Assembly: GCA_017961295.1 (NCBI GenBank)
Contig: JAGCXL010000038.1
Span: 1 to 51,125, forward strand
Origin: Elusimicrobiaceae bacterium
GTDB taxonomy: Bacteria; Elusimicrobiota; Elusimicrobia; Elusimicrobiales; Elusimicrobiaceae
Length of the DNA: 51,125 nt
Direction of reading: 5' to 3'
Shown here: positions 1-51,125 of the stretch, piece after piece
Numbering within the stretch: the first letter of the stretch is position 1
Layout: every line of letters starts with the position of its first letter
The notes under the pieces: generated by a model
Database searches by the model: none
What the model saw: only the letters and a program-made list of their open reading frames with translations
Told to the model about the DNA's origin: nothing
Made by a program: the position numbers and the translations under genes

Positions 1-705
1 CGAACGGTAAATGGCACGTTCGCCAAAGTGGGTTTCCCACTTATATTCATAGAGTTTATCACTAATGCCAAACGCAGCTACGCCGCGTACTTTGCGTTTT
101 TGGCATACCGCATAGAAAGCGGCGGTTTCCATTTCCACGCTGAGCACATCGTGCTTTTGATAGTGCTTAATTTCCGCCTTTGTTTCACGGAAAATGGCGT
201 CTGTGGTCCAGTTGCGCCCGATGTGGAAGTTCTGTTTGTTGTTTTTTAAAGTGTGGATAAGTTTATTGAGGAGTTCTTTGTTGGGTTTAGCTGTTTCGGT
301 GCTTACATAACAGGGGGAGGTCCCGTCATCACATAGTGCTTCATCACATACCACAATGTCAGCAGGTTGTACTTCTTCTTGTAAGCTGCCGGCCAGACCG
401 ATAAACACAAATTCTTTTACCCCCAGCGCAATTAGTACTTCTAACTTCATAGCCATAGCGGGGGCACTATAGCCAAAGTTGGTAACGTAACAAAGGTCTT
501 TCCCTTCCAGCACATAAATATCCATTTCGCACGTGTATTTTTTCCATTTATTGTGCGAAGTAACATGCTTGGTTAACGACGAAATAGGGCAAATAATTGC
601 TTTTTTAGGCAACTTAAGCCCGGCTGCCACATGCGTAGCGTAGTTAGCAGCGCTAGAAATACCCGGTAAAGCCGGTTTTTTATTTTTTGGGAATAAGATC
701 TTCAT
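1..705 (-). CDS. Nucleoside phosphorylase family protein (PNP/uridine phosphorylase-like), 3' end outside window
   Basis: The frame is open for 235 codons from ATG at 705 to the window edge, so the C-terminus is missing. The translation starts MKILFPKNKKPALPG. It contains a VEMETAA motif near residues 190-196, the nucleoside-binding signature of the PNP/UDP phosphorylase family, and a GLAGSLQ segment where uridine phosphorylases usually carry an RxGTxG-type loop. The family cleaves purine or pyrimidine nucleosides with phosphate to give ribose-1-phosphate and free base in the cytoplasm. The phosphate-binding arginine expected before that loop appears to be replaced by a hydrophobic residue (KEFVFIGLAG), so activity or substrate is uncertain. 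The gene is divergent from the symporter at 753 with a 47-bp gap. No good ribosome binding site is visible. Family membership is fairly sure; substrate is not. Confidence 0.8.
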   Translation of the reverse strand, partial: MKILFPKNKKPALPGISSAANYATHVAAGLKLPKKAIICPISSLTKHVTSHNKWKKYTCEMDIYVLEGKDLCYVTNFGYSAPAMAMKLEVLIALGVKEFVFIGLAGSLQEEVQPADIVVCDEALCDDGTSPCYVSTETAKPNKELLNKLIHTLKNNKQNFHIGRNWTTDAIFRETKAEIKHYQKHDVLSVEMETAAFYAVCQKRKVRGVAAFGISDKLYEYKWETHFGERAIYRS

Positions 706-752
706 ATTTTTGTAAAATTTACTATATATATTCTAGCAAAAAGGAATTAACT

Positions 753-2087
753 ATGGCGTGGTTTACAAATATAATTGTACAGTTAAACGCTTTTGTGTGG
801 GGCGTGCCCATGATGCTTTTAATTGTGGGGATTAGCATTTATTTTACGATTAAATTAAAATTTTTCCAACGCCATTTGCATCGTGCTATAAAACTTTCCT
901 TAAAAGAATCCCGCAGTGCTGGCGTTATTAGTAGTTTTGGGGCACTTGTGGTAGCGTTAGCTGCCATGGTAGGTACGGGGAACATTGTAGGGGTGGCGGC
1001 AGCCGTTTCTACCGGCGGGCCGGGGGCAATTTTTTGGATGATGTTGTGTGCTTTTTTTGCCATGGCTACCAAATATGCCGAGGCTGTTTTAGCCGTTAAA
1101 TACCGCGAACAAAATGCCAAAGGCGAATATGTGGGCGGCCCGATGTATGTACTTAAAAACGGGCTTAATTTTAAAAAATGGGCCATTGTGTTTGCCGCAG
1201 CTACCGCGCTTATGGGTTTTGCCGATGCGCTTATACAAACCAATTCGTTAGCGGCTATTTACCACTCTGTTTTTAATGCGCCGGCGGGACTAACTACGGG
1301 GTTTTTAATTTTATTAACGGCGGCAGTTATTTTAGGCGGGGTTAAAAAAATTGCGGCGGTTTGTAAATATTTGGTACCTGTTATGGCAATCCTTTACATG
1401 GTGCTTTGTTTAATCATTATCATCTTACATTTTGAAAAAATCCCCTGGGCCATTGTGTGTATTTTTAAAAGTGCTTTTAGCGGTACTGCTATCGTGGGGG
1501 GAGCCATTGGGATTACGTTGCGCGAAGCGGTGCGCTACGGGGTGGCCCGCGGAGTACTTTCTAATGAGGCAGGCAGCGGATCAGGCGCGATTGCCGCCGC
1601 CGCGGCCCAAACGCCCAACTCGGTACGTCAGGGGTTGGTGTCCGCCACCACCGTATTTTGGGATACCCTGGTACTGTGTTTGCTTTCCGGCGTAACGGTT
1701 GTGATTGCAGGCGATTGGCAAAGCGGCACATTATTTGGAGCGGAGCTGGCACAAAATGCATTTGCCAGTTTGCCGGCAGGTTCCTATTTATTGGTAGCCA
1801 GTTTATCTTTGTTTGCGTTTAGTACGTTAGTAGGGTGGAGTTATTATACGGCTAAATCCGTTGAATTTTTTGTAGGAGATAATGTTGAAAAATGGGTATA
1901 TGTGGCGTGGTTGTGTGTTATGTGTATCGGCGGATTTTTACAACCTAAATTGGTATGGGAATTGGCCGATACAGCGATTGCGGTGATGTGTATTCCCAAT
2001 ATTTTGTCCCTGTGGTTGCTGCGGACGGAGGTCTTTAGCGAAACCCGCACTTACCTGGCGAGTGAGTTGCGCTTGGCGCGTAAATAG
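753..2087 (+). CDS. Sodium:alanine/glycine symporter (AGCS family)
   Basis: This 444-residue polytopic inner-membrane protein belongs to the alanine or glycine:cation symporter family, which takes up small neutral amino acids with Na+ (or H+). Visible family hallmarks are GTGNIVGVAAAVSTGGPGA near the first third, the GGPMYVLKNGL segment, and the conserved NEAGSGSGAIAAAAAQ stretch in the middle. Hydrophobic helices cover almost the whole length, about ten or more. The ATG at 753 was chosen over an in-frame ATG at 687 because an AAAAAGGA ribosome binding site lies just upstream of 753 and the protein then begins at the usual family N-terminus (MAWFTNIIVQLN). corA follows after 26 bp, probably co-transcribed. 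The exact amino-acid substrate cannot be read from sequence. Confidence 0.93.
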   Translation: MAWFTNIIVQLNAFVWGVPMMLLIVGISIYFTIKLKFFQRHLHRAIKLSLKESRSAGVISSFGALVVALAAMVGTGNIVGVAAAVSTGGPGAIFWMMLCAFFAMATKYAEAVLAVKYREQNAKGEYVGGPMYVLKNGLNFKKWAIVFAAATALMGFADALIQTNSLAAIYHSVFNAPAGLTTGFLILLTAAVILGGVKKIAAVCKYLVPVMAILYMVLCLIIIILHFEKIPWAIVCIFKSAFSGTAIVGGAIGITLREAVRYGVARGVLSNEAGSGSGAIAAAAAQTPNSVRQGLVSATTVFWDTLVLCLLSGVTVVIAGDWQSGTLFGAELAQNAFASLPAGSYLLVASLSLFAFSTLVGWSYYTAKSVEFFVGDNVEKWVYVAWLCVMCIGGFLQPKLVWELADTAIAVMCIPNILSLWLLRTEVFSETRTYLASELRLARK

Positions 2088-2113
2088 AGTATCATTTAAG
2101 AAGGAGAAACGGT

Positions 2114-3028
2114 ATGCTCAAAGAATATAACATCCAAGATCATAAACTCATAGAGACCGAAGACAAAAAAGCGCAAGTGTACGTTTATACCAACCCGACC
2201 CTTGAAGAGCAACGCTTTTTAATTGATGCGTATCAAATTGATGAGCATACGTTAGCCTCTGCCTTGGACCCTGATGAACAACCGCGTTTGGAATTTGAGC
2301 CCGAACATACCGTTCTAATTTACAAACGTCCTAAAAATTATTCCGGTAAAGATCAGCTAGAATTTAAAGTAGCTTCTGTGGGAATGTTTTTATTTAAAGA
2401 TAAATTGGTCATTGTGCTTGCGGAAGATATCCCGTTGTTCGTAGGGAAGCGTTTTCAACATGTAAGTTCCATTAAAGAAGTGTTTTTAAAACTGATTTAT
2501 AATTCTATTTCCCACTATGTGGAACATTTGCGCATTATTCATATGATTTCGGAAGAAATTGAAGACAAAATTACCGATTCTATGGATAACCGTTATCTGC
2601 TCAATTTGTTTAGTTTGGTAAAAAGCTTGGTCTATTATGCCGAAGCCATTACTTCTAACGGTTTTGTGTTTGAAAAAACCCGTACCTTGGCCGGACGTAT
2701 CGGCTTTGATGAAAAAGATATAGAGATGCTGGATGATATTATGGTGGAAAATATGCAATGCAAAACGCAGGCAGATATTTATTCCAACATTTTGGCGCAA
2801 CTCTTAGATGCGCGCGCCTCCATCATCAACAATAATTTAAACCAACTCATGAAAAAACTAAACGTAGTAACTATTTGGATGATGGTGCCTACGCTCGTTG
2901 TAAGCGCGTACGGTATGAACGTGGCGCTCCCTATGGCACAGCATCCGCAAGCATTTTGGATGCTGATGGGGGTATGTTTAATGTTGGTGTGGCTGGTAAT
3001 GCTTTATTGGAAGCGTAAGAATTGGTAG
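2114..3028 (+). CDS. corA: CorA family divalent metal ion transporter
   Basis: This 304-residue protein has the CorA architecture: a long, largely helical cytoplasmic N-terminal funnel domain, then two C-terminal transmembrane helices. The family-defining pore motif GMN is present (SAYGMNVALPMAQ, near residue 268), followed by the second helix (FWMLMGVCLMLVWLVMLYW) and a basic tail. CorA forms a homopentameric channel for Mg2+, and in some members Co2+ or Ni2+. Start: ATG preceded by AAGGAG at about 8 nt. The gene follows the AGCS symporter closely, so the two probably share a transcript ending at the strong hairpin at 3057-3092. The fold is certain; ion preference is inferred from the family. 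Confidence 0.95.
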   Translation: MLKEYNIQDHKLIETEDKKAQVYVYTNPTLEEQRFLIDAYQIDEHTLASALDPDEQPRLEFEPEHTVLIYKRPKNYSGKDQLEFKVASVGMFLFKDKLVIVLAEDIPLFVGKRFQHVSSIKEVFLKLIYNSISHYVEHLRIIHMISEEIEDKITDSMDNRYLLNLFSLVKSLVYYAEAITSNGFVFEKTRTLAGRIGFDEKDIEMLDDIMVENMQCKTQADIYSNILAQLLDARASIINNNLNQLMKKLNVVTIWMMVPTLVVSAYGMNVALPMAQHPQAFWMLMGVCLMLVWLVMLYWKRKNW

Positions 3029-3056
3029 TATTTACTTGTGTAAACTGTTTTTTCAC

Positions 3057-3092
3057 AAAAATTTACCCCGCATTTCGCGGGGTTAAATTTTT
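3057..3092. terminator. Bidirectional-looking intrinsic terminator after corA
   Basis: A near-perfect inverted repeat: AAATTTA plus CCCCGC, a short ATTT loop, then GCGGGG plus TAAATTT. The GC-rich core is flanked by A and T runs on both sides, so it could stop transcription from corA (plus) and anything arriving on the minus strand. Confidence 0.8.
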
Positions 3093-3264
3093 AGAATAAG
3101 GTTTTGATTCGGTTACAAGTCGCCTTGCTGACGCGCGGCGCTCGCGACCCCGCCTCGCCATGCTCGCCTTTCGCGCTTTGCCGGTGCGGCTCGCGCTCAA
3201 ACTCGCATAAGGCTCCGGCTTTCGAATCCTAACGTGACACCAAGCAGTTGGTATCACTTTCCAC
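3093..3264. other. GC-rich intergenic block of unknown nature
   Basis: About 170 bp lie between two strong terminators (3057-3092 and 3265-3304). The block is strikingly richer in G and C than its surroundings and full of GCG/CGC runs. It holds a hairpin at 3234-3257 (GTGACACCAA, loop GCAG, TTGGTATCAC, one G-U pair). At 3221-3229 it has a TTCGAATCC string, like the T-arm of the tRNA next door. An open frame of 64 codons exists on the minus strand, but it is Arg/Ala-rich, has no ribosome binding site and looks spurious. It may be a dispersed intergenic repeat or a small RNA; I cannot assign it. Confidence 0.45.
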
Positions 3265-3304
3265 TAAAATTTAAAACCCCCACATTAGCGGGGGTTTTAA
3301 ATTT
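3265..3304 (-). terminator. Intrinsic terminator of tRNA-Tyr
   Basis: A perfect inverted repeat: AAAATTTAAAACCCCC, loop ACATTA, then GGGGGTTTTAAATTTT. Read on the minus strand it starts directly after the tRNA 3' end and finishes in a T-rich arm, as expected of a rho-independent terminator. Confidence 0.85.
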
Positions 3305-3388
3305 TGGTAGGAATAGGATTCGAACCTATGTAGGGCGTAGCCCGACGGTTTTACAGACCGTTGCTTTTGACCGCTCAGCCATCCTACC
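3305..3388 (-). tRNA. tRNA-Tyr (anticodon GTA)
   Basis: This 84-nt class II tRNA lies on the minus strand. The acceptor stem is GGTAGGA/TCCTACC with discriminator A at 3305. The anticodon stem-loop is CGGTCTGTAAAACCG with GTA in the 7-nt loop. A long variable arm (CGGGCTACGCCC-type) and the T arm TAGGTTCGAATCCTA follow. The 3' CCA is not encoded, so it must be added enzymatically. A consensus promoter lies at 3419-3447 and a terminator at 3265-3304, so this is a single-gene unit. Confidence 0.96.
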
Positions 3389-3418
3389 GATAAATTACTT
3401 AAACAACTAGGCACTTAT

Positions 3419-3447
3419 ATTATAACAAAAAAACAAGGTGATGTCAT
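3419..3447 (-). promoter_or_regulatory. sigma-70 type promoter of tRNA-Tyr
   Basis: On the minus strand: ATGACA at 3447-3442 (5 of 6 matches to TTGACA), a 17-bp spacer (3441-3425), and a perfect TATAAT at 3424-3419 preceded by TGT (extended -10). Transcription would start about 25 nt before the mature tRNA. Confidence 0.8.
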
Positions 3448-3452
3448 TTTTT

Positions 3453-3481
3453 TCGTCATAATGCTATGAAAATGTTACAAT
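3453..3481 (+). promoter_or_regulatory. Promoter of mutS, placing the start codon at the predicted +1
   Basis: TACAAT at 3476-3481 preceded by TGT (extended -10), with a weak TCGTCA 17 bp upstream. Only six bases (AGAACT) separate the -10 from the mutS ATG at 3488 and there is no Shine-Dalgarno sequence, so the message would be leaderless. Confidence 0.6.
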
Positions 3482-3487
3482 AGAACT

Positions 3488-6049
3488 ATGGAAAAACCCA
3501 CCTTAACCCCTTTAATGAAACAATACTTTGCCATCCGTGAGCAAAACCCGGACATTGTGCTTTTTTTCCGTTTGGGTGATTTTTACGAAATGTTTGACGA
3601 GCAAGCCCGCGAAATTAGCGGCCTGTTGGGGTTGACGCTTACGGCGCGTAACGGGGTGCCCATGTGCGGGATTCCTTACCATGCAGCTAACACGTATATC
3701 ACCCGTTTACTAGCCGCCGGTAAAAAGATTGGAATTTGCGAACAAACCAGCTCAGTGATGGATAAAGACACCAAATTGTTTGAGCGTAAAATCGTACGCG
3801 TGATTACCCCGGGAACTCTGGTGGAAGATAGCCTGTTGGACGCCAATCAAGCCAATTATCTGTTAGCTTTGGATGTAACCTCTGCAGGGTGGGCGTTGGC
3901 GTGCGTAGAAGTGTCTACCGGAGAGTTTTGGGTCAATCAAAACGATAAAGACCCGTCTTTAATGGGCTTAGCTGCCGCGTTAGCGGCTATAAATCCGTCG
4001 GAAATTATCGGTACGCGCGAAACCTTGGAGGCCTTGCGGCAAAAAGTAATAATCCCGGCTTCTTTAACGCTTACACCTATTGCCGCGTTTAACGGGGAAT
4101 ATATTTTGCCGGCTGCGTGGCCTGCGCTTGAGGCCTGGGGGGATAAAAAACGTGCGCTAGCGTGTGCGCTTCAGGTAATGAAGTATATTGAGGCTACCGA
4201 CCCGAGTGTGCAAGCTACGCTGGTTCCTGCCTATCGGGAACTAAAAGAGTGTTTGCAAATTGATGAAAATGCGGTATCTTCTTTGGAACTGGTAGAAGGA
4301 CAAGACGGAGGGCGAGCCGGAAGTTTATGGGCCTTTTTGGATAGAACGAAAACTGCTATCGGTAGTCGCAAACTCAAAGAATGGATCTTACACCCGCTTT
4401 TAGATGTAAACGGAATTATTCAACGTCAAAATTGCGTAGAAGCGTTTGTAAAAAATCAAGCAGCGCTGGCAGATTTAAGTGTATTATTGGAAACGATTGC
4501 CGATGTGCAGCGCATTATGACCCGTACGTCCGCTGGAACGGCTTCTCCGCGAGACGTATCGGGGCTACGTCGTTCTCTTTTAAATGTAGATGCTCTGGAA
4601 CAATGGTTTGAGAGTTACCCGCAGGTAGCGCCCTACTTGAAAGAACAATTTGAGGCAGTTAAACCCAGTTTAAAAGAAATGGCGCGCCTTTTGTACGATG
4701 CTATTAATGAGGCACCGCCTCTCCATATTTCGGATGGGGATGTAATTCGCTCGGGTTATAATAGTGAACTGGATGAGCTACGTTCTTTAAAAACCAATTC
4801 CAACCAAACGCTGCAACAAATTTGCGAGCGCGAGCGTGCCAAAACCGGAATTAGTACCCTCAAAGTGGGGGTTAATTCTGTCTATGGGTACTATTTTGAA
4901 GTCACCAAATCGCATTTGTCTAAAGTCCCCTACGGGTATGTGCGCAAGCAAACATTAGTAAACGCGGAACGTTTTATTACCGAAGAACTTAAACAATTAG
5001 AAGATAAAATCATGCACGCGGAACAAAAAATTCTGCGCTTGGAATCTCATTTATTTAATCAAATCCGTTTAACGCTTTCACAGCATATAGAAGCTTTTAA
5101 AACATTTGCGCAGGTAGTATCCGAACTAGATGTATATGAGGCATTGGCGTTGACCGCCCTGAAAGGAAATTATACTAAGCCCGTTGTAGATGAAAGCACC
5201 GAGCTTTATTATGAAAACGGACGTCATCCGCTTGTGGAACAAACTTTGCCGGCGGGCAGTTTTGTACCGAACAGTTTGCATTTAGGTACGCCGCAAAACC
5301 AAATTATGCTCATTACCGGCCCGAATATGGGAGGAAAAAGCGTATATTTAAAGCAGACGGCTATTATCGTAATTTTAGCGCAAATGGGCAGTTTTGTGCC
5401 GGCACAAAATGCACGTATCGGCCTGGTGGACCGAATTATGACACGTATTGGAGCGCACGATGCGCTTAGCCGCGGGAACTCCACCTTTATGGTAGAAATG
5501 AACGAAACCGCTCACATTTTAGCTTCCCTTACGCCGCGCAGCTTAATCTTATTAGATGAAGTGGGGCGCGGAACCTCTACCTTTGACGGGATTTCTATTG
5601 CCTGGGCCATTGTGGAATATCTCTACAAACCTAAAGGCGGGGCCAAAGTGATTTTTGCTACGCACTATTTTGAACTGATTGACTTGGAAAATAAATACGA
5701 ACGCATAAAAAATTTCCATGTAGAAGCCCAAGAATATAAAGATGCCCAAGGGCACAGCAAACTGGCATTTTTGTACCAGATTAAACCGGGTGCGGCGGAC
5801 CAATCGTATGGGATTCACGTGGCGGAGTTGGCAGGATTGCCGGCCGCTTGCACCTTGCGTGCACGTAAAGTACTTAAAGATTTAGAAGCCAAAAAAGGGG
5901 CCAAAATTTCCGTAAAAGAACGGGATATGGTCAAAGATTTATTTTCTTCCCCAATCGTGGAAGAAATTAAAATGGCGGATCCGGATAAACTGACCCCGTT
6001 AGCGGCCTTACAACTAATTTGTGAGTGGAAAAAACGAATCAATGAGTAA
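3488..6049 (+). CDS. mutS: DNA mismatch repair protein MutS
   Basis: The 853-residue length is typical of MutS1. The N-terminal mismatch-recognition domain carries the Phe-X-Glu motif (FYE, residues 32-34, in RLGDFYEMF). The C-terminal ABC-type ATPase has Walker A GPNMGGKS (611-618), the LILLDEVGRGTSTFDG Walker B/signature region and the downstream ATHYFEL segment. MutS dimers bind mismatches and small loops and recruit MutL in an ATP-dependent way. The gene appears leaderless. mutL overlaps its 3' end by 8 bp, indicating coupling. All motifs expected for an active protein are present. Confidence 0.98.
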   Translation: MEKPTLTPLMKQYFAIREQNPDIVLFFRLGDFYEMFDEQAREISGLLGLTLTARNGVPMCGIPYHAANTYITRLLAAGKKIGICEQTSSVMDKDTKLFERKIVRVITPGTLVEDSLLDANQANYLLALDVTSAGWALACVEVSTGEFWVNQNDKDPSLMGLAAALAAINPSEIIGTRETLEALRQKVIIPASLTLTPIAAFNGEYILPAAWPALEAWGDKKRALACALQVMKYIEATDPSVQATLVPAYRELKECLQIDENAVSSLELVEGQDGGRAGSLWAFLDRTKTAIGSRKLKEWILHPLLDVNGIIQRQNCVEAFVKNQAALADLSVLLETIADVQRIMTRTSAGTASPRDVSGLRRSLLNVDALEQWFESYPQVAPYLKEQFEAVKPSLKEMARLLYDAINEAPPLHISDGDVIRSGYNSELDELRSLKTNSNQTLQQICERERAKTGISTLKVGVNSVYGYYFEVTKSHLSKVPYGYVRKQTLVNAERFITEELKQLEDKIMHAEQKILRLESHLFNQIRLTLSQHIEAFKTFAQVVSELDVYEALALTALKGNYTKPVVDESTELYYENGRHPLVEQTLPAGSFVPNSLHLGTPQNQIMLITGPNMGGKSVYLKQTAIIVILAQMGSFVPAQNARIGLVDRIMTRIGAHDALSRGNSTFMVEMNETAHILASLTPRSLILLDEVGRGTSTFDGISIAWAIVEYLYKPKGGAKVIFATHYFELIDLENKYERIKNFHVEAQEYKDAQGHSKLAFLYQIKPGAADQSYGIHVAELAGLPAACTLRARKVLKDLEAKKGAKISVKERDMVKDLFSSPIVEEIKMADPDKLTPLAALQLICEWKKRINE

Positions 6050-7925
6050 TATTCATGTATTAGACGAAAAAACAGCCGGACAGATCGCCGCAGGCGAGGT
6101 AATTGAACGCCCCGCAGGGGTGCTTAAAGAGCTGCTAGAAAACGCCATAGATGCCGGGGCTACTTCGATACACATTGATATTGAAGGAGCCGGCCGCTCC
6201 TTAATCCGCGTCAATGATAACGGCCGGGGTATGGACGAGCAAGATTTAAAGCTAAGTGTCCTGCGCCATGCTACCAGCAAAATTACGGTTTTTGATGACT
6301 TGGGTTCTTTGGACACGTTTGGTTTTCGCGGAGAGGCCCTTTATTCGGTGGCGGCTGTTTCGCAGATGTCTATCACCAGTTGCACTGCCGGGGGAAATGG
6401 GAATCGTTTGGAAGTACACGGCGGTAAAGTCGTAGCGCAAAGCCCGGCCCCTGCGGTTGAAGGTACTACGGTGGAAATACGGGATTTATTTTACAATGTG
6501 CCGGCCCGGCTTAAGTTTCTAAAAAGCGATTCTTACGAGCGTGCTTGTTTATTAAAAGTAATTGAAGAAAGCATGCTGGCCAATTTACAGGTGGGTTACC
6601 ATGTAAATATCAATGGTAGAAATGTATATGATTTGCCAGCGGAAAGCGGTTCGTTTAAGGAGTCTGTCATCAATAGGGCCCGTCAAATTATGGGGCCCGA
6701 AGTGGCGGGTAGCCTGGTATTTAAATCTTTTGAAGGCCAAGGGCTTAAATTGTTTATCACGCAAACTGACAAACTGGTGCGTGTGCGGGATTTACAATAT
6801 ATATTTGTAAACCGACGTCCTATAGACAGTAAGACAATTCAGCAAGCTGTTTACAAAGCGTATCAAAATGTACGCGGACAAAATTCTCACCCGGCTTTTT
6901 TAATTTACATGACGCTTGAACCGTCTGCGTTTGATGTAAATATTCATCCACAAAAACGAGACGTGCGTTTTGAAGATGAACATTTTGTGTTTGCTAGCAT
7001 ACTTAAACATGCGGGGGAAACTATTTTTGAAAGTGCCACCCCTGTGGAAGTATCAACAGATAAAGAGCCTCTTTCTTTGGACTTACCCAAGCCGGCTCAA
7101 CCGGCAGCCGAAAAACTTTTTGTTTCTAAACCGATGGAAACATTTGCGGCTCAGTTTGCGGCCAAACCGGCCGAAAAACCGGCCGCGGTTACCCCTAAAC
7201 CGGTTAAAAAGACAGATTTATTTGCACCGGTCTCGCAAGAATTACGCGAAACGGAAGAACCGGCGGAATATGTGGCCCGCCCTGTTGAGCCGGTAGAAAA
7301 GCCGGCGGTCCAACCACAGGCGTTGCCGGAAGAAGGCCCGCAGTGGTATCACGGTCCGTATCACTACATAGGGCAGTTGCAACGCAGTTATTTGCTATTT
7401 GAAAACCCGCAAGGCTTGGTAATTATTGACCAACATGCAGCCCAGGAACGTGTACTTTTTGAGCATTATTTGGACTTATTTGAAAAACAACAAGTGCAAG
7501 TGCAAAAACTTCTTTTCCCGGTTCATGTAGATTTACCGCCCTCTAATGTGGAAAGTTTACTTTCTTGGAAAGAGTGGCTGCAAAAAGCCGGGTTTGAATT
7601 AGAGCCGTTTTCAGCCCGCACCGTGCTTGTTAAAACAATGCCCAATGTGGTCCGCTTTAAAGAAGACGATATGAAGGCGTTTATTGTTTCCTTGGCGGAC
7701 GTGGTGGGGGATCCTACCAAATCTACAGATGCATTAAAGCGCAAAATGATTGCCATGCTTGCTTGCAAACGGGCCATCAAGGCGCACGACGCCATTACCG
7801 CGCAAGAGGCAGAGGTCCTCTTGGAAAACATGAAAAAATGCAAGGACGGCATGCATTGCCCACACGGCCGCCCGGTGCTGGCTCAGCTTTCTATTGAGCA
7901 GATTGGAAAACTGTTTGGCCGATAG
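6042..7925 (+). CDS. mutL: DNA mismatch repair endonuclease MutL
   Basis: This 627-residue GHKL ATPase has the N-terminal ATP site (ENAIDAGA, NDNGRGM, GFRGEAL). A Pro/Ala/Lys-rich linker (roughly residues 345-440) leads to a C-terminal dimerisation/endonuclease domain. DQHAAQERVLFE (463-474) matches the metal-dependent endonuclease motif DQHA-x2-E-x4-E. ACKRAIKA and CPHGRP (606-611) complete the zinc/metal site. MutL therefore probably nicks the daughter strand itself, as in bacteria lacking MutH. The ATG at 6042 (MSNIHVLDEKTA) was chosen over an upstream in-frame ATG at 6021 inside mutS because family members begin close to this point. It overlaps mutS by 8 bp. Confidence 0.97.
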   Translation: MSNIHVLDEKTAGQIAAGEVIERPAGVLKELLENAIDAGATSIHIDIEGAGRSLIRVNDNGRGMDEQDLKLSVLRHATSKITVFDDLGSLDTFGFRGEALYSVAAVSQMSITSCTAGGNGNRLEVHGGKVVAQSPAPAVEGTTVEIRDLFYNVPARLKFLKSDSYERACLLKVIEESMLANLQVGYHVNINGRNVYDLPAESGSFKESVINRARQIMGPEVAGSLVFKSFEGQGLKLFITQTDKLVRVRDLQYIFVNRRPIDSKTIQQAVYKAYQNVRGQNSHPAFLIYMTLEPSAFDVNIHPQKRDVRFEDEHFVFASILKHAGETIFESATPVEVSTDKEPLSLDLPKPAQPAAEKLFVSKPMETFAAQFAAKPAEKPAAVTPKPVKKTDLFAPVSQELRETEEPAEYVARPVEPVEKPAVQPQALPEEGPQWYHGPYHYIGQLQRSYLLFENPQGLVIIDQHAAQERVLFEHYLDLFEKQQVQVQKLLFPVHVDLPPSNVESLLSWKEWLQKAGFELEPFSARTVLVKTMPNVVRFKEDDMKAFIVSLADVVGDPTKSTDALKRKMIAMLACKRAIKAHDAITAQEAEVLLENMKKCKDGMHCPHGRPVLAQLSIEQIGKLFGR

Positions 7926-7944
7926 TTTGTGGTACGGGTGTGTA

Positions 7945-7973
7945 TTGTCTTTATCCTCTAAAAAAGGTATCCT
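7945..7973 (+). promoter_or_regulatory. Possible promoter of the hpt-ftsH operon
   Basis: TTGTCT at 7945-7950, a 17-bp spacer and TATCCT at 7968-7973. It lies in the 75-bp gap after mutL and ahead of the strong GGAGG of hpt. The -10 match is moderate, so this is a candidate only. Confidence 0.4.
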
Positions 7974-8000
7974 TTATATATATCCCTTTGTGGAGGAATT

Positions 8001-8531
8001 ATGCCCGAAACACCCGTTTTGGAACGTATCTTATTTTCGCAAGAACAACTAACTGAACGCGTAGCTGAGTTAGGTCGCCAGATTTCGGCTGATTACCGGG
8101 GTAAAATGCCCTTATTTGTGGGTATTTTGCGCGGTTGTATTTTATTTTATGCGGACCTCATGAAACAAATCAGCGTAGACTGCAACATGGATTTTATGTG
8201 TTTATCTTCTTATTCCGGCACGTCCAGTACCGGCCAAGTGCGTACGATGTTAGACTTGCGCGAAAGCATCAAGGGCCGCCACGTCGTGATTGTAGAAGAT
8301 ATTGTGGATACTGGGCTTACTTTGGAATATTTATTGGAGCACTTGCGTTCGCGCGGTGCGGCCAGTATTGAAATTTGTTGCTTATTAAATAAACAGTGTA
8401 ACCGCAAGGTTGATATTCACCCCAAGTACATTGGGTTTGAAGTGGGTAATGAATTTGTAATTGGATACGGCCTAGATTATAATGAGCTGTACCGTAATTT
8501 ACCTTATATCGGGGTTTTTAAGAAACAATGA
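8001..8531 (+). CDS. hpt: Hypoxanthine phosphoribosyltransferase
   Basis: This 176-residue cytoplasmic enzyme belongs to the type I phosphoribosyltransferase family. It converts hypoxanthine (and usually guanine) plus PRPP to IMP or GMP in purine salvage. The PRPP-binding loop EDIVDTGLT is at residues 99-107, the flexible-loop SSYSGTSSTGQV at about 69-80, and LRGCILFYADL is near the N-terminus. Start: ATG with GGAGG at 6-8 nt. The stop overlaps the ftsH ATG by 4 bp. An hpt-ftsH pair is a common bacterial arrangement, often preceded by tilS, which is not here. Confidence 0.95.
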   Translation: MPETPVLERILFSQEQLTERVAELGRQISADYRGKMPLFVGILRGCILFYADLMKQISVDCNMDFMCLSSYSGTSSTGQVRTMLDLRESIKGRHVVIVEDIVDTGLTLEYLLEHLRSRGAASIEICCLLNKQCNRKVDIHPKYIGFEVGNEFVIGYGLDYNELYRNLPYIGVFKKQ

Positions 8532-10477
8532 AAAATAATAAACGCCCAAATAACCGCCGGATTATTTCCGTCGGGCAAATTGTCGGTTGGATTGCCGTAT
8601 TTGTGTTAGCGGTTATTTTGTTTAACCGCCCCGGTGCCAAGCAAAGCATCTTGGATTATTCTGATTTTAAACAAAAAGTGGCCTCGGCAGAAGTATCGGA
8701 TTTAACAGTTGCACCGGAGGTAATTTCCGGTTTATATAAGGACGATAAAGGGCAATTTGTGCCTTTTAAAACCGTACGCATGGCCGACCCGGATTTAGTC
8801 AAAGAACTTTCTGCCGCTAAAATTAAATTTAAGGCTGAAAAGGACAACAGTTGGATTGGTAATGTGCTTTTTAATGTATTGTGGATTGTTTTGTTAATTG
8901 GACTTTGGTGGTTTATCTTTTTACGTCCGCAGCGCAGTGACGGTAAAAGTGCCATGAGCTTTGCCCGCAGCAAAGCCAAAATGCAGGACCCTTCCCAACA
9001 AACCGTTACATTTAAAGATGTGGCCGGTTGTGATGAGGCTAAAGAAGAACTGCAAGATATTATTAAATTCTTAAAAAATCCTAAAAAATTTCAAAAATTA
9101 GGGGGCAAACTGCCTAAAGGGGTGCTTCTTTACGGGGCGCCCGGTACGGGGAAAACCTTGCTCGCTAAAGCGGTTGCGGGCGAAGCCGGTGTAGCATTTT
9201 TCTCGGCTTCGGCCAGTGAGTTTGTAGAGATGTTTGTAGGCGTAGGGGCGGCCCGTGTGCGTGATTTGTTTGATCAAGCTAAAAAAAATTCCCCTGCAAT
9301 TATTTTTATTGATGAGTTAGACGCGGTTGGCCGCCGTCGCTTTGCCGGTATCGGGGGCGGGCACGACGAGCGCGAACAAACCTTAAACCAACTCTTAATT
9401 GAACTGGACGGTTTTGAAAGCAAACAGGGTATTATTTTAATGGCCTCTACCAACCGGCCTGATGTGTTGGATCCGGCCCTTATCCGTCCCGGGCGTTTTG
9501 ACCGTCACATTTCCGTACCCGCGCCGGACTTAAAAGGCCGCGAGGAAATTTTAAAAGTACATGCCAAAAAAGTAAAACTCAGTGATAAAGTGGATCTTAA
9601 AATTGTTGCCAAAGGGACCCCCGGTTTTGTAGGGGCCGATTTGGCCAACGTGGTAAACGAAGCGGCTATTTTGGCGGCTCGTGCAGATAAAGACGCGGTG
9701 GAAAGTTCCGATATGGATGAAGCCATTGAGCGCGTGATTGCCGGCCCGCAAAAGAAAAGCCGGATTATCTCTAAACATGAACTGCAAGTAATTGCCGCGC
9801 ACGAAGTGGGCCATACCATTGTCGCACGCTTAACGGACCACTCGGATCCGGTGCACAAGGTTTCTATTATTCCGCGGGGCAGAGCACTGGGGTATACGTT
9901 GCAACTGCCGGTGGAAGATAAATTTTTAGTCAGCAAGTCGGAATTTAAAGACCGTTTGTGTATTTTATTGGCCGGGCGCGGCGCGGAAGAGATTGTATTT
10001 GGCGAAATTACTTCCGGTGCTAGCGATGACCTCAATAAGGCGATGGCCTATGCCCGCAAAATGGTCATGGAGTTGGGTATGAGTGAAAAACTGGGTCCCA
10101 TTGCCTTGCCTAGCGGTGAAGAAAGCGAAGTGTTTTTAGGGCGCGATATTTCCCGCCATACAACCTATTCACCGGAACTGGCCAAAGTAATTGACGAAGA
10201 AATTTTAGACTTAATCCGTTCGTCTTATGCGCGCGCTAAAGAAATTATTTCTACCCACCGCGCCGCATTTGACAAATTAGTAGCTGTGCTACTGGAAAAA
10301 GAAGTGGTAGAGGCCAAGGAAATTGACGAAATTTTAGGTCTTAAAGCCCCCGAAGTAGCACAGGAAACCCCGGCCCAACAATCCGCCGATGAATTAGCCC
10401 AAGAAGCCGCTGCCGCCAAAGGGCAGGCTCCTGCCGAGCAAGCTACGCAAGGCAATTTGTTTGACCTGGATAAATAA
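8528..10477 (+). CDS. ftsH: ATP-dependent zinc metalloprotease FtsH
   Basis: This 649-residue membrane-anchored AAA+ protease forms hexamers that degrade misfolded membrane proteins and regulatory substrates. Two N-terminal transmembrane helices (about residues 13-32 and 110-132) flank a small periplasmic domain. The AAA module has Walker A GAPGTGKT (203-210), Walker B IIFIDE (258-263) and second-region-of-homology arginines near 320 and 323. The M41 protease has HEVGH (425-429) as zinc ligands and catalytic Glu, and Asp near 501 (SGASDDL) as the third ligand. The C-terminal tail is low-complexity Ala/Gln/Glu. The start codon overlaps the hpt stop by 4 bp. Confidence 0.97.
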
Positions 10478-10510
10478 ACTTGTGCGCATGGCGTACACGA
10501 GGAAGTGAGT

Positions 10511-11863
10511 ATGGGAAAATATTTTGGAACTGACGGGATCCGTGCTATTGCCGGTGAGTTTCCGTTGGTAGATGATTTTATTACGAAGCTGGGCTATGTG
10601 GCACTAAGCGAACTTAAAAACCAAGCTCAAGCTAAAAATTTAAAATCGCAAGTTATCATTGCGCAGGATTCGCGCCAAAGCGGGTCGCAAATTTTAAATG
10701 CTTTACAAAAAGGAATTCGTGCCAGCGGTATTAACGTTATTAGTTTAGGGATTTCTACTACTCCTTCGGTGGCGTACCTGGTTAAAAAAACGGGCAGTTT
10801 GTGCGGAATTGTTATTTCTGCCAGCCACAATCCGGCCGAATTTAACGGTATTAAATTTTTTACCAATCAAGGCACTAAACTGCCGGAATCTTTAGAAAAT
10901 ACCATTGAACAAAAAATAGAAAAATTAGGTGCGATACCGGCTTCTACCGGAACATTTACCGAAGATTTTTCTTTGGTTAAACAGTACGAAGAATTTTTAA
11001 TGTCTACGGTAGATGCTGATTTACTCAAAGATACCAAAATTGTTTTGGATTGTGCCAACGGAGCCAGTTATAAAATAGCTCCCAACGTGTTTGCCGGGTT
11101 AGGTATGCACGTAACCGTTACCGGGGCCAAGCCGGACGGTACTAATATCAATAAAGACATTGGGGCCTTGCACACCGGTTTTATGCAACGTCTTACCGTG
11201 CGGGAGCAATCTTTTATGGGCTTTAGTTTTGACGGTGATGCGGACCGCGTAATTGCGTCCGATGAAAAAGGCCGTCAATTAGATGGTGATAACATCATTG
11301 CCGCTAGTGCTTTGTGTATGAAGCAAGCCGGCACGCTTAAAAAGAATAAAGCGGTTCTTACCGTGATGGCAAACCTGGGTTGTATTAACTATTTGAAAGA
11401 GAACGGCGTGGATGTGGAACTCACTACTGTGGGCGATAAATATGTGTCACAAGCACTTGAGAAAGAAAATCTTTCAATTGGGGGGGAAACGTCCGGTCAT
11501 ATTATTTTCCGCGACTTTGCCAATACGGGAGATGGTATTTTGTCTGCTCTGCAATTTTTGCAATTTGTAAAAAAATCGGGCAAACCTGCCAGTTGGTTTT
11601 TAGACCAATGGCAAAAATACCCGAGCCAATTGAAAGCTGTGGAAGTATCTTCTAAACCTCCGCTGGAGAGTTTAGACGGATTCTTACCCGGCGTAGCTGA
11701 AATTGAAGAAACCATGCACGGCAAAGGCCGTGTAGTAGTACGTTACAGCGGTACCGAGCCCAAACTGCGTATTTTAGTAGAAGGGCAAGAAAAGGAAATG
11801 GTAGAGCGCGTACTCAAAGAAGTGGAAACCTTGTACCAACAAAAAACGGAGGTACGTAAATGA
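10511..11863 (+). CDS. glmM: Phosphoglucosamine mutase
   Basis: This 450-residue alpha-D-phosphohexomutase converts glucosamine-6-phosphate to glucosamine-1-phosphate on the way to UDP-GlcNAc for peptidoglycan and LPS. It starts MGKYFGTDGIRAIAGEFP, the usual GlmM N-terminus. The phosphoserine motif SASHNP is at 103-108 (Ser105), the Mg-binding DGDADR at 241-246, then the sugar-binding GGETSGH and the C-terminal phosphate-binding RYSGTEPKLRI. The ATG at 10511 with a GAGGAAG ribosome binding site is preferred over a GTG two codons upstream. The stop overlaps pdxJ by 4 bp. glmS, which makes the GlmM substrate, lies two genes downstream in the same run. Confidence 0.97.
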   Translation: MGKYFGTDGIRAIAGEFPLVDDFITKLGYVALSELKNQAQAKNLKSQVIIAQDSRQSGSQILNALQKGIRASGINVISLGISTTPSVAYLVKKTGSLCGIVISASHNPAEFNGIKFFTNQGTKLPESLENTIEQKIEKLGAIPASTGTFTEDFSLVKQYEEFLMSTVDADLLKDTKIVLDCANGASYKIAPNVFAGLGMHVTVTGAKPDGTNINKDIGALHTGFMQRLTVREQSFMGFSFDGDADRVIASDEKGRQLDGDNIIAASALCMKQAGTLKKNKAVLTVMANLGCINYLKENGVDVELTTVGDKYVSQALEKENLSIGGETSGHIIFRDFANTGDGILSALQFLQFVKKSGKPASWFLDQWQKYPSQLKAVEVSSKPPLESLDGFLPGVAEIEETMHGKGRVVVRYSGTEPKLRILVEGQEKEMVERVLKEVETLYQQKTEVRK

Positions 11864-12576
11864 CTTTAAAATTAGGTGTCAATATCGATCATGTGGCTAC
11901 TTTGCGCCAAGCGCGCCGGGCTCATTATCCCGATCCGTTGGATGCGGGCGCGATTGCGTTGTCTGCCGGGGCGGATTTTGTGGTAGTACACTTGCGCAAA
12001 GACCAGCGTCATATCAACCAAAAAGATGTAGCCGATTTGTGCAAACTGTTTCCCAAACAAATTCATTTAGAGTGTTCATGTAGCGACTTTGCAGAGGCCG
12101 TTGCTTTAAAATATAAACCGCACTCGGTCTGCATTGTGCCGGAATTGCCTGGCGAAATTACCACTACCGGGGGACTTAATTTTACGCCGGTCGTTCAAAA
12201 GCGGCTATTAAAAATGATTGAAAAGCTGCACAAAAAAAATATTTTAGTCAGCTTGTTTGTAAACCCAACAGCAGCTGATTTGCGCATTGCTGCTAAATTG
12301 GGGGCAGATATTGTAGAATTATGCACAGCCGCGTATAGCCAGGCCTCTTCCAAAAAAGAAGCTCAAAAACGGTTGCAGGAGCTGGCCTTGGCGGCTTTTT
12401 TGGCGCAGGAATTGGGGCTTAAAGTGCATGCCGGGCATGGGCTTAATTACCACAACGTGCTAGCGGTGGCGGATATTGGTGGCATTAAATGTATGAATAT
12501 CGGCTTTGCCATTATTGCTCGTTCGCTATTTACCGGGCTACCGTCCGCTGTGGAAGAAATGAAAAATTTATTATAG
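11860..12576 (+). CDS. pdxJ: Pyridoxine 5'-phosphate synthase
   Basis: This 238-residue TIM-barrel enzyme condenses 1-deoxyxylulose-5-phosphate with 3-amino-2-oxopropyl phosphate to pyridoxine 5'-phosphate (DXP-dependent vitamin B6 route). The family motifs are NIDHVATLRQARR at the N-terminus, VHLRKDQRHI near residues 44-53, and the conserved HAGHGLNYHNV phosphate-site region near the C-terminus. The length is typical. Its ATG overlaps the glmM stop by 4 bp, and glmS follows after 8 bp, so it is embedded in the amino-sugar operon. PdxA and other B6 genes are not in this window. Confidence 0.96.
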   Translation: MTLKLGVNIDHVATLRQARRAHYPDPLDAGAIALSAGADFVVVHLRKDQRHINQKDVADLCKLFPKQIHLECSCSDFAEAVALKYKPHSVCIVPELPGEITTTGGLNFTPVVQKRLLKMIEKLHKKNILVSLFVNPTAADLRIAAKLGADIVELCTAAYSQASSKKEAQKRLQELALAAFLAQELGLKVHAGHGLNYHNVLAVADIGGIKCMNIGFAIIARSLFTGLPSAVEEMKNLL

Positions 12577-12584
12577 AGGCTTAT

Positions 12585-14426
12585 ATGTGTGGGATTATTG
12601 GATATGTAGGTAAAAATAACAGTACCCCTTATATTATAGACGGACTTAAAAAACTGGAGTATCGCGGGTATGATTCGGCCGGGATTTCTATTTTACAGGA
12701 CCAAAAAGTTGTAACGGTACGTGCGGTAGGTAAAGTGGCAGAGTTGGAAAAAGCAGCTTTGCAAGTAAACCCGCAAGGAACGACGGGGATTGGACATACG
12801 CGTTGGGCGACGCATGGCAAACCCAGCGAAGAAAATTCCCATCCGCACCGTGATTGCTCCGGAGAAGTGATTGTAGTACATAACGGGATTATTGAAAATT
12901 ATCTTACGTTACGTGATAAGCTGACTCAACTGGGACACCAATTTCAAAGCCAAACCGATACGGAAGTAATCGCCCACTTAATTGAAGAAAATTTAAAACA
13001 TACTCGTGCTGCTAACGACGAAGAAAAACTTTTAAAAGCGGTGCAAAAAACCAATACCCAAATTGCCGGGGCCTTTGCCATTGGGGTCATGTGGTCGCGC
13101 ACGCCGGGGATGCTGATTGGTGTTAAAACTCAAAGTCCACTGGTCGTAGGGCTAGGTAAAAAAGAGAACTTTTTAGCTTCCGATGTTCCCGCTTTTTTGC
13201 AACACACCAATAAGGCACTATTCTTAGAAGATGGCGAAATGGTTATTTTGCGCGTAAACGGCGTTACGTTATTAGATGCAAACGGAAAAGAAAAGAAAGT
13301 AAAAGCTACTAAAATTTCGTGGGATCAAAAAACAGCCGAAAAGGGCGGCTATGCCCACTTTATGATTAAAGAAATTTATGATCAGCCGCAAGCGGTAGAA
13401 GATACGTTGCGTACTGCCATGACGGATTTTACCAAGCTTCTAGGGTCTGACAATAAAACGTTGCGCAAATTACGTAATATCCATATTATTGCCTGTGGTA
13501 CAGCGTATCATGCAGGGTTAGTGGCTAAATATTATCTGGAGCAATTAGCCGGGATTCCCACCAGTGTAGACCTAGCCAGTGAATACAAATACCGCACAAT
13601 CCCTCCTTTTGAAAATACGCTCGCAATTGCCATTAGCCAATCGGGCGAAACGGCGGACACCATTGGAGCCATTAAAAAAGCCAAAAAATTGGGTTTTTCT
13701 ACGTTGGCAATTTGTAATGTGCTCGGGTCCACGTTAACCCGGGTTTGTGACGGTACTTTCTTTACACATTGCGGACCGGAAATTAGTGTAGCGTCTACCA
13801 AAGCGTTTACCAGCCAAATTACGGCCCTTTTTGCCTTGGCGCTTTCGTTAGGCAAAGCCAACGGACATACCAGCGAGGCCGATTTTGAAAAATATGCCAA
13901 AGCACTTGTGCGTTTGCCCAAAGATATGTCGCAAGCTGTCAAAATGGAATATGATGTGCGCCATTTAACGCGTAAAATTTATAAAGCGGACCGTTTTATT
14001 TTCCTAGGACGTAATGTCAATTTTCCAATTGCGTTGGAAGGTGCCCTTAAATTAAAAGAAGTTTCTTACCGCAGCGCCGAGGGGTTTGCCGCTGGGGAAA
14101 TTAAACATGGCCCTATTTCTATTATTGATAAAGGTACTCCGGTGTTTATGCTTATGCCGGAAAGTGATTTGTTTGAAAAAATGCTTTCTGCCTGCCAGGA
14201 ATGTCGTGCCCGTGGCGCGTATGTAGTAGCCATTACTACCAAAGGTGGTGAAAAGCAAGCCAAAGATGTATCCGATAAGGTATTTATTGTTCCGCAAGCG
14301 AGTGATTTGTTGCAGCCCATTTTGAACGTAGTACCGCTCCAATTTTTAGCCTATTGGATTGCCAAACGTTTAGGTTGTGATATTGACCAGCCGCGCAATT
14401 TGGCTAAAAGTGTAACGGTTGAATAA
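12585..14426 (+). CDS. glmS: Glutamine--fructose-6-phosphate aminotransferase (isomerizing)
   Basis: This 613-residue enzyme makes glucosamine-6-phosphate from fructose-6-phosphate and glutamine, the first committed step to UDP-GlcNAc. Cys2 after the initiator Met is the class II glutaminase nucleophile (MCGIIGYVG). The N-terminal domain carries GYDSAGI, GHTRWATHGKPS and VHNGIIENY. The C-terminal half has two SIS domains (CGTAYHAG, SQSGETADT, then EGALKLKEVSY) and the conserved C-terminal tail QPRNLAKSVTVE. The ATG at 12585 was chosen because Cys2 must follow Met; the in-frame ATG at 12489 inside pdxJ is rejected. I see no glmS ribozyme in the 8-bp gap upstream. Confidence 0.98.
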   Translation: MCGIIGYVGKNNSTPYIIDGLKKLEYRGYDSAGISILQDQKVVTVRAVGKVAELEKAALQVNPQGTTGIGHTRWATHGKPSEENSHPHRDCSGEVIVVHNGIIENYLTLRDKLTQLGHQFQSQTDTEVIAHLIEENLKHTRAANDEEKLLKAVQKTNTQIAGAFAIGVMWSRTPGMLIGVKTQSPLVVGLGKKENFLASDVPAFLQHTNKALFLEDGEMVILRVNGVTLLDANGKEKKVKATKISWDQKTAEKGGYAHFMIKEIYDQPQAVEDTLRTAMTDFTKLLGSDNKTLRKLRNIHIIACGTAYHAGLVAKYYLEQLAGIPTSVDLASEYKYRTIPPFENTLAIAISQSGETADTIGAIKKAKKLGFSTLAICNVLGSTLTRVCDGTFFTHCGPEISVASTKAFTSQITALFALALSLGKANGHTSEADFEKYAKALVRLPKDMSQAVKMEYDVRHLTRKIYKADRFIFLGRNVNFPIALEGALKLKEVSYRSAEGFAAGEIKHGPISIIDKGTPVFMLMPESDLFEKMLSACQECRARGAYVVAITTKGGEKQAKDVSDKVFIVPQASDLLQPILNVVPLQFLAYWIAKRLGCDIDQPRNLAKSVTVE

Positions 14427-14443
14427 CTCGGGAAAGGGGGGTT

Positions 14444-15346
14444 ATGAGAACTTTAATTACTTTACCCCAAGTCCATAAATGGTTACCTAATCGCCCGCAA
14501 ACGGCCCACAAGGGCAGTTTCGGCCGGGTGCTGATAGTAGCGGGTTCTCGCTCTATGTGCGGGGCCGGCTTTTTGTGCGCTCAAAGTGCTTTGACCGTTG
14601 GGGCGGGCCTGGTGTACTGGGCGCTTCCCCAAAGTATGCAACCAGCCTTTGCGGCTGTTTTGCCCGAAGTGATTACCCTTCCATTGCCGGAAAATGCGGC
14701 CGGCGAAATTGATGAAAACGCGTGGGAAAAAATTCCGGAAATTTGTGAAAAATTTAACCCTTCTTTGGCAGTAGTTGGCCCCGGTATGGGACAAAGTCCA
14801 CTATTACCGGGATTACTTCAAAACCTTTCTTTGCCTATGATTGTAGATGCCGATGCCCTAAATGCTTTGGCACGTGTGCCCGGTTGGACGCAACAATGGC
14901 CTGCTGAGCGGCCCGCTATTTTTACGCCGCACGCAGCCGAACTAGCACGTTTATTAAATAGTGCGCTAGCCACAGAAGAAGCTACCCGCCAAGCCCAAGT
15001 GACCGAACTGGCCCGGCTGACGGGGAACGTTTGTTTGGCAAAAGGGGCACATACGCTTATTTGCACCCAAGAAACTCTTTTTGAAAATACCACCGGCGGC
15101 CCTTGTTTGGCCAAAGGTGGTAGCGGTGACGTTTTGTCCGGTATGATTGCCGGTTTATGGGCGCAACTGGGTAATGCCGAAGGGTTCTCTACCCAAACAG
15201 CTCTGCAAGCTGCTGTATGTGGCACGTTTTTGCATGGATTGGCGGGCGATTTGGCAGCCCAAAAGTTGGGGGAATATAGTGTTTTGGCACGTGATGTGAT
15301 TACTTTTATTCCTCAAGCTTTTAAACAACTTAGGGAGCTTGCATGA
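14444..15346 (+). CDS. nnrD: ADP-dependent NAD(P)H-hydrate dehydratase (YjeF C-terminal domain only)
   Basis: This 300-residue ribokinase-fold protein repairs damaged (hydrated) NADH and NADPH using ADP or ATP. Family features are HKGSFGRVLIVAGS near the N-terminus, GAGLVYWALP, the VVGPGMGQSP loop, VDADALNAL and the nucleotide-binding KGGSGDVLSGMIAGL near residues 223-237. In many bacteria this domain is fused to an N-terminal epimerase (NnrE); here only the dehydratase part is present. Start: ATG with a GGAAAGGGGG ribosome binding site. The stop overlaps the next gene by 4 bp. Confidence 0.92.
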   Translation: MRTLITLPQVHKWLPNRPQTAHKGSFGRVLIVAGSRSMCGAGFLCAQSALTVGAGLVYWALPQSMQPAFAAVLPEVITLPLPENAAGEIDENAWEKIPEICEKFNPSLAVVGPGMGQSPLLPGLLQNLSLPMIVDADALNALARVPGWTQQWPAERPAIFTPHAAELARLLNSALATEEATRQAQVTELARLTGNVCLAKGAHTLICTQETLFENTTGGPCLAKGGSGDVLSGMIAGLWAQLGNAEGFSTQTALQAAVCGTFLHGLAGDLAAQKLGEYSVLARDVITFIPQAFKQLRELA

Positions 15347-16239
15347 GTACCATTTTTCACATTATTCTGGGCAGCATTTTGGGAGTAGCGTTTATTATAC
15401 TGGCCGTAGTAGTTTTTTGCAAAAGAGCTGCTAAAAAGATGTTACACCCCAAGGCCAAGCGTAAGCCCTTGTGTGCCTGGCCGGACCAATTTGGTTTAAA
15501 ATATGAAAATGTTTCTTTTAGAACTGCTGACGGTATTACACTAAAAGGCTGGTGGATCGCGGCGGAAGATTCTGCCAAAACGATCATTTTAATGCATGGT
15601 TGGGGTATGAATCGTTCGGCTATTTTGCCCCATACCTGTTTTCTGCGGGATTTAGGATATAATTTATTTTATTTTGATTTTCGTGCATTGGGGGAAAGTG
15701 GTGGGGATATGAGTTCCATTGGCTATTTAGAACTTAAAGACATACGTGCCGCTATTACGTTTTTAAAAGAGAAATATCCCGCCCAATGTCAAAAAATCGG
15801 ATTATACGGGATTTCTTTGGGTGGTATGGTTGCCTTGGGGGAAACGTCCCGCAATCCTGAAATTGCGTGTGTAGTGGCGGAAGCTCCGTACTACTCTTTC
15901 CGACGGGTGGTATCGCGTTGGGCGTGGATTCATTATCATTTGCCTTATTTCCCACTGTTGCCCATTATGTTGCACTATGTCCGGCGCGAACTCAAAGCCA
16001 ATCCGGAGCGGTATAGCCCCAAATATACCATTTCTAAAATTGCGCCGCGTCCGCTATTTATTATTCATGGACGGTACGATAATTTAGTGCCGGCAGCCCA
16101 TGCGCGGCACCTGTACCGTGAGGCCGGCGAGCCTAAAAGTTTGTGGTTAGTTCCCGATGCCAAACACGACAAATGCGGCGAAGTGGGTGGATTTGCTTAC
16201 AAACAAAAACTGGCAGATTTTTTCCGCACCTATTTATGA
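15343..16239 (+). CDS. Alpha/beta hydrolase with N-terminal membrane anchor
   Basis: This 298-residue protein has one N-terminal transmembrane segment (about residues 5-26) followed by an alpha/beta-hydrolase domain. The oxyanion HGWG is at 85-88. The nucleophile elbow GISLGG (Ser158) and likely acid Asp246 (HGRYDNL) and base His275 (DAKHDK) complete a full catalytic triad. It resembles BAAT/DUF-type serine hydrolases such as the YqkD/BEM46-like group, membrane-tethered with the catalytic domain on one side. Substrate is unknown. ATGA overlaps with both neighbours (nnrD and the HAD phosphatase) indicate tight co-translation. Confidence 0.85.
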   Translation: MSTIFHIILGSILGVAFIILAVVVFCKRAAKKMLHPKAKRKPLCAWPDQFGLKYENVSFRTADGITLKGWWIAAEDSAKTIILMHGWGMNRSAILPHTCFLRDLGYNLFYFDFRALGESGGDMSSIGYLELKDIRAAITFLKEKYPAQCQKIGLYGISLGGMVALGETSRNPEIACVVAEAPYYSFRRVVSRWAWIHYHLPYFPLLPIMLHYVRRELKANPERYSPKYTISKIAPRPLFIIHGRYDNLVPAAHARHLYREAGEPKSLWLVPDAKHDKCGEVGGFAYKQKLADFFRTYL

Positions 16240-16880
16240 AATTAATTATTTTTGATTTAGACGGAACTCTTTTAAATACCATTGACGACCTGTCTGCTTC
16301 AGTCAACCATGCGCTGTGGGAATATGGGTTTACCCCGCGCAGTGTGGCTGAATGCCGCAATTTTGTGGGTAATGGGGTTATCAAACTTTTAGAGCGGGCT
16401 TTGCCGGATTATGCCCGCAACGCTGACAATTTGACGCGCTTGCGCGAAGCTTTTTTTAACTATTATGACGGACATTTGTGGGATAAAACCCGCCCTTATG
16501 CAGGGATGAAGGGTATTTTGGCGTCGTACCAAGCACGGGGTATTAAACTGGCGGTAGCTTCCAACAAATACCAAAGCGCAACCGAGCGTTTAATAGAACA
16601 TTTTTTCCCGCAGATACCGTTTGCGGCCGTATTTGGCCAGCGCGACAATGTGCCCGTTAAGCCGCATCCGCAAATTGTGCAAGATATTTTAGCGGTGTCC
16701 GGCGAAACTGGCCAAAATGCCCTGTATATCGGCGATAGTGACGTGGATATGCAAACCGCGCAAAACGCCGGCGTGAAAACGTGCGGGGTAACGTGGGGGT
16801 ATAAACCGCGCGAAGTGTTGGCGGCATGTCGGCCGAACTATCTAATAGACACCCCGCAAGAATTAGTAAATTTGATATAA
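16236..16880 (+). CDS. gph: HAD-superfamily phosphatase, phosphoglycolate phosphatase-like
   Basis: This 214-residue class IA haloacid dehalogenase phosphatase has motif I DLDGT (Asp7/Asp9 nucleophile and acid), a helical cap (about 15-80), motif II Ser in AVASNK, motif III Lys in PVKPHPQI and motif IV GDSDVDMQTAQNAG. This is the usual Gph/PpaX arrangement. Gph removes 2-phosphoglycolate arising from oxidative DNA repair; related enzymes act on pyrophosphate or other small phosphates. The ATG at 16236 is the only start that gives motif I at the correct N-terminal place and it overlaps the hydrolase stop by 4 bp. It is the last gene of the hpt operon run. Confidence 0.85.
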   Translation: MKLIIFDLDGTLLNTIDDLSASVNHALWEYGFTPRSVAECRNFVGNGVIKLLERALPDYARNADNLTRLREAFFNYYDGHLWDKTRPYAGMKGILASYQARGIKLAVASNKYQSATERLIEHFFPQIPFAAVFGQRDNVPVKPHPQIVQDILAVSGETGQNALYIGDSDVDMQTAQNAGVKTCGVTWGYKPREVLAACRPNYLIDTPQELVNLI

Positions 16881-17128
16881 GATTTCCTTGTAATGTTTCG
16901 TTAACAGTGTTAACAATTTGCCAAAATCTTCCCATTTTGTGCCAATTTTTGCTTATGTACTTGCCGCGCTATGCACGGCCGCAGATACGCCACGCTCAAC
17001 TTGCGGCACAAACGGGTCTTATTTTGACCAATCAGGGTACTGAAAATTGTACGCAGCAATGTTACGAACAACATTTAATTTTCTGCTAAGCTGAAAAATC
17101 ATCTTATTTTCTATTTTACCGGGTGTTG
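16881..17128. other. Long intergenic stretch with palindromes
   Basis: The gap between gph and the pilin-like gene is 443 bp. In its first half I see no credible gene. A perfect palindrome (GTTAACA-G-TGTTAAC, 16900-16914) could be an operator or a weak terminator. A wider inverted repeat, TTTGTGCC at 16936-16943 and GGCACAAA at 17005-17012, encloses about 60 bases that could fold. No T run follows. A small RNA is possible but unproven. The second half holds the element at 17129-17181 and the pilin promoter module. Confidence 0.4.
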
Positions 17129-17181
17129 TTTTCCCTCGCCCCTTGGGGGAGAGGGTGGCCGCAGGCCGGGTGAGGGGAAAA
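17129..17181. repeat. Palindromic intergenic element (REP-like)
   Basis: A 53-bp GC-rich imperfect palindrome with outer arms TTTTCCCTC and GAGGGGAAAA. The interior reads CCCCTTGGGGGAGAGGG and GGCCGCAGGCC. Short elements of this form recur in intergenic DNA of many bacteria. Only one copy is visible here. It sits exactly where the other two pilin modules carry their conserved upstream block, so it may have inserted there. Confidence 0.6.
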
Positions 17182-17200
17182 ATTTTGCCCCAACTTTTGC

Positions 17201-17323
17201 TTGACTTGTTTTTTTTTGATACAGTTTGCTATGACGGATACGGGGGGATATGTTGCTCTGTGCCAAAACGCTGTATAAAAGATTTTGGAGTGTTTGAACG
17301 GTATTTGTAAAGGAGCATGTAAC
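17201..17323 (+). promoter_or_regulatory. Pilin promoter/leader module, copy A (9-T tract)
   Basis: TTGACT at 17201-17206, a tract of 9 T at 17209-17217, and an extended -10-like TGATACAGT ending at 17225. The spacer between hexamers is only 13 bp. The next ~95 bp up to the start codon are conserved with copies B (27944-28069) and C (50820-50937), including CTATGACGG, GGGGGATAT, TATAAAAGATTTT and AAAGGAG. Confidence 0.65.
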
Positions 17324-17851
17324 ATGAAAAAAACAAGCTATAAGCAGGGCTTTACCCTTATTGAATTATTGGTAGTTGTTTTAATCATTGGTGTCTTGGT
17401 GACGGTAGCGTTGCCGCGGTATCAAAAAGCTGTAGATAAGACGCACGTAAGCGAATTGTTTACAATAGCCAAAAACATAAAAACACAGCAAGAGGTGTTT
17501 TTTTTAGCCAATGGGTATTATGCCGCCGATTGTGACGAATTGGGAGCCGATTTGCCGCATGGATTTGAAGAGGATACTTCTAATCCGGGCAGTTATATCT
17601 TTCAAAGAGGCAGTTATCTTTATGTTCTTAAGTGTCAGAACGATCAGACCCGAGTTATGGCAAATGTCCAAACGGAAAATTTCTTTGCGAGTATAGAAAT
17701 GTATTTTGACCAGTTTTCTGATGAGGAAGTTAAATCTTCCAACAAAGGCAAACAAGGCAAAGCTTTTTGCTATGGCAAAAACACGCAACGCGGGTTAAAT
17801 GTTTGTAAATCGTTCGGAAAAGAATTTCAAGACAACGTATATTGGTTGTGA
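17324..17851 (+). CDS. Type IV pilin-like protein
   Basis: This 175-residue protein begins MKKTSYKQG, the prepilin leader, followed by FTLIELLVVVLIIGVLV. That is the class III signal: Gly at -1, Phe at +1, Glu at +5, and a hydrophobic helix that both anchors and packs the filament. The helix continues into ALPRYQKAVDK. A globular domain with four to five cysteines and many aromatics follows. It would be processed by a PilD-type peptidase at the membrane. The ATG at 17324 (AGGAG at 8 nt) was chosen over an in-frame ATG at 17285. It is convergent with uppP and is the most divergent of the three pilins here. Whether it is a major pilin, minor pilin or pseudopilin cannot be told. Confidence 0.9.
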   Translation: MKKTSYKQGFTLIELLVVVLIIGVLVTVALPRYQKAVDKTHVSELFTIAKNIKTQQEVFFLANGYYAADCDELGADLPHGFEEDTSNPGSYIFQRGSYLYVLKCQNDQTRVMANVQTENFFASIEMYFDQFSDEEVKSSNKGKQGKAFCYGKNTQRGLNVCKSFGKEFQDNVYWL

Positions 17852-17879
17852 ATTTCCACCAGGTGAGGCTTTTACAAAC

Positions 17880-18674
17880 TTAGTTGCGCAACAAATAAAA
17901 CACCACAATCACCGTGGCTAAAAGCCAACGGTAGTACACAAACACATTAAAGCTATGTGTTTTAATATATTTCATAAGTCCGCCGATTACTAATAACCCG
18001 CCTATAAATGCGCTGAAAAACCCCCAAAATAAAGGGGCATTAAAATCTGCCAAAGAGAGTTTGGTTACTTCCAGCAGGGCGGCTCCCGCGATAATAGGGG
18101 TAGAAAGCAAGAACGATAACCGGGCCGAAGCCTGACGAGACATTCCCAAAAATAAAGCCGCCGTAATGGTAATTCCGCTGCGGGATACCCCAGGCATAAT
18201 GGCTAACGCTTGGGCACAACCTACCAAAAATACCGTCATAAACGGAACGGTAAAAATATCCGGGTCGCCTTTTTGGGCGCCGGTTTGTTTGTCTGCAATC
18301 CATAGTAAGCAGGCAAATCCGGCTAAACAAGCGGCAATTAAAAGCGGGTTTCTAAACGTGTTTTCAGCCCAGTCGTTAAACAATACTCCCGCTAAACCGG
18401 CCGGGATAGTGGCGGCTGCCAAATACCACAACATACGTCCGTCTTTGGATTTGGGCCTGGATAACCCGTTTTTGATAAGAACTACCCAGTCGTTGGCAAA
18501 ATAAATCAAGACAGCCAGCAAGGTAGCGGCATGTAACATGACGTCAAAAGCAAGGCCTTGATATACTTGCCCGCGGAAATAAGGCAGCAACACCAAATGA
18601 GCCGAGCTGGAAATAGGTAAAAATTCTCCCAACGCCTGTACTAAACCTAATAATATGGCATCTAAAATACTCAT
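17880..18674 (-). CDS. uppP: Undecaprenyl-diphosphatase
   Basis: This 264-residue BacA/UppP-type integral membrane phosphatase dephosphorylates undecaprenyl pyrophosphate to recycle the lipid carrier for peptidoglycan and other wall polymers. The catalytic motifs are EFLPISSSAHL near the N-terminus and PGVSRSG with a following TITAALFLGM segment in the middle. About eight hydrophobic helices are visible. The length is typical. Start: ATG with TTGGAG upstream, plus a plausible promoter at 18698-18727. It is divergent from addB and convergent with the pilin. Confidence 0.96.
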   Translation of the reverse strand: MSILDAILLGLVQALGEFLPISSSAHLVLLPYFRGQVYQGLAFDVMLHAATLLAVLIYFANDWVVLIKNGLSRPKSKDGRMLWYLAAATIPAGLAGVLFNDWAENTFRNPLLIAACLAGFACLLWIADKQTGAQKGDPDIFTVPFMTVFLVGCAQALAIMPGVSRSGITITAALFLGMSRQASARLSFLLSTPIIAGAALLEVTKLSLADFNAPLFWGFFSAFIGGLLVIGGLMKYIKTHSFNVFVYYRWLLATVIVVFYLLRN

Positions 18675-18697
18675 AACAAAAACTCCAATACAGTTTG

Positions 18698-18727
18698 ATA
18701 ATATGTTCTTAAAATGTAATAATACAA
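18698..18727 (-). promoter_or_regulatory. Promoter of uppP
   Basis: On the minus strand TTGTAT (18727-18722), an 18-bp spacer, then TATTAT (18703-18698). The predicted start lies about 20 nt ahead of the uppP ATG, leaving room for the GGAG ribosome binding site. Confidence 0.5.
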
Positions 18728-18760
18728 GTACTCTTTATTTTACTATTTTTCAATGCTTAT

Positions 18761-21700
18761 ATGAAGAAGTTATATTATGCTCATTATCCTGCATTGCAAG
18801 CGTGTTTTGTTCGGTTTGTGCGTGAACACCGGGCCAGTCCGTTAGATAAATGGTTAGTAGTGACCGCTTCCTCGTGGATGGCACAGAGTTTACAAACTTG
18901 CCTAGCCCGGGAGCAAGGAACGCTGGCAAACATACACTTTGTAACGGGTTCTTCTCTGGTAAGCCAGCTTGATAGTGAAGCACCCGGGCAAACGCTCCCT
19001 CTTTTACCGCAAAACCATGTGCGGGATTTTTTAATTGAGCAAATTTTATGTACCCCGGGTTTAGAACGGTACCCTTTATCGGTCGGGTTAGTACAAGCCG
19101 TAAAGAGCGCCCTGCGTGATTTAGAAGACTCGTTGGCCGACCCTGCCGTATTGGAAGAACACTGGCACAGTATGCCCGATTTTGTATTAGAGCAAGATGG
19201 TGGGCGTTTTGAGTGGCTTATTAAAGTGTATAGGGCCTATTGCGAACAAGAAAACCGGTTGCCGGGGTATCGTTCATACCAACAGGCTTTTGAGCGTGCT
19301 TTAAATCAAGTGGAAAAGTCGCCTTATTTACGTAGCTTTTCCCATATTCTTATTTATGGATTTTATGATATGCCGGGCCGCCAATGGGAGTTATTATCTC
19401 GTGTGCGCAACGCGTATCCGGTAACGGTATTTGCACCGTATGCCAAACATCCGGCGTATCAATTTGCCCAAAAATTTTTTGAAACCAATTGGATGGGCGT
19501 TCCCGGGGCGGAAAATGTAAATGTCCCTTTCACCGGAGCTTTGGGACGAAGTGCGGATTATTTGTTTTCGGCAGGGGGGAGTTCCCCGAATGTCCAGGTG
19601 CAAATTACAAGTGTGCCCGATATTAACGGTTCCGTATTTTATGCGGCTAAAGAAATTTTAAAACTTATTTCTCGTGGGACGGCTACCCAGGATATTGCGG
19701 TTATTGTACGCACATTAACTCCGTACCAAGACGAAATTCGCCGGGTATTTAAAAACAACTGCTTGCCGTTAGATGCTTCATTTACCTATCCGTTTACTCA
19801 TTATGCGCTAGGAAATTTTATTTTGAATTTGTTGAATTTAACTGCCAACGGATTTGCGCGGGAAAATGTCTTGGCCATTTTTTCTTCCCCTTATTTTAAG
19901 AATAAAGATAAAGTAGCTTGGTGTCGTTTGGTGCGTAAAAGTGCGGTACAACGGGATTTGACGCAATGGGATGATTTGCTGGACGTTACGCACAACATGA
20001 CTTCCTCCCTAAAACAGTGGCTTTTTCAGACCGCCCAAACGTTGCAAACTTTTGAAACTGTGCAATCTTGGGAAACAGGAACCGCCAAAATTTGGGAATT
20101 TTTACAAACCCAGGTGGACGTTACTTGCCTGCAAGGGAAAGACACGGAAATTTTTGATGCCGTGCAAGAAACGCTTGCGCAAATGAAGGGATATCAAGCC
20201 ATACGAAAGCAAAGCCGTAAAGGCGAATTGTTGCGGCAAACTGTGGAGGCCTTGAACGAACTTGCCTTTAACGAGGCGGAAAGCATACGCGGTGGGATTA
20301 CTGTCACCGATGCAATCCGAGCTCGCGGTCTTAGTTTTAAGTATGTGTTTTTATTAGGGCTTAACGACCGGGAATTTCCGCTTATTACCCCGGAAGATCC
20401 CATCTTGCGGGATTATTATCGTGTGGTATTGCGGGATACATTAGGGTATTGGATTAATCCCAGTTTGGACCGCGGCGAAGAAGAAAAATTGCTTTTTTAC
20501 AATGCAGTGACTACTGCGCAAAATTATTTGTACGTTACGTATGCCCGTTATGAGGCAGACGGAAAACCGGCGATTCCGTCCGTTTATATGGCGGAACTGG
20601 CGCGGGTGTGTGAACTGAATTTACAGGCGGCAGATGCCCCCCGAATAAGTGGCCGCACGGCGGAGCGTTTGTCCGCGTGTGAGCTTTCCTTTTTAACACC
20701 GCAAGAATTATCCTATCAAATAGTTTTACGTCCGCAATCGGTAGAAAATTTCCGTCAGGCAGGTTTATTGGATGAAGCAAAATTGCGGTCTTTAACCGCG
20801 GCACGCGCGTTAGTAACTTTAGGAGAATTGGGGGCATACGATGGAGTAATTTCAAATGCCTCGGCTATATTTAAACGGCAAAACGCGCGCGGGTTTTCTC
20901 CTTCGGCATTAGAAGAGTTGGGCCAGTGCCCTTTGAAATATTTTTTCAACCGAGTGTTACACTTGGCAGAGCCCGAAGAACCTGCCAGCCGTTATGAACT
21001 GGCGGCGGACACGCGTGGTACTTTATATCATCAGGTGTTGCAAGATTTTTATCAAACACTTTATCAAAAAAAGCTTACGCATAATTTGTTTGATGAGGCG
21101 GCTGCATATTATTTGGCAGAAAGTTTTGATAAATTTTATAACATTTCCTCGTATAAAAATTTTGGAATTTACCCGGTAGTATGGGAATTGATTTTAGAAA
21201 ATTTAAAGCGCACACTGACGGATTTTGTACAACAAGATCTTAAAAATTTAGGCATGTTTACACCCACTTTTTTTGAACAGGAAGTTTCGCCCGTTTCTAT
21301 TCCTGATTTGCCTTTTAAATTGCGGGGAATTATAGACCGTATTGATGTAAATGCGAAGTCCAAACAATTTTATGTGGCAGATTATAAATCTACCCGCAAG
21401 TCCACCCGCTTAACAGAGGATGTGTTTACGCAACTTATATTGCAACCTTTTGTATATGTGTTATTGGCTCCCACCGTGCAAGAACTGGCAGATTATACTT
21501 CGGCAGGGTCTTGCTTGCTAACAATTGCCAAATATAAAAAAACAGAGTTATCTACGCAAGATTTTGCAGATATTTATAAACGGGTCTGTGCACTGCTGGT
21601 TCAGTTGGCATGCCTAATCCAAAACGGTACATTTTTTATGAGGCCTTCGGACAAATGCCGGTATTGCCCGTATGGCTTGTTATGCAGGAAGGATGCGTTT

Positions 21701-21769
21701 AAATCGCTTTTGCGGGCGCGTAAAAGTAAACCGTTTGTACAATTGGAGGAGGTGCGCCATGCCGCGTGA
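18761..21769 (+). CDS. addB: AddB-type exonuclease subunit with PD-(D/E)XK domain and iron-sulfur cysteines
   Basis: This 1002-residue protein has an N-terminal helicase-like region without a visible Walker A (the corresponding strand reads LVVTASSWMAQS). A UvrD-like C-terminal helicase fold follows (for example VFLLGLNDREFPL), and then a RecB-family nuclease domain with GIIDRID and VADYKS. Four cysteines, C723 (GQCPLKYFF) and C966, C969, C975 (CRYCPYGLLC), frame the nuclease as in the AddB 4Fe-4S clasp. With AddA it would resect double-strand ends for RecA loading. Start: ATG with no clear ribosome binding site. It overlaps addA by 11 bp. The family is clear; the AddB label is by context and architecture. 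Confidence 0.85.
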   Translation: MKKLYYAHYPALQACFVRFVREHRASPLDKWLVVTASSWMAQSLQTCLAREQGTLANIHFVTGSSLVSQLDSEAPGQTLPLLPQNHVRDFLIEQILCTPGLERYPLSVGLVQAVKSALRDLEDSLADPAVLEEHWHSMPDFVLEQDGGRFEWLIKVYRAYCEQENRLPGYRSYQQAFERALNQVEKSPYLRSFSHILIYGFYDMPGRQWELLSRVRNAYPVTVFAPYAKHPAYQFAQKFFETNWMGVPGAENVNVPFTGALGRSADYLFSAGGSSPNVQVQITSVPDINGSVFYAAKEILKLISRGTATQDIAVIVRTLTPYQDEIRRVFKNNCLPLDASFTYPFTHYALGNFILNLLNLTANGFARENVLAIFSSPYFKNKDKVAWCRLVRKSAVQRDLTQWDDLLDVTHNMTSSLKQWLFQTAQTLQTFETVQSWETGTAKIWEFLQTQVDVTCLQGKDTEIFDAVQETLAQMKGYQAIRKQSRKGELLRQTVEALNELAFNEAESIRGGITVTDAIRARGLSFKYVFLLGLNDREFPLITPEDPILRDYYRVVLRDTLGYWINPSLDRGEEEKLLFYNAVTTAQNYLYVTYARYEADGKPAIPSVYMAELARVCELNLQAADAPRISGRTAERLSACELSFLTPQELSYQIVLRPQSVENFRQAGLLDEAKLRSLTAARALVTLGELGAYDGVISNASAIFKRQNARGFSPSALEELGQCPLKYFFNRVLHLAEPEEPASRYELAADTRGTLYHQVLQDFYQTLYQKKLTHNLFDEAAAYYLAESFDKFYNISSYKNFGIYPVVWELILENLKRTLTDFVQQDLKNLGMFTPTFFEQEVSPVSIPDLPFKLRGIIDRIDVNAKSKQFYVADYKSTRKSTRLTEDVFTQLILQPFVYVLLAPTVQELADYTSAGSCLLTIAKYKKTELSTQDFADIYKRVCALLVQLACLIQNGTFFMRPSDKCRYCPYGLLCRKDAFKSLLRARKSKPFVQLEEVRHAA

Positions 21770-24700
21770 AGAAGACCGTTTGCGTGCGCAGACCTTATTA
21801 GGTACTAACCTAGTGGTAGAAGCGGGGGCGGGAACCGGAAAGACCACCTTGCTCATTGACCGCTTGTGTTTGTGTGTGCTTGCGCAAGGAACCCCGGTAG
21901 AAAAAGTAGTTGCCCTTACTTTTACCGAGAAAGCTGCGGCAGAAATTAAAACTCGTTTTTTATTTAAATTGCAGCAAGTTTCCCAAGTTATTAGCAACAA
22001 GACTTATGATCGCACATTGGAATTGTTGCGTACCCATTTTGCAGTAAAAGATAGCGACTTGTCTGCCCGGGCTGAGCAAGCCTTAGCCCGTTTAGACCGG
22101 GCTTGTATCGGGACAATTCATGGTTTTTGCGCCGAAATTTTAAAAATGTTCCCGTTAGAAGCGGGGTTATCTCCTCACGCCCAAATAGATACAGGTTATC
22201 GGGAAGCCCAACTATTTGAATCCTATTGGAATCGGTTTTTAGATGCGCAATTAGGAACGCAGGCTACGCACAAAGAACAATGGAAACAACTATTAGCCCA
22301 CTTCTCTTTGGAAGATTTAAAAGCATTTGCCCAACTTTTAAGTGCGGTTAAACCGGTGAAATATGATTATTATTCTCACCGGCGGTTTTTGGCAAGTGAG
22401 TGCGCACAAAAAGCGCAACGCTTAGAAGAAATGTACGCTTCTTATATGCCGCCGGGCAAAAAACCGCGTAATTTAGAAAAAGCCTTGCTCTGGGCGGCCA
22501 CGTCTTTAAAAAATACGCAGTCTTTCTTACAAGGCAATCCCGTAACCGCAAAGGAAGAGTTGTGCCCAACGCCCAGTATGTGTAAGGACTGGAACGAGGA
22601 AGATTTTGAACAGGCACGCGGCCTTATTGAATTTGCTCAGCAAGTAACTGTGCAAAAACAACAATTGTTCTTGGCGGCGTATGAGCTAATCAATCCGTTA
22701 GCCCAAGAGTTGCGGCGTACTTATGAGCAAGAAGGGCTACTGAGCTTTGATGAGCTCATTATTAAAACGCGCAATTTGCTACAAAAAAACTTATATGTAC
22801 GCCGGGTACTCAAAGAGAAATTTAGTGTTTTGTTTGTAGATGAATTTCAGGACACGGATCCGGTGCAAGGGGAATTATTACTCTTTTTGGCCGAGCAAAA
22901 ACCGGGCACGGCTTCTTCGTGGCAGGAAGTAAAATTGGAACCGGGTAAATTATTTGTAGTGGGGGATCCCAAGCAATCTATTTATCGTTTTCGCGGGGCA
23001 GACATTACCGCGTATGAACTTTTTACGGATCTGATTTTAAAACAGGGAGGAAAGAAGTGCTTCTTACAAAATAATTTCCGCAGCACCCCTGAAATTATAG
23101 AAGTGGCCAATCAGGTTTGCTCGCGCGCCATGGTGCAACAGGCTGCTTTTCAGCCGGCTTACGTTCCTATTTTTACAGATAGAGCAACTGTTGCGGATTC
23201 GGTGGAGTGGTTGTTTATTACGCCTCCTCAGGGACAAGCTCCCGGAGCGGATGATTTCCGCTATAACCAGGCAGAGCAAATTGCCCGGTGGATTAAACAA
23301 CAAGTAGGCAAAATGAGGTTAAAAGAAGGGCATCTGCTGGCTTACCGGGATATTGCACTTTTAACGCGCGTGGGAACTACTTCTCGCATTTATACCGATG
23401 CCTTACGCCGCCATGGAATTCCTTTTAACACACAGACCGATAAAGATTTTTTCCGCAAACAGGAAATTAATGATTTGTTGCTACTTTTGCATGTGGTGGC
23501 GGATCCGGACGATTCCATTGCTTGGGCAGGGGTGCTACGCAGCCCTTTGGGTGGGCTTACGGACCAAGAACTTTATGAAGTAGCTCAAGCGGGGCCACTT
23601 GCTTTGCAGCACTTGCTCACCCATGCGTTGACCGCATCGTTTGCTCAAAAAATTCAGCATTTTCATCAGCTGGCCGGCCGAATTTCTTTGCATGAACTTA
23701 TAGAAAAAATTTTTGATGAAACTTTTTTCTTGCCCAGTGTGGCGGCAGCTTATGAACAAGAACGCAGCTTGGCTTATTTGCAACAATTTGTAGTGTTGGT
23801 GCAGCAATATTCCGGTGAATTATCTACCTTTTTAACAGAAATCAAAGAACGCCTCAGCCAGACTCCCGATATGCTTTCTTTGCCGCCGACGGATGAATCG
23901 GCAGATGCCGTTTCTATGCTTACGGTACACCGTTCTAAAGGGTTGGAATTCCCGGTAGTCATTTTGGCAGATCTGTCCCGTAAAGAAACGGGTGGAAATG
24001 TGCAACCTCCGGATCATTTGTTTTCCTGGCAATACCAAATGTATGGGTTGCGCGTAGGGAAAATAAGAGATGTCAATTTAGCTTTTTTGGAAGAGGAACA
24101 AAAGAAACATAGCCGTTGTGAAGAAATCCGTATTTTGTACGTAGCCTTAACGCGTGCCAAAGAAAAATTGCTTTTGGTGGCGGACGGCCGCGCCGGTGGC
24201 GAAAAAGGAGCCGCCCCCTTTGTAGCGGCTGGCTTATACCCACAGCCAGGGATTGAACAATTGGTTTTGGCGGATTCTAATTTAAAATTGCCGGTGCGTT
24301 ATGTGCCCTATTTCTCGCCTAGTGAATTTATTTATCAGCCAGGTTCCCAAGCCGCGCAATCATTGCCTGCCTTGGGAAATCTTGCCCAATGGAGCAAAGA
24401 ATATCAAACGCGTTTGCAACGCTATGAGGAGCTACAAAAGACAGCGCAAAAACATACTCCTAGCGAAAGAGATACCGCATTGTTTGCTCCGCAGCAGCGA
24501 CAAGCGGCGGAACTGGGAAACGTATGTCACCGGGCTTTAGAACTGATGTTAACTATACCCGCGCAAACGGTGACTACCGCGTGCGAACAAGCTGCTCAAA
24601 TGTTGGGTGCTTACGACCGAGCGCAAGAGGCGTGTATCTTATTAGAGCCGTTTGTAAAGAGCGCTGTGTTTGCGCGAATTCGTGCAGCCCAAGTGCTCGC

Positions 24701-24965
24701 TTGCGAAATGCCATTTACAAGGTTGCTTGCGGACGGAATCCCTCAAACCGGACGGATGGACGTTGTGTTGAAAACGCCGCAGGGAATTTGGATTATTGAC
24801 TACAAGACCGATCAAGTTGCCGCCGGCAAAGAGCAGGAACTATTTGAGCAAAAGTATAAGGAACAACTAGAGGCATATCGTCAGGCGGCCGAACAACTTT
24901 TCCCGGGTCAAACCGTACGGGTCAGTGCCGTATTTGTCCGCACGTTTGCGGCGGTAGAGGCATAA
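21759..24965 (+). CDS. addA: AddA-type UvrD helicase-nuclease
   Basis: This 1068-residue superfamily 1 helicase has Walker A GAGTGKTT (23-30), TFTEKAAAEIK, Walker B FVDEFQDTDPVQ, VGDPKQSIYRFRGAD, TVHRSKGLEFPVVIL and LYVALTRAKEKLLLV, the complete SF1A motif set. The C-terminus adds a RecB-type nuclease: GNVCHRALE, then Asp1001 (RMDVVLK) and D1014-Y-K1016 (IIDYKTD). Both AddA and AddB nuclease active sites thus look intact. The ATG at 21759 with a GGAGGAGG ribosome binding site is the real start; an earlier in-frame ATG at 21672 lies deep in addB. ybaB follows after 27 bp. Confidence 0.93.
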   Translation: MPREEDRLRAQTLLGTNLVVEAGAGTGKTTLLIDRLCLCVLAQGTPVEKVVALTFTEKAAAEIKTRFLFKLQQVSQVISNKTYDRTLELLRTHFAVKDSDLSARAEQALARLDRACIGTIHGFCAEILKMFPLEAGLSPHAQIDTGYREAQLFESYWNRFLDAQLGTQATHKEQWKQLLAHFSLEDLKAFAQLLSAVKPVKYDYYSHRRFLASECAQKAQRLEEMYASYMPPGKKPRNLEKALLWAATSLKNTQSFLQGNPVTAKEELCPTPSMCKDWNEEDFEQARGLIEFAQQVTVQKQQLFLAAYELINPLAQELRRTYEQEGLLSFDELIIKTRNLLQKNLYVRRVLKEKFSVLFVDEFQDTDPVQGELLLFLAEQKPGTASSWQEVKLEPGKLFVVGDPKQSIYRFRGADITAYELFTDLILKQGGKKCFLQNNFRSTPEIIEVANQVCSRAMVQQAAFQPAYVPIFTDRATVADSVEWLFITPPQGQAPGADDFRYNQAEQIARWIKQQVGKMRLKEGHLLAYRDIALLTRVGTTSRIYTDALRRHGIPFNTQTDKDFFRKQEINDLLLLLHVVADPDDSIAWAGVLRSPLGGLTDQELYEVAQAGPLALQHLLTHALTASFAQKIQHFHQLAGRISLHELIEKIFDETFFLPSVAAAYEQERSLAYLQQFVVLVQQYSGELSTFLTEIKERLSQTPDMLSLPPTDESADAVSMLTVHRSKGLEFPVVILADLSRKETGGNVQPPDHLFSWQYQMYGLRVGKIRDVNLAFLEEEQKKHSRCEEIRILYVALTRAKEKLLLVADGRAGGEKGAAPFVAAGLYPQPGIEQLVLADSNLKLPVRYVPYFSPSEFIYQPGSQAAQSLPALGNLAQWSKEYQTRLQRYEELQKTAQKHTPSERDTALFAPQQRQAAELGNVCHRALELMLTIPAQTVTTACEQAAQMLGAYDRAQEACILLEPFVKSAVFARIRAAQVLACEMPFTRLLADGIPQTGRMDVVLKTPQGIWIIDYKTDQVAAGKEQELFEQKYKEQLEAYRQAAEQLFPGQTVRVSAVFVRTFAAVEA

Positions 24966-24992
24966 AAGTTACAATATTTAAAAGGAGAAATT

Positions 24993-25289
24993 ATGTTTGA
25001 TAAATTAGGACAATTTAAAGATTTATTGAAGTTAAAAGGCCAAATGGACGAAATGAAAAAACGTTTGGACGCAATGGTCATTAAGGTGCAAGGCCCTAAA
25101 CATTGGGTAGAAATTACGATGAGTGGTTCTATGGAAGTAAAGGAAGTGTTGGTAACTGCCGAGGCTAAACAAGCAACCGAGGCCGAACTGGGCGAAGAAA
25201 TTAAAGCAGCATTTAATAAAGCCGTCCGCGATACGCAAATGATGGCCGCCCAAGCTATGGGAAGCAATTTCGGGATTCCCAATGCTTAA
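24993..25289 (+). CDS. YbaB/EbfC family nucleoid-associated protein
   Basis: This 98-residue protein starts MFDKLGQFKDLLKLKGQMDEMKK and is helical at both ends. A central beta segment follows the family pattern, with a VEITMSGSMEVKEV core. The family forms tweezer-like dimers that bind DNA and is often beside dnaX or recR; here it sits behind addAB, again a recombination setting. A ribosome binding site AAAAGGAG lies 7 nt ahead. The stop overlaps the next gene by 8 bp. The role in this organism is inferred only from the family. Confidence 0.9.
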   Translation: MFDKLGQFKDLLKLKGQMDEMKKRLDAMVIKVQGPKHWVEITMSGSMEVKEVLVTAEAKQATEAELGEEIKAAFNKAVRDTQMMAAQAMGSNFGIPNA

Positions 25290-25656
25290 TTCTTATAAAA
25301 ATAAAACCATAGCCGTATTTGGTGTATCGCAAGATCCGTCCAAATACGGCTATAAAATTTTCCACACGCTTACCCAAAAAAGGTTTAACGTTTACGGTAT
25401 TAACCCCAAAGAGGGCGAGGTGGATGGGAAAGCGTTATATGCTTCTTTAGCGGATATACCGGTTGCGGTAGAGGTGGCCATTATGGTAATTCCGCCGGCG
25501 GCCTTACTTAGTGCCGTAGAAGCGTGCAAAAATAAAGGGGTCAAAGAAATTTGGTTCCAACCCGGTGCGCAAGAGGACAACGCTTTTGTGCTTGCTACCG
25601 CAGCCGGGATAAAAGCCGTAAATGCATGTTTTATGGCGGAAAACGGGCTTTGGTAA
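25282..25656 (+). CDS. CoA-binding domain protein (YccU-like)
   Basis: This 124-residue single Rossmann-fold protein has an N-terminal nucleotide-binding loop VFGVSQDPSKYGYKI. The internal segments EVAIMVIPPAA and KEIWFQPGAQ and the C-terminal AVNACFMAENG are typical of the stand-alone CoA-binding family related to succinyl-CoA synthetase alpha subunits. Its biological role is not established. It overlaps ybaB by 8 bp and is followed one base later by the aldo/keto reductase, so it is translated as part of the operon. Confidence 0.9.
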   Translation: MLNSYKNKTIAVFGVSQDPSKYGYKIFHTLTQKRFNVYGINPKEGEVDGKALYASLADIPVAVEVAIMVIPPAALLSAVEACKNKGVKEIWFQPGAQEDNAFVLATAAGIKAVNACFMAENGLW

Positions 25657-25657
25657 T

Positions 25658-26575
25658 ATGCTTACGCGTTGCCTGGGAAAAACACAATTACAAGTATCTG
25701 TAGTTAGCCTGGGCGGCTGGGCCTTGGGGGGCGGTACGGATTGGGGCCCTACCGAATTTGCCGACGTGCAACGCACGATCGATGCGGCCCTTCATAACGG
25801 TGTAAATTTAATGGATACAGCCCCCATTTACGGAAATAGCGAGGAAGTAATCGGTCGCGCCCTTACAGGGAAACGGGACCAAGTCATTATATCTACAAAA
25901 TGCGGGCTTGTAAAAAACGGCTCATGGACCGACCATGATTTACGGCCCGAAACTATTTCCCGCCAATTAGAAAATTCACTACGCAATTTGCGGACCGATT
26001 ACATAGATATATATTTAATCCACTATTTAGATCCGCAAATTTCCTGGCAAGATGTATTGGAAACTTTAATCACTTGTAAGCAACAGGGTAAAATCCGGCA
26101 TATCGGTGTTTGCAATGTACCTGCCGACGTGTTAGAAAAAATGGCCCAAACGGGCATTATTTCCTGCGTGCAGCAAGAATTGTCTTTGCTCCATCGTGAA
26201 CTCGGCCGAACCATTTTAGACGTTTGCCATCGGTATCAGTTGGGGTTTATGGCGTATGGCTGTTTGTGCGGAGGCATTTTAAGCGGCAAATACCGCCAAG
26301 CTCCTAATTTACGCCGGGCAGATGCACGCAATTATTTTTATAAGTGTTATCGGGGTGAAAATTTTGACCGGGCCCAACAAACGGTGGATTGTGTAAAACA
26401 AGTGGCTACCCAACAGAAAATTTTACCCGCGCAGGTGGCCTTAGCGTGGGTATTGGCCCAACCGGGAGTGACGTGCGCTTTGGCTGGGGCACGTAACCCC
26501 GATCAAATGGCATGTAATGCACGTGCGGCTGAAATTAAATTAAGTGCCGGGGATTTATGCAACTTATCGAAATAG
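25658..26575 (+). CDS. Aldo/keto reductase
   Basis: This 305-residue TIM-barrel NADPH-dependent oxidoreductase contains the AKR tetrad in context: Asp and Tyr in MDTAPIYGNSEE, Lys in ISTKCGL and His in YLIHYLDP. The C-terminal cofactor region ends with LAGARNPDQM. It starts MLTRCLGKTQLQVSVVSLGGWALGG, as usual for the family, so the ATG at 25658 is preferred over an upstream in-frame ATG at 25622. Substrate is unknown. Its 3' end overlaps the SPL-like gene by 19 bp. Confidence 0.92.
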   Translation: MLTRCLGKTQLQVSVVSLGGWALGGGTDWGPTEFADVQRTIDAALHNGVNLMDTAPIYGNSEEVIGRALTGKRDQVIISTKCGLVKNGSWTDHDLRPETISRQLENSLRNLRTDYIDIYLIHYLDPQISWQDVLETLITCKQQGKIRHIGVCNVPADVLEKMAQTGIISCVQQELSLLHRELGRTILDVCHRYQLGFMAYGCLCGGILSGKYRQAPNLRRADARNYFYKCYRGENFDRAQQTVDCVKQVATQQKILPAQVALAWVLAQPGVTCALAGARNPDQMACNARAAEIKLSAGDLCNLSK

Positions 26576-27855
26576 AAAATTACGTAACCCGCTTATTACC
26601 CAAATTAGGGGTTAACAAACAACGCGAATTAGTCCGCCTGGTGTATGAAATTGCTAAGCGTGACGGAAACTCAGCCGAAGAAATTTTGCCGTTTGAAAAA
26701 AATTTAAATTTTGAAAGTGCCAAAAAAAGATTATTACAGCAACGTTATCCGGTCAATTTTAAAACAGCGCGCAAAGACCAATTTTATTTACCTAAGTTAG
26801 ATTTGGACCCTGCCCAAGAAGCCAATTTAACGCCCCGACCTTTTTCGCCCAAAACGGTTTATATAGAAGATTCCGTCAAAGACACGCCGCTTGCCCAGCG
26901 TGTGCGGCAGGCTTTCCCTCGGGCGGATTTCAAAGAAACGGATGGCAAAACTCAAGTGGGTAGCCCGAATTTTTCCAAGCGTTTGGACACGCTGCTTATT
27001 CACCGGGAAAAATACGATTTTTTAAAACCTTGTCCATGCAGTTGCGGGTCGGCGGGGTGTGGATATAATTTAATCAATTTGGGGTTTGGTTGCCGCTTTG
27101 AGTGTGAGTATTGTTTCTTGCAGCAATATCAAAACTTACATGCGGTGCTACTGCCTGCCAATGTAGATGAATTTTTAGCCAAAATTGACGGGGCCAAGTT
27201 TTGTAACGGACTGTTTGACCGGCCGCGTATCGGCAGCGGGGAGTTTACCGATTCGCTGGTATTTGATGATTTAACGCAATATTCTGCGCAAATTGTTCCG
27301 TTTTTCCACGCGCGTCCGCATTTGCAGTTTGAGTTTAAAACCAAAAGTGTGAATATCGGCGGTTTGTTATCTGCGGGCGGGTGTGAAAATGTGGTGGTGT
27401 CGTGGTCGGTCAATGCGGCGCCCATTACAAATTTTGTGGAACATTTTACGCCGAATTTAACGGCTCGTTTGCAAGCCGCGTGTGAAGTGGCGCGCGCCGG
27501 GTATCGTTTGGGTTTCCATTTTGACCCGGTTGTCATTTACAATGGTTACCGGCAAGACTATGCCCAAACCGTTGAAGAAATGGCGGACACGCTCCCGCAC
27601 GATAAAATTGCGTGGATTAGTGTGGGTACGTTGCGTTTTAGCCGGGAACTTAAAAAACGCATTGAAACGCGTTTCCCGCAAAACCACATTTTAGACGGCG
27701 AGTTTTTGTTAGACTTTGACGGCAAAATGCGCTATAGTGACACCCAACGTCTGGAAGCTTATCATTTTTTGATTCCTCTGTTGCGCCGTACTTTCCCCAA
27801 AGCGGTGGTGTATCTTTGCATGGAAGATCCAGGTGTAGCGCAACTATTTAACTAA
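26557..27855 (+). CDS. Spore photoproduct lyase-like radical SAM protein
   Basis: This 432-residue protein has the SPL-family pattern: a CPCSCGSAGCGYN segment followed by the radical SAM cluster motif CRFECEYCFLQQYQN (C-x3-C-x2-C). True SPL repairs the spore thymine photoproduct in endospores, but homologues are common in non-sporulating bacteria with unknown substrates. An N-terminal extension of about 140 residues is helical. A ribosome binding site is weak (GGGG), and the start lies inside the aldo/keto reductase, suggesting coupling. A terminator at 27871-27901 closes this operon. Whether it acts on DNA photoproducts here is unproven. Confidence 0.85.
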   Translation: MQLIEIENYVTRLLPKLGVNKQRELVRLVYEIAKRDGNSAEEILPFEKNLNFESAKKRLLQQRYPVNFKTARKDQFYLPKLDLDPAQEANLTPRPFSPKTVYIEDSVKDTPLAQRVRQAFPRADFKETDGKTQVGSPNFSKRLDTLLIHREKYDFLKPCPCSCGSAGCGYNLINLGFGCRFECEYCFLQQYQNLHAVLLPANVDEFLAKIDGAKFCNGLFDRPRIGSGEFTDSLVFDDLTQYSAQIVPFFHARPHLQFEFKTKSVNIGGLLSAGGCENVVVSWSVNAAPITNFVEHFTPNLTARLQAACEVARAGYRLGFHFDPVVIYNGYRQDYAQTVEEMADTLPHDKIAWISVGTLRFSRELKKRIETRFPQNHILDGEFLLDFDGKMRYSDTQRLEAYHFLIPLLRRTFPKAVVYLCMEDPGVAQLFN

Positions 27856-27870
27856 AATTTTTGACCATGA

Positions 27871-27901
27871 AACTCCCCAAGCGTATGCTCGGGGAGTTTT
27901 T
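27871..27901 (+). terminator. Intrinsic terminator after the addBA-SPL operon
   Basis: Stem AACTCCCC ... GGGGAGTT with an AGC/GCT inner extension and a GTAT loop, followed by TTTTTG. It ends transcription before the pilin promoter module that begins about 16 bp later. Confidence 0.85.
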
Positions 27902-27916
27902 GTTGTTTATTGTTTG

Positions 27917-27939
27917 GCCGTTGTTGTTTAAAACGCAAG
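27917..27939 (+). promoter_or_regulatory. Conserved block upstream of pilin module B
   Basis: A 23-bp block beginning GCCGTTGTTG and ending AAAACGCAAG that differs by one base from the block at 50793-50815 ahead of copy C. It lies just upstream of the -35-like hexamer in both and could bind an activator. Confidence 0.5.
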
Positions 27940-27943
27940 ATAG

Positions 27944-28069
27944 TTTACTTGTTTTTTTTTTTTTGATACAGTTTGCTATGGCGGACACGAGGGGATATAT
28001 CCTTGTTGTTAAAATACCGTATAAAAGGTTTTAGAGCGTTTAAATGGTGTCTAAAACAGGAGTAATTGT
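27944..28069 (+). promoter_or_regulatory. Pilin promoter/leader module, copy B (13-T tract)
   Basis: TTTACT at 27944-27949, 13 T at 27952-27964, and TGATACAGT with the -10-like hexamer at 27967-27972. The spacer is 17 bp, the sigma-70 optimum. The following leader shares GCTATGGCGG, GGGGATAT, TATAAAAGGTTTT and CAGGAG with copies A and C. Confidence 0.65.
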
Positions 28070-29425
28070 ATGCATAAAAACAAGGGTTTTACCCTGATAG
28101 AATTATTAGTAGTAATACTTGTTATTGCGGTACTTGTCGCAGTAGCGTTACCGCAATACAAGCACGCGGTATTAAAAAGCCGCTTTAGTGGCGTAATGCC
28201 CCTGGCCAAAGCCGTGGCGGACGCGCAAGAAGTGTACTACTTGGGCTCCGGCGAATATGCTACCACGCAAGACAAGTTGGATATTGTATTCCCAACCACG
28301 GTGGAACGCAGTAGTTTGTCTATCAGCCAAGAAGAAAAGCACAATTTTGTCATGGCCAGCCGCAGTGATGTACCCAACGTACACTATATTAGGTATCAGG
28401 AGCACAGCCAAAACTTCCCCCGTGAGATACACTGTGAAGCCAAGGCCGATGACGAACAAGCTAACTGGCTGTGTGAAAAAGGTTTAAACGGCGAAAAGAT
28501 AGGGGGCAGCATCACCGATGGCTACACTACCTATGTGTTGGAAGGAACGGGGAACGGCAACCTGGGTAAAACGTATTACGGTACAAGTAACTTAGTTTTA
28601 GGTGAAGGAGATGTATGTATAGCCACAGGTGCCTATAATTGCTATGGTGGTTATTATGAAAACGCTTCTTGTTCAGTGGAAACGCCATCCGGTTATGCTA
28701 TATATCCTTGTGCACATAGTACTTTTACGGCTGAAGGTTTATGCAAAGGCGGGGATCACAATAAGTTAGATTGTTCTTATAGCTTATTTAATAATTCTAC
28801 TTGCAAAGGTGGAAATGGAGACAATCCATGTAATAATAGTATTTTTGAAAATAATTCTGTGTGTGAGTCTGGGACTCGTAGTGGTTGTACAGATGCTTCG
28901 TTCACTAATTCCACTTGTTATGCCAAAGGGACGGGCGGCGCTAGTAATGGCCGTTCCTGCGGTGGTACCAAATCTACCTACGATAACTCCACCTGCTATA
29001 ATCAATCCAACAATATGTGGGGGTGCGGCCAGGCCACCTATACCAACGGGTCTAAATGTTACAGTAACGAAAACGGCGGCTGTGGGGGAAGTTCTACGTT
29101 TTCGGGGGCGTCCTCTTGTTATGGTAACGGGGCAAATGGGTGCGGCTCCGGCATTTTTGACGGTGGTTCCAATTGTTATGGGGATGCCGCTTTATCTTGT
29201 GGGAAGGCCACATTTTCTAACGGTTCTGTTTGTCATGCCAATGTTCCCGGTGCTTGTACCCAAAAAGAGAATGGGACGAACGATAGTAGTTATGATAGTA
29301 CCTCTTACTGTTCCGGGGCATATTGCCCAGCGGGTACACCTGCGGGAAATGCGGAACAAGGGGGTATTTATGCGGGCGAATGTTGGGACGGACACGGCAA
29401 TCACGGCTCCCAATACTGTAGTTAA
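28070..29425 (+). CDS. Pilin-like protein with long cysteine-rich repeat domain
   Basis: This 451-residue protein has a six-residue prepilin leader (MHKNKG), then FTLIELLVVILVIAVLV and ALPQYKHAVLKSRF, the class III pilin stem. Residues about 45-175 resemble other pilin-like proteins. From residue ~183 to ~419 there are about eleven imperfect repeats of roughly 20 residues. The pattern is C-x(7-13)-C-x(3-5)-[F/Y]-x(2)-[N/G/A]-[S/T] and then the next C, rich in Gly, Asn and Ser. The protein has 28 cysteines, 24 of them in the repeats. A disulfide-stacked solenoid displayed on a pilus-like stalk is a reasonable guess. I recognise no named domain. Ribosome binding site AGGAG. Confidence 0.88.
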   Translation: MHKNKGFTLIELLVVILVIAVLVAVALPQYKHAVLKSRFSGVMPLAKAVADAQEVYYLGSGEYATTQDKLDIVFPTTVERSSLSISQEEKHNFVMASRSDVPNVHYIRYQEHSQNFPREIHCEAKADDEQANWLCEKGLNGEKIGGSITDGYTTYVLEGTGNGNLGKTYYGTSNLVLGEGDVCIATGAYNCYGGYYENASCSVETPSGYAIYPCAHSTFTAEGLCKGGDHNKLDCSYSLFNNSTCKGGNGDNPCNNSIFENNSVCESGTRSGCTDASFTNSTCYAKGTGGASNGRSCGGTKSTYDNSTCYNQSNNMWGCGQATYTNGSKCYSNENGGCGGSSTFSGASSCYGNGANGCGSGIFDGGSNCYGDAALSCGKATFSNGSVCHANVPGACTQKENGTNDSSYDSTSYCSGAYCPAGTPAGNAEQGGIYAGECWDGHGNHGSQYCS

Positions 29426-29431
29426 TTCCCT

Positions 29432-29457
29432 TTTTGCCGGGTGCAACGCCCGGCAAA
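29432..29457 (+). terminator. Hairpin after the repeat pilin
   Basis: TTTTGCCGGG ... CCCGGCAAAA with a short TGCAACG loop, starting 7 nt after the pilin stop codon. The arms are A/T-flanked, as in an intrinsic terminator, although only a few T precede rather than follow the stem. Confidence 0.55.
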
Positions 29458-29465
29458 ATAACAAC

Positions 29466-29495
29466 CCCCCGGGCTTTCCTCGTCAAGCCCGGGGG
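29466..29495. terminator. Second GC-rich hairpin between convergent genes
   Basis: A perfect 11-bp stem CCCCCGGGCTT/AAGCCCGGGGG with an 8-nt loop and no T run. It lies between the pilin and the convergent MORN-type gene. It may be a backup terminator or a small repeat. Confidence 0.5.
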
Positions 29496-29524
29496 CATTA
29501 GTATATTAAAGCCAGGAAATAGAA

Positions 29525-30202
29525 CTAATCTTGGTGGGTTTTTTTGAGGGTTAATACTCCGTCTTCAAAAAACCACTCTTCAATCAGTTTGCCTTGCTCG
29601 TTAAATTTTTTGGTTACCCCGTGAGGTTTGCCGTCTTTGTGGGGGGAAATGAGCGCAATGTTACCGTTGGGATGATAGATAATTTTGTCCCCTACAATTT
29701 TGTCATTTTTGTAGTTGCACTCGCTACGTAAATTCCCTTCGGGGGTGTAAATTTTACTTTCACCGTTTAGGTACCCTTTGCGAAATTCGGACACTTCCAA
29801 AAATTTTCCGTCGGGGTAGTATTTAATTTGTTTACCGTCCTGAACGTCCAGCGTGTAATGAAATTCTTTGTAAAGTTTGCCCGTGGGGTGGTAGACTTTT
29901 ACGGTTCCGTCCAAAACGCCTTTTTTATAATTTTTTTCAATGTTAATTTTCCCGTTGTCAAAATAAATACGGCATAACCCGTCGCGTTGACCGTCTTTTA
30001 CTTCGCACTCAAAATACAATTTGCCGTTTTCAAAAAATTCTTTTACGGTTCCGTCCGGCAGTTTCCCGGCGGATTGTTTAATATCTAAATTTTGATCCAG
30101 TTCCTCTTTATATACTTCTTTGTTATCTACAAAATAGGTGCGTGTAAAGCCTATGTTTAAGGGATCGTTAGTGCTGGCGGTCTTACGGATAATTTCTGAC
30201 AT
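29525..30202 (-). CDS. MORN-type repeat protein (YwqK-like)
   Basis: This 225-residue protein is built of about seven tandem repeats of 22-24 residues with the pattern DG-x-hydrophobic-x-x-(Y/F)-x-x-(D/N)G-K. Examples are DGTVKEFFENGKLYFE and DGKQIKYYPDGKFLE. This is the MORN_2/YwqK repeat, a beta-hairpin ladder found in exported or cytoplasmic proteins of unknown function and in YwqK-type antitoxin annotations. No signal peptide or membrane helix is seen. Its start is 2 bp after the stop of the flavoprotein gene, so the two are co-transcribed. I would not call it an antitoxin: no toxin partner is visible. Confidence 0.8.
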   Translation of the reverse strand: MSEIIRKTASTNDPLNIGFTRTYFVDNKEVYKEELDQNLDIKQSAGKLPDGTVKEFFENGKLYFECEVKDGQRDGLCRIYFDNGKINIEKNYKKGVLDGTVKVYHPTGKLYKEFHYTLDVQDGKQIKYYPDGKFLEVSEFRKGYLNGESKIYTPEGNLRSECNYKNDKIVGDKIIYHPNGNIALISPHKDGKPHGVTKKFNEQGKLIEEWFFEDGVLTLKKTHQD

Positions 30203-30204
30203 AG

Positions 30205-31416
30205 TTACTTCTCCTTAATCGCTTGAGCGGCAGTAAAAGCAGAGGCCCAAGCAAAATGTAAATTGTATCCGCCGCTTTTGCCATCTACATCTAATAATTC
30301 TCCGGTTAGGTATAGCCCGGGGCAAATGCGGGATTCAAAAGTATTATAGTTTATTTCGCTGGTTTTTACACCCCCGGTTGCGGCCATGGCTTCTTGCCAT
30401 GGACGTAAAGCGGTAACCGTAGCCGGCCAAGCGGATAGTGTCTCAAACAAAGGTGTGCCGGATTGTTCCGCCATAGGTGTGTTTTTTTTAACACCGCGGA
30501 AGTCCAGGAGCAAATTGATAATACCCTCTTGCAACAACCCGGCAAAAAAATCTTTAGGTTTGCGAAAACCGAAGTGTTTGAGGCGTTCCTGCCAAAAAAC
30601 TTCTCTATTTTTTAGTTGAGGGAAAAAATTGATTGTAATAGGCACAGGCCCTTGTGAAAGTGCCCGCGAAACCGCAGCACTGATATTTAGTGCCGCAGGG
30701 CCATTGATACCGTAATTGGTAAAAATAAGTTCTCCTTCTGCTTGGAGTTGCGGATTAGACACAATAGTAGTGCGGACTTGGCATTTAATACCGGACAAAC
30801 GAGTGAATGCACGTTCTTTTAAACATAATCCACTAAGTGCGGGTAACGGTTGTACCAGGTGGTGCCCCAGGGCTTGGGCCAGTTCATAACCGCGGGTAGT
30901 GCCCGTCACTTGAGGATAAGCGCACGAGCCGCAAGCTAAAACTACCTTGCGCGCGTGCCACATATCCTTTTCTTTTGAAGTTAAAATAAATTGCGCGGCC
31001 GCCGCCCGGATTTGAGTGATTTCCACCCCGCATTTAATCTCAACTTCTTCTTCCCTAAGGGCTAATTTAAGTGCTTCCACAACAGCGCTGGATTTGCCGC
31101 TGGCGGGGAAAATACGTCCTTGGGCTTCTTCAGTTAAAAGGACGCCCAAATCTTTAAAATAACGCAAGCAATCTTCAAAAGAAAAATGTTTTAAAGCGGC
31201 CTCAATAAGGGTCGGATCCGCACGGTAACCGGCGGCAGAAACATAACGGTTTGTTAGATTGCAACGCCCGTTCCCGCTTACTAAAATTTTACGTCCGGGT
31301 TGTTGGCTTTTTTCCAATACCAAGGTGTGTAAACCGGCGCGGGCACACTCTAATGCGCATAAAAGCCCACTGGCCCCGGCTCCTACGATAATGACATCAT
31401 ACATTTCGTAATCCAT
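30205..31416 (-). CDS. HI0933/YhiN-family flavoprotein (NAD(P)/FAD-dependent oxidoreductase)
   Basis: This 403-residue protein has an N-terminal FAD-binding dinucleotide fold (IIVGAGASGLLCALE) and the family-typical GRKILVSGNGRCNLTN. An internal VLACGSCAYPQVTGTT precedes a C-terminal FAD motif with YLTGELLDVDGKSGGYNLHFAWASA. The reaction is unknown; the family is widely conserved and annotated as aminoacetone-oxidase-like or BaiN-like. ATG at 31416 is preceded by no ribosome binding site but by TGCTACACT ending 6 nt upstream, suggesting leaderless transcription. An alternative start is the Met at residue 5. Confidence 0.88.
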   Translation of the reverse strand: MDYEMYDVIIVGAGASGLLCALECARAGLHTLVLEKSQQPGRKILVSGNGRCNLTNRYVSAAGYRADPTLIEAALKHFSFEDCLRYFKDLGVLLTEEAQGRIFPASGKSSAVVEALKLALREEEVEIKCGVEITQIRAAAAQFILTSKEKDMWHARKVVLACGSCAYPQVTGTTRGYELAQALGHHLVQPLPALSGLCLKERAFTRLSGIKCQVRTTIVSNPQLQAEGELIFTNYGINGPAALNISAAVSRALSQGPVPITINFFPQLKNREVFWQERLKHFGFRKPKDFFAGLLQEGIINLLLDFRGVKKNTPMAEQSGTPLFETLSAWPATVTALRPWQEAMAATGGVKTSEINYNTFESRICPGLYLTGELLDVDGKSGGYNLHFAWASAFTAAQAIKEK

Positions 31417-31480
31417 AGCTATAGTGTAGCATATTTAAGAAGGTTGACGGGAATGGTTTTAGACGCTAAAATAAGGATTT

Positions 31481-32380
31481 TTACAGGTTGGGCCACTCGG
31501 TATTTTGCAACAAAAAGTGAGCTTGTTGTTTATCTTGGGCCAGTTGCTTTTTGAGTGCTTCCAAATTATCAAATTTGGTTTCATCGCGTAATTTTTGAAG
31601 AAACCAAACGGTAATTTTACGTCCGTAAATACTTTGTTTGAAATCAAAAATATGTACTTCCACCAAAGGCAAATGAGAAGTTAAGGTATGGATGGTGGGG
31701 CGGAACCCTATATTGCAAAATCCGTTATAAATTTTGGTACCCACCCGCACTTTTACCGCAAAGACACCTAACGGTAAAATTTTATAAATACCGGTATCTA
31801 AATTAGCGGTGGGGTAGCCCAACTTGCGGCCTAGTTTATAGCCGGGGACTACGGTGCCGGTTAATTCGTAGGGGCGCCCCAGCAGCATGTTGGCCCGCGG
31901 GAGATTGCCTTGTGCTAAAATTTTGCGGATTAAAGAAGAAGAAATTTTTTCAAATTCTTCTTTATAAAAAGGAGCTACTTCAAACGGAATATTTTTTTGA
32001 GCGCAAATTTCACGTAAAAATACAGCGGAGCCTTCGCGATTTTTGCCAAAGGCAAAGTCTGCCCCAATGAGTAATCCCGCACAGGAAAAGTGATTTAGCA
32101 AACGATTAAAAAACTGTTGGGGAGATAAGGAGCGAATCTTCATAAAATCTAGTGCTTGTGCGCGTAATCCCATTTTTTTAAAGAGTTTCTTTTTTTCTTC
32201 CGGTAGCGTCAGCACACTCATTTCCGGGTGGGCACTTAGCAAAGTTTTCGGGGGTAGCGGAAAATATAATACCAATGGTTTTAATTGATGATGAACGGCG
32301 CGCGCCTCCAACAAATTAAATAGATGTTGGTGCCCTAAATGAATCCCGTCAAAAGTGCCGATTGTGATTAAATTTTTCAT
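31481..32380 (-). CDS. ribF: Bifunctional riboflavin kinase / FAD synthetase
   Basis: This 299-residue enzyme makes FMN from riboflavin and then FAD. The N-terminal FAD synthetase half (nucleotidyltransferase fold) has GTFDGIHLGHQHL and later SSSLIRKIL. The C-terminal riboflavin kinase half begins with GTVVPGYKLGRKLGYPTANL and contains NIGFRPT. The length is typical. Its ATG overlaps the truB stop by 4 bp, the usual rbfA-truB-ribF order of bacteria. Confidence 0.96.
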   Translation of the reverse strand: MKNLITIGTFDGIHLGHQHLFNLLEARAVHHQLKPLVLYFPLPPKTLLSAHPEMSVLTLPEEKKKLFKKMGLRAQALDFMKIRSLSPQQFFNRLLNHFSCAGLLIGADFAFGKNREGSAVFLREICAQKNIPFEVAPFYKEEFEKISSSLIRKILAQGNLPRANMLLGRPYELTGTVVPGYKLGRKLGYPTANLDTGIYKILPLGVFAVKVRVGTKIYNGFCNIGFRPTIHTLTSHLPLVEVHIFDFKQSIYGRKITVWFLQKLRDETKFDNLEALKKQLAQDKQQAHFLLQNTEWPNL

Positions 32381-33087
32381 AACGTTTGCACCTGTTGGTA
32401 TAAGGTATCCGTTTGGCAGGATTTGAGTAAATTGCCGTCAAAAGCTTGGCTTACCAAATAGGGCCCGATAGCGACGCGGCGCAGTTGGATTAAATGCCCT
32501 ACGGTTCCTAACTCTTGGGCCAACATGTGGCCTAAAGCACGTACGTAGGTGCCACAGGAACCTGTGAGCGTAAACGAAATTTCAGCGGGGCCGCGTTGGG
32601 CAACGTCACTCCACGCAACGGTTACTTCATTAAAACGAGGTTTCAATTCAATCCCTTTGCGGGCCAAGTCATACATTTTTTTGCCTTTAATTTTTTTGGC
32701 ACTAAAGGGGGGGATTTGTTGTAAAATTTTTCCGGATAATTTCGTAATGGCTGCTTGTAGTTGCCCGGTGGAAATGGAAGAAACTGCAGCGGAACTCACG
32801 CAATTGCCATAGCGGTCCCAGGTGTCGGTTTCTTCGCCCAATTTAAGTACAGCTTGATAAGTTTTGGAAAGTTGTAAGAAATCAGTTTGGCGTTTGGTGG
32901 CTTCGCGCCCAATGAGCAGGATAAGTAGTCCTGTGGCCATGGGATCTAATGTACCGCTGTGTCCAATTGTTTTGGTATGCAAAACACGCCGGGCAATCGC
33001 AATCATATCGTGCGAAGAAAAATCCGCCGGTTTATCTATTAACAAAATGCCGCTTTTCTGCGGTTTAGGCAAGTTTTTTAACGACAT
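32377..33087 (-). CDS. truB: tRNA pseudouridine(55) synthase
   Basis: This 236-residue enzyme isomerises U55 in the T loop of tRNAs. The catalytic motif HSGTLDPMATGLL carries the nucleophile Asp48, and ILLIDKPADFSSHD precedes it near the N-terminus. The KTYQAVLKLGEETDTWD segment and the C-terminal GTYVRALGHMLAQELG are present. It lacks a long PUA domain, so it is a short bacterial form. Its start lies inside nrnA (23-bp overlap). Confidence 0.95.
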   Translation of the reverse strand: MSLKNLPKPQKSGILLIDKPADFSSHDMIAIARRVLHTKTIGHSGTLDPMATGLLILLIGREATKRQTDFLQLSKTYQAVLKLGEETDTWDRYGNCVSSAAVSSISTGQLQAAITKLSGKILQQIPPFSAKKIKGKKMYDLARKGIELKPRFNEVTVAWSDVAQRGPAEISFTLTGSCGTYVRALGHMLAQELGTVGHLIQLRRVAIGPYLVSQAFDGNLLKSCQTDTLYQQVQTL

Positions 33088-34057
33088 TTGCTACCACATT
33101 TGTCAATTTTTCGGCTACTTTTTCCACAGGTTGGCCTGTTACTTTAAAGCCGGCGGCACGTGCATGGCCGCCGCCCCCGAATTTTTGGGCAATTTTACTT
33201 ACGTCTACGTTGGTGCGGGAACGCAAATTGACGGAAATTTTATCGGGTTCTTCTTTGATAAGAGCGGAAATCTCTACCCCCGGTATCATAGTAGGTTGGC
33301 TGACAATTCCTTGTGCTTGTGACGGGACGGCCCCTAATTCTTCAAAATCCTGGCGGGTTAAAATAATTTCGCTGTATTTATTATTTAAGCGCAATTGCAT
33401 TTTTTCTAAGGCGCGGCCTTGCAGTTTAAGTTCAACATAGGGCTTGGTAAAATAAATTTCTTGGTTTACCTGGGCTATGTTCGCTCCCAAAGCCACCAGT
33501 GCCGAAGCAACCCGCAACGCTTCTGCGGTAGTGTTGGAGTGGACAAAACGGCCCGTATCGGTGGCTACACCGGCATAAAGGCAGGTGGCTTCATCGGGAG
33601 TGGGTAAAAATTCTCCACTGGATTCTTCAAACAATTGAAAAATAATTTCAGCAGTGCTGGATGCTTGCGCATCCACATAATTTACAGTACCGTAAGTATC
33701 ACTTACCAAATGATGGTCTATATTAATAAGTGTGCGGGCCGGCTGCAAAACAAATTCTAAATCTCCACCGCGCTTACGGTCCGAACATTCCAGTAAAATG
33801 ACGGTGTCAAAATTGGCTTTTTGGGGTAATTTACCCAAATGAATTTTTTTAAGTCCGGGCAAAAACTGTAAATCACTCCCAATGGTAGGGGCGGCATAAG
33901 CGTATACTTTTTTGCCCATACGTTCAAGTAGCGATTTTAGAGCGAGCGTGCAGCCCAAAGAATCTCCGTCCGGGTTTAAATGCCCGGCAATAAAGAAATT
34001 TTTGCCACTATGCAGTGCCTGCCAAATTTCTTGCAAACTCTGCAATTTTTTTCTCAT
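33065..34057 (-). CDS. nrnA: DHH-family phosphoesterase (NrnA-type nanoRNase/pAp phosphatase)
   Basis: This 330-residue protein has the DHH metal-site motifs: HLNPDGDSLG near the N-terminus, LLECSDRKRGGD, NIDHH and the DHHA1 C-terminal signature GGGGHARAAGF. NrnA degrades 2-5-nt RNAs and dephosphorylates pAp; it replaces Orn in many bacteria. Placement between rbfA and truB is a frequent arrangement. ATG overlaps the rbfA stop by 4 bp. Confidence 0.93.
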   Translation of the reverse strand: MRKKLQSLQEIWQALHSGKNFFIAGHLNPDGDSLGCTLALKSLLERMGKKVYAYAAPTIGSDLQFLPGLKKIHLGKLPQKANFDTVILLECSDRKRGGDLEFVLQPARTLINIDHHLVSDTYGTVNYVDAQASSTAEIIFQLFEESSGEFLPTPDEATCLYAGVATDTGRFVHSNTTAEALRVASALVALGANIAQVNQEIYFTKPYVELKLQGRALEKMQLRLNNKYSEIILTRQDFEELGAVPSQAQGIVSQPTMIPGVEISALIKEEPDKISVNLRSRTNVDVSKIAQKFGGGGHARAAGFKVTGQPVEKVAEKLTNVVANVVKKLA

Positions 34058-34407
34058 GCTTGCTTTTCCTTGTTGATAATTTGGAAAATAGACTCTACGC
34101 GAGCTGCTTTTTCGGGGGTATCATCGTATTCAAATGTAAAAGAAGGAATCCGTTTTAAGTGTAACCGTCCCCGCAGTTGCGCACCGATTTCTTTGCGTAG
34201 TAGCGAAAGCGCTTCTTGCGTTTTTTGGCGGTCTTCGGGGCCTCCAAATACGGAAAAATATACTTTCGCACTTGCCAAGTCTTTAGCTACGTGTACGGCC
34301 GTAATAGTCACAATGCCGCCCAAATTCCCTTGGGCAGCCATCTTGGTAATTAGTGTATTAATTTCTTCTAAAAAAAGAGTTTCTAAACGTTTAATGCGAT
34401 CTATCAT
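34054..34407 (-). CDS. rbfA: 30S ribosome-binding factor A
   Basis: This 117-residue KH-fold protein helps mature the 16S rRNA 5' end and 30S subunits. The start MIDRIKRLETLFLEEINTLI and the centre VTITAVHVAKDLASAKVYFSVFG match the family, ending with RRIPSF-like KRIPSFTFEYDDT. The ATG at 34407 is chosen because it matches the family N-terminus; the frame stays open upstream into the tRNA-Leu region. No ribosome binding site is present, and TATAAT ends 7 nt before the start codon, so it looks leaderless. infB and nusA, usually just upstream, are absent. Confidence 0.93.
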   Translation of the reverse strand: MIDRIKRLETLFLEEINTLITKMAAQGNLGGIVTITAVHVAKDLASAKVYFSVFGGPEDRQKTQEALSLLRKEIGAQLRGRLHLKRIPSFTFEYDDTPEKAARVESIFQIINKEKQA

Positions 34408-34414
34408 ATCTATT

Positions 34415-34423
34415 ATTATATCA
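34415..34423 (-). promoter_or_regulatory. Extended -10 promoter of rbfA
   Basis: TGATATAAT on the minus strand with the hexamer at 34420-34415. Seven bases (AATAGAT) separate it from the rbfA ATG. I do not see a good -35 at the usual distance. Confidence 0.6.
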
Positions 34424-34506
34424 TTTTGAGAAATATTTGGTTGTAAGGGGGATTTAAATGAATTTTTGACAATAAAAGTATGGAGGTACAGAGACATAAA
34501 AATTAC

Positions 34507-34535
34507 TTTACATTTCTTCTCGCATTTCCTATAAT
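34507..34535 (+). promoter_or_regulatory. sigma-70 promoter of tRNA-Leu and probably ftsQ
   Basis: TTTACA (34507-34512), 17-bp spacer, TATAAT (34530-34535). The predicted start lies a few bases ahead of the tRNA. No terminator is visible between the tRNA and ftsQ, so the promoter may also serve the division operon. Confidence 0.75.
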
Positions 34536-34545
34536 ATAACCACGT

Positions 34546-34628
34546 GGGCGAGTGGCGGAATGGCAGACGCGTACGGCTCAGGACCGTATGGACGAAAGTC
34601 CTTAAGGGTTCAACTCCCTTCCCGCCCA
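34546..34628 (+). tRNA. tRNA-Leu (anticodon CAG)
   Basis: This 83-nt class II tRNA has acceptor GGGCGAG/CCCGCCC with one A-C mismatch at the sixth pair, and discriminator A at 34628. The D arm begins TGGCGGAATGG as in other leucine tRNAs. The anticodon stem-loop TACGG-CTCAGGA-CCGTA carries CAG. The long variable arm is TGGACGAAAGTCC and the T arm AAGGGTTCAACTCCCTT. CCA is not encoded. It reads CUG codons. Only 20 bases separate it from the ftsQ start. Confidence 0.94.
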
Positions 34629-34648
34629 TTTCCTTTCAAGGGTATTTT

Positions 34649-35461
34649 ATGAGAAAGTATGGCTACAATCGTCCTTCCGCAACCTTGTATACAAGGCGGC
34701 GGACAGTACGCAAAAAGAAGCCATCCTTTTTTTTCAAGTTCTTCCTTTATTTTTTCCTGCTAGTAGGTGTTGGTTGGGGCGGCTTTGTGGGGGTGCGCTA
34801 TGGGTACCACGTGATCAAAAACGCCCAGCTTGCCGACTGGCACGTTAAATCTGTAGTTATTTCGGGATTAAACGGCGAGATAGAAAAAGAAATTTTTACC
34901 CGCGTAGCAGAAATGGAAGGAAAGCCCTTTTCTTTTGCGGATGCACAACGCTTGCAGCGGGAATTTGAAAAAAAATATCCCATGTTGCATGATATTGATG
35001 TTTCGCGCGGTATGCTGAGCGGTAAGTTAAAAATATCTGCTAAATTCCGTCAGCCTATTGCCCGGTTGGTGACCGCAGATCGCGTTTCCCAATATATTGA
35101 CGATGAAAGTATTGTTTATACACAACAACAGGAAGTTACGGACGTTCCTCTTGTTTCTTTAGTAGGGGATGTGCCGGATAAATTACCCGGCTCTTTTGTG
35201 GACTTAATACAAAATGTCCTAAAATTAAAAAAATCGTTGCCTTTTGATGGACTTGAATTTGATTTAGAGCAAAATACAATTCGTATGCATTTGCCGGATC
35301 AAAGTGTTATCTTGTTTGGTTCGCCTCAACAATTAAAACAAAAAGCGCAGCGTGCGGCACAGATTATGGATAAAATTAGAGAAAAATATCCGAATCCTGT
35401 GACGGTGAATTTTGAATTTTTTGAGCAGGGGAAAGTTTTTTTAACACTTTCTGCCCATTAA
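34649..35461 (+). CDS. ftsQ: Cell division protein FtsQ (POTRA domain)
   Basis: This 270-residue bitopic membrane protein has a basic cytoplasmic N-terminus, one transmembrane helix (about residues 30-52) and a POTRA-like domain starting with WHVKSVVISGLN. The rest is an extracytoplasmic beta domain. Sequence conservation in FtsQ is low; the assignment rests on topology, POTRA start and position directly before ftsA and ftsZ. FtsQ bridges early and late divisome proteins. The ATG at 34649 (AAGGG upstream) is chosen; the longer open frame to 34544 runs through the tRNA. Confidence 0.87.
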   Translation: MRKYGYNRPSATLYTRRRTVRKKKPSFFFKFFLYFFLLVGVGWGGFVGVRYGYHVIKNAQLADWHVKSVVISGLNGEIEKEIFTRVAEMEGKPFSFADAQRLQREFEKKYPMLHDIDVSRGMLSGKLKISAKFRQPIARLVTADRVSQYIDDESIVYTQQQEVTDVPLVSLVGDVPDKLPGSFVDLIQNVLKLKKSLPFDGLEFDLEQNTIRMHLPDQSVILFGSPQQLKQKAQRAAQIMDKIREKYPNPVTVNFEFFEQGKVFLTLSAH

Positions 35462-35471
35462 TTCTTATAAT
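35441..35471 (+). promoter_or_regulatory. Possible internal promoter before ftsA
   Basis: TTAACA at 35441-35446 and TATAAT at 35466-35471 with a 19-bp spacer, overlapping the end of ftsQ and 32 bp before the ftsA start. Spacing is long, so this is tentative. Confidence 0.35.
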
Positions 35472-35503
35472 AAAGAGAGATCTTTTTTGGTAGGGGACTT
35501 TTT

Positions 35504-36751
35504 ATGACAAAATCCAATTTGTTAGTTGGTCTGGATGTGGGGAGCGGTAAACTAACAGCTGTTTGTGCGGCTCACGATGCAGAAACAAATACATTACAAG
35601 TTTTGGCCGGACGCAGTATCCCTTGTCGGGGTTTGCGCAGCGGGATGGTGACGGATATTCATGAAACTTCGGCTGCGGTTCATACGTTGCTAGGCAGTTT
35701 GGAACGGGAGTGTGAACAGGAAATTGGCCAATTGATTGTGGGATTGCGGGGAGCGCATATTGAATCGTTTTTTAGTCACGGAACCTATAACATTTCGCGT
35801 CCGGATAAAGAAATTAACCAAGCCGATATGGAACTAGCCATTGAAAACGCAAAGGCTGTGCCCATCAAAAACGACAACGAAATTATTGGGGTTTTCCCGC
35901 AAGGGTATGCGGTGGATAAGCAACGCGGAATCCGCAATCCGGAAGGAATGGAAGGCTCTTTGTTAGAAGTAGATGTGCAAATTGTGACGGGGGCTTCCAC
36001 CCACTTAAACAATTTAGCAAAAGCAATTCAACGCCCAGGATACCATATTGACTGTTCCATTTATGGGCTTGTTCCGCTGGGGGAATCTGTTTTGTTGCAA
36101 GATGAAAAGGACAACGGGGTCATGCTCATTGACTTAGGCGGAGAAACTATTTCTGTGGGCGTTTACATGGGGGGGATGATGCGTTTTTCGTGTGATATCC
36201 CCTATGGGTGTGATATTTTGACGAGTGACTTATCCAGTTATCTAAGCACTTCGCGCAAAGCGGCTAAAGAGATTAAAGAAAAGTATGGTGTAATTCATCC
36301 CGGATTTTTGAAAAGTGAGCAAATGGTTTCCGTCCCGCTTTTAGACGGGAGTGACACGCGTACTATTAAGAACGTAGAAATTTTAGATTGCTTGCAACCC
36401 CGTATGGAGGAACTTTTTGAACAGGTAGAGCACTATGCCGGATTAGCCGGATATAAGCCTAAAAATTTACCTTTGGTGGGTGTGCTTACAGGGGGAGGTG
36501 CTCAAATGCCGGGGATGCCGGCCTTGTGCCAGGAAATTTTAGGGCTTAAAGATGTTCGCCGCGGGTTTGTCCAACGAGATGAAATTACCTGCGCAGAAGA
36601 ATTTTTAGCCCCCGTTTATACAACGGCGTTGTCTTTGGTGGTAGATGCTTCCCAAAAAGCAACGGAAGAATCTCTCTATTCAGGGAAATATCGTGACAGT
36701 GGGTCTACGTTTGGTAAATTAGGTAAATTTTTCAAAGGAATTTTTGGGTAA
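35504..36751 (+). CDS. ftsA: Cell division protein FtsA
   Basis: This 415-residue actin-like ATPase tethers FtsZ to the membrane. Visible features are the phosphate-1 loop GLDVGSGKLTAVC at the N-terminus, the SHS2-type 1C domain region (IVGLRGAHIES), the phosphate-2 VMLIDLGGETISVGVY and the adenosine motif VLTGGGAQMPGM. The C-terminal amphipathic helix FGKLGKFFKGIFG (403-415) inserts into the membrane. The length and order are standard. ftsZ starts 6 bp after its stop. Confidence 0.96.
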   Translation: MTKSNLLVGLDVGSGKLTAVCAAHDAETNTLQVLAGRSIPCRGLRSGMVTDIHETSAAVHTLLGSLERECEQEIGQLIVGLRGAHIESFFSHGTYNISRPDKEINQADMELAIENAKAVPIKNDNEIIGVFPQGYAVDKQRGIRNPEGMEGSLLEVDVQIVTGASTHLNNLAKAIQRPGYHIDCSIYGLVPLGESVLLQDEKDNGVMLIDLGGETISVGVYMGGMMRFSCDIPYGCDILTSDLSSYLSTSRKAAKEIKEKYGVIHPGFLKSEQMVSVPLLDGSDTRTIKNVEILDCLQPRMEELFEQVEHYAGLAGYKPKNLPLVGVLTGGGAQMPGMPALCQEILGLKDVRRGFVQRDEITCAEEFLAPVYTTALSLVVDASQKATEESLYSGKYRDSGSTFGKLGKFFKGIFG

Positions 36752-36757
36752 TAAGGT

Positions 36758-37915
36758 ATGCATATTCAAGATCTTTTTATGCCGGCGGCACAGTTCGAGA
36801 GTAAAAAGGCCAAAATTAAGGTAATTGGTGTGGGGGGTGGCGGCGGGAACGCCATCAATCACATGGTCAACTCCGGTTTAAAAGATGTGGATTTTATCGC
36901 TGTTAATACAGATGCTCAAGATTTACGTCGCAACCGTGCCCCGTACCTTGTGCAAGTGGGTGAAAAACTTACCAAAGGGCTTGGTGTCGGCGGCGACCCG
37001 GACCGTGGCCGCAAGGCAGCCGAAGAAAGCAAAGAAAAATTAAAACTGATTATCGGCCAATGTGATTTGTTATTCATCACCGCCGGGATGGGGGGCGGTA
37101 CCGGTACGGGTGTTGCTCCGTATTTGGCTAAGCTGGCTAAAGAAATTTATGGAGATGATTTATTAGTAGTAGGCGTAGTTACTCGTCCGTTTAATTTTGA
37201 AGGATACGTGCGTGAAAAACAAGCGGATGAAGGTATTGTGGAAATGCAAAAGTATGTGGATTCCATGATTATTGTCCCCAATGAAAAACTTTTTGCCAAT
37301 ATTGATCCCAGCACCTCTTCACGGGATGCCTTTAAGATGGTAGATGAAGTGTTATTACAAGCTGTACAAGGCATCAGTGAAGTTATTACCAAACCCGGCG
37401 AAGTAAATATCGATTTTAATGATATTCGCAAAGTAATGTGTCACTCCGAGAAATCTTTAATCGGGGTGGGGGAGGCCAGTGGACAGGGCCGGCATTTAAT
37501 GGCTGTCAAACGGGCCATTTCTTCTCCGCTTTTGGAAAATGCCGATATTCGCGGGGCCAAAGGGTTTATTGTTCACTTTGCCGCCGAAGAAAATTTGACG
37601 TTGGTGGAACAAGGGGAAGTGATGAGTTTGATTCGCCAGTATGCCAGCAATGACTCGATTATTATGTTCGGTTATTCTTATGATCCTACGCTTAACGGGA
37701 ATTTTAAAGTTACGGTCATTGCTACCGGTTTTAGTGCGGAAAAAGCAGGTGCGTTTACAGCGCGTCGGCCGTTAGAAGTTACGGCAGATACTACGCTTCG
37801 CAGTACACCTGTGTTAAAGGAAGACATTTTTGCTTCTTTTGAGCAAAAACAACCTCGATTTGAAGATCCTATGCTTGTGCCGGCGTATTTGCGGCGCAAG
37901 AAGCGTTCTTTATAA
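36758..37915 (+). CDS. ftsZ: Cell division protein FtsZ
   Basis: This 385-residue tubulin-like GTPase forms the cytokinetic ring. The N-terminal GVGGGGGNAIN, the tubulin signature GGGTGTG (112-118) and the T7 loop NIDFNDIRKVM are present. A variable linker of modest length follows, and the C-terminal peptide DPMLVPAYLRRKKRSL should bind FtsA. Start: ATG with AAGG just upstream. A 34-bp gap with GGGAGGAG leads to pilT. Confidence 0.98.
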   Translation: MHIQDLFMPAAQFESKKAKIKVIGVGGGGGNAINHMVNSGLKDVDFIAVNTDAQDLRRNRAPYLVQVGEKLTKGLGVGGDPDRGRKAAEESKEKLKLIIGQCDLLFITAGMGGGTGTGVAPYLAKLAKEIYGDDLLVVGVVTRPFNFEGYVREKQADEGIVEMQKYVDSMIIVPNEKLFANIDPSTSSRDAFKMVDEVLLQAVQGISEVITKPGEVNIDFNDIRKVMCHSEKSLIGVGEASGQGRHLMAVKRAISSPLLENADIRGAKGFIVHFAAEENLTLVEQGEVMSLIRQYASNDSIIMFGYSYDPTLNGNFKVTVIATGFSAEKAGAFTARRPLEVTADTTLRSTPVLKEDIFASFEQKQPRFEDPMLVPAYLRRKKRSL

Positions 37916-37949
37916 GTAAAATGAATTCACCTAGTTGGGAGGAGAAAAT

Positions 37950-39041
37950 ATGGCAGTGGGATTGCAAAGTTTGTTACGAACGGTAGTGGATAATAAAGCA
38001 AGCGGGTTGCATATTCGCGGCAACTCTAACGCGTATGTGCGTTTAAACGGACAAATGAAGCCGATTGATGATAGCTTTGTATCAAACGAAGAAGCTAAAA
38101 AAATGGCTTATGCCTGTATGGGAGAACGTGAAAAACACATTTTTGAACAATACAGTACGGTAGATTTTTCACTGGATGCTAAATCTTATGGGCGCTTCCG
38201 TTTTAACGTTTTTCGCCAAATGGGTCGTATTTGTATGGCTATTCGTCATATTCCTCCGCAGGTTCCTTCGTTTGAGGAATTCCACCTGCCGGGTGATATT
38301 TTAAAGAAAATGGTGGAAGCTCGCCGCGGATTGGTGTTGGTAACGGGTATGACCGGTTCGGGTAAAACTTCTACATTGGCGGCGATGATTGATCATATTA
38401 ATAAAACGCGGGCTGCTCATATTGTAACAATAGAAGATCCGATTGAGTTTTTACATCCGGATAATCGCAGCGTTGTCAGTCAATTAGAGCTGGGGGTAGA
38501 TACTCCTTCTTATACAGGGGCACTGCGTGCCGCTATGCGTCAAGACCCCGATGTAATTCTAATCGGGGAGCTGCGCGATGGCGACGTCATGAAAGCCGCT
38601 ATTTCAGCTGCGGAAACCGGACAATTGGTTTTGGGTACCATGCACACGTCTAATGTAGTGCAAACCCTCGAACGTTTGGTAGAAGCTTTCCCGTCGGAAA
38701 TGCACAACCAAGTTCGTTTGCAACTTTCCGATCTAATTCGTGGGGTTGTCTGTCAACGCTTACTGCCTAGTGTAAAAGGCGGGATGTACCCGGCCTTGGA
38801 AATTTTAGTTAGCACCCCTCAAGTTCGCAAACTGATTATGGAAAACCGTCCGAGTGATTTAGTAAAGCAAATGCAACTGGGCGAATTTTACGGTATGAAT
38901 ACGTTTGACCAAGCTTTGGCTAAACTTTACAAAGAAGGTATCATTGATATGGAAACGGCACAAGCCGCCGCTACCAGCCCCGATGCAATTATGTTGGCAA
39001 TTCGAGGAGTAACCGATAGCTTACAGGTGGAAGGCGAGTAA
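37950..39041 (+). CDS. pilT: Type IV pilus retraction ATPase PilT
   Basis: This 363-residue secretion-type hexameric ATPase powers pilus retraction and twitching. The N-terminal PAS-like domain has ASGLHIRG, where most PilTs have ASDLHI. The ATPase core has Walker A GMTGSGKT (133-140), Asp box IEDPIEF (161-167), Walker B VILIGELRD (202-210) and His box GTMHTSN (229-235). The ATG at 37950 after GGGAGGAG is preferred over one at 37935. pilB, pilC and the other assembly genes are not here; the gene is inserted between ftsZ and cmk, and its stop overlaps cmk by one base. Confidence 0.93.
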   Translation: MAVGLQSLLRTVVDNKASGLHIRGNSNAYVRLNGQMKPIDDSFVSNEEAKKMAYACMGEREKHIFEQYSTVDFSLDAKSYGRFRFNVFRQMGRICMAIRHIPPQVPSFEEFHLPGDILKKMVEARRGLVLVTGMTGSGKTSTLAAMIDHINKTRAAHIVTIEDPIEFLHPDNRSVVSQLELGVDTPSYTGALRAAMRQDPDVILIGELRDGDVMKAAISAAETGQLVLGTMHTSNVVQTLERLVEAFPSEMHNQVRLQLSDLIRGVVCQRLLPSVKGGMYPALEILVSTPQVRKLIMENRPSDLVKQMQLGEFYGMNTFDQALAKLYKEGIIDMETAQAAATSPDAIMLAIRGVTDSLQVEGE

Positions 39042-39721
39042 TGCGCAAAAACGGGCTTGTTATTTCTATTGATGGTACTGCCGGTACGGGGAAATCCACG
39101 GTTGGGAAAGCAGTGGCCCTAAAATTGGGTTATGGCTTTTTGAGTACCGGGGAGCTTTACCGGGCTTTGGCCTATAAGGTTTATGAAAAGCAAGTACCTG
39201 CCGATGATGGCGCTGCCGTTTTGGCTTTGGCAAAACAACTTAAATTTTCGTTTGTACGTCAACCCGATGCAGTTCTTAAAATGCATGTAGACGGAGAATA
39301 TTTAGGTGCCAAACTTCATTTAGAAGAAGTTGGCAATGTGGCCAGTCAAGTTTCCACACATAAAGAAGCCCGGGCTATACTAACCGAACAAATGCGTTTG
39401 GCCGGTAAAGATGGGGGCATTATCATGGAAGGACGCGATATCGGGACGGTTGTACTACCGGATGCCGATGTTAAATTTTACATGACAGCCTCTGCGCAAG
39501 AACGTGCTAAACGCCGTGTCAAGCAACTCAAAGAGGCGGGGGAAAACCCGAATTATGACAAAATTTTGGCACTCATTGAGGAACGTGATTATCGGGACTC
39601 GCACCGTGCGGCCAGTCCTTTAAAACCGGCGGAAGGGGCCATTATTATTGACACTTCTTCTCTTACGCAAGATGAAGTAATTGCCACCGTGTTGGAGAAA
39701 ATTTCCCACTATGCTGCTTAA
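39041..39721 (+). CDS. cmk: Cytidylate kinase
   Basis: This 226-residue P-loop kinase phosphorylates CMP and dCMP. P-loop IDGTAGTGKSTVGK at the N-terminus, STGELYRALA for the substrate site, and MEGRDIGTVVLPDADVKFYMTA in the centre are characteristic; RRVKQL and DYRDSHRAASPL form the lid and base. It overlaps pilT by one base and plsC by 11 bp. cmk upstream of rpsA is a widespread order. Confidence 0.97.
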   Translation: MRKNGLVISIDGTAGTGKSTVGKAVALKLGYGFLSTGELYRALAYKVYEKQVPADDGAAVLALAKQLKFSFVRQPDAVLKMHVDGEYLGAKLHLEEVGNVASQVSTHKEARAILTEQMRLAGKDGGIIMEGRDIGTVVLPDADVKFYMTASAQERAKRRVKQLKEAGENPNYDKILALIEERDYRDSHRAASPLKPAEGAIIIDTSSLTQDEVIATVLEKISHYAA

Positions 39722-40304
39722 TTTGGTAAAATGTAGTGCGCGGGTTTATTTTAAGCTTTTTCACCGTATTGAGGTGCAAGGACTTGAGAATATCCCGCCT
39801 AAAGGTGCTCTTTTAATAGCGGGGAATCATTTGTCTAATGCCGATCCGCCGGCCATTGGGGCTTTTGCCGGCTTGGTGCGGGATTCGCGTTTTGTAGCCA
39901 AGAAAGAGCTATTTTCGGTTCCGGTATTGGGGTGGTTTTTTCGCCATTGTAATTATATTCCGGTGGATCGCAAACGCACCGTTGGGGATATGGGCGCACT
40001 CAAAGAAGTAGTGGACGCTTTGAAACAAGGGGAAAGTGTGATTATGTTTCCCGAGGGAACCCGTAGTAAAACAGGGAAACCTCAAAGGCCCAAAAGTGGG
40101 GTCGGCTTTTTAGTGTATAAGACGGACGCCCCGGTATTGCCGGTAAAAATAGAAGGCACGTTCGGTTGGCCGTGGGTAGGTAAAATCTGGGTCAAATTTG
40201 GCACGGTGATGCACCTAACTAAAGATGAAACTTTAGAACCCAAAATGCAGTATAAACAATTTGCAAGTCAAGTAATGGATGCAATTAATTCAATAAATAT
40301 CTAA
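39711..40304 (+). CDS. plsC: 1-acyl-sn-glycerol-3-phosphate acyltransferase
   Basis: This 197-residue PlsC-family acyltransferase turns lysophosphatidate into phosphatidate. Motif I NHLSNADP (H-x4-D), motif II around FVAKKELF, motif III MFPEGTRSKTG and motif IV VLPVKIEGT are all visible. The N-terminus is amphipathic or membrane-associated. The ATG at 39711 fits the family start and overlaps cmk by 11 bp; an earlier in-frame ATG at 39681 lies in cmk. Confidence 0.94.
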   Translation: MLLNLVKCSARVYFKLFHRIEVQGLENIPPKGALLIAGNHLSNADPPAIGAFAGLVRDSRFVAKKELFSVPVLGWFFRHCNYIPVDRKRTVGDMGALKEVVDALKQGESVIMFPEGTRSKTGKPQRPKSGVGFLVYKTDAPVLPVKIEGTFGWPWVGKIWVKFGTVMHLTKDETLEPKMQYKQFASQVMDAINSINI

Positions 40305-40305
40305 C

Positions 40306-40352
40306 GGAGGTTAACGGCGGTTTTTCAATATGAAAAACCGTTATAAAGACTT
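40306..40352 (+). promoter_or_regulatory. rpsA leader: distant GGAGG, hairpin and 8-codon uORF
   Basis: GGAGG at 40306-40310 is 42 nt from the rpsA ATG. Between them a perfect 10-bp hairpin (CGGTTTTTCA-ATA-TGAAAAACCG, 40318-40340) covers an ATG at 40330. That ATG opens an 8-codon frame (MKNRYKDL) whose TGA overlaps the rpsA ATG. No Shine-Dalgarno lies close to rpsA itself. This could be an autoregulatory or coupling element. Confidence 0.5.
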
Positions 40353-41549
40353 ATGACACAAAACGAAGAAATTAAAACTACGCAAGAAACTACCGAGCAA
40401 GAACTGACGATGGACCAGTTGATTGCGCAGCAAGAGTCTTTACTGGAAAAACTAAATAAACGTGAAATTGTAGAAGTACCGGTTGTACAAGTTAATCAAG
40501 ATGCTATTTTAGTAGATATTGGTACCAAGAAGGAAGGTTCCATTGCTGCTAGCGAATTTGAAGGCAAACCGTTGCCGCAGGTGGGGGATAAAATTTCTGT
40601 TGTGCTTGTAAAACGCGGGGGTGATGAGCGCCCGGCTGTTTTATCGCATAAAAAAGCATTGGAATATTTGGGTTGGGACGTATGCAAAAAAGCTTACGAA
40701 GCTAAAGAACGTGTGAAAGGTACCATTTTACAGCAAGTAAAAGGCGGTTACATTGTGGAAGTATTTGGCGTAAACGGGTTTATGCCGCTTTCACTCTCGG
40801 AATTGCATACTGCTTACAAACATTACTTGCCGGTGGGTGCCAAAATTAAAGCCGTTATTGTAGAATTTGTCAAAGAAAAACAAAAACTGATTATTTCACG
40901 CAAACAAGTCTTGCAGGAAGATGAAGCCGTCCGCCGTGAAGAAGTGCTCAGCACAATTAAAGAAGGCGATGTGTTGCGTGTGGTGGTTTCCAAAGCCGAC
41001 AAAGATAAATTGTATTTGCGTTTCCATGGTATTGAAGGGATTGTAGAGTTAGAAAACGTGGCTTGGAAAGAGCCCGAAACGGCTATTACCAATTTCCGCC
41101 GCGGCCAACGCCTTAAAGCCAAATTGCTCAAACTGGATAAAGAAACTCCCCGTTTGGAATTTGGTTTAAAACAGCTCTTCTTAAACCCGGCCGACGCATT
41201 AAAACGCCGCTATCCGTATAAAAGCTCCGTCAAGGCTGTTGTTACAAAAGTGTCCGAAGAATACGGTGTGGAGTGTACGATTGGCAAAAACAATACCAAA
41301 GGGTTTATCAGCCCCTTTGAAATGGGCCGTGATTTTAACGCCAAAGAAGGCGATACGATTACCGCCTTAGTCATTGGCGTCAATCCGGAAACTTTTACGT
41401 TGAACTTGTCCATTAAGAAATACGACCAAGTACAAAACCGCAAAGTGGTGGCTCAGTACTTAAAACAAGCCCCGCGCCCGACGCTGGGAGAGTTGTTGTC
41501 GGATTCTTTTGGTCAAACCGAAGAAACAGAAGGAACCGAAGAAGAATAA
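40353..41549 (+). CDS. rpsA: 30S ribosomal protein S1 (four S1 domains)
   Basis: This 398-residue protein contains four OB-fold S1 domains at about residues 38-105, 120-185, 205-275 and 290-360, with an acidic C-terminal tail. S1 binds mRNA 5' regions and unfolds structures on the 30S subunit. Many bacteria have six-domain S1; four-domain forms are also common, so this is a short S1. An in-frame stop at 40344-40346 confirms the ATG at 40353. A terminator at 41573-41604 closes the long ftsQ-rpsA run. Confidence 0.93.
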   Translation: MTQNEEIKTTQETTEQELTMDQLIAQQESLLEKLNKREIVEVPVVQVNQDAILVDIGTKKEGSIAASEFEGKPLPQVGDKISVVLVKRGGDERPAVLSHKKALEYLGWDVCKKAYEAKERVKGTILQQVKGGYIVEVFGVNGFMPLSLSELHTAYKHYLPVGAKIKAVIVEFVKEKQKLIISRKQVLQEDEAVRREEVLSTIKEGDVLRVVVSKADKDKLYLRFHGIEGIVELENVAWKEPETAITNFRRGQRLKAKLLKLDKETPRLEFGLKQLFLNPADALKRRYPYKSSVKAVVTKVSEEYGVECTIGKNNTKGFISPFEMGRDFNAKEGDTITALVIGVNPETFTLNLSIKKYDQVQNRKVVAQYLKQAPRPTLGELLSDSFGQTEETEGTEEE

Positions 41550-41572
41550 ATCCGAAGTTAGATATTGAAAGT

Positions 41573-41604
41573 AAAACTCCCCAGGTATTCCTCGGGGAGT
41601 TTTT
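41573..41604 (+). terminator. Intrinsic terminator after rpsA
   Basis: Stem AAAACTCCCC ... GGGGAGTTTT with an 11-nt interior and a short T tail. It is the first clear terminator after tRNA-Leu in this 7-kb run. Confidence 0.85.
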
Positions 41605-41683
41605 AGTTAAAAAATTAAAAATATGCAAAATAGGGGGAAATGATATATAATAAAAATAGGTCTTTTTTTACCAAGGAGAGCAT

Positions 41684-42232
41684 ATGAAGAAAGTTTTGTG
41701 TTTATTAGTTGTTGCCGCGGTTGCTTGTGCGGCCTGTTCCAAAAATAAAAACACCGCTCAAAGTGGTGCTTATGGGGCACAAAATGCTGCATATCGTGAT
41801 GGGAAAGATGCCCGTTATGTCAAAGATGCAAAGTACCAAATTATTGACCAAGAATTTGACAATATGTTAGCTCCCGCTTCTGATTATGACAATATCCCTG
41901 CTTACGAACTGCAAGCCTGTGGGGATTCTTACTTGCCGCTTGTAGACCCAGATTGTTGCGGGAAAGCCAAGGCCAAGGCCAAAGGTAAAGCAAAGGCTAA
42001 AGCTAAGGGCGTTGCCAAAAGTGTCAGTACGGCTCGTGCTAAAAAAGTTACAAACACGACAAATATTTACTACGTAGATGGCCCGAATCCGGACGTGCCG
42101 GTTTCTTCCACCACTACCACTAAAACGGTTTATTCCAGTGGGGCAGTAAGTAGCTCCACCTCCACTTCATCTAATACCAAGACAACGCAAAATGCGGACG
42201 GCTCGGTCACCACAACCACCGTTTCTTACTAA
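41684..42232 (+). CDS. Putative lipoprotein with Lys-Ala repeats and Ser/Thr-rich tail
   Basis: This 182-residue protein has a lipoprotein-like signal (MKKVLCLLVVAAVACAAC), with Cys15 or Cys18 as the acylated residue; neither gives a perfect lipobox. Residues 94-109 are a KA/KG repeat (KAKAKAKGKAKAKAKG), preceded by a CC pair. The last 50 residues are Ser/Thr-rich and low complexity. I recognise no domain. A TATAAT at 41646-41651 and AAGGAGAG ribosome binding site precede it. nadA starts only 4 bp after its stop. It is likely an envelope protein; function unknown. Confidence 0.75.
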   Translation: MKKVLCLLVVAAVACAACSKNKNTAQSGAYGAQNAAYRDGKDARYVKDAKYQIIDQEFDNMLAPASDYDNIPAYELQACGDSYLPLVDPDCCGKAKAKAKGKAKAKAKGVAKSVSTARAKKVTNTTNIYYVDGPNPDVPVSSTTTTKTVYSSGAVSSSTSTSSNTKTTQNADGSVTTTTVSY

Positions 42233-42236
42233 TACG

Positions 42237-43271
42237 ATGTTGTATTCGTCTGAACAAATTCATGCGGAAGCCCATAGACTCTATGGGCTTCTTGCATATG
42301 TTTCTAAGATGAGAGATAGCAAATGGACGTTAGCCGATTGTGAGCAAATTGCTCCTTATACATTAGAAATTAACCGTATTAAAAAAGAAAAAAATGCTGT
42401 TATATTGGCGCACTCTTACACTACGCCGGATTTGGTGTACGGGGTGGCCGATTTCCGAGGGGATTCCTTCCAGTTAGCGCAGCAAGCGCGCCAAACACAA
42501 GCAGAGATAATTGTGTTTGCGGGCGTTTGGTTTATGGCAGAAACTGCTAAAATTTTAAATCCTACCAAAAAAGTGGTAATCCCGGCGGGACGGGCCGGAT
42601 GCACGTTAGCCGACAGTATGACGGCGCAAGATGTGCAAAATTTACGTGCCCAATATCCGGGCGTTGCGGCGTTATGTTATATTAATAGCTCGGCGGAAGT
42701 AAAAGCTCAGTGTGATGTATGTGTGACTTCCGGTAATGTGTTTGATATTGCCCAAAAAATGCCGGGAAACAGACTGATTTTTGTGCCGGATTTGTTAATG
42801 GCGCAAAATATTGAAATAGAGCTAAAACGGCGCGGTAGCGCTAAAGAGATTATTGCTTGCGGCGGGTCGTGCTGCGTGCATGATAAATACCGGCCGGAAG
42901 ATGTGGAAAAATTACGCGCAGACCATCCTGGGATTATCGTGTTAGCTCACCCGGAATGTGCCCCTGATGTTTGCCGTTTATGTGATTATGTGGGTAGTAC
43001 TAAAGGGATGGCAGATTATGTTGCGCGTTCTTGTGCCAAGCAATTTGGTTTACTTACGGAGTTGGGGCTTGTGAACCGGTTAGAAGCGGAAAACCCGGAC
43101 AAAACTTTCATTTGGCCGTTTGGTGTATGTAGTTATATGAAGAAAAACAATTTGTTAAATACGCTGCAATCATTAGTTTCTCCCAGACCGGATCAACTGG
43201 TTGAAGTGGAAGAAAAACTAAGTCTGGCAGCCCAAAAATCCATTGAAAAAATGTTTGAGTTAAGCAAATGA
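42237..43271 (+). CDS. nadA: Quinolinate synthase
   Basis: This 344-residue 4Fe-4S enzyme condenses iminoaspartate and dihydroxyacetone phosphate to quinolinate in de novo NAD synthesis. Family regions are VILAHSYTTPDLVYGVADFRGDS, FMAETAKILNP, PAGRAGCTLADSM (cluster Cys), HPECAPDVC and FGVCSYMKKNNL (C-terminal cluster Cys). The ATG at 42237 was chosen because family members start close to it; it lies 4 bp after the lipoprotein stop with no ribosome binding site, implying translational coupling. nadC overlaps by 4 bp. nadB is not in the window. Confidence 0.95.
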   Translation: MLYSSEQIHAEAHRLYGLLAYVSKMRDSKWTLADCEQIAPYTLEINRIKKEKNAVILAHSYTTPDLVYGVADFRGDSFQLAQQARQTQAEIIVFAGVWFMAETAKILNPTKKVVIPAGRAGCTLADSMTAQDVQNLRAQYPGVAALCYINSSAEVKAQCDVCVTSGNVFDIAQKMPGNRLIFVPDLLMAQNIEIELKRRGSAKEIIACGGSCCVHDKYRPEDVEKLRADHPGIIVLAHPECAPDVCRLCDYVGSTKGMADYVARSCAKQFGLLTELGLVNRLEAENPDKTFIWPFGVCSYMKKNNLLNTLQSLVSPRPDQLVEVEEKLSLAAQKSIEKMFELSK

Positions 43272-44101
43272 TACTAGATAAAATTATTACACTAGCCTTA
43301 GAAGAGGATCTTAGTTTGGGGGATATTACCTCCGATACTATTTTTACGCCGGATCAACAGGCTCGGGCCGTAATTCGCGCCAAGGAAGATTTGGTTTTAT
43401 GTGGGCAAGAGGTTGCTGTACAAGTATTTCATGCAGTGGATGAAAGCCTAGAAATTCGTTTGCTTAAAAAAGACGGAGACGAAGTTAAAAAAGGGGAAAA
43501 CGTACTTGAAATTATTGGGCGAACAGTTTCTATTTTAAAGGCCGAGCGTACCGTTTTAAATTTTATGCAGCGTTTGAGTGGAATTGCGACTGTTTCCCGC
43601 CAATTTGCCAAAATCGGGCAAAAGTACGGCGTAATGATTGTAGATACCCGTAAAACTCAGCCCGGTTTGCGCCGTTTAGATAAATATGCCGTGCGTGTGG
43701 GCGGCTGTCGCAATCACCGCATCAGTTTGGCAGATAGTGTAATGATTAAAGATAACCATATTGCAGCTGCCGGTTCTATTGCGGCGGCAGTTAGCAAAAT
43801 AAAAAATGCCATTGGCCACACCCCTAAAATTGAAGTGGAAACGACTAATATAGATGAAGTGCGTCAAGCTTTGGCTGCCGGTGTAGATATTATCATGCTA
43901 GACAACATGACTCCTGAGCAAATTGCGGCTTGCAAGGCCGAAATTAACGGGCGCGCAATTGTGGAAGTTTCCGGCGGTGTAAATGCTCAGAATTTGGAAA
44001 GTTACTGTGCCGTTAAACCGGACGTAATTTCTATGGGAGCACTTACGCACTCAATTATTGCGAAAGATTTAAGTCTAAAAATTGTACAATATATTAGTTA
44101 A
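43268..44101 (+). CDS. nadC: Nicotinate-nucleotide pyrophosphorylase (carboxylating)
   Basis: This 277-residue type II phosphoribosyltransferase converts quinolinate and PRPP to nicotinate mononucleotide and CO2, the step after NadA. Conserved parts are EDLSLGDITSD at the N-terminus, ERTVLNFMQRLSGIAT, the active-site run DTRKTQPGLRRLDKYAV and the KDNHI and EVSGGV motifs. The length is typical. ATGA overlap with nadA supports joint translation. Confidence 0.97.
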   Translation: MILDKIITLALEEDLSLGDITSDTIFTPDQQARAVIRAKEDLVLCGQEVAVQVFHAVDESLEIRLLKKDGDEVKKGENVLEIIGRTVSILKAERTVLNFMQRLSGIATVSRQFAKIGQKYGVMIVDTRKTQPGLRRLDKYAVRVGGCRNHRISLADSVMIKDNHIAAAGSIAAAVSKIKNAIGHTPKIEVETTNIDEVRQALAAGVDIIMLDNMTPEQIAACKAEINGRAIVEVSGGVNAQNLESYCAVKPDVISMGALTHSIIAKDLSLKIVQYIS

Positions 44102-44122
44102 TAGTGCAGAAGGGATATTGTA

Positions 44123-45328
44123 ATGAATTATAATAATTTGTTTTCAAGCGTAGTCAGCCGTTCTAAAGCCTCGGCGATTCGCGAACTTTTAAAAGTAATC
44201 TCCCGCCCGGGTATTATTTCATTTGCGGGGGGACTTCCGGATCCTGAATTATTCCCGACGAAAGAAATTCAAAATGTATTTGATACGATTTTAACGAAAT
44301 TTCCCAAAGAGGCTTTGCAGTACGGTGCCACCGAAGGGCAAGATGCGCTTAAACGGGAATTAGTCCGTTTGGTAAAAGAAACCGAAAACATAACGGTTAC
44401 ACCGGAGCAGATTTTAGTGGTATCGGCTTCCCAGCAAGCGTTAGACATGTCTGCGCGGATGTTTATTAACCCGGGCGATAGCATTATTACCGCATGCCCT
44501 ACCTATTTGGGGGCTTTGCAAGCATTTCAAGTGGCCGGAGCCGATATTGTAGGGGTTGCCAGTGACCACGATGGCGTGCTGGTAGAGGATTTAAAAGCCA
44601 AGTTGGATTTGTTGAAACAGCAAGGTAAACCGTGTAAATTTATTTACTTGGTGCCGGATTTTCAAAACCCTACGGGAACTACAATTCCCCAAGACCGCCG
44701 CGAAAAGATTTTGGAATTGGCGAAGCAGCATAATACTTTTATTTTGGAAGATTCTCCGTATCGTCAAGTGCGTTTTGAAGGTACCGCACCTAAAACGTTT
44801 TATGAGTTGGACGGCGGACGGGGAAATGTCATTACGTTATTTACCTTTTCCAAAGTGTTTGTGCCGGGGTTCCGCTTAGGGTTTATTATAGGACCGGAGG
44901 AAGTGATTCGCAAATTTGTAATTTTAAAACAAGCTATGGATTTGTGTTCTTCACCGACGTTGCAGTTGGCAACGGCAGAGTTTTTAAGCCGCAATATCCT
45001 TTCCAATCATATCAAACGTATGATTGAGGTATATCGCACTAAGCGGGATTTGATGCTTAAAACCCTTCAAGAATGTATGCCCCAAGGGGTCACGTGGACT
45101 CGCCCGCAAGGGGGGCTTTTCTTATGGCTTACACTTCCTAAACATATTGATGCTATGCAACTACTTTCCAAAGCCATTGAAAATAAAGTAGCTTATGTAG
45201 CGGGAGTAGATTTTTACCCGGATGGGAACGTATTTAATGACTTGCGCCTTAACTTTTCTTACTCCACGCATGAGCAGATCGTGGAGGGCTTAAAACGTCT
45301 GGCGCAAACGATTCAAGAAGCACTGTAA
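44123..45328 (+). CDS. PLP-dependent aminotransferase, class I/II (LysN/2-aminoadipate type)
   Basis: This 401-residue fold-type I aminotransferase starts with RSKASAIRELLKVISRPGIISFAGGLPDPELFP, typical of the MocR/LysN/ARO8-like subgroup. Other family parts are YGATEG, PDFQNPTGTT and the PLP lysine in TFSKVFVPGFRLGF. The C-terminal arginine region reads PQGGLFLWLTLP. Likely substrates are aromatic or 2-aminoadipate-like amino acids with 2-oxoglutarate; the exact one is open. Ribosome binding site GAAGGG. It follows nadC by 21 bp and ends at a terminator. Confidence 0.9.
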   Translation: MNYNNLFSSVVSRSKASAIRELLKVISRPGIISFAGGLPDPELFPTKEIQNVFDTILTKFPKEALQYGATEGQDALKRELVRLVKETENITVTPEQILVVSASQQALDMSARMFINPGDSIITACPTYLGALQAFQVAGADIVGVASDHDGVLVEDLKAKLDLLKQQGKPCKFIYLVPDFQNPTGTTIPQDRREKILELAKQHNTFILEDSPYRQVRFEGTAPKTFYELDGGRGNVITLFTFSKVFVPGFRLGFIIGPEEVIRKFVILKQAMDLCSSPTLQLATAEFLSRNILSNHIKRMIEVYRTKRDLMLKTLQECMPQGVTWTRPQGGLFLWLTLPKHIDAMQLLSKAIENKVAYVAGVDFYPDGNVFNDLRLNFSYSTHEQIVEGLKRLAQTIQEAL

Positions 45329-45343
45329 TATTTGAATTAAAAT

Positions 45344-45376
45344 AAAAAATCCCCGCGGTTAAGCGGGGATTTTTTT
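45344..45376. terminator. Bidirectional terminator between aminotransferase and pit
   Basis: Perfect inverted repeat AAAAATCCCCGC-GGTTAA-GCGGGGATTTTT with T runs on both strands, located between convergent genes. It can serve both. Confidence 0.9.
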
Positions 45377-45386
45377 ACCGTTGCTA

Positions 45387-46433
45387 TCAAAACAGCCATA
45401 TTTTAAATAGATAAAATACGGCAGAAATGAGGCCGGCGGCCGGAATTGTGATAAACCAGGCCCATACAATGCGTTTGGCTGTTCCCCAGCGTACGCCCGA
45501 CAAGCGGCGCAAGGACCCAATACCCACAATCGCACCGGTAATCGTATGCGTGGTGCTTACAGGAATTCCCAAAATAGAGGCAAAGAAGATAGAACAGGCC
45601 GCGCCGGATTCTGCACAAAATCCGTCCACCGGGCGCAAACGGGTAATTTTTTGGCCCATCGTTTTAACAATACGCCATCCGCCGGAGAGTGTTCCTAACG
45701 CAATAGCTCCTTGGCACAAAATGACGACGGATAAAGGCACCACAAATTGACCTTGTGCAATGGCGTGCATTTCGCTATGGGTTAGGAAAAAATCCCGCAC
45801 TGGGGCCACTTCCGCCCCAGCCATACCACCCAAGAGTAGCATGCTGATAATCCCCATGGTTTTTTGGGCATCGTTTCCGCCATATCCCAGTGCATAGGCC
45901 GAGGCAGACAAAAGCTGTGCTTTGCGGAAAAATTTATCCACTTTAAAGGGACTAAAGTGGTTGGCGATATTAAAGGTAATTATACCGGCTATGGTACTGA
46001 GCAGGTATCCAAGTAGTGGGGAAATAAAGATAAACGCAACGGTTTTTAAAATACCGCTGGCTACCAATACGCCAAAGCCGCCTTTCACGATTCCGGCCCC
46101 CATAAGTCCGCCAATAAGCGCATGAGAAGAGCTGGACGGCAAGCCCAACCACCAGGTAATCAGGTTCCACCCGCACGCCCCCATAAGGGCACCAAAAATA
46201 AGCGTGGAATCCACTACGTTAATGTCTACAATCCCGGCTCCAATGGTCTTGGCTACCCCGGTTTTGAAAATCAAAAACGCGGCAAAGTTAAAAAATGCTG
46301 CCCAAGCTACCGCAAATTTAGGGGATAATACGCGCGTGGAAATCACCGTAGAAACGGCATTGGCTGCGTCATGAAATCCGTTTAAGTAATCAAAAAACAA
46401 AGCAAGCAGAATTAAAAATATAATCCACATCAT
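45387..46433 (-). CDS. pit: Inorganic phosphate transporter (Pit family)
   Basis: This 348-residue polytopic membrane protein of the PiT family imports phosphate, usually as metal-phosphate with H+ or Na+. The N-terminal GFHDAANAVST signature and its pseudo-duplicate near the C-terminus (VSTTHTITGAIVG) are present, with the GLPSSSSHALIGGLMGA segment between. About ten helices. It follows the DUF47 gene by 4 bp; DUF47-pit pairs are common and the DUF47 partner is thought to regulate the transporter. Confidence 0.95.
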   Translation of the reverse strand: MMWIIFLILLALFFDYLNGFHDAANAVSTVISTRVLSPKFAVAWAAFFNFAAFLIFKTGVAKTIGAGIVDINVVDSTLIFGALMGACGWNLITWWLGLPSSSSHALIGGLMGAGIVKGGFGVLVASGILKTVAFIFISPLLGYLLSTIAGIITFNIANHFSPFKVDKFFRKAQLLSASAYALGYGGNDAQKTMGIISMLLLGGMAGAEVAPVRDFFLTHSEMHAIAQGQFVVPLSVVILCQGAIALGTLSGGWRIVKTMGQKITRLRPVDGFCAESGAACSIFFASILGIPVSTTHTITGAIVGIGSLRRLSGVRWGTAKRIVWAWFITIPAAGLISAVFYLFKIWLF

Positions 46434-46437
46434 AGGC

Positions 46438-47055
46438 TTAGTTATTTTTGACTAAAATTGACTCTACCATATTGGCTACATGTTCGCAGAAATCCGTGGT
46501 AGTTTCGGCAATTTCATAAAGTTCTTTTTGCTTAATGACCACAATGGGGTCTTTTTCGTTGGCAAACAAGTTGGAAATGGCTTCATCACGCAGTACATCG
46601 CCTTCATTTTCCAAACGGTTGATTTCTACGCAGTGGCGCAAGGTATCTTTCATATGTTTGTTGCTGCGCAAGGTGGCTACCGCCTTTTGCAAGGCGCGGG
46701 TGGTTTGTTCAATCACGTGCGCCAGTCTTTTGCTATAGTTGGTCGGTTTTTCAATTTTATAGAGGTAAAACCGGTTGGCTAGCAAATAAATGTTGTCAAT
46801 AATATCGTCCAAGCGGTTGGCCAACGCCAAAATATCTTCACGGTCAAAAGGAGTAATGAAAGTTTCGTTTAACGTGTTAATAATGGCGTGTGTCATTTCG
46901 TCACCGTAATGTTCAAATTCGTGCATTTCGCGCACATTTTCAGGGGTAAAAGAAGCTTCGTCTATTACTTTTTTGTAAAACTCTGCCGCGCGGACTAAAT
47001 TTTCCGCCTGTTTGTCAAACAAATCAAAGAATTTATCTTCCTTGGGTAATAACAT
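46438..47055 (-). CDS. DUF47/PhoU-like phosphate transport regulator
   Basis: This 205-residue all-helical protein is related to PhoU, with family landmarks FFDLFDKQAENLVRAAEFY near the N-terminus, EHYGDEMTHAIINTL, TPFDREDILALANRLDDIID and ENEGDVLRDEAI. It is cytoplasmic and probably modulates the Pit transporter encoded directly downstream. Ribosome binding site CAGGAG. It is separated from ackA by the terminator at 47084-47112. Confidence 0.92.
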   Translation of the reverse strand: MLLPKEDKFFDLFDKQAENLVRAAEFYKKVIDEASFTPENVREMHEFEHYGDEMTHAIINTLNETFITPFDREDILALANRLDDIIDNIYLLANRFYLYKIEKPTNYSKRLAHVIEQTTRALQKAVATLRSNKHMKDTLRHCVEINRLENEGDVLRDEAISNLFANEKDPIVVIKQKELYEIAETTTDFCEHVANMVESILVKNN

Positions 47056-47083
47056 GTTGTTTTCTCCTGTTTTGAGCTTGATA

Positions 47084-47112
47084 AAAAGCCCGTTTGTACA
47101 TTACAAACGGGC
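47084..47112 (-). terminator. Intrinsic terminator after ackA
   Basis: On the minus strand GCCCGTTTGTA-ATG-TACAAACGGGC followed by TTTTTA. A perfect 11-bp stem just after the ackA stop. Confidence 0.9.
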
Positions 47113-47120
47113 GGCACAAA

Positions 47121-48485
47121 TCATTTTTTTAGTTCCTGCTTTAACGCTTCGGGCAAGTTAATAGCAGCTTTTAAGAGTGAAGGACGTTTTTTTATCTCCT
47201 CCATAAACGCCGCATCGCGTAGTTTGTTGCGGTAATTTTTCTCCTGAAAAATATATCTAAATTTGGGGTACACATCGTAGGTCCCGGCTAGCAGGGCTAC
47301 AATATCTTGCACTCCCACAATTTCTTCATCGGTGGGAATTACAAAAATTTTAACTTTGGAATTATCTGCTGAAATGCAGCATTCCGCTTTATTTGTCTCG
47401 GCACAGGCGTTCTTTTCTTCATCTAAAATGATGCCAAAGTTTTCCAGCCCTTTACACGCCATAGCACGTACATTGCTGGCGCGTTCGCCAATGCCGGCCG
47501 TAAAAACGATACAGTCCAAACGCCCTAAAGCAGCCATGTAAGCCCCGATGTATTTTTTTACGCGGTAGCACTCTACGTCTAAGGCCAGTTTACATAGCTC
47601 GTCACCATTGGCGGCATTTTTTCGCACATCACGCTGATCTGAAAAACGGTCTCCGGTCAAAGCATACATACCGGACTTTTTATTCAAAATCGTATACATG
47701 TCTTCGGGCTTCATGTTAAGTTTTTTCATCATGTGGAAGCACACGGACGGGTCAATATCTCCGCTGCGCGTCCCCATGACAAGCCCTTCTAATGGGGTAA
47801 GTCCCATGCTGGTATCTAAACATTGACCGTTTTTAACGGCGGTCACACTAGCTCCGGCACCTAGGTGGCAGACGATGCTATTTACTTCGTCCACGTTGCG
47901 GTCTAGCAGCACAGCGGCCCGGCGGGAAGTATAGAGCACGGACGAACCATGAAATCCATACCGGCGGATTTGATAGTCGGTATACCATTTGCGCGGCAAT
48001 GCATACATGTACGAAGAGGCCGGCATGGTTTGGTGAAAAGCGGTGTCCATTACACAGACGTGTGTGACGCTGGGTAGCAAGGCACGTGCGGCTTCAATTC
48101 CCATAATGTGGGCGGGGTTATGCAAGGGGGCCAAGTCGGCAATATTGCGCAACTCTTCTACTACGCTGTCGTCCACAATAACGGATTTGGCAAATTTTCC
48201 GCCATGCACGATACGGTGCCCTACGGCGCTAATTACGTTGATGTTTTCAATAACACCATGTTCTTTATCGGTAATGGTTTGAATAACTAAATTGATAGCA
48301 TCTTTGTGGTCTTTGCAGTTGCGGGATAACTCATAGGTCGGGAATCCGTTTCTGTCGTGCGAAATAAAGGAACCGTCAATTCCAATGCGTTCTACGCCGC
48401 CGGCGCAGAGACTTTTTTTCTGTTCCCAATCGTACACACTGTATTTAAGGGAAGAACTACCACAATTTAAAAACAATATAATCAT
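47121..48485 (-). CDS. ackA: Acetate kinase
   Basis: This 454-residue ASKHA-fold kinase interconverts acetate plus ATP and acetyl phosphate, probably the final ATP-forming step of fermentation. Features: LFLNCGSSSLKYSVY at the N-terminus, GHRIVHGG, VCVMDTAFHQTMP (catalytic Asp), YGFHGSSV, HLGAGASVTA and PTDEEIVGVQDI. The GFHGTSH region reads GFHGSSV, a substitution at the usual second His. The usual length is near 400; here a charged C-terminal extension of about 50 residues follows. Promoter TGATATAAT at 48506-48514, ribosome binding site AGGAG. pta is not nearby. Confidence 0.95.
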   Translation of the reverse strand: MIILFLNCGSSSLKYSVYDWEQKKSLCAGGVERIGIDGSFISHDRNGFPTYELSRNCKDHKDAINLVIQTITDKEHGVIENINVISAVGHRIVHGGKFAKSVIVDDSVVEELRNIADLAPLHNPAHIMGIEAARALLPSVTHVCVMDTAFHQTMPASSYMYALPRKWYTDYQIRRYGFHGSSVLYTSRRAAVLLDRNVDEVNSIVCHLGAGASVTAVKNGQCLDTSMGLTPLEGLVMGTRSGDIDPSVCFHMMKKLNMKPEDMYTILNKKSGMYALTGDRFSDQRDVRKNAANGDELCKLALDVECYRVKKYIGAYMAALGRLDCIVFTAGIGERASNVRAMACKGLENFGIILDEEKNACAETNKAECCISADNSKVKIFVIPTDEEIVGVQDIVALLAGTYDVYPKFRYIFQEKNYRNKLRDAAFMEEIKKRPSLLKAAINLPEALKQELKK

Positions 48486-48505
48486 AAAAATCTCCTGTTA
48501 CTCTC

Positions 48506-48514
48506 ATTATATCA
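48506..48514 (-). promoter_or_regulatory. Extended -10 promoter of ackA
   Basis: TGATATAAT on the minus strand; the start would fall about 15 nt ahead of the AGGAG ribosome binding site and ATG. The -35 region lacks a recognisable hexamer. Confidence 0.55.
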
Positions 48515-48518
48515 AATT

Positions 48519-50765
48519 TTAGAGGAAGGTAGCCCGCAGCCGGTCTATATGAACTTGTAGCATTTGCATTTGCGGATTTTCCCGATTGCGGCGTAAAAAT
48601 TCTTCTTCGTACACGCCGTCCGGCCCTTTATAATAGCGGTTTACCCACGTTTGAGCTCCCTCTAAATCGTGTTCGGCGAGGGCGATTTGGACTAAGAGCA
48701 CATAGGTATTGGCGTTAACGGGGTCTAATCGTAGCGATTCTTCCAAATATTTTTTAGCTTGACGTAAATTTTCTTTTGATAGTTGTTGGTACAAAATTGC
48801 CTGGGTGGGGTCGGTTTGTGCTTGACCCCGTTGGCGCATACCTAATGCGTAATACATTTGCCCCAGGTTATGATGTAAAAGTGCGTGGTTTGGGTTATGG
48901 GCAAGCACAAAGTTAAAATCATCTTGCGCCCGTTCAAAATCGGTCCTTGGTTTATCGTCGTCACCCAAAGAGGGAACAAATCGTTTAGCCGGGTCTAACG
49001 TCATGGCAAACACGTTGGCCCGGTATTGGCGATATTCACTTAAAAATGGGTTTAATTTAATGGCATCACTAAACGCGCCTAAGGAGGCATGTGGTTGCCC
49101 CATTTGCACGAGTGCTACTCCCAAACTATAGTAGTGATTTGCCAAAAATATCCGCCAAAAGAACAGGCACGGGAGTAATGAAACTAGTAAAAGAGCGCAT
49201 ACGCTTATCCGCGTAGTTTGTTTGGTTATGCGTACATAGGTGTATGCTATGCCCAGCACAACGCCTGCAAAACACACTAACGCCAGCCCAAACAATATCC
49301 ATTCTCCCGCGGTTTTAACGGCAATGTTACGCAGTACATAGTAGAAAGTGGCGCTTGCGTACATAACAAGGGCTGATACCGCCAGCCAGGTAAACGTGCG
49401 AAATGCCCACAATATGCGCGGATATTTGGGTGTTTTTTGTTCTAAATTTTCGGTGGGGGGATGATTAAGCATAAGTGCCATTAACACCCCGATAAACACC
49501 GCTAACAAAAGCCCGCTGGAGGCAAAATGTACGCTTATATCCACAACGCTATGTAGCAAAAGCCCGGTCAAAGCGGCACTGTATCCAAAGAGCGCATATT
49601 GGGTGACAGGCTCACTGGTGCGGCGCATATTTTTCCACGCACCAATCAGTAAAAAACTCATCAGCCACAAAAACAAACCTAGCCCGATTACACCGCCGGT
49701 GGCGGCTTGTTCCAAATATTCATTTTCGGCGTGGGCGGTTTCGTTATTGTGTGCATTTTCAATGTAAAAAATTTGCGGTCGGCGGTAGGCCGGATAGACA
49801 ATTTTAAAACTTCCCGGGCCTGTTCCTAATAAGGGGGAATCTTTAACCATTTCCAAGGCGGCAAGCCAAGTATACGTGCGGAAACTAACAGATTGAAAAC
49901 GTTTCACGCTATACACTCCTGCGGCCCCGGCGGCCACCACCAAACAAGCAATAGCGGCAATGGTCCATTTTTTTAAATGTTTTTTGGCGGTGCTAACGCA
50001 ATGTGCATAGGTAAGTGCGGCAAAAACGCCCATGCCCGCGTAGGCAAGCCAAGCCCCCTTACTTTCGGTAAAAACAAGGTCTAAAAACCCAATCCCCAGT
50101 AACACAAGTAACGATTTTTTACGGGTGCGTAAAAATTCTGCCCCGATAATTCCCGAAGTGAGCACAATAAATGCCCCAAAAAAGTTGGGGTTAGCCAGGG
50201 TAGAAAAAATCCGGTTGCCAAAAAACCCATGCCACGGAAGCAAATCAACGCCGGGCAGCCAAATGTTTACAATTTGCAAAGCTCCATAGCCAAAGCAAAT
50301 CCACGCACTAGCCACTATAAACCGGGTAATTATTTGTACGTCCTCACGGGTAAATTCGCACGCAATTAGGGTGCTAATCCCGCCGTACATCCATAAGCGC
50401 AAAAATTCCTCCGCGGCTTCCAGCTTGTAAGGGAAACATAAAAAACTAAATGTCATCCACCCCATATATATAAGGAGCGGGGCCAAGCATGACAAGGTGC
50501 GGCGCGTGAACGGATTTTGATGTTGGGTGATTTTTAAACAACCCCACAAGGATAACAAAACAACGGAACCGATTTGTAATAAAGTTAGTTTTACGTGGGC
50601 GGAATCATATGTAGCTACAAAAAAAGAAATGCTTACCAAAAGGACAAGCCACCCGGTCAGTTGTACAAGTGCTCGGTGTAAGAAAGAATCTTTTTGTAAA
50701 GATACGTTTGCTGATGGGCGACTTACACGTGCAGCCGATTTTTTTTTGGTTATATGTTTGACCAT
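48519..50765 (-). CDS. O-antigen ligase-like (Wzy_C) membrane protein with C-terminal TPRs
   Basis: This 748-residue protein has about a dozen transmembrane helices through residue ~550. A large extracytoplasmic loop has the Wzy_C/O-antigen ligase pattern LLGTGPGSFKIVYPAYRRP then NAHNNETAHAENEYLE. Residues about 560-748 form TPR-like repeats (for example YYSLGVALVQMGQPHASLG, HHNLGQMYYALGM). Such proteins attach glycans to lipid A, other lipids or pilin (PglL/TfpO type). Its neighbour, 172 bp away and divergent, is a pilin-like gene, so a pilin glycosyl ligase is possible. The start is leaderless-like: TATAAT ends 6 nt before the ATG, and no ribosome binding site is seen. Confidence 0.82.
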   Translation of the reverse strand: MVKHITKKKSAARVSRPSANVSLQKDSFLHRALVQLTGWLVLLVSISFFVATYDSAHVKLTLLQIGSVVLLSLWGCLKITQHQNPFTRRTLSCLAPLLIYMGWMTFSFLCFPYKLEAAEEFLRLWMYGGISTLIACEFTREDVQIITRFIVASAWICFGYGALQIVNIWLPGVDLLPWHGFFGNRIFSTLANPNFFGAFIVLTSGIIGAEFLRTRKKSLLVLLGIGFLDLVFTESKGAWLAYAGMGVFAALTYAHCVSTAKKHLKKWTIAAIACLVVAAGAAGVYSVKRFQSVSFRTYTWLAALEMVKDSPLLGTGPGSFKIVYPAYRRPQIFYIENAHNNETAHAENEYLEQAATGGVIGLGLFLWLMSFLLIGAWKNMRRTSEPVTQYALFGYSAALTGLLLHSVVDISVHFASSGLLLAVFIGVLMALMLNHPPTENLEQKTPKYPRILWAFRTFTWLAVSALVMYASATFYYVLRNIAVKTAGEWILFGLALVCFAGVVLGIAYTYVRITKQTTRISVCALLLVSLLPCLFFWRIFLANHYYSLGVALVQMGQPHASLGAFSDAIKLNPFLSEYRQYRANVFAMTLDPAKRFVPSLGDDDKPRTDFERAQDDFNFVLAHNPNHALLHHNLGQMYYALGMRQRGQAQTDPTQAILYQQLSKENLRQAKKYLEESLRLDPVNANTYVLLVQIALAEHDLEGAQTWVNRYYKGPDGVYEEEFLRRNRENPQMQMLQVHIDRLRATFL

Positions 50766-50771
50766 ATTTAT

Positions 50772-50777
50772 ATTATA
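50772..50777 (-). promoter_or_regulatory. -10 box of the O-antigen ligase-like gene
   Basis: TATAAT on the minus strand at 50777-50772, followed by ATAAAT and the ATG at 50765. The spacing predicts a leaderless transcript. Confidence 0.55.
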
Positions 50778-50792
50778 GAAAATTCTTTTTGA

Positions 50793-50815
50793 GCCGTTGT
50801 CGTTTAAAACGCAAG
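50793..50815 (+). promoter_or_regulatory. Conserved block upstream of pilin module C
   Basis: Twenty-two of 23 bases match the block at 27917-27939 ahead of copy B (begins GCCGTTGTCG, ends AAAACGCAAG). Confidence 0.5.
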
Positions 50816-50819
50816 TTGC

Positions 50820-50937
50820 TTGACTCGTTTTTTTTTTGATACAGTTTCCAGTGACGGCAATGGGGGGATATGGCCCGGTTGTTAAGTCGTTATATAAAAG
50901 ATTTTAAAGCATTTAACGGTGCCATAAAGGAGAAACA
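50820..50937 (+). promoter_or_regulatory. Pilin promoter/leader module, copy C (10-T tract)
   Basis: TTGACT at 50820-50825, 10 T at 50828-50837, TGATACAGT with the hexamer at 50840-50845, giving a 14-bp spacer. The leader shares GTGACGG, GGGGGATATG, TATAAAAGATTTT and AAAGGAG with copies A and B. Confidence 0.65.
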
Positions 50938-51125
50938 ATGAGTCAAGAATTTAACAGTTGTCATCCTGAACTTGATTCAGGATCTGGTTGTTTTAATAAA
51001 GGTTTCACATTATTAGAACTTTTAATAGCGGTTATTATTATAGCCGTACTTGTGTTAGTGGCCTGGCCTCAGTATAAGCACGCGGTGTTAAAGAGCCGGT
51101 ATAGTGCATTATTGCCGGTAGCGCA
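50938..51125 (+). CDS. Pilin-like protein with palindrome in leader, 3' end outside window
   Basis: 62 residues are visible. A long leader of 22 residues ends in NKG, then FTLLELLIAVIIIAVLVLVAWPQYKHAVLKSRYSALLPVA, a class III pilin stem close to that of the gene at 28070 (shared PQYKHAVLKSR). Leader residues 9-16 (HPELDSGS) are encoded by an 8-bp stem palindrome at 50963-50983. The ATG at 50938 has AAGGAG at 6-7 nt; no start codon occurs nearer the cleavage site. The globular part lies beyond the window. Confidence 0.88.
   Translation, partial: MSQEFNSCHPELDSGSGCFNKGFTLLELLIAVIIIAVLVLVAWPQYKHAVLKSRYSALLPVA
50963..50983. repeat. Palindromic element inside the pilin leader coding sequence
   Basis: ATCCTGAA, loop CTTGA, TTCAGGAT: a perfect 8-bp stem inside the reading frame. 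The encoded peptide HPELDSGS is the translation of a palindrome type that recurs in the genomes of several bacteria. Confidence 0.7.

Follow-up and report, generated by a model that had tools for sequence, protein, structure and literature searches.

Candidate T-tract promoter-spacing switches ahead of dispersed type IV pilin-like genes in an Elusimicrobium-like genus

Results

Three type IV pilin-like genes in the window, that is, the whole 51,125-nt stretch of DNA analysed here, are preceded by modules in which a T homopolymer fills the spacer between a predicted -35 element and a predicted extended -10 element. The best full explanation of the modules is probably a promoter-spacing switch of individual pilins, operated by slippage of the T tract, with a leader hairpin that adds a further layer of control. 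The genome behind the analysis is 897 kb in size and 67% complete, and the window is its contig C25. One of its proteins is 97% identical to a protein of the rumen MAG 'uncultured Elusimicrobium sp. RUG11256', the closest named match. The prepilin N-methylation motif (PF07963 / TIGR02532) was found in 32 genes of this genome. All three window genes carry the motif and scored above the Pfam PF07963 cut-off in a profile search, which identifies them as type IV pilin-like. They lie on the + strand at 17324..17851 (gene 1, 175 aa), 28070..29425 (gene 2, 451 aa) and 50938..51125 (gene 3, of which the contig end leaves only the start). In relatives, the number of pilin-like genes per genome runs from 22 to over 100. 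Within gene 3, a dispersed palindromic repeat, TGTCATCCTGAACTTGATTCAGGATC, was observed at 50959-50984, in frame within the prepilin leader peptide. It is also present in the pilins C14:65135, C32:22048 and C14:55793, and encodes CHPELDSGS, or a similar peptide, ahead of GFTLLELL.

The first-pass annotation, made from the letters of the window, had described three modules that align almost end to end. An end-to-end alignment was obtained over 17201-17323, 27944-28069 and 50820-50937 (all on the + strand), in the order TTGACT, T tract, GATACAGTTT, GGGGATAT, TATAAAAGRTTTT and ribosome binding site, and the reported GATACAG-to-ATG distances of 106, 105 and 100 bp are exact. The unit had been taken to start at the T tract. 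However, that tract forms the spacer of the promoter, and therefore the unit begins at TTGACT (TTTACT in copy 2). TACAGT, which had been proposed as a promoter element, is a plausible -10. In copy 1, the -35 element TTGACT (17201..17206) is followed by a T9 tract (17209..17217; spacer 13 bp) and by TACAGT with an upstream TG, an extended -10 (17220..17225); the GATACAG leader, a 5' UTR module, spans 17218..17323. In copy 2, TTTACT (27944..27949), a T13 tract (27952..27964; spacer 17 bp) and TACAGT (27967..27972) are found with a leader at 27965..28069. The corresponding elements of copy 3 are TTGACT (50820..50825), a T10 tract (50828..50837; spacer 14 bp), TACAGT (50840..50845) and the leader at 50838..50937. 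The scan for further copies that had been suggested was carried out over the genome with the pattern TTTTTTGATACAGTTTNCNNTGNCGG (up to 3 mismatches). It gave five places and none with the reversed control, and all five precede genes with the prepilin N-methylation motif. Upstream of copy 1, window positions 16912-17045 are a dispersed intergenic repeat common to the related genomes G012, G056 and G033. It was set aside as a pilin-linked element, as the G033 copy (L093) precedes a non-pilin gene.

The upstream regions of all 32 pilin genes were inspected, and the T tract was found between TTGACT and an extended -10 of the form TGnTACrrT, either TGATACAGT or TGCTACgAT. Promoters of the type TTGACTYG-T(9-13)-TGnTA precede 13 pilin genes with several unrelated leaders, eight of them beyond the five GATACAG-leader copies. 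A genome-wide search with TTGAYTYGT9 (at most 1 mismatch) returned 14 matches, 13 of which lie before pilins, and 0 in the reversed control; the 14th, C8:16353, is not followed by such a -10. The tract lengths at the 13 promoters are 9, 10, 10, 11, 11, 11, 12 (five times), 13 and 13, corresponding to spacers of 13-17 bp. Judged by their consensus, TTGACTYG-T(n)-G(A/C)TAnnnT, the modules would be sigma-70-type promoters, and the sigma factor and start site are likewise deduced from it. Against the sigma-70 standard of TTGACA-like and TATAAT-like hexamers 16-18 bp apart, TTGACT and TAnnnT were found with a modal spacer of 16 bp in relatives; the window spacers are 13, 17 and 14 bp, so that copies 1 and 3 fall outside the range. 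Two other leader families were also seen. One follows T-tract promoters (TTAGATTTT..CTGCCCGTT..GGCYCTA) and occurs in three pilins of this genome (C34:15709, C24:42993 and C32:27010) and in one of G033 (L184). The other has no T tract (C5:906 and C24:11784 in this genome; inserts of G056 in L240 and L234), and its CGGCTG...CAGCCG-TTTTT before the gene resembles a transcription terminator and had no Rfam match.

The exact promoter pattern was found in 53 of the 66 genus genomes, with up to 103 matches per genome and 0 in every control; some of these genomes are fragmented, so the counts may include pieces of one locus. Beyond the genus, 3 of 24 genomes in the family and 0 of 59 in the sister family had it. 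Among 80 loci fetched from relatives, 69 were readable, and a pilin recognised by a crude motif is the next gene downstream at 63 of them. Further loci from four other genomes gave 11 of 11. Three of the six exceptions (L144, L146 and L163) start genes with a signal-peptide-like N-terminus; therefore, the promoter set may serve surface proteins at large. Another exception, L170, is a pilin interrupted by N's. The promoter-to-pilin link holds across the Elusimicrobium-like genus. The leader is far more restricted: good matches to a leader model were obtained in the window genome, G033, G056 and G012 only (4 of 66 genomes), with weak matches elsewhere. The first-pass annotation had proposed that the leader defines a regulon of pilin-like genes. 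The module does mark a pilin-like set, but since the promoter is present at 13 pilin genes here and in most of the genus and the leader in four genomes, it is not the leader that defines the set.

Several features of the relatives' promoters were recorded on the side. At 43 of 114 distinct promoters (e.g. L103-L142, L151-L159 and L179-L181), only 4-8 nt separate the -10 from the start codon and a Shine-Dalgarno sequence was not seen, which suggests leaderless pilin mRNAs. An inverted repeat, GATAAATTTTG / CAAAATTTATC, extends from the -10 to the start codon at 47 of the 114 (e.g. L068, L069, L082 and L111). Complementarity was required at 9 or more of the 11 bases, a threshold at which the shuffled control gave 0. 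The repeat has compensatory variants such as GATTTAATTAG / CTAATTAAATC and is possibly an operator or a DNA hairpin. Before one pilin (L212, G012:C52), the entire T-tract promoter is duplicated in tandem (36 bp), which could be an assembly error.

The composition of the spacer was determined in eight relatives with a scan that does not pre-select long tracts (TTGAYT-N8-24-GATAAATT). T tracts made up 144 of the 150 spacers, and 138 of them were pure. The purity goes beyond base composition: only 9 of 1646 tract positions hold another letter, reversed-pattern controls gave 0, and three of the only four T runs of at least 9 in the window, on both strands, are the module spacers. Lengths range from T6 to T15, with a mode at T12 (16-bp spacer; 89 of 138, 64%). 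One tract length is favoured. Because the lengths vary while the purity is kept, gain and loss of T's far exceeds substitution. T12 accounts for 5 of 13 promoters in the window genome versus 89 of 138 in relatives, a difference that is not significant (p about 0.08). Differences in length were also found between near-identical loci, although close pairs are few and come from different genomes or from paralogues: a cross-genome pair (93% identity upstream, 98% downstream) and the duplicates C25:50820 (window copy 3) and C14 both show T10 against T12, and metagenome assemblies may misstate the length of a homopolymer. Decay of the pilins behind non-T12 tracts was considered and rejected, as the frames are intact at 20 of 20 loci with a T number other than 12 (T9 or longer among those tested) and at 42 of 43 with T12. 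Contigs of relatives often end at the T tract (e.g. G001:C95, G012:C29, G033:C72 and G033:C132), as repeated leaders would cause, or a population with mixed tract lengths.

The conserved 5' UTR of about 90 nt had been suggested to be a shared regulatory RNA or to hold binding sites, and it appears to contain structure. A 30-nt hairpin (P2) near the expected mRNA 5' end beats nearly all shuffles in 12 of 12 sequences (z -2.6 to -4.3), at 17236..17265 in copy 1 (z -2.6), 27983..28012 in copy 2 (z -3.1) and 50856..50885 in copy 3 (z -2.6), all on the + strand. Its stems differ in sequence with the pairing kept, and in a hand-adjusted register compensatory changes appear in the lower stem (AUAC/GUAU, CAAU/GUUG, and ACAC with GUUGU). 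The RNAalifold covariation term was about nil (0.2; 10 sequences in an automatic, unadjusted alignment). A structure of the whole leader was rejected: most single folds resemble their shuffles (z about -1), and only the 30-nt hairpin holds. One leader copy of G056 folds as a whole with z -4.4 and has its Shine-Dalgarno sequence paired. A known riboswitch or leader was also rejected, since an Rfam search of the window and the other pilin loci searched returned only tRNAs above the gathering score. Some G012 leader copies diverge just after GTTTAAAxGG; therefore, the conserved leader block ends before the ribosome binding site.

The surroundings of the pilin genes were compared between genomes. 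Pilin 1 lies between a phosphatase-like gene and a uppP-like gene, both read from their translations. At the same site, G012 lacks the pilin and has 71 nt between the flanks, G056 carries another pilin with another leader, and G033 lacks the region together with the neighbouring gene (66 nt). The flanks of the C13 site enclose another pilin cassette in G033. These arrangements show promoter, leader and gene moving together as a cassette, which accounts for part of the leader sharing. Recent duplication of whole loci, the first-pass annotation's own counter-explanation for the conservation, applies in part. Of the five copies, two arose by recent duplication, and turnover of whole cassettes is seen at fixed sites; therefore, shared descent contributes to the conservation.

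Discussion

In both the window genome and its relatives, a repeat lies between the -35 and -10 elements of promoters of surface-structure genes. In the slippage model that we favour, each T homopolymer would act as the spacer of a promoter driving one pilin-like gene, and polymerase slippage (slipped-strand mispairing) would add or remove one or more T's. The spacer would work at 16 bp (T12), probably at 16-17 bp, and away from this length the gene would be reversibly weakened or silenced. A genome with many promoters of this type would give rise to cells that differ in their pilin combinations. With the leader of the five copies, about 90 nt long, the mRNA would gain a hairpin close to its 5' end, with a probable effect on its stability or translation. 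That the promoters are active, that their activity depends on spacer length, that populations switch and that the hairpin has a role are all predictions from sequence. For the sequenced population, the model predicts that copy 2 (17 bp) is on and that copies 1 and 3 (13 and 14 bp) are weak or off, and the extended -10 may soften such an on/off effect of the window spacer lengths. For a wider picture the balance is about even. An Elusimicrobium-like gut and rumen genus would have a contingency system of very large size, in which the dispersed pilin genes of a genome number from tens to about 100 and all have a slippable T12 spacer of their own, giving combinatorial pili, with cassettes exchanged at fixed sites and with leaderless pilin mRNAs in many relatives.

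The main rival of the phase-variation reading is that the tract has a fixed structural role in the promoter. RNA polymerase or a regulator would then read a rigid or curved T12 spacer, and length variants would be neutral drift or slightly weaker promoters that serve no adaptive switching. The dominance of exactly T12 among the relatives' tracts is what this would give, and it also fits a fixed promoter with a few off variants; besides, two interrupted tracts from another scan still have a total length of 12. However, 36% of the tracts have other lengths, down to T6-T8 (spacers of 10-12 bp), and intact pilins stand behind non-T12 tracts of T9 and longer. Moreover, a 16-bp spacer would not require a pure homopolymer, which is the most unstable choice. 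A fixed element is therefore considered rather unlikely. Under shared descent alone, a cassette of promoter, leader and N-terminus would be duplicated and moved as one piece, and the conserved leader would have no function. The exchanges at the pilin 1 and C13 sites and the near-identical copies C25:50820 and C14 are in line with this, but the conserved blocks outlast the diverged flanks and proteins, compensatory changes appear to preserve the hairpin, the tracts of the eight relatives scanned have stayed nearly pure T, and 53 genomes have the promoter. As the whole explanation, descent is quite improbable.

Two further readings place the control or the coding capacity in the leader itself. 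That a shared structured 5' UTR is the main control unit of the pilins is improbable, though slightly less so than descent alone. The hairpin with its lower-stem compensation, a leader conserved while the encoded proteins diverge, and the strongly folded G056 copy argue for it. On the other hand, most whole-leader folds do no better than shuffles, the covariation term is nil, Rfam gave no match in the window or at the other pilin loci searched, and a leader confined to 4 of 66 genomes contrasts with a promoter found in 53. The leader might instead encode a small peptide, (M/V/L)xAMGGYxPVVKSLYKRF, whose translation would start with no Shine-Dalgarno sequence. Eight leaders have ATG, GTG or TTG exactly 5 nt downstream of the -10, with an open frame of 18 codons, and the synonymous share is 28% versus 14-20% in the other frames. 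However, variation is equal across codon positions (8/9/7), and the frame is broken in three lineages, namely window copy 1 and the leaders of G056 and G012, although the nucleotides themselves remain conserved in them. A leader peptide is thus weakly supported and very improbable.

If the slippage model is true, slippable promoters before many pilins would turn the composition of the pili into a combinatorial trait at the level of the population, and the pilins of an understudied phylum would join simple-sequence phase variation. To our knowledge, few known systems match the scale of such a pilin promoter set. In the literature collection searched, no paper linked Elusimicrobium with phase variation or Elusimicrobia with 'pilin genes'.

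The layout itself has precedents. In Neisseria meningitidis porA, a homopolymer lies between the -35 and -10 (van der Ende 1995, listed in PMC5084427). There, as proposed here, the homopolymer is the promoter spacer, and its length sets the spacing and hence the expression of a surface protein. However, porA is one gene with a G tract, whereas many dispersed pilin genes per genome with a T tract are found here, and their switching is a prediction. The vlp genes of Mycoplasma hyorhinis have a poly-A promoter spacer. They are seven linked variable lipoprotein genes (PMC4198240). The likeness is a multigene surface family in which each member has its own homopolymer spacer; the vlp genes are linked and encode lipoproteins, whereas the present genes are dispersed, type IV pilin-like and from another phylum, with promoter matches that reach about 100 in a genome. 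Close in kind is also Helicobacter pylori sabA, where a variable T tract (T5-T22) at an adhesin promoter tunes the output via slippage (PMC4081817). The sabA tract, however, adjoins the -35 and acts through alpha-subunit/UP contacts, whereas the T tract here is the -35/-10 spacer. The fimbrial hif genes of Haemophilus influenzae are switched by promoter repeat number. Their variable combined promoter is listed in the same article (van Ham 1993, in PMC5084427). The hif system resembles the present one in placing fimbrial genes under a promoter repeat-number switch, and differs in its dinucleotide repeat, its one divergent locus and its chaperone-usher fimbriae. As a layout of phase variation, promoter spacing is known; the novelty is in its lineage, in pilins as the target and in how many promoters are involved.

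What the first reader, a model, noticed from the sequence alone, without database searches (positions are those of the whole stretch)
27944..27972. Poly-T tract between -35 and -10 of pilin genes: candidate phase-variable promoter family
The three pilin-like genes each have a T homopolymer between a TTGACT/TTTACT hexamer and TGATACAGT. The tracts are 9 T (17209-17217), 13 T (27952-27964) and 10 T (50828-50837), giving spacers of 13, 17 and 14 bp. Only the copy at 27944-27972 has the 17-bp spacing optimal for sigma-70. Slippage in repeat tracts between promoter hexamers is an established switching mechanism for fimbrial and outer-membrane genes elsewhere (for example Bordetella fim and Neisseria porA). 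Here it would switch individual pilin-like proteins independently, in a lineage where I know of no such report. Hexamer matches are imperfect, and homopolymer length may include sequencing error.
Basis: partly seen in the sequence, partly recalled or inferred. Interest (0 to 1): 0.82.

Follow-up and report, generated by a model that had tools for sequence, protein, structure and literature searches.

The report
Poly-T spacer promoters of pilin genes
In a family of uncultured animal-gut bacteria, dozens of surface-protein genes per genome each carry the same promoter, with a run of about twelve T's between its two recognition boxes, so copying slips that change the run by a base or two could turn each surface protein up or down independently.

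Summary
In detail: T9, T13 and T10 tracts lie between TTGACT/TTTACT and an extended -10 (TGATACAGT) before three pilin-like genes (spacers 13, 17, 14 bp). It is part of something larger. At least 13 of 32 pilin-like genes in this MAG, and about 40-80 per genome in the richest relatives (genus of Ca. Avelusimicrobium), carry TTGAC-N3-T12-TGNTANNNT; nearly every T run of 10 or more in the sampled genomes is one of these promoters. The tract is almost never interrupted, peaks at T12 (72%), and its length compensates for a missing -35-side base (T13), so the spacer mode stays 16 bp. Near-identical copies differ in tract length: in one pair T13 versus T12 is the only difference in about 850 bp. In a sister genus the same promoter drives an unrelated secreted cysteine-rich family. 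Some mRNAs look leaderless (ATG 6 nt after the -10). I accept a sigma-70-type promoter family with a spacing-tuned, length-labile T spacer on surface-protein genes. Phase variation is the likeliest use but is not shown: no reads, conspecific strains or expression data were available. The optimum is probably 16-17 bp, so 'only the 17-bp copy is optimal' is doubtful.

The parts
17201..17225 (+). Promoter copy 1: TTGACT, T9 tract 17209-17217, extended -10 TGATACAGT; spacer 13 bp
   Evidence: sequence; exact motif match
17324..17851 (+). Pilin-like gene 1 (175 aa), served by copy 1; ribosome-binding site AAAGGAG upstream
   Evidence: PF07963 E=4.8e-08
27944..27972 (+). Promoter copy 2 (the finding): TTTACT, T13 tract 27952-27964, extended -10 TGATACAGT; spacer 17 bp
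   Evidence: sequence; exact motif match
28070..29425 (+). Pilin-like gene 2 (451 aa), served by copy 2
   Evidence: PF07963 E=1.2e-08
50820..50845 (+). Promoter copy 3: TTGACT, T10 tract 50828-50837, extended -10 TGATACAGT; spacer 14 bp
   Evidence: sequence; exact motif match; near-identical copy L001 elsewhere in the MAG has T12
50938..51125 (+). Pilin-like gene 3, cut by the contig end, served by copy 3
   Evidence: PF07963 E=2.3e-08 on the 62 aa present
3488..7925 (+). MutS and MutL genes: mismatch repair genes are present, relevant to the slippage rate
   Evidence: Pfam domains; MutS domain in all 66 genomes of the genus

Best explanation
Each site is a sigma-70-type promoter (TTGAC-like -35, extended -10 TGNTANNNT) whose spacer is a pure T tract, usually 12 T for a 16-bp spacer. 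It serves large dispersed families of surface or secreted proteins: N-methyl pilin-like genes in this genus, and pilins or cysteine-rich secreted proteins in a sister genus. Slipped-strand replication adds or removes T's, moves the two hexamers apart or together, and so raises or lowers transcription of that one gene. Spacing near 16-17 bp is the active state; shorter tracts such as T9 and T10 in the window are weak or off. Across dozens of loci this gives a stochastic, combinatorial surface repertoire. Shown: architecture, dedication to surface-protein genes, purity, spacing compensation, tract change without flank change. Inferred: dependence of expression on length, reversible switching within a population, adaptive value.
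For: Genus-wide motif TTGAC-N3-T12-TGNTANNNT; 64 of 66 tracts read in G019/G043 and 59 of 60 in G045/G050/G062 precede pilin-like genes; nearly all T runs of 10 or more in the sampled genomes are in the motif; -10 positions 1 and 6 are T in 131 of 131 copies and 51 copies have the ATG 5-6 nt after the hexamer without ribosome-binding site; where one base is missing on the -35 side the modal tract is T13, keeping a 16-bp spacer (p=2e-5); the tract is almost never interrupted while -35 and -10 drift; L101 and L117 share 853 identical flanking bp but are T13 and T12; the fraction of pairs with different length does not fall at high flank identity (6 of 24 at >=92%, 24-32% at 75-92%); the same promoter serves an unrelated secreted protein family in three other genomes. 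Known precedents for this mechanism: porA, fetA, tp0126, vlp.
Against: No within-population, within-species or expression data. About 72% of copies have the same length, and in G013 all 14 listed, so consensus genomes do not show a mixed on/off state. Mismatch repair genes are present. Many species with many pilin genes lack the tracts, so it is not required for pilin use. An extended -10 may soften dependence on spacing. Copies are related by descent, so the statistics overstate independence.
Confidence: 0.6

Rival explanations
1. Fixed structural spacer: the stiff, slightly overtwisted T tract is a constitutive part of a promoter class for surface-protein genes. Selection holds the length near T12 and slippage variants are only mutational noise, not a switch.
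For: Sharp mode at T12 and extreme purity; length compensates to keep 16 bp. A helical repeat near 10 bp for A-tracts would fit an optimum one base shorter than the usual 17 (own knowledge); three pilin-linked copies with mixed-sequence spacers have 17-18 bp (L044, L051, L065, sequences).
Against: Mixed-sequence spacers serve the same gene family in relatives, so the tract is not needed for transcription. Deviant lengths T7-T10 and T13-T15 are found at apparently intact genes and among near-identical copies. The same tract is used by a second unrelated surface family.
Confidence: 0.31
2. Operator model: the T tract and -10 form one arm of a dyad bound by a regulator or forming a DNA hairpin; the tract is conserved for that reason and not for spacing or switching.
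For: Inverted repeats with covarying arms across the -10 and the start codon or ribosome-binding site in several clades.
Against: The second arm is absent or weak in many copies, including long-leader ones such as those in the window; the arm usually reaches only about 6 of the 12 T; spacing compensation is not predicted.
Confidence: 0.06
3. Artefact: the length differences are sequencing or assembly errors in homopolymers of metagenome-assembled genomes.
For: All data are consensus MAGs; one scaffold (L215) has an NN gap at a tract.
Against: Errors would not make the modal length depend on the number of bases on the -35 side, give T10 in two species at matching flanks (L062, L133), or give differences of 3-4 bases such as T9 against T13 in one MAG.
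Confidence: 0.03

Closest known systems
Neisseria meningitidis porA and fetA promoters (PMC2791445; porA spacing in PMC7864442)
   Same: Homopolymer between -35 and -10 of a surface-protein gene; its length sets the spacer.
   Different: Poly-G, one or a few genes; switching and expression effect demonstrated there, not here. Here poly-T, dozens of paralogues per genome, modal spacer 16.
Mycoplasma hyorhinis vlp genes (PMC10502178)
   Same: An A/T homopolymer in the promoter of every member of a surface multigene family, giving independent switching of each gene.
   Different: A few genes in a cluster encoding lipoproteins in a mollicute; here dispersed pilin-like or Cys-rich secreted proteins in Elusimicrobiaceae with MutS and MutL present. 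Switching demonstrated there only.
Treponema pallidum tp0126 (OmpW-like) promoter (PMC7864442)
   Same: Homopolymer lying between -35 and -10 with an optimal spacer length.
   Different: Poly-G, single gene; length-dependent expression shown with reporters there.
Bordetella fim2/fim3 promoters
   Same: Fimbrial genes switched one by one through a homopolymer in the promoter region.
   Different: Poly-C that changes the distance to an activator site; the pili are chaperone-usher type, not N-methyl pilins.
Campylobacter and Helicobacter sigma-70 promoters with T-rich stretches upstream of the -10 (own knowledge)
   Same: T-rich DNA directly upstream of an (extended) -10.
   Different: General housekeeping promoters, T stretches imperfect and without a conserved -35; here a pure tract confined to surface-protein genes and a conserved TTGAC.

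Membership tests
Phase-variable core-promoter spacer (porA type) | Homopolymer between -35 and -10 of the gene | tested here: met
Phase-variable core-promoter spacer (porA type) | Tract length varies between copies and changes the -35/-10 spacing | tested here: met
   T9-T13 in this MAG; T13 vs T12 with 853 identical flanking bp
Phase-variable core-promoter spacer (porA type) | Reversible length variation at one locus within a strain or population | not testable with these tools
   No reads and only one genome per species held
Phase-variable core-promoter spacer (porA type) | Expression depends on tract length | not testable with these tools
   Only indirect: length compensation that keeps 16 bp
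Phase-variable core-promoter spacer (porA type) | Gene product exposed at the surface or secreted | tested here: inconclusive
   N-methylation motif or signal-peptide-like N-terminus predicted from sequence; location not shown
Sigma-70 extended -10 promoter | TGN plus TANNNT with a TTGAC-like -35 at 16-18 bp | tested here: met
   Modal spacer 16; hexamer positions 1 and 6 T in 131/131, position 2 A in 130/131
Sigma-70 extended -10 promoter | Transcription starts about 7 nt after the -10 | tested here: inconclusive
   Inferred only, from leaderless ATG at a fixed 5-6 nt distance in 51 copies
Type IV pilin-like proteins | Prepilin-like N-terminus with N-methylation motif (PF07963) | tested here: met
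   All three window genes above the curated cut-off
Type IV pilin-like proteins | Recognisable pilin body domain, or assembly into a filament shown | tested here: inconclusive
   No Pfam body domain matched at E<=0.001; could be minor pilins or pseudopilins

The most novel reading that the evidence does not exclude
A gut-bacterial family runs a promoter-borne contingency system of unusual scale: dozens of dispersed surface-protein genes per genome, of two unrelated protein families in two genera, each under its own T12-spacer promoter that is tuned to 16 bp, kept pure by selection and varied by slippage, in a background that keeps mismatch-repair genes.
Probability: 0.5. Interest if true: 0.85.

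Novelty: new variant of a known kind. Interest (0 to 1): 0.68.

Why it matters
Homopolymer-spacer promoters are known from a handful of genes in pathogens and mycoplasmas. Here one architecture accounts for most long T runs of whole genomes in an uncultured commensal family and serves two unrelated surface-protein families. If length sets expression, any metagenome read set becomes a read-out of surface-protein expression states in gut Elusimicrobiota, and the question why these small genomes keep 22 to over 100 pilin-like genes becomes testable.

Tried and rejected
Rfam scan for an RNA element in the leaders: only two tRNAs in the window. Synteny of window pilin 2 next to the spore-photoproduct-lyase-like gene: a pilin follows that gene in only some species (e.g. 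G001, G019, G030, G038), so it gave no simple orthologue series of tract lengths. T tract as an intrinsic terminator: no GC hairpin directly before it in the copies read (by eye). A conserved promoter further upstream with a transcribed U tract: in many close pairs conservation drops upstream of the -35 region. Loss of mismatch repair as the cause: MutS domain in all 66 genus genomes, MutS plus MutL in the window. General promoter of the lineage: long T runs are nearly confined to these genes. Spacer figures printed at the end were mis-subtracted; I recounted those sequences as 17, 17 and 18 bp. Literature: no report of phase variation or of this promoter in Elusimicrobiota in the open-access library searched; subscription papers, including the Elusimicrobium minutum genome paper I recall, could not be searched.

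Full report
OBSERVATION. The three tracts are present exactly as described: T9 with a 13-bp spacer, T13 with 17 bp and T10 with 14 bp, each between TTGACT/TTTACT and TGATACAGT, each before a gene with the N-methylation motif PF07963. The element is above chance in the window and in the genome (5 exact copies, none of the reversed control). The window lies in a fragmentary MAG (897 kb, 66.7% complete) with 32 PF07963 genes; of the 30 whose surroundings I read, 13 carry a T tract: 9, 10, 10, 11, 11, 11, five of 12, 13, 13. Eight of these belong to a sister class with -10 GCTACGAT, GCTACCCT, GCTACACT or GCTAGCCT.

SCALE. A search of the 66 genomes of the genus found the architecture in most of them. 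A strict form of the motif matched 41 stretches in a scan of 84,980 species genomes; all records with an informative title are Elusimicrobia (including Candidatus Avelusimicrobium excrementipullorum), and by contig name and coordinates the records match genomes of this genus. In the richest genomes it occurs about 40 to 80 times (G019, G043, G045, G050, G062). In G062, 70 of 73 T runs of 9 or more are in the motif, in G050 40 of 45, and in both every run of 10 or more. In G043 all but one of 53 runs of 10 or more are in it. Reading contexts in G019 and G043, 64 of 66 tracts precede pilin-like genes (63 by pattern plus L184 by eye); in G045, G050 and G062 it is 59 of 60 (56 by pattern plus L309, L313, L317 by eye; these loci were partly chosen for unusual lengths). 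Several species with many pilins have few or no tracts; twenty of their pilins read here mostly have ordinary-looking promoters with mixed, T-rich spacers. The tract is an elaboration that differs between species.

IT IS A PROMOTER. In 131 copies -10 hexamer positions 1 and 6 are always T, position 2 is A in 130 and position 5 is free; the tract end and the following G supply the TG of an extended -10. In 51 copies the gene's ATG lies 6 nt (48) or 5 nt (3) after the hexamer with no ribosome-binding sequence, and none lies at 7-12 nt, which puts the inferred transcription start at the start codon (leaderless mRNA). The others, including the window copies, have a leader, mostly with a ribosome-binding site. 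In the sister genus g5, genomes with TTGAC-TTG-tract (G076, G083) have modal T12 while genomes with TTGAC-TG-tract (G086, G088) have modal T13; the spacer mode is 16 bp in both (Mann-Whitney p=2e-5). Copies within a genome are related, so the p-value overstates independence, but the shift is in the direction that conserves promoter geometry.

PURITY AND LABILITY. With three substitutions allowed anywhere, 147 hits in G019 and G045 show a drifting -35 (TTGAC, TTGCA, TTGCG, TTGAT) and -10, but the T's are broken in only about three hits, two of them probably chance matches (this search cannot see other tract lengths). In a listing over G001-G024 that does not select on length, T11 22, T12 100, T13 9, others 7 of 138, with one interrupted tract among likely true copies. 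Length nevertheless changes readily: L101 (G062) and L117 (G045) are identical for 38 bp upstream and 815 bp downstream, apparently a recently recombined block inside loci about 92% identical, yet are T13 and T12. In this MAG L001 and L004 (window copy 3) are T12 and T10 with 97% identical downstream flanks. Pairs at least 92% alike differ in length in 6 of 24 cases, pairs 75-92% alike in 24-32%. Length memory is thus lost quickly relative to substitution, with a pull back to T12. Close pairs are few and part of the loci were chosen by length, so this is suggestive, not firm.

SECOND PROTEIN FAMILY. In G076, G086 and G088 the same promoter (TTGACT(T)G, T8 to T14, TGATA) mostly precedes secreted-looking cysteine-rich proteins with repeated YK..G.C.T..R.CC motifs and no Pfam family, while in G083 (and one copy in G088, L265) it precedes pilins. 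Use of one homopolymer promoter by two unrelated multigene families is the best hint of a contingency role; a pilin-specific regulator would not predict it.

MECHANISM. Best explanation (0.6): slippage in the T spacer alters the -35/-10 distance and so the transcription of individual surface-protein genes. The active state is probably T12-T13 (16-17 bp); the window's T9 and T10 copies would be weak or off and the T13 copy on or nearly so. The steps from length to expression and reversibility within a population are inferred. The main rival (0.31), a fixed structural spacer under stabilising selection, explains purity and mode equally well but not the frequent deviants or the adequacy of mixed spacers in relatives. 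Mismatch repair genes are present, so slippage need not be fast.

KNOWN RELATIVES. Homopolymers between -35 and -10 are established for porA and fetA (PMC2791445) and for tp0126 (PMC7864442), and every vlp gene of Mycoplasma hyorhinis has a promoter poly-A tract (PMC10502178). The present case works like these if confirmed. It fails no tested feature, but the defining ones (variation within a strain, effect on expression) are untested, so I do not file it as a proven member. What differs is scale, the T tract, two protein families, leaderless copies and the phylum.

EXTRA. In several clades the -10 plus part of the T tract is one arm of an inverted repeat whose other arm lies over the first codons or just before the ribosome-binding site, with covarying bases (in 61 leaderless copies 463 of 488 arm positions match, against at most 455 in 5000 shuffles; relatedness inflates this). 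Its role is unexplained. The 5' arm lies in the -10, so it would not be in an RNA started from this promoter; an operator-like dyad, a DNA hairpin, or quasi-palindrome correction by template switching remain open.

Noticed in passing
L157-L176 (G043); L141, L186, L187 (G019); window 17218-17225 with CTGTATAAAAG near 17272: Inverted repeat with covarying arms: the -10 plus T tract pairs with a sequence over the first codons or just before the ribosome-binding site. Weak in the window copies. Role unknown.
   Followed up: partly
L034, L098-L136, L157-L176 (G043, G045, G062): Many pilin-like genes appear to have leaderless mRNAs: ATG 6 nt after the -10 hexamer and no ribosome-binding sequence.
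   Followed up: partly
L247-L252, L257-L264, L266 (G076, G086, G088): A large family of secreted-looking cysteine-rich proteins without a Pfam match, each under the same T-tract promoter.
   Followed up: partly
window 50952-50990; L001, L079, L084, L086: A dispersed palindromic repeat (CATCCTGAACTTGATTCAGGATC) lies in frame inside the leader peptide of several pilin-like genes (CHPELDSGS), reminiscent of palindromic elements inserted in reading frames.
   Followed up: no
L101 (G062) and L117 (G045): About 850 bp holding a pilin-like gene are identical between two species whose wider flanks are 92% identical, which suggests recent exchange of pilin genes between species.
   Followed up: partly
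G083 and G085 (sister genus g5): Two genomes with equal MutS scores, so perhaps close relatives, have 25 and 1 T-tract promoters, pointing to rapid gain or loss.
   Followed up: no
L215 (G001), after the lyase-like gene: Scaffold has an NN gap right after a T11 tract (T11GANNTTGATAAAG); mixed tract lengths in the sample could have defeated the assembler.
   Followed up: no
G019, G062: T-tract promoters lie mostly on one strand of the contigs as deposited (62 against 20 in G019, 60 against 13 in G062).
   Followed up: no
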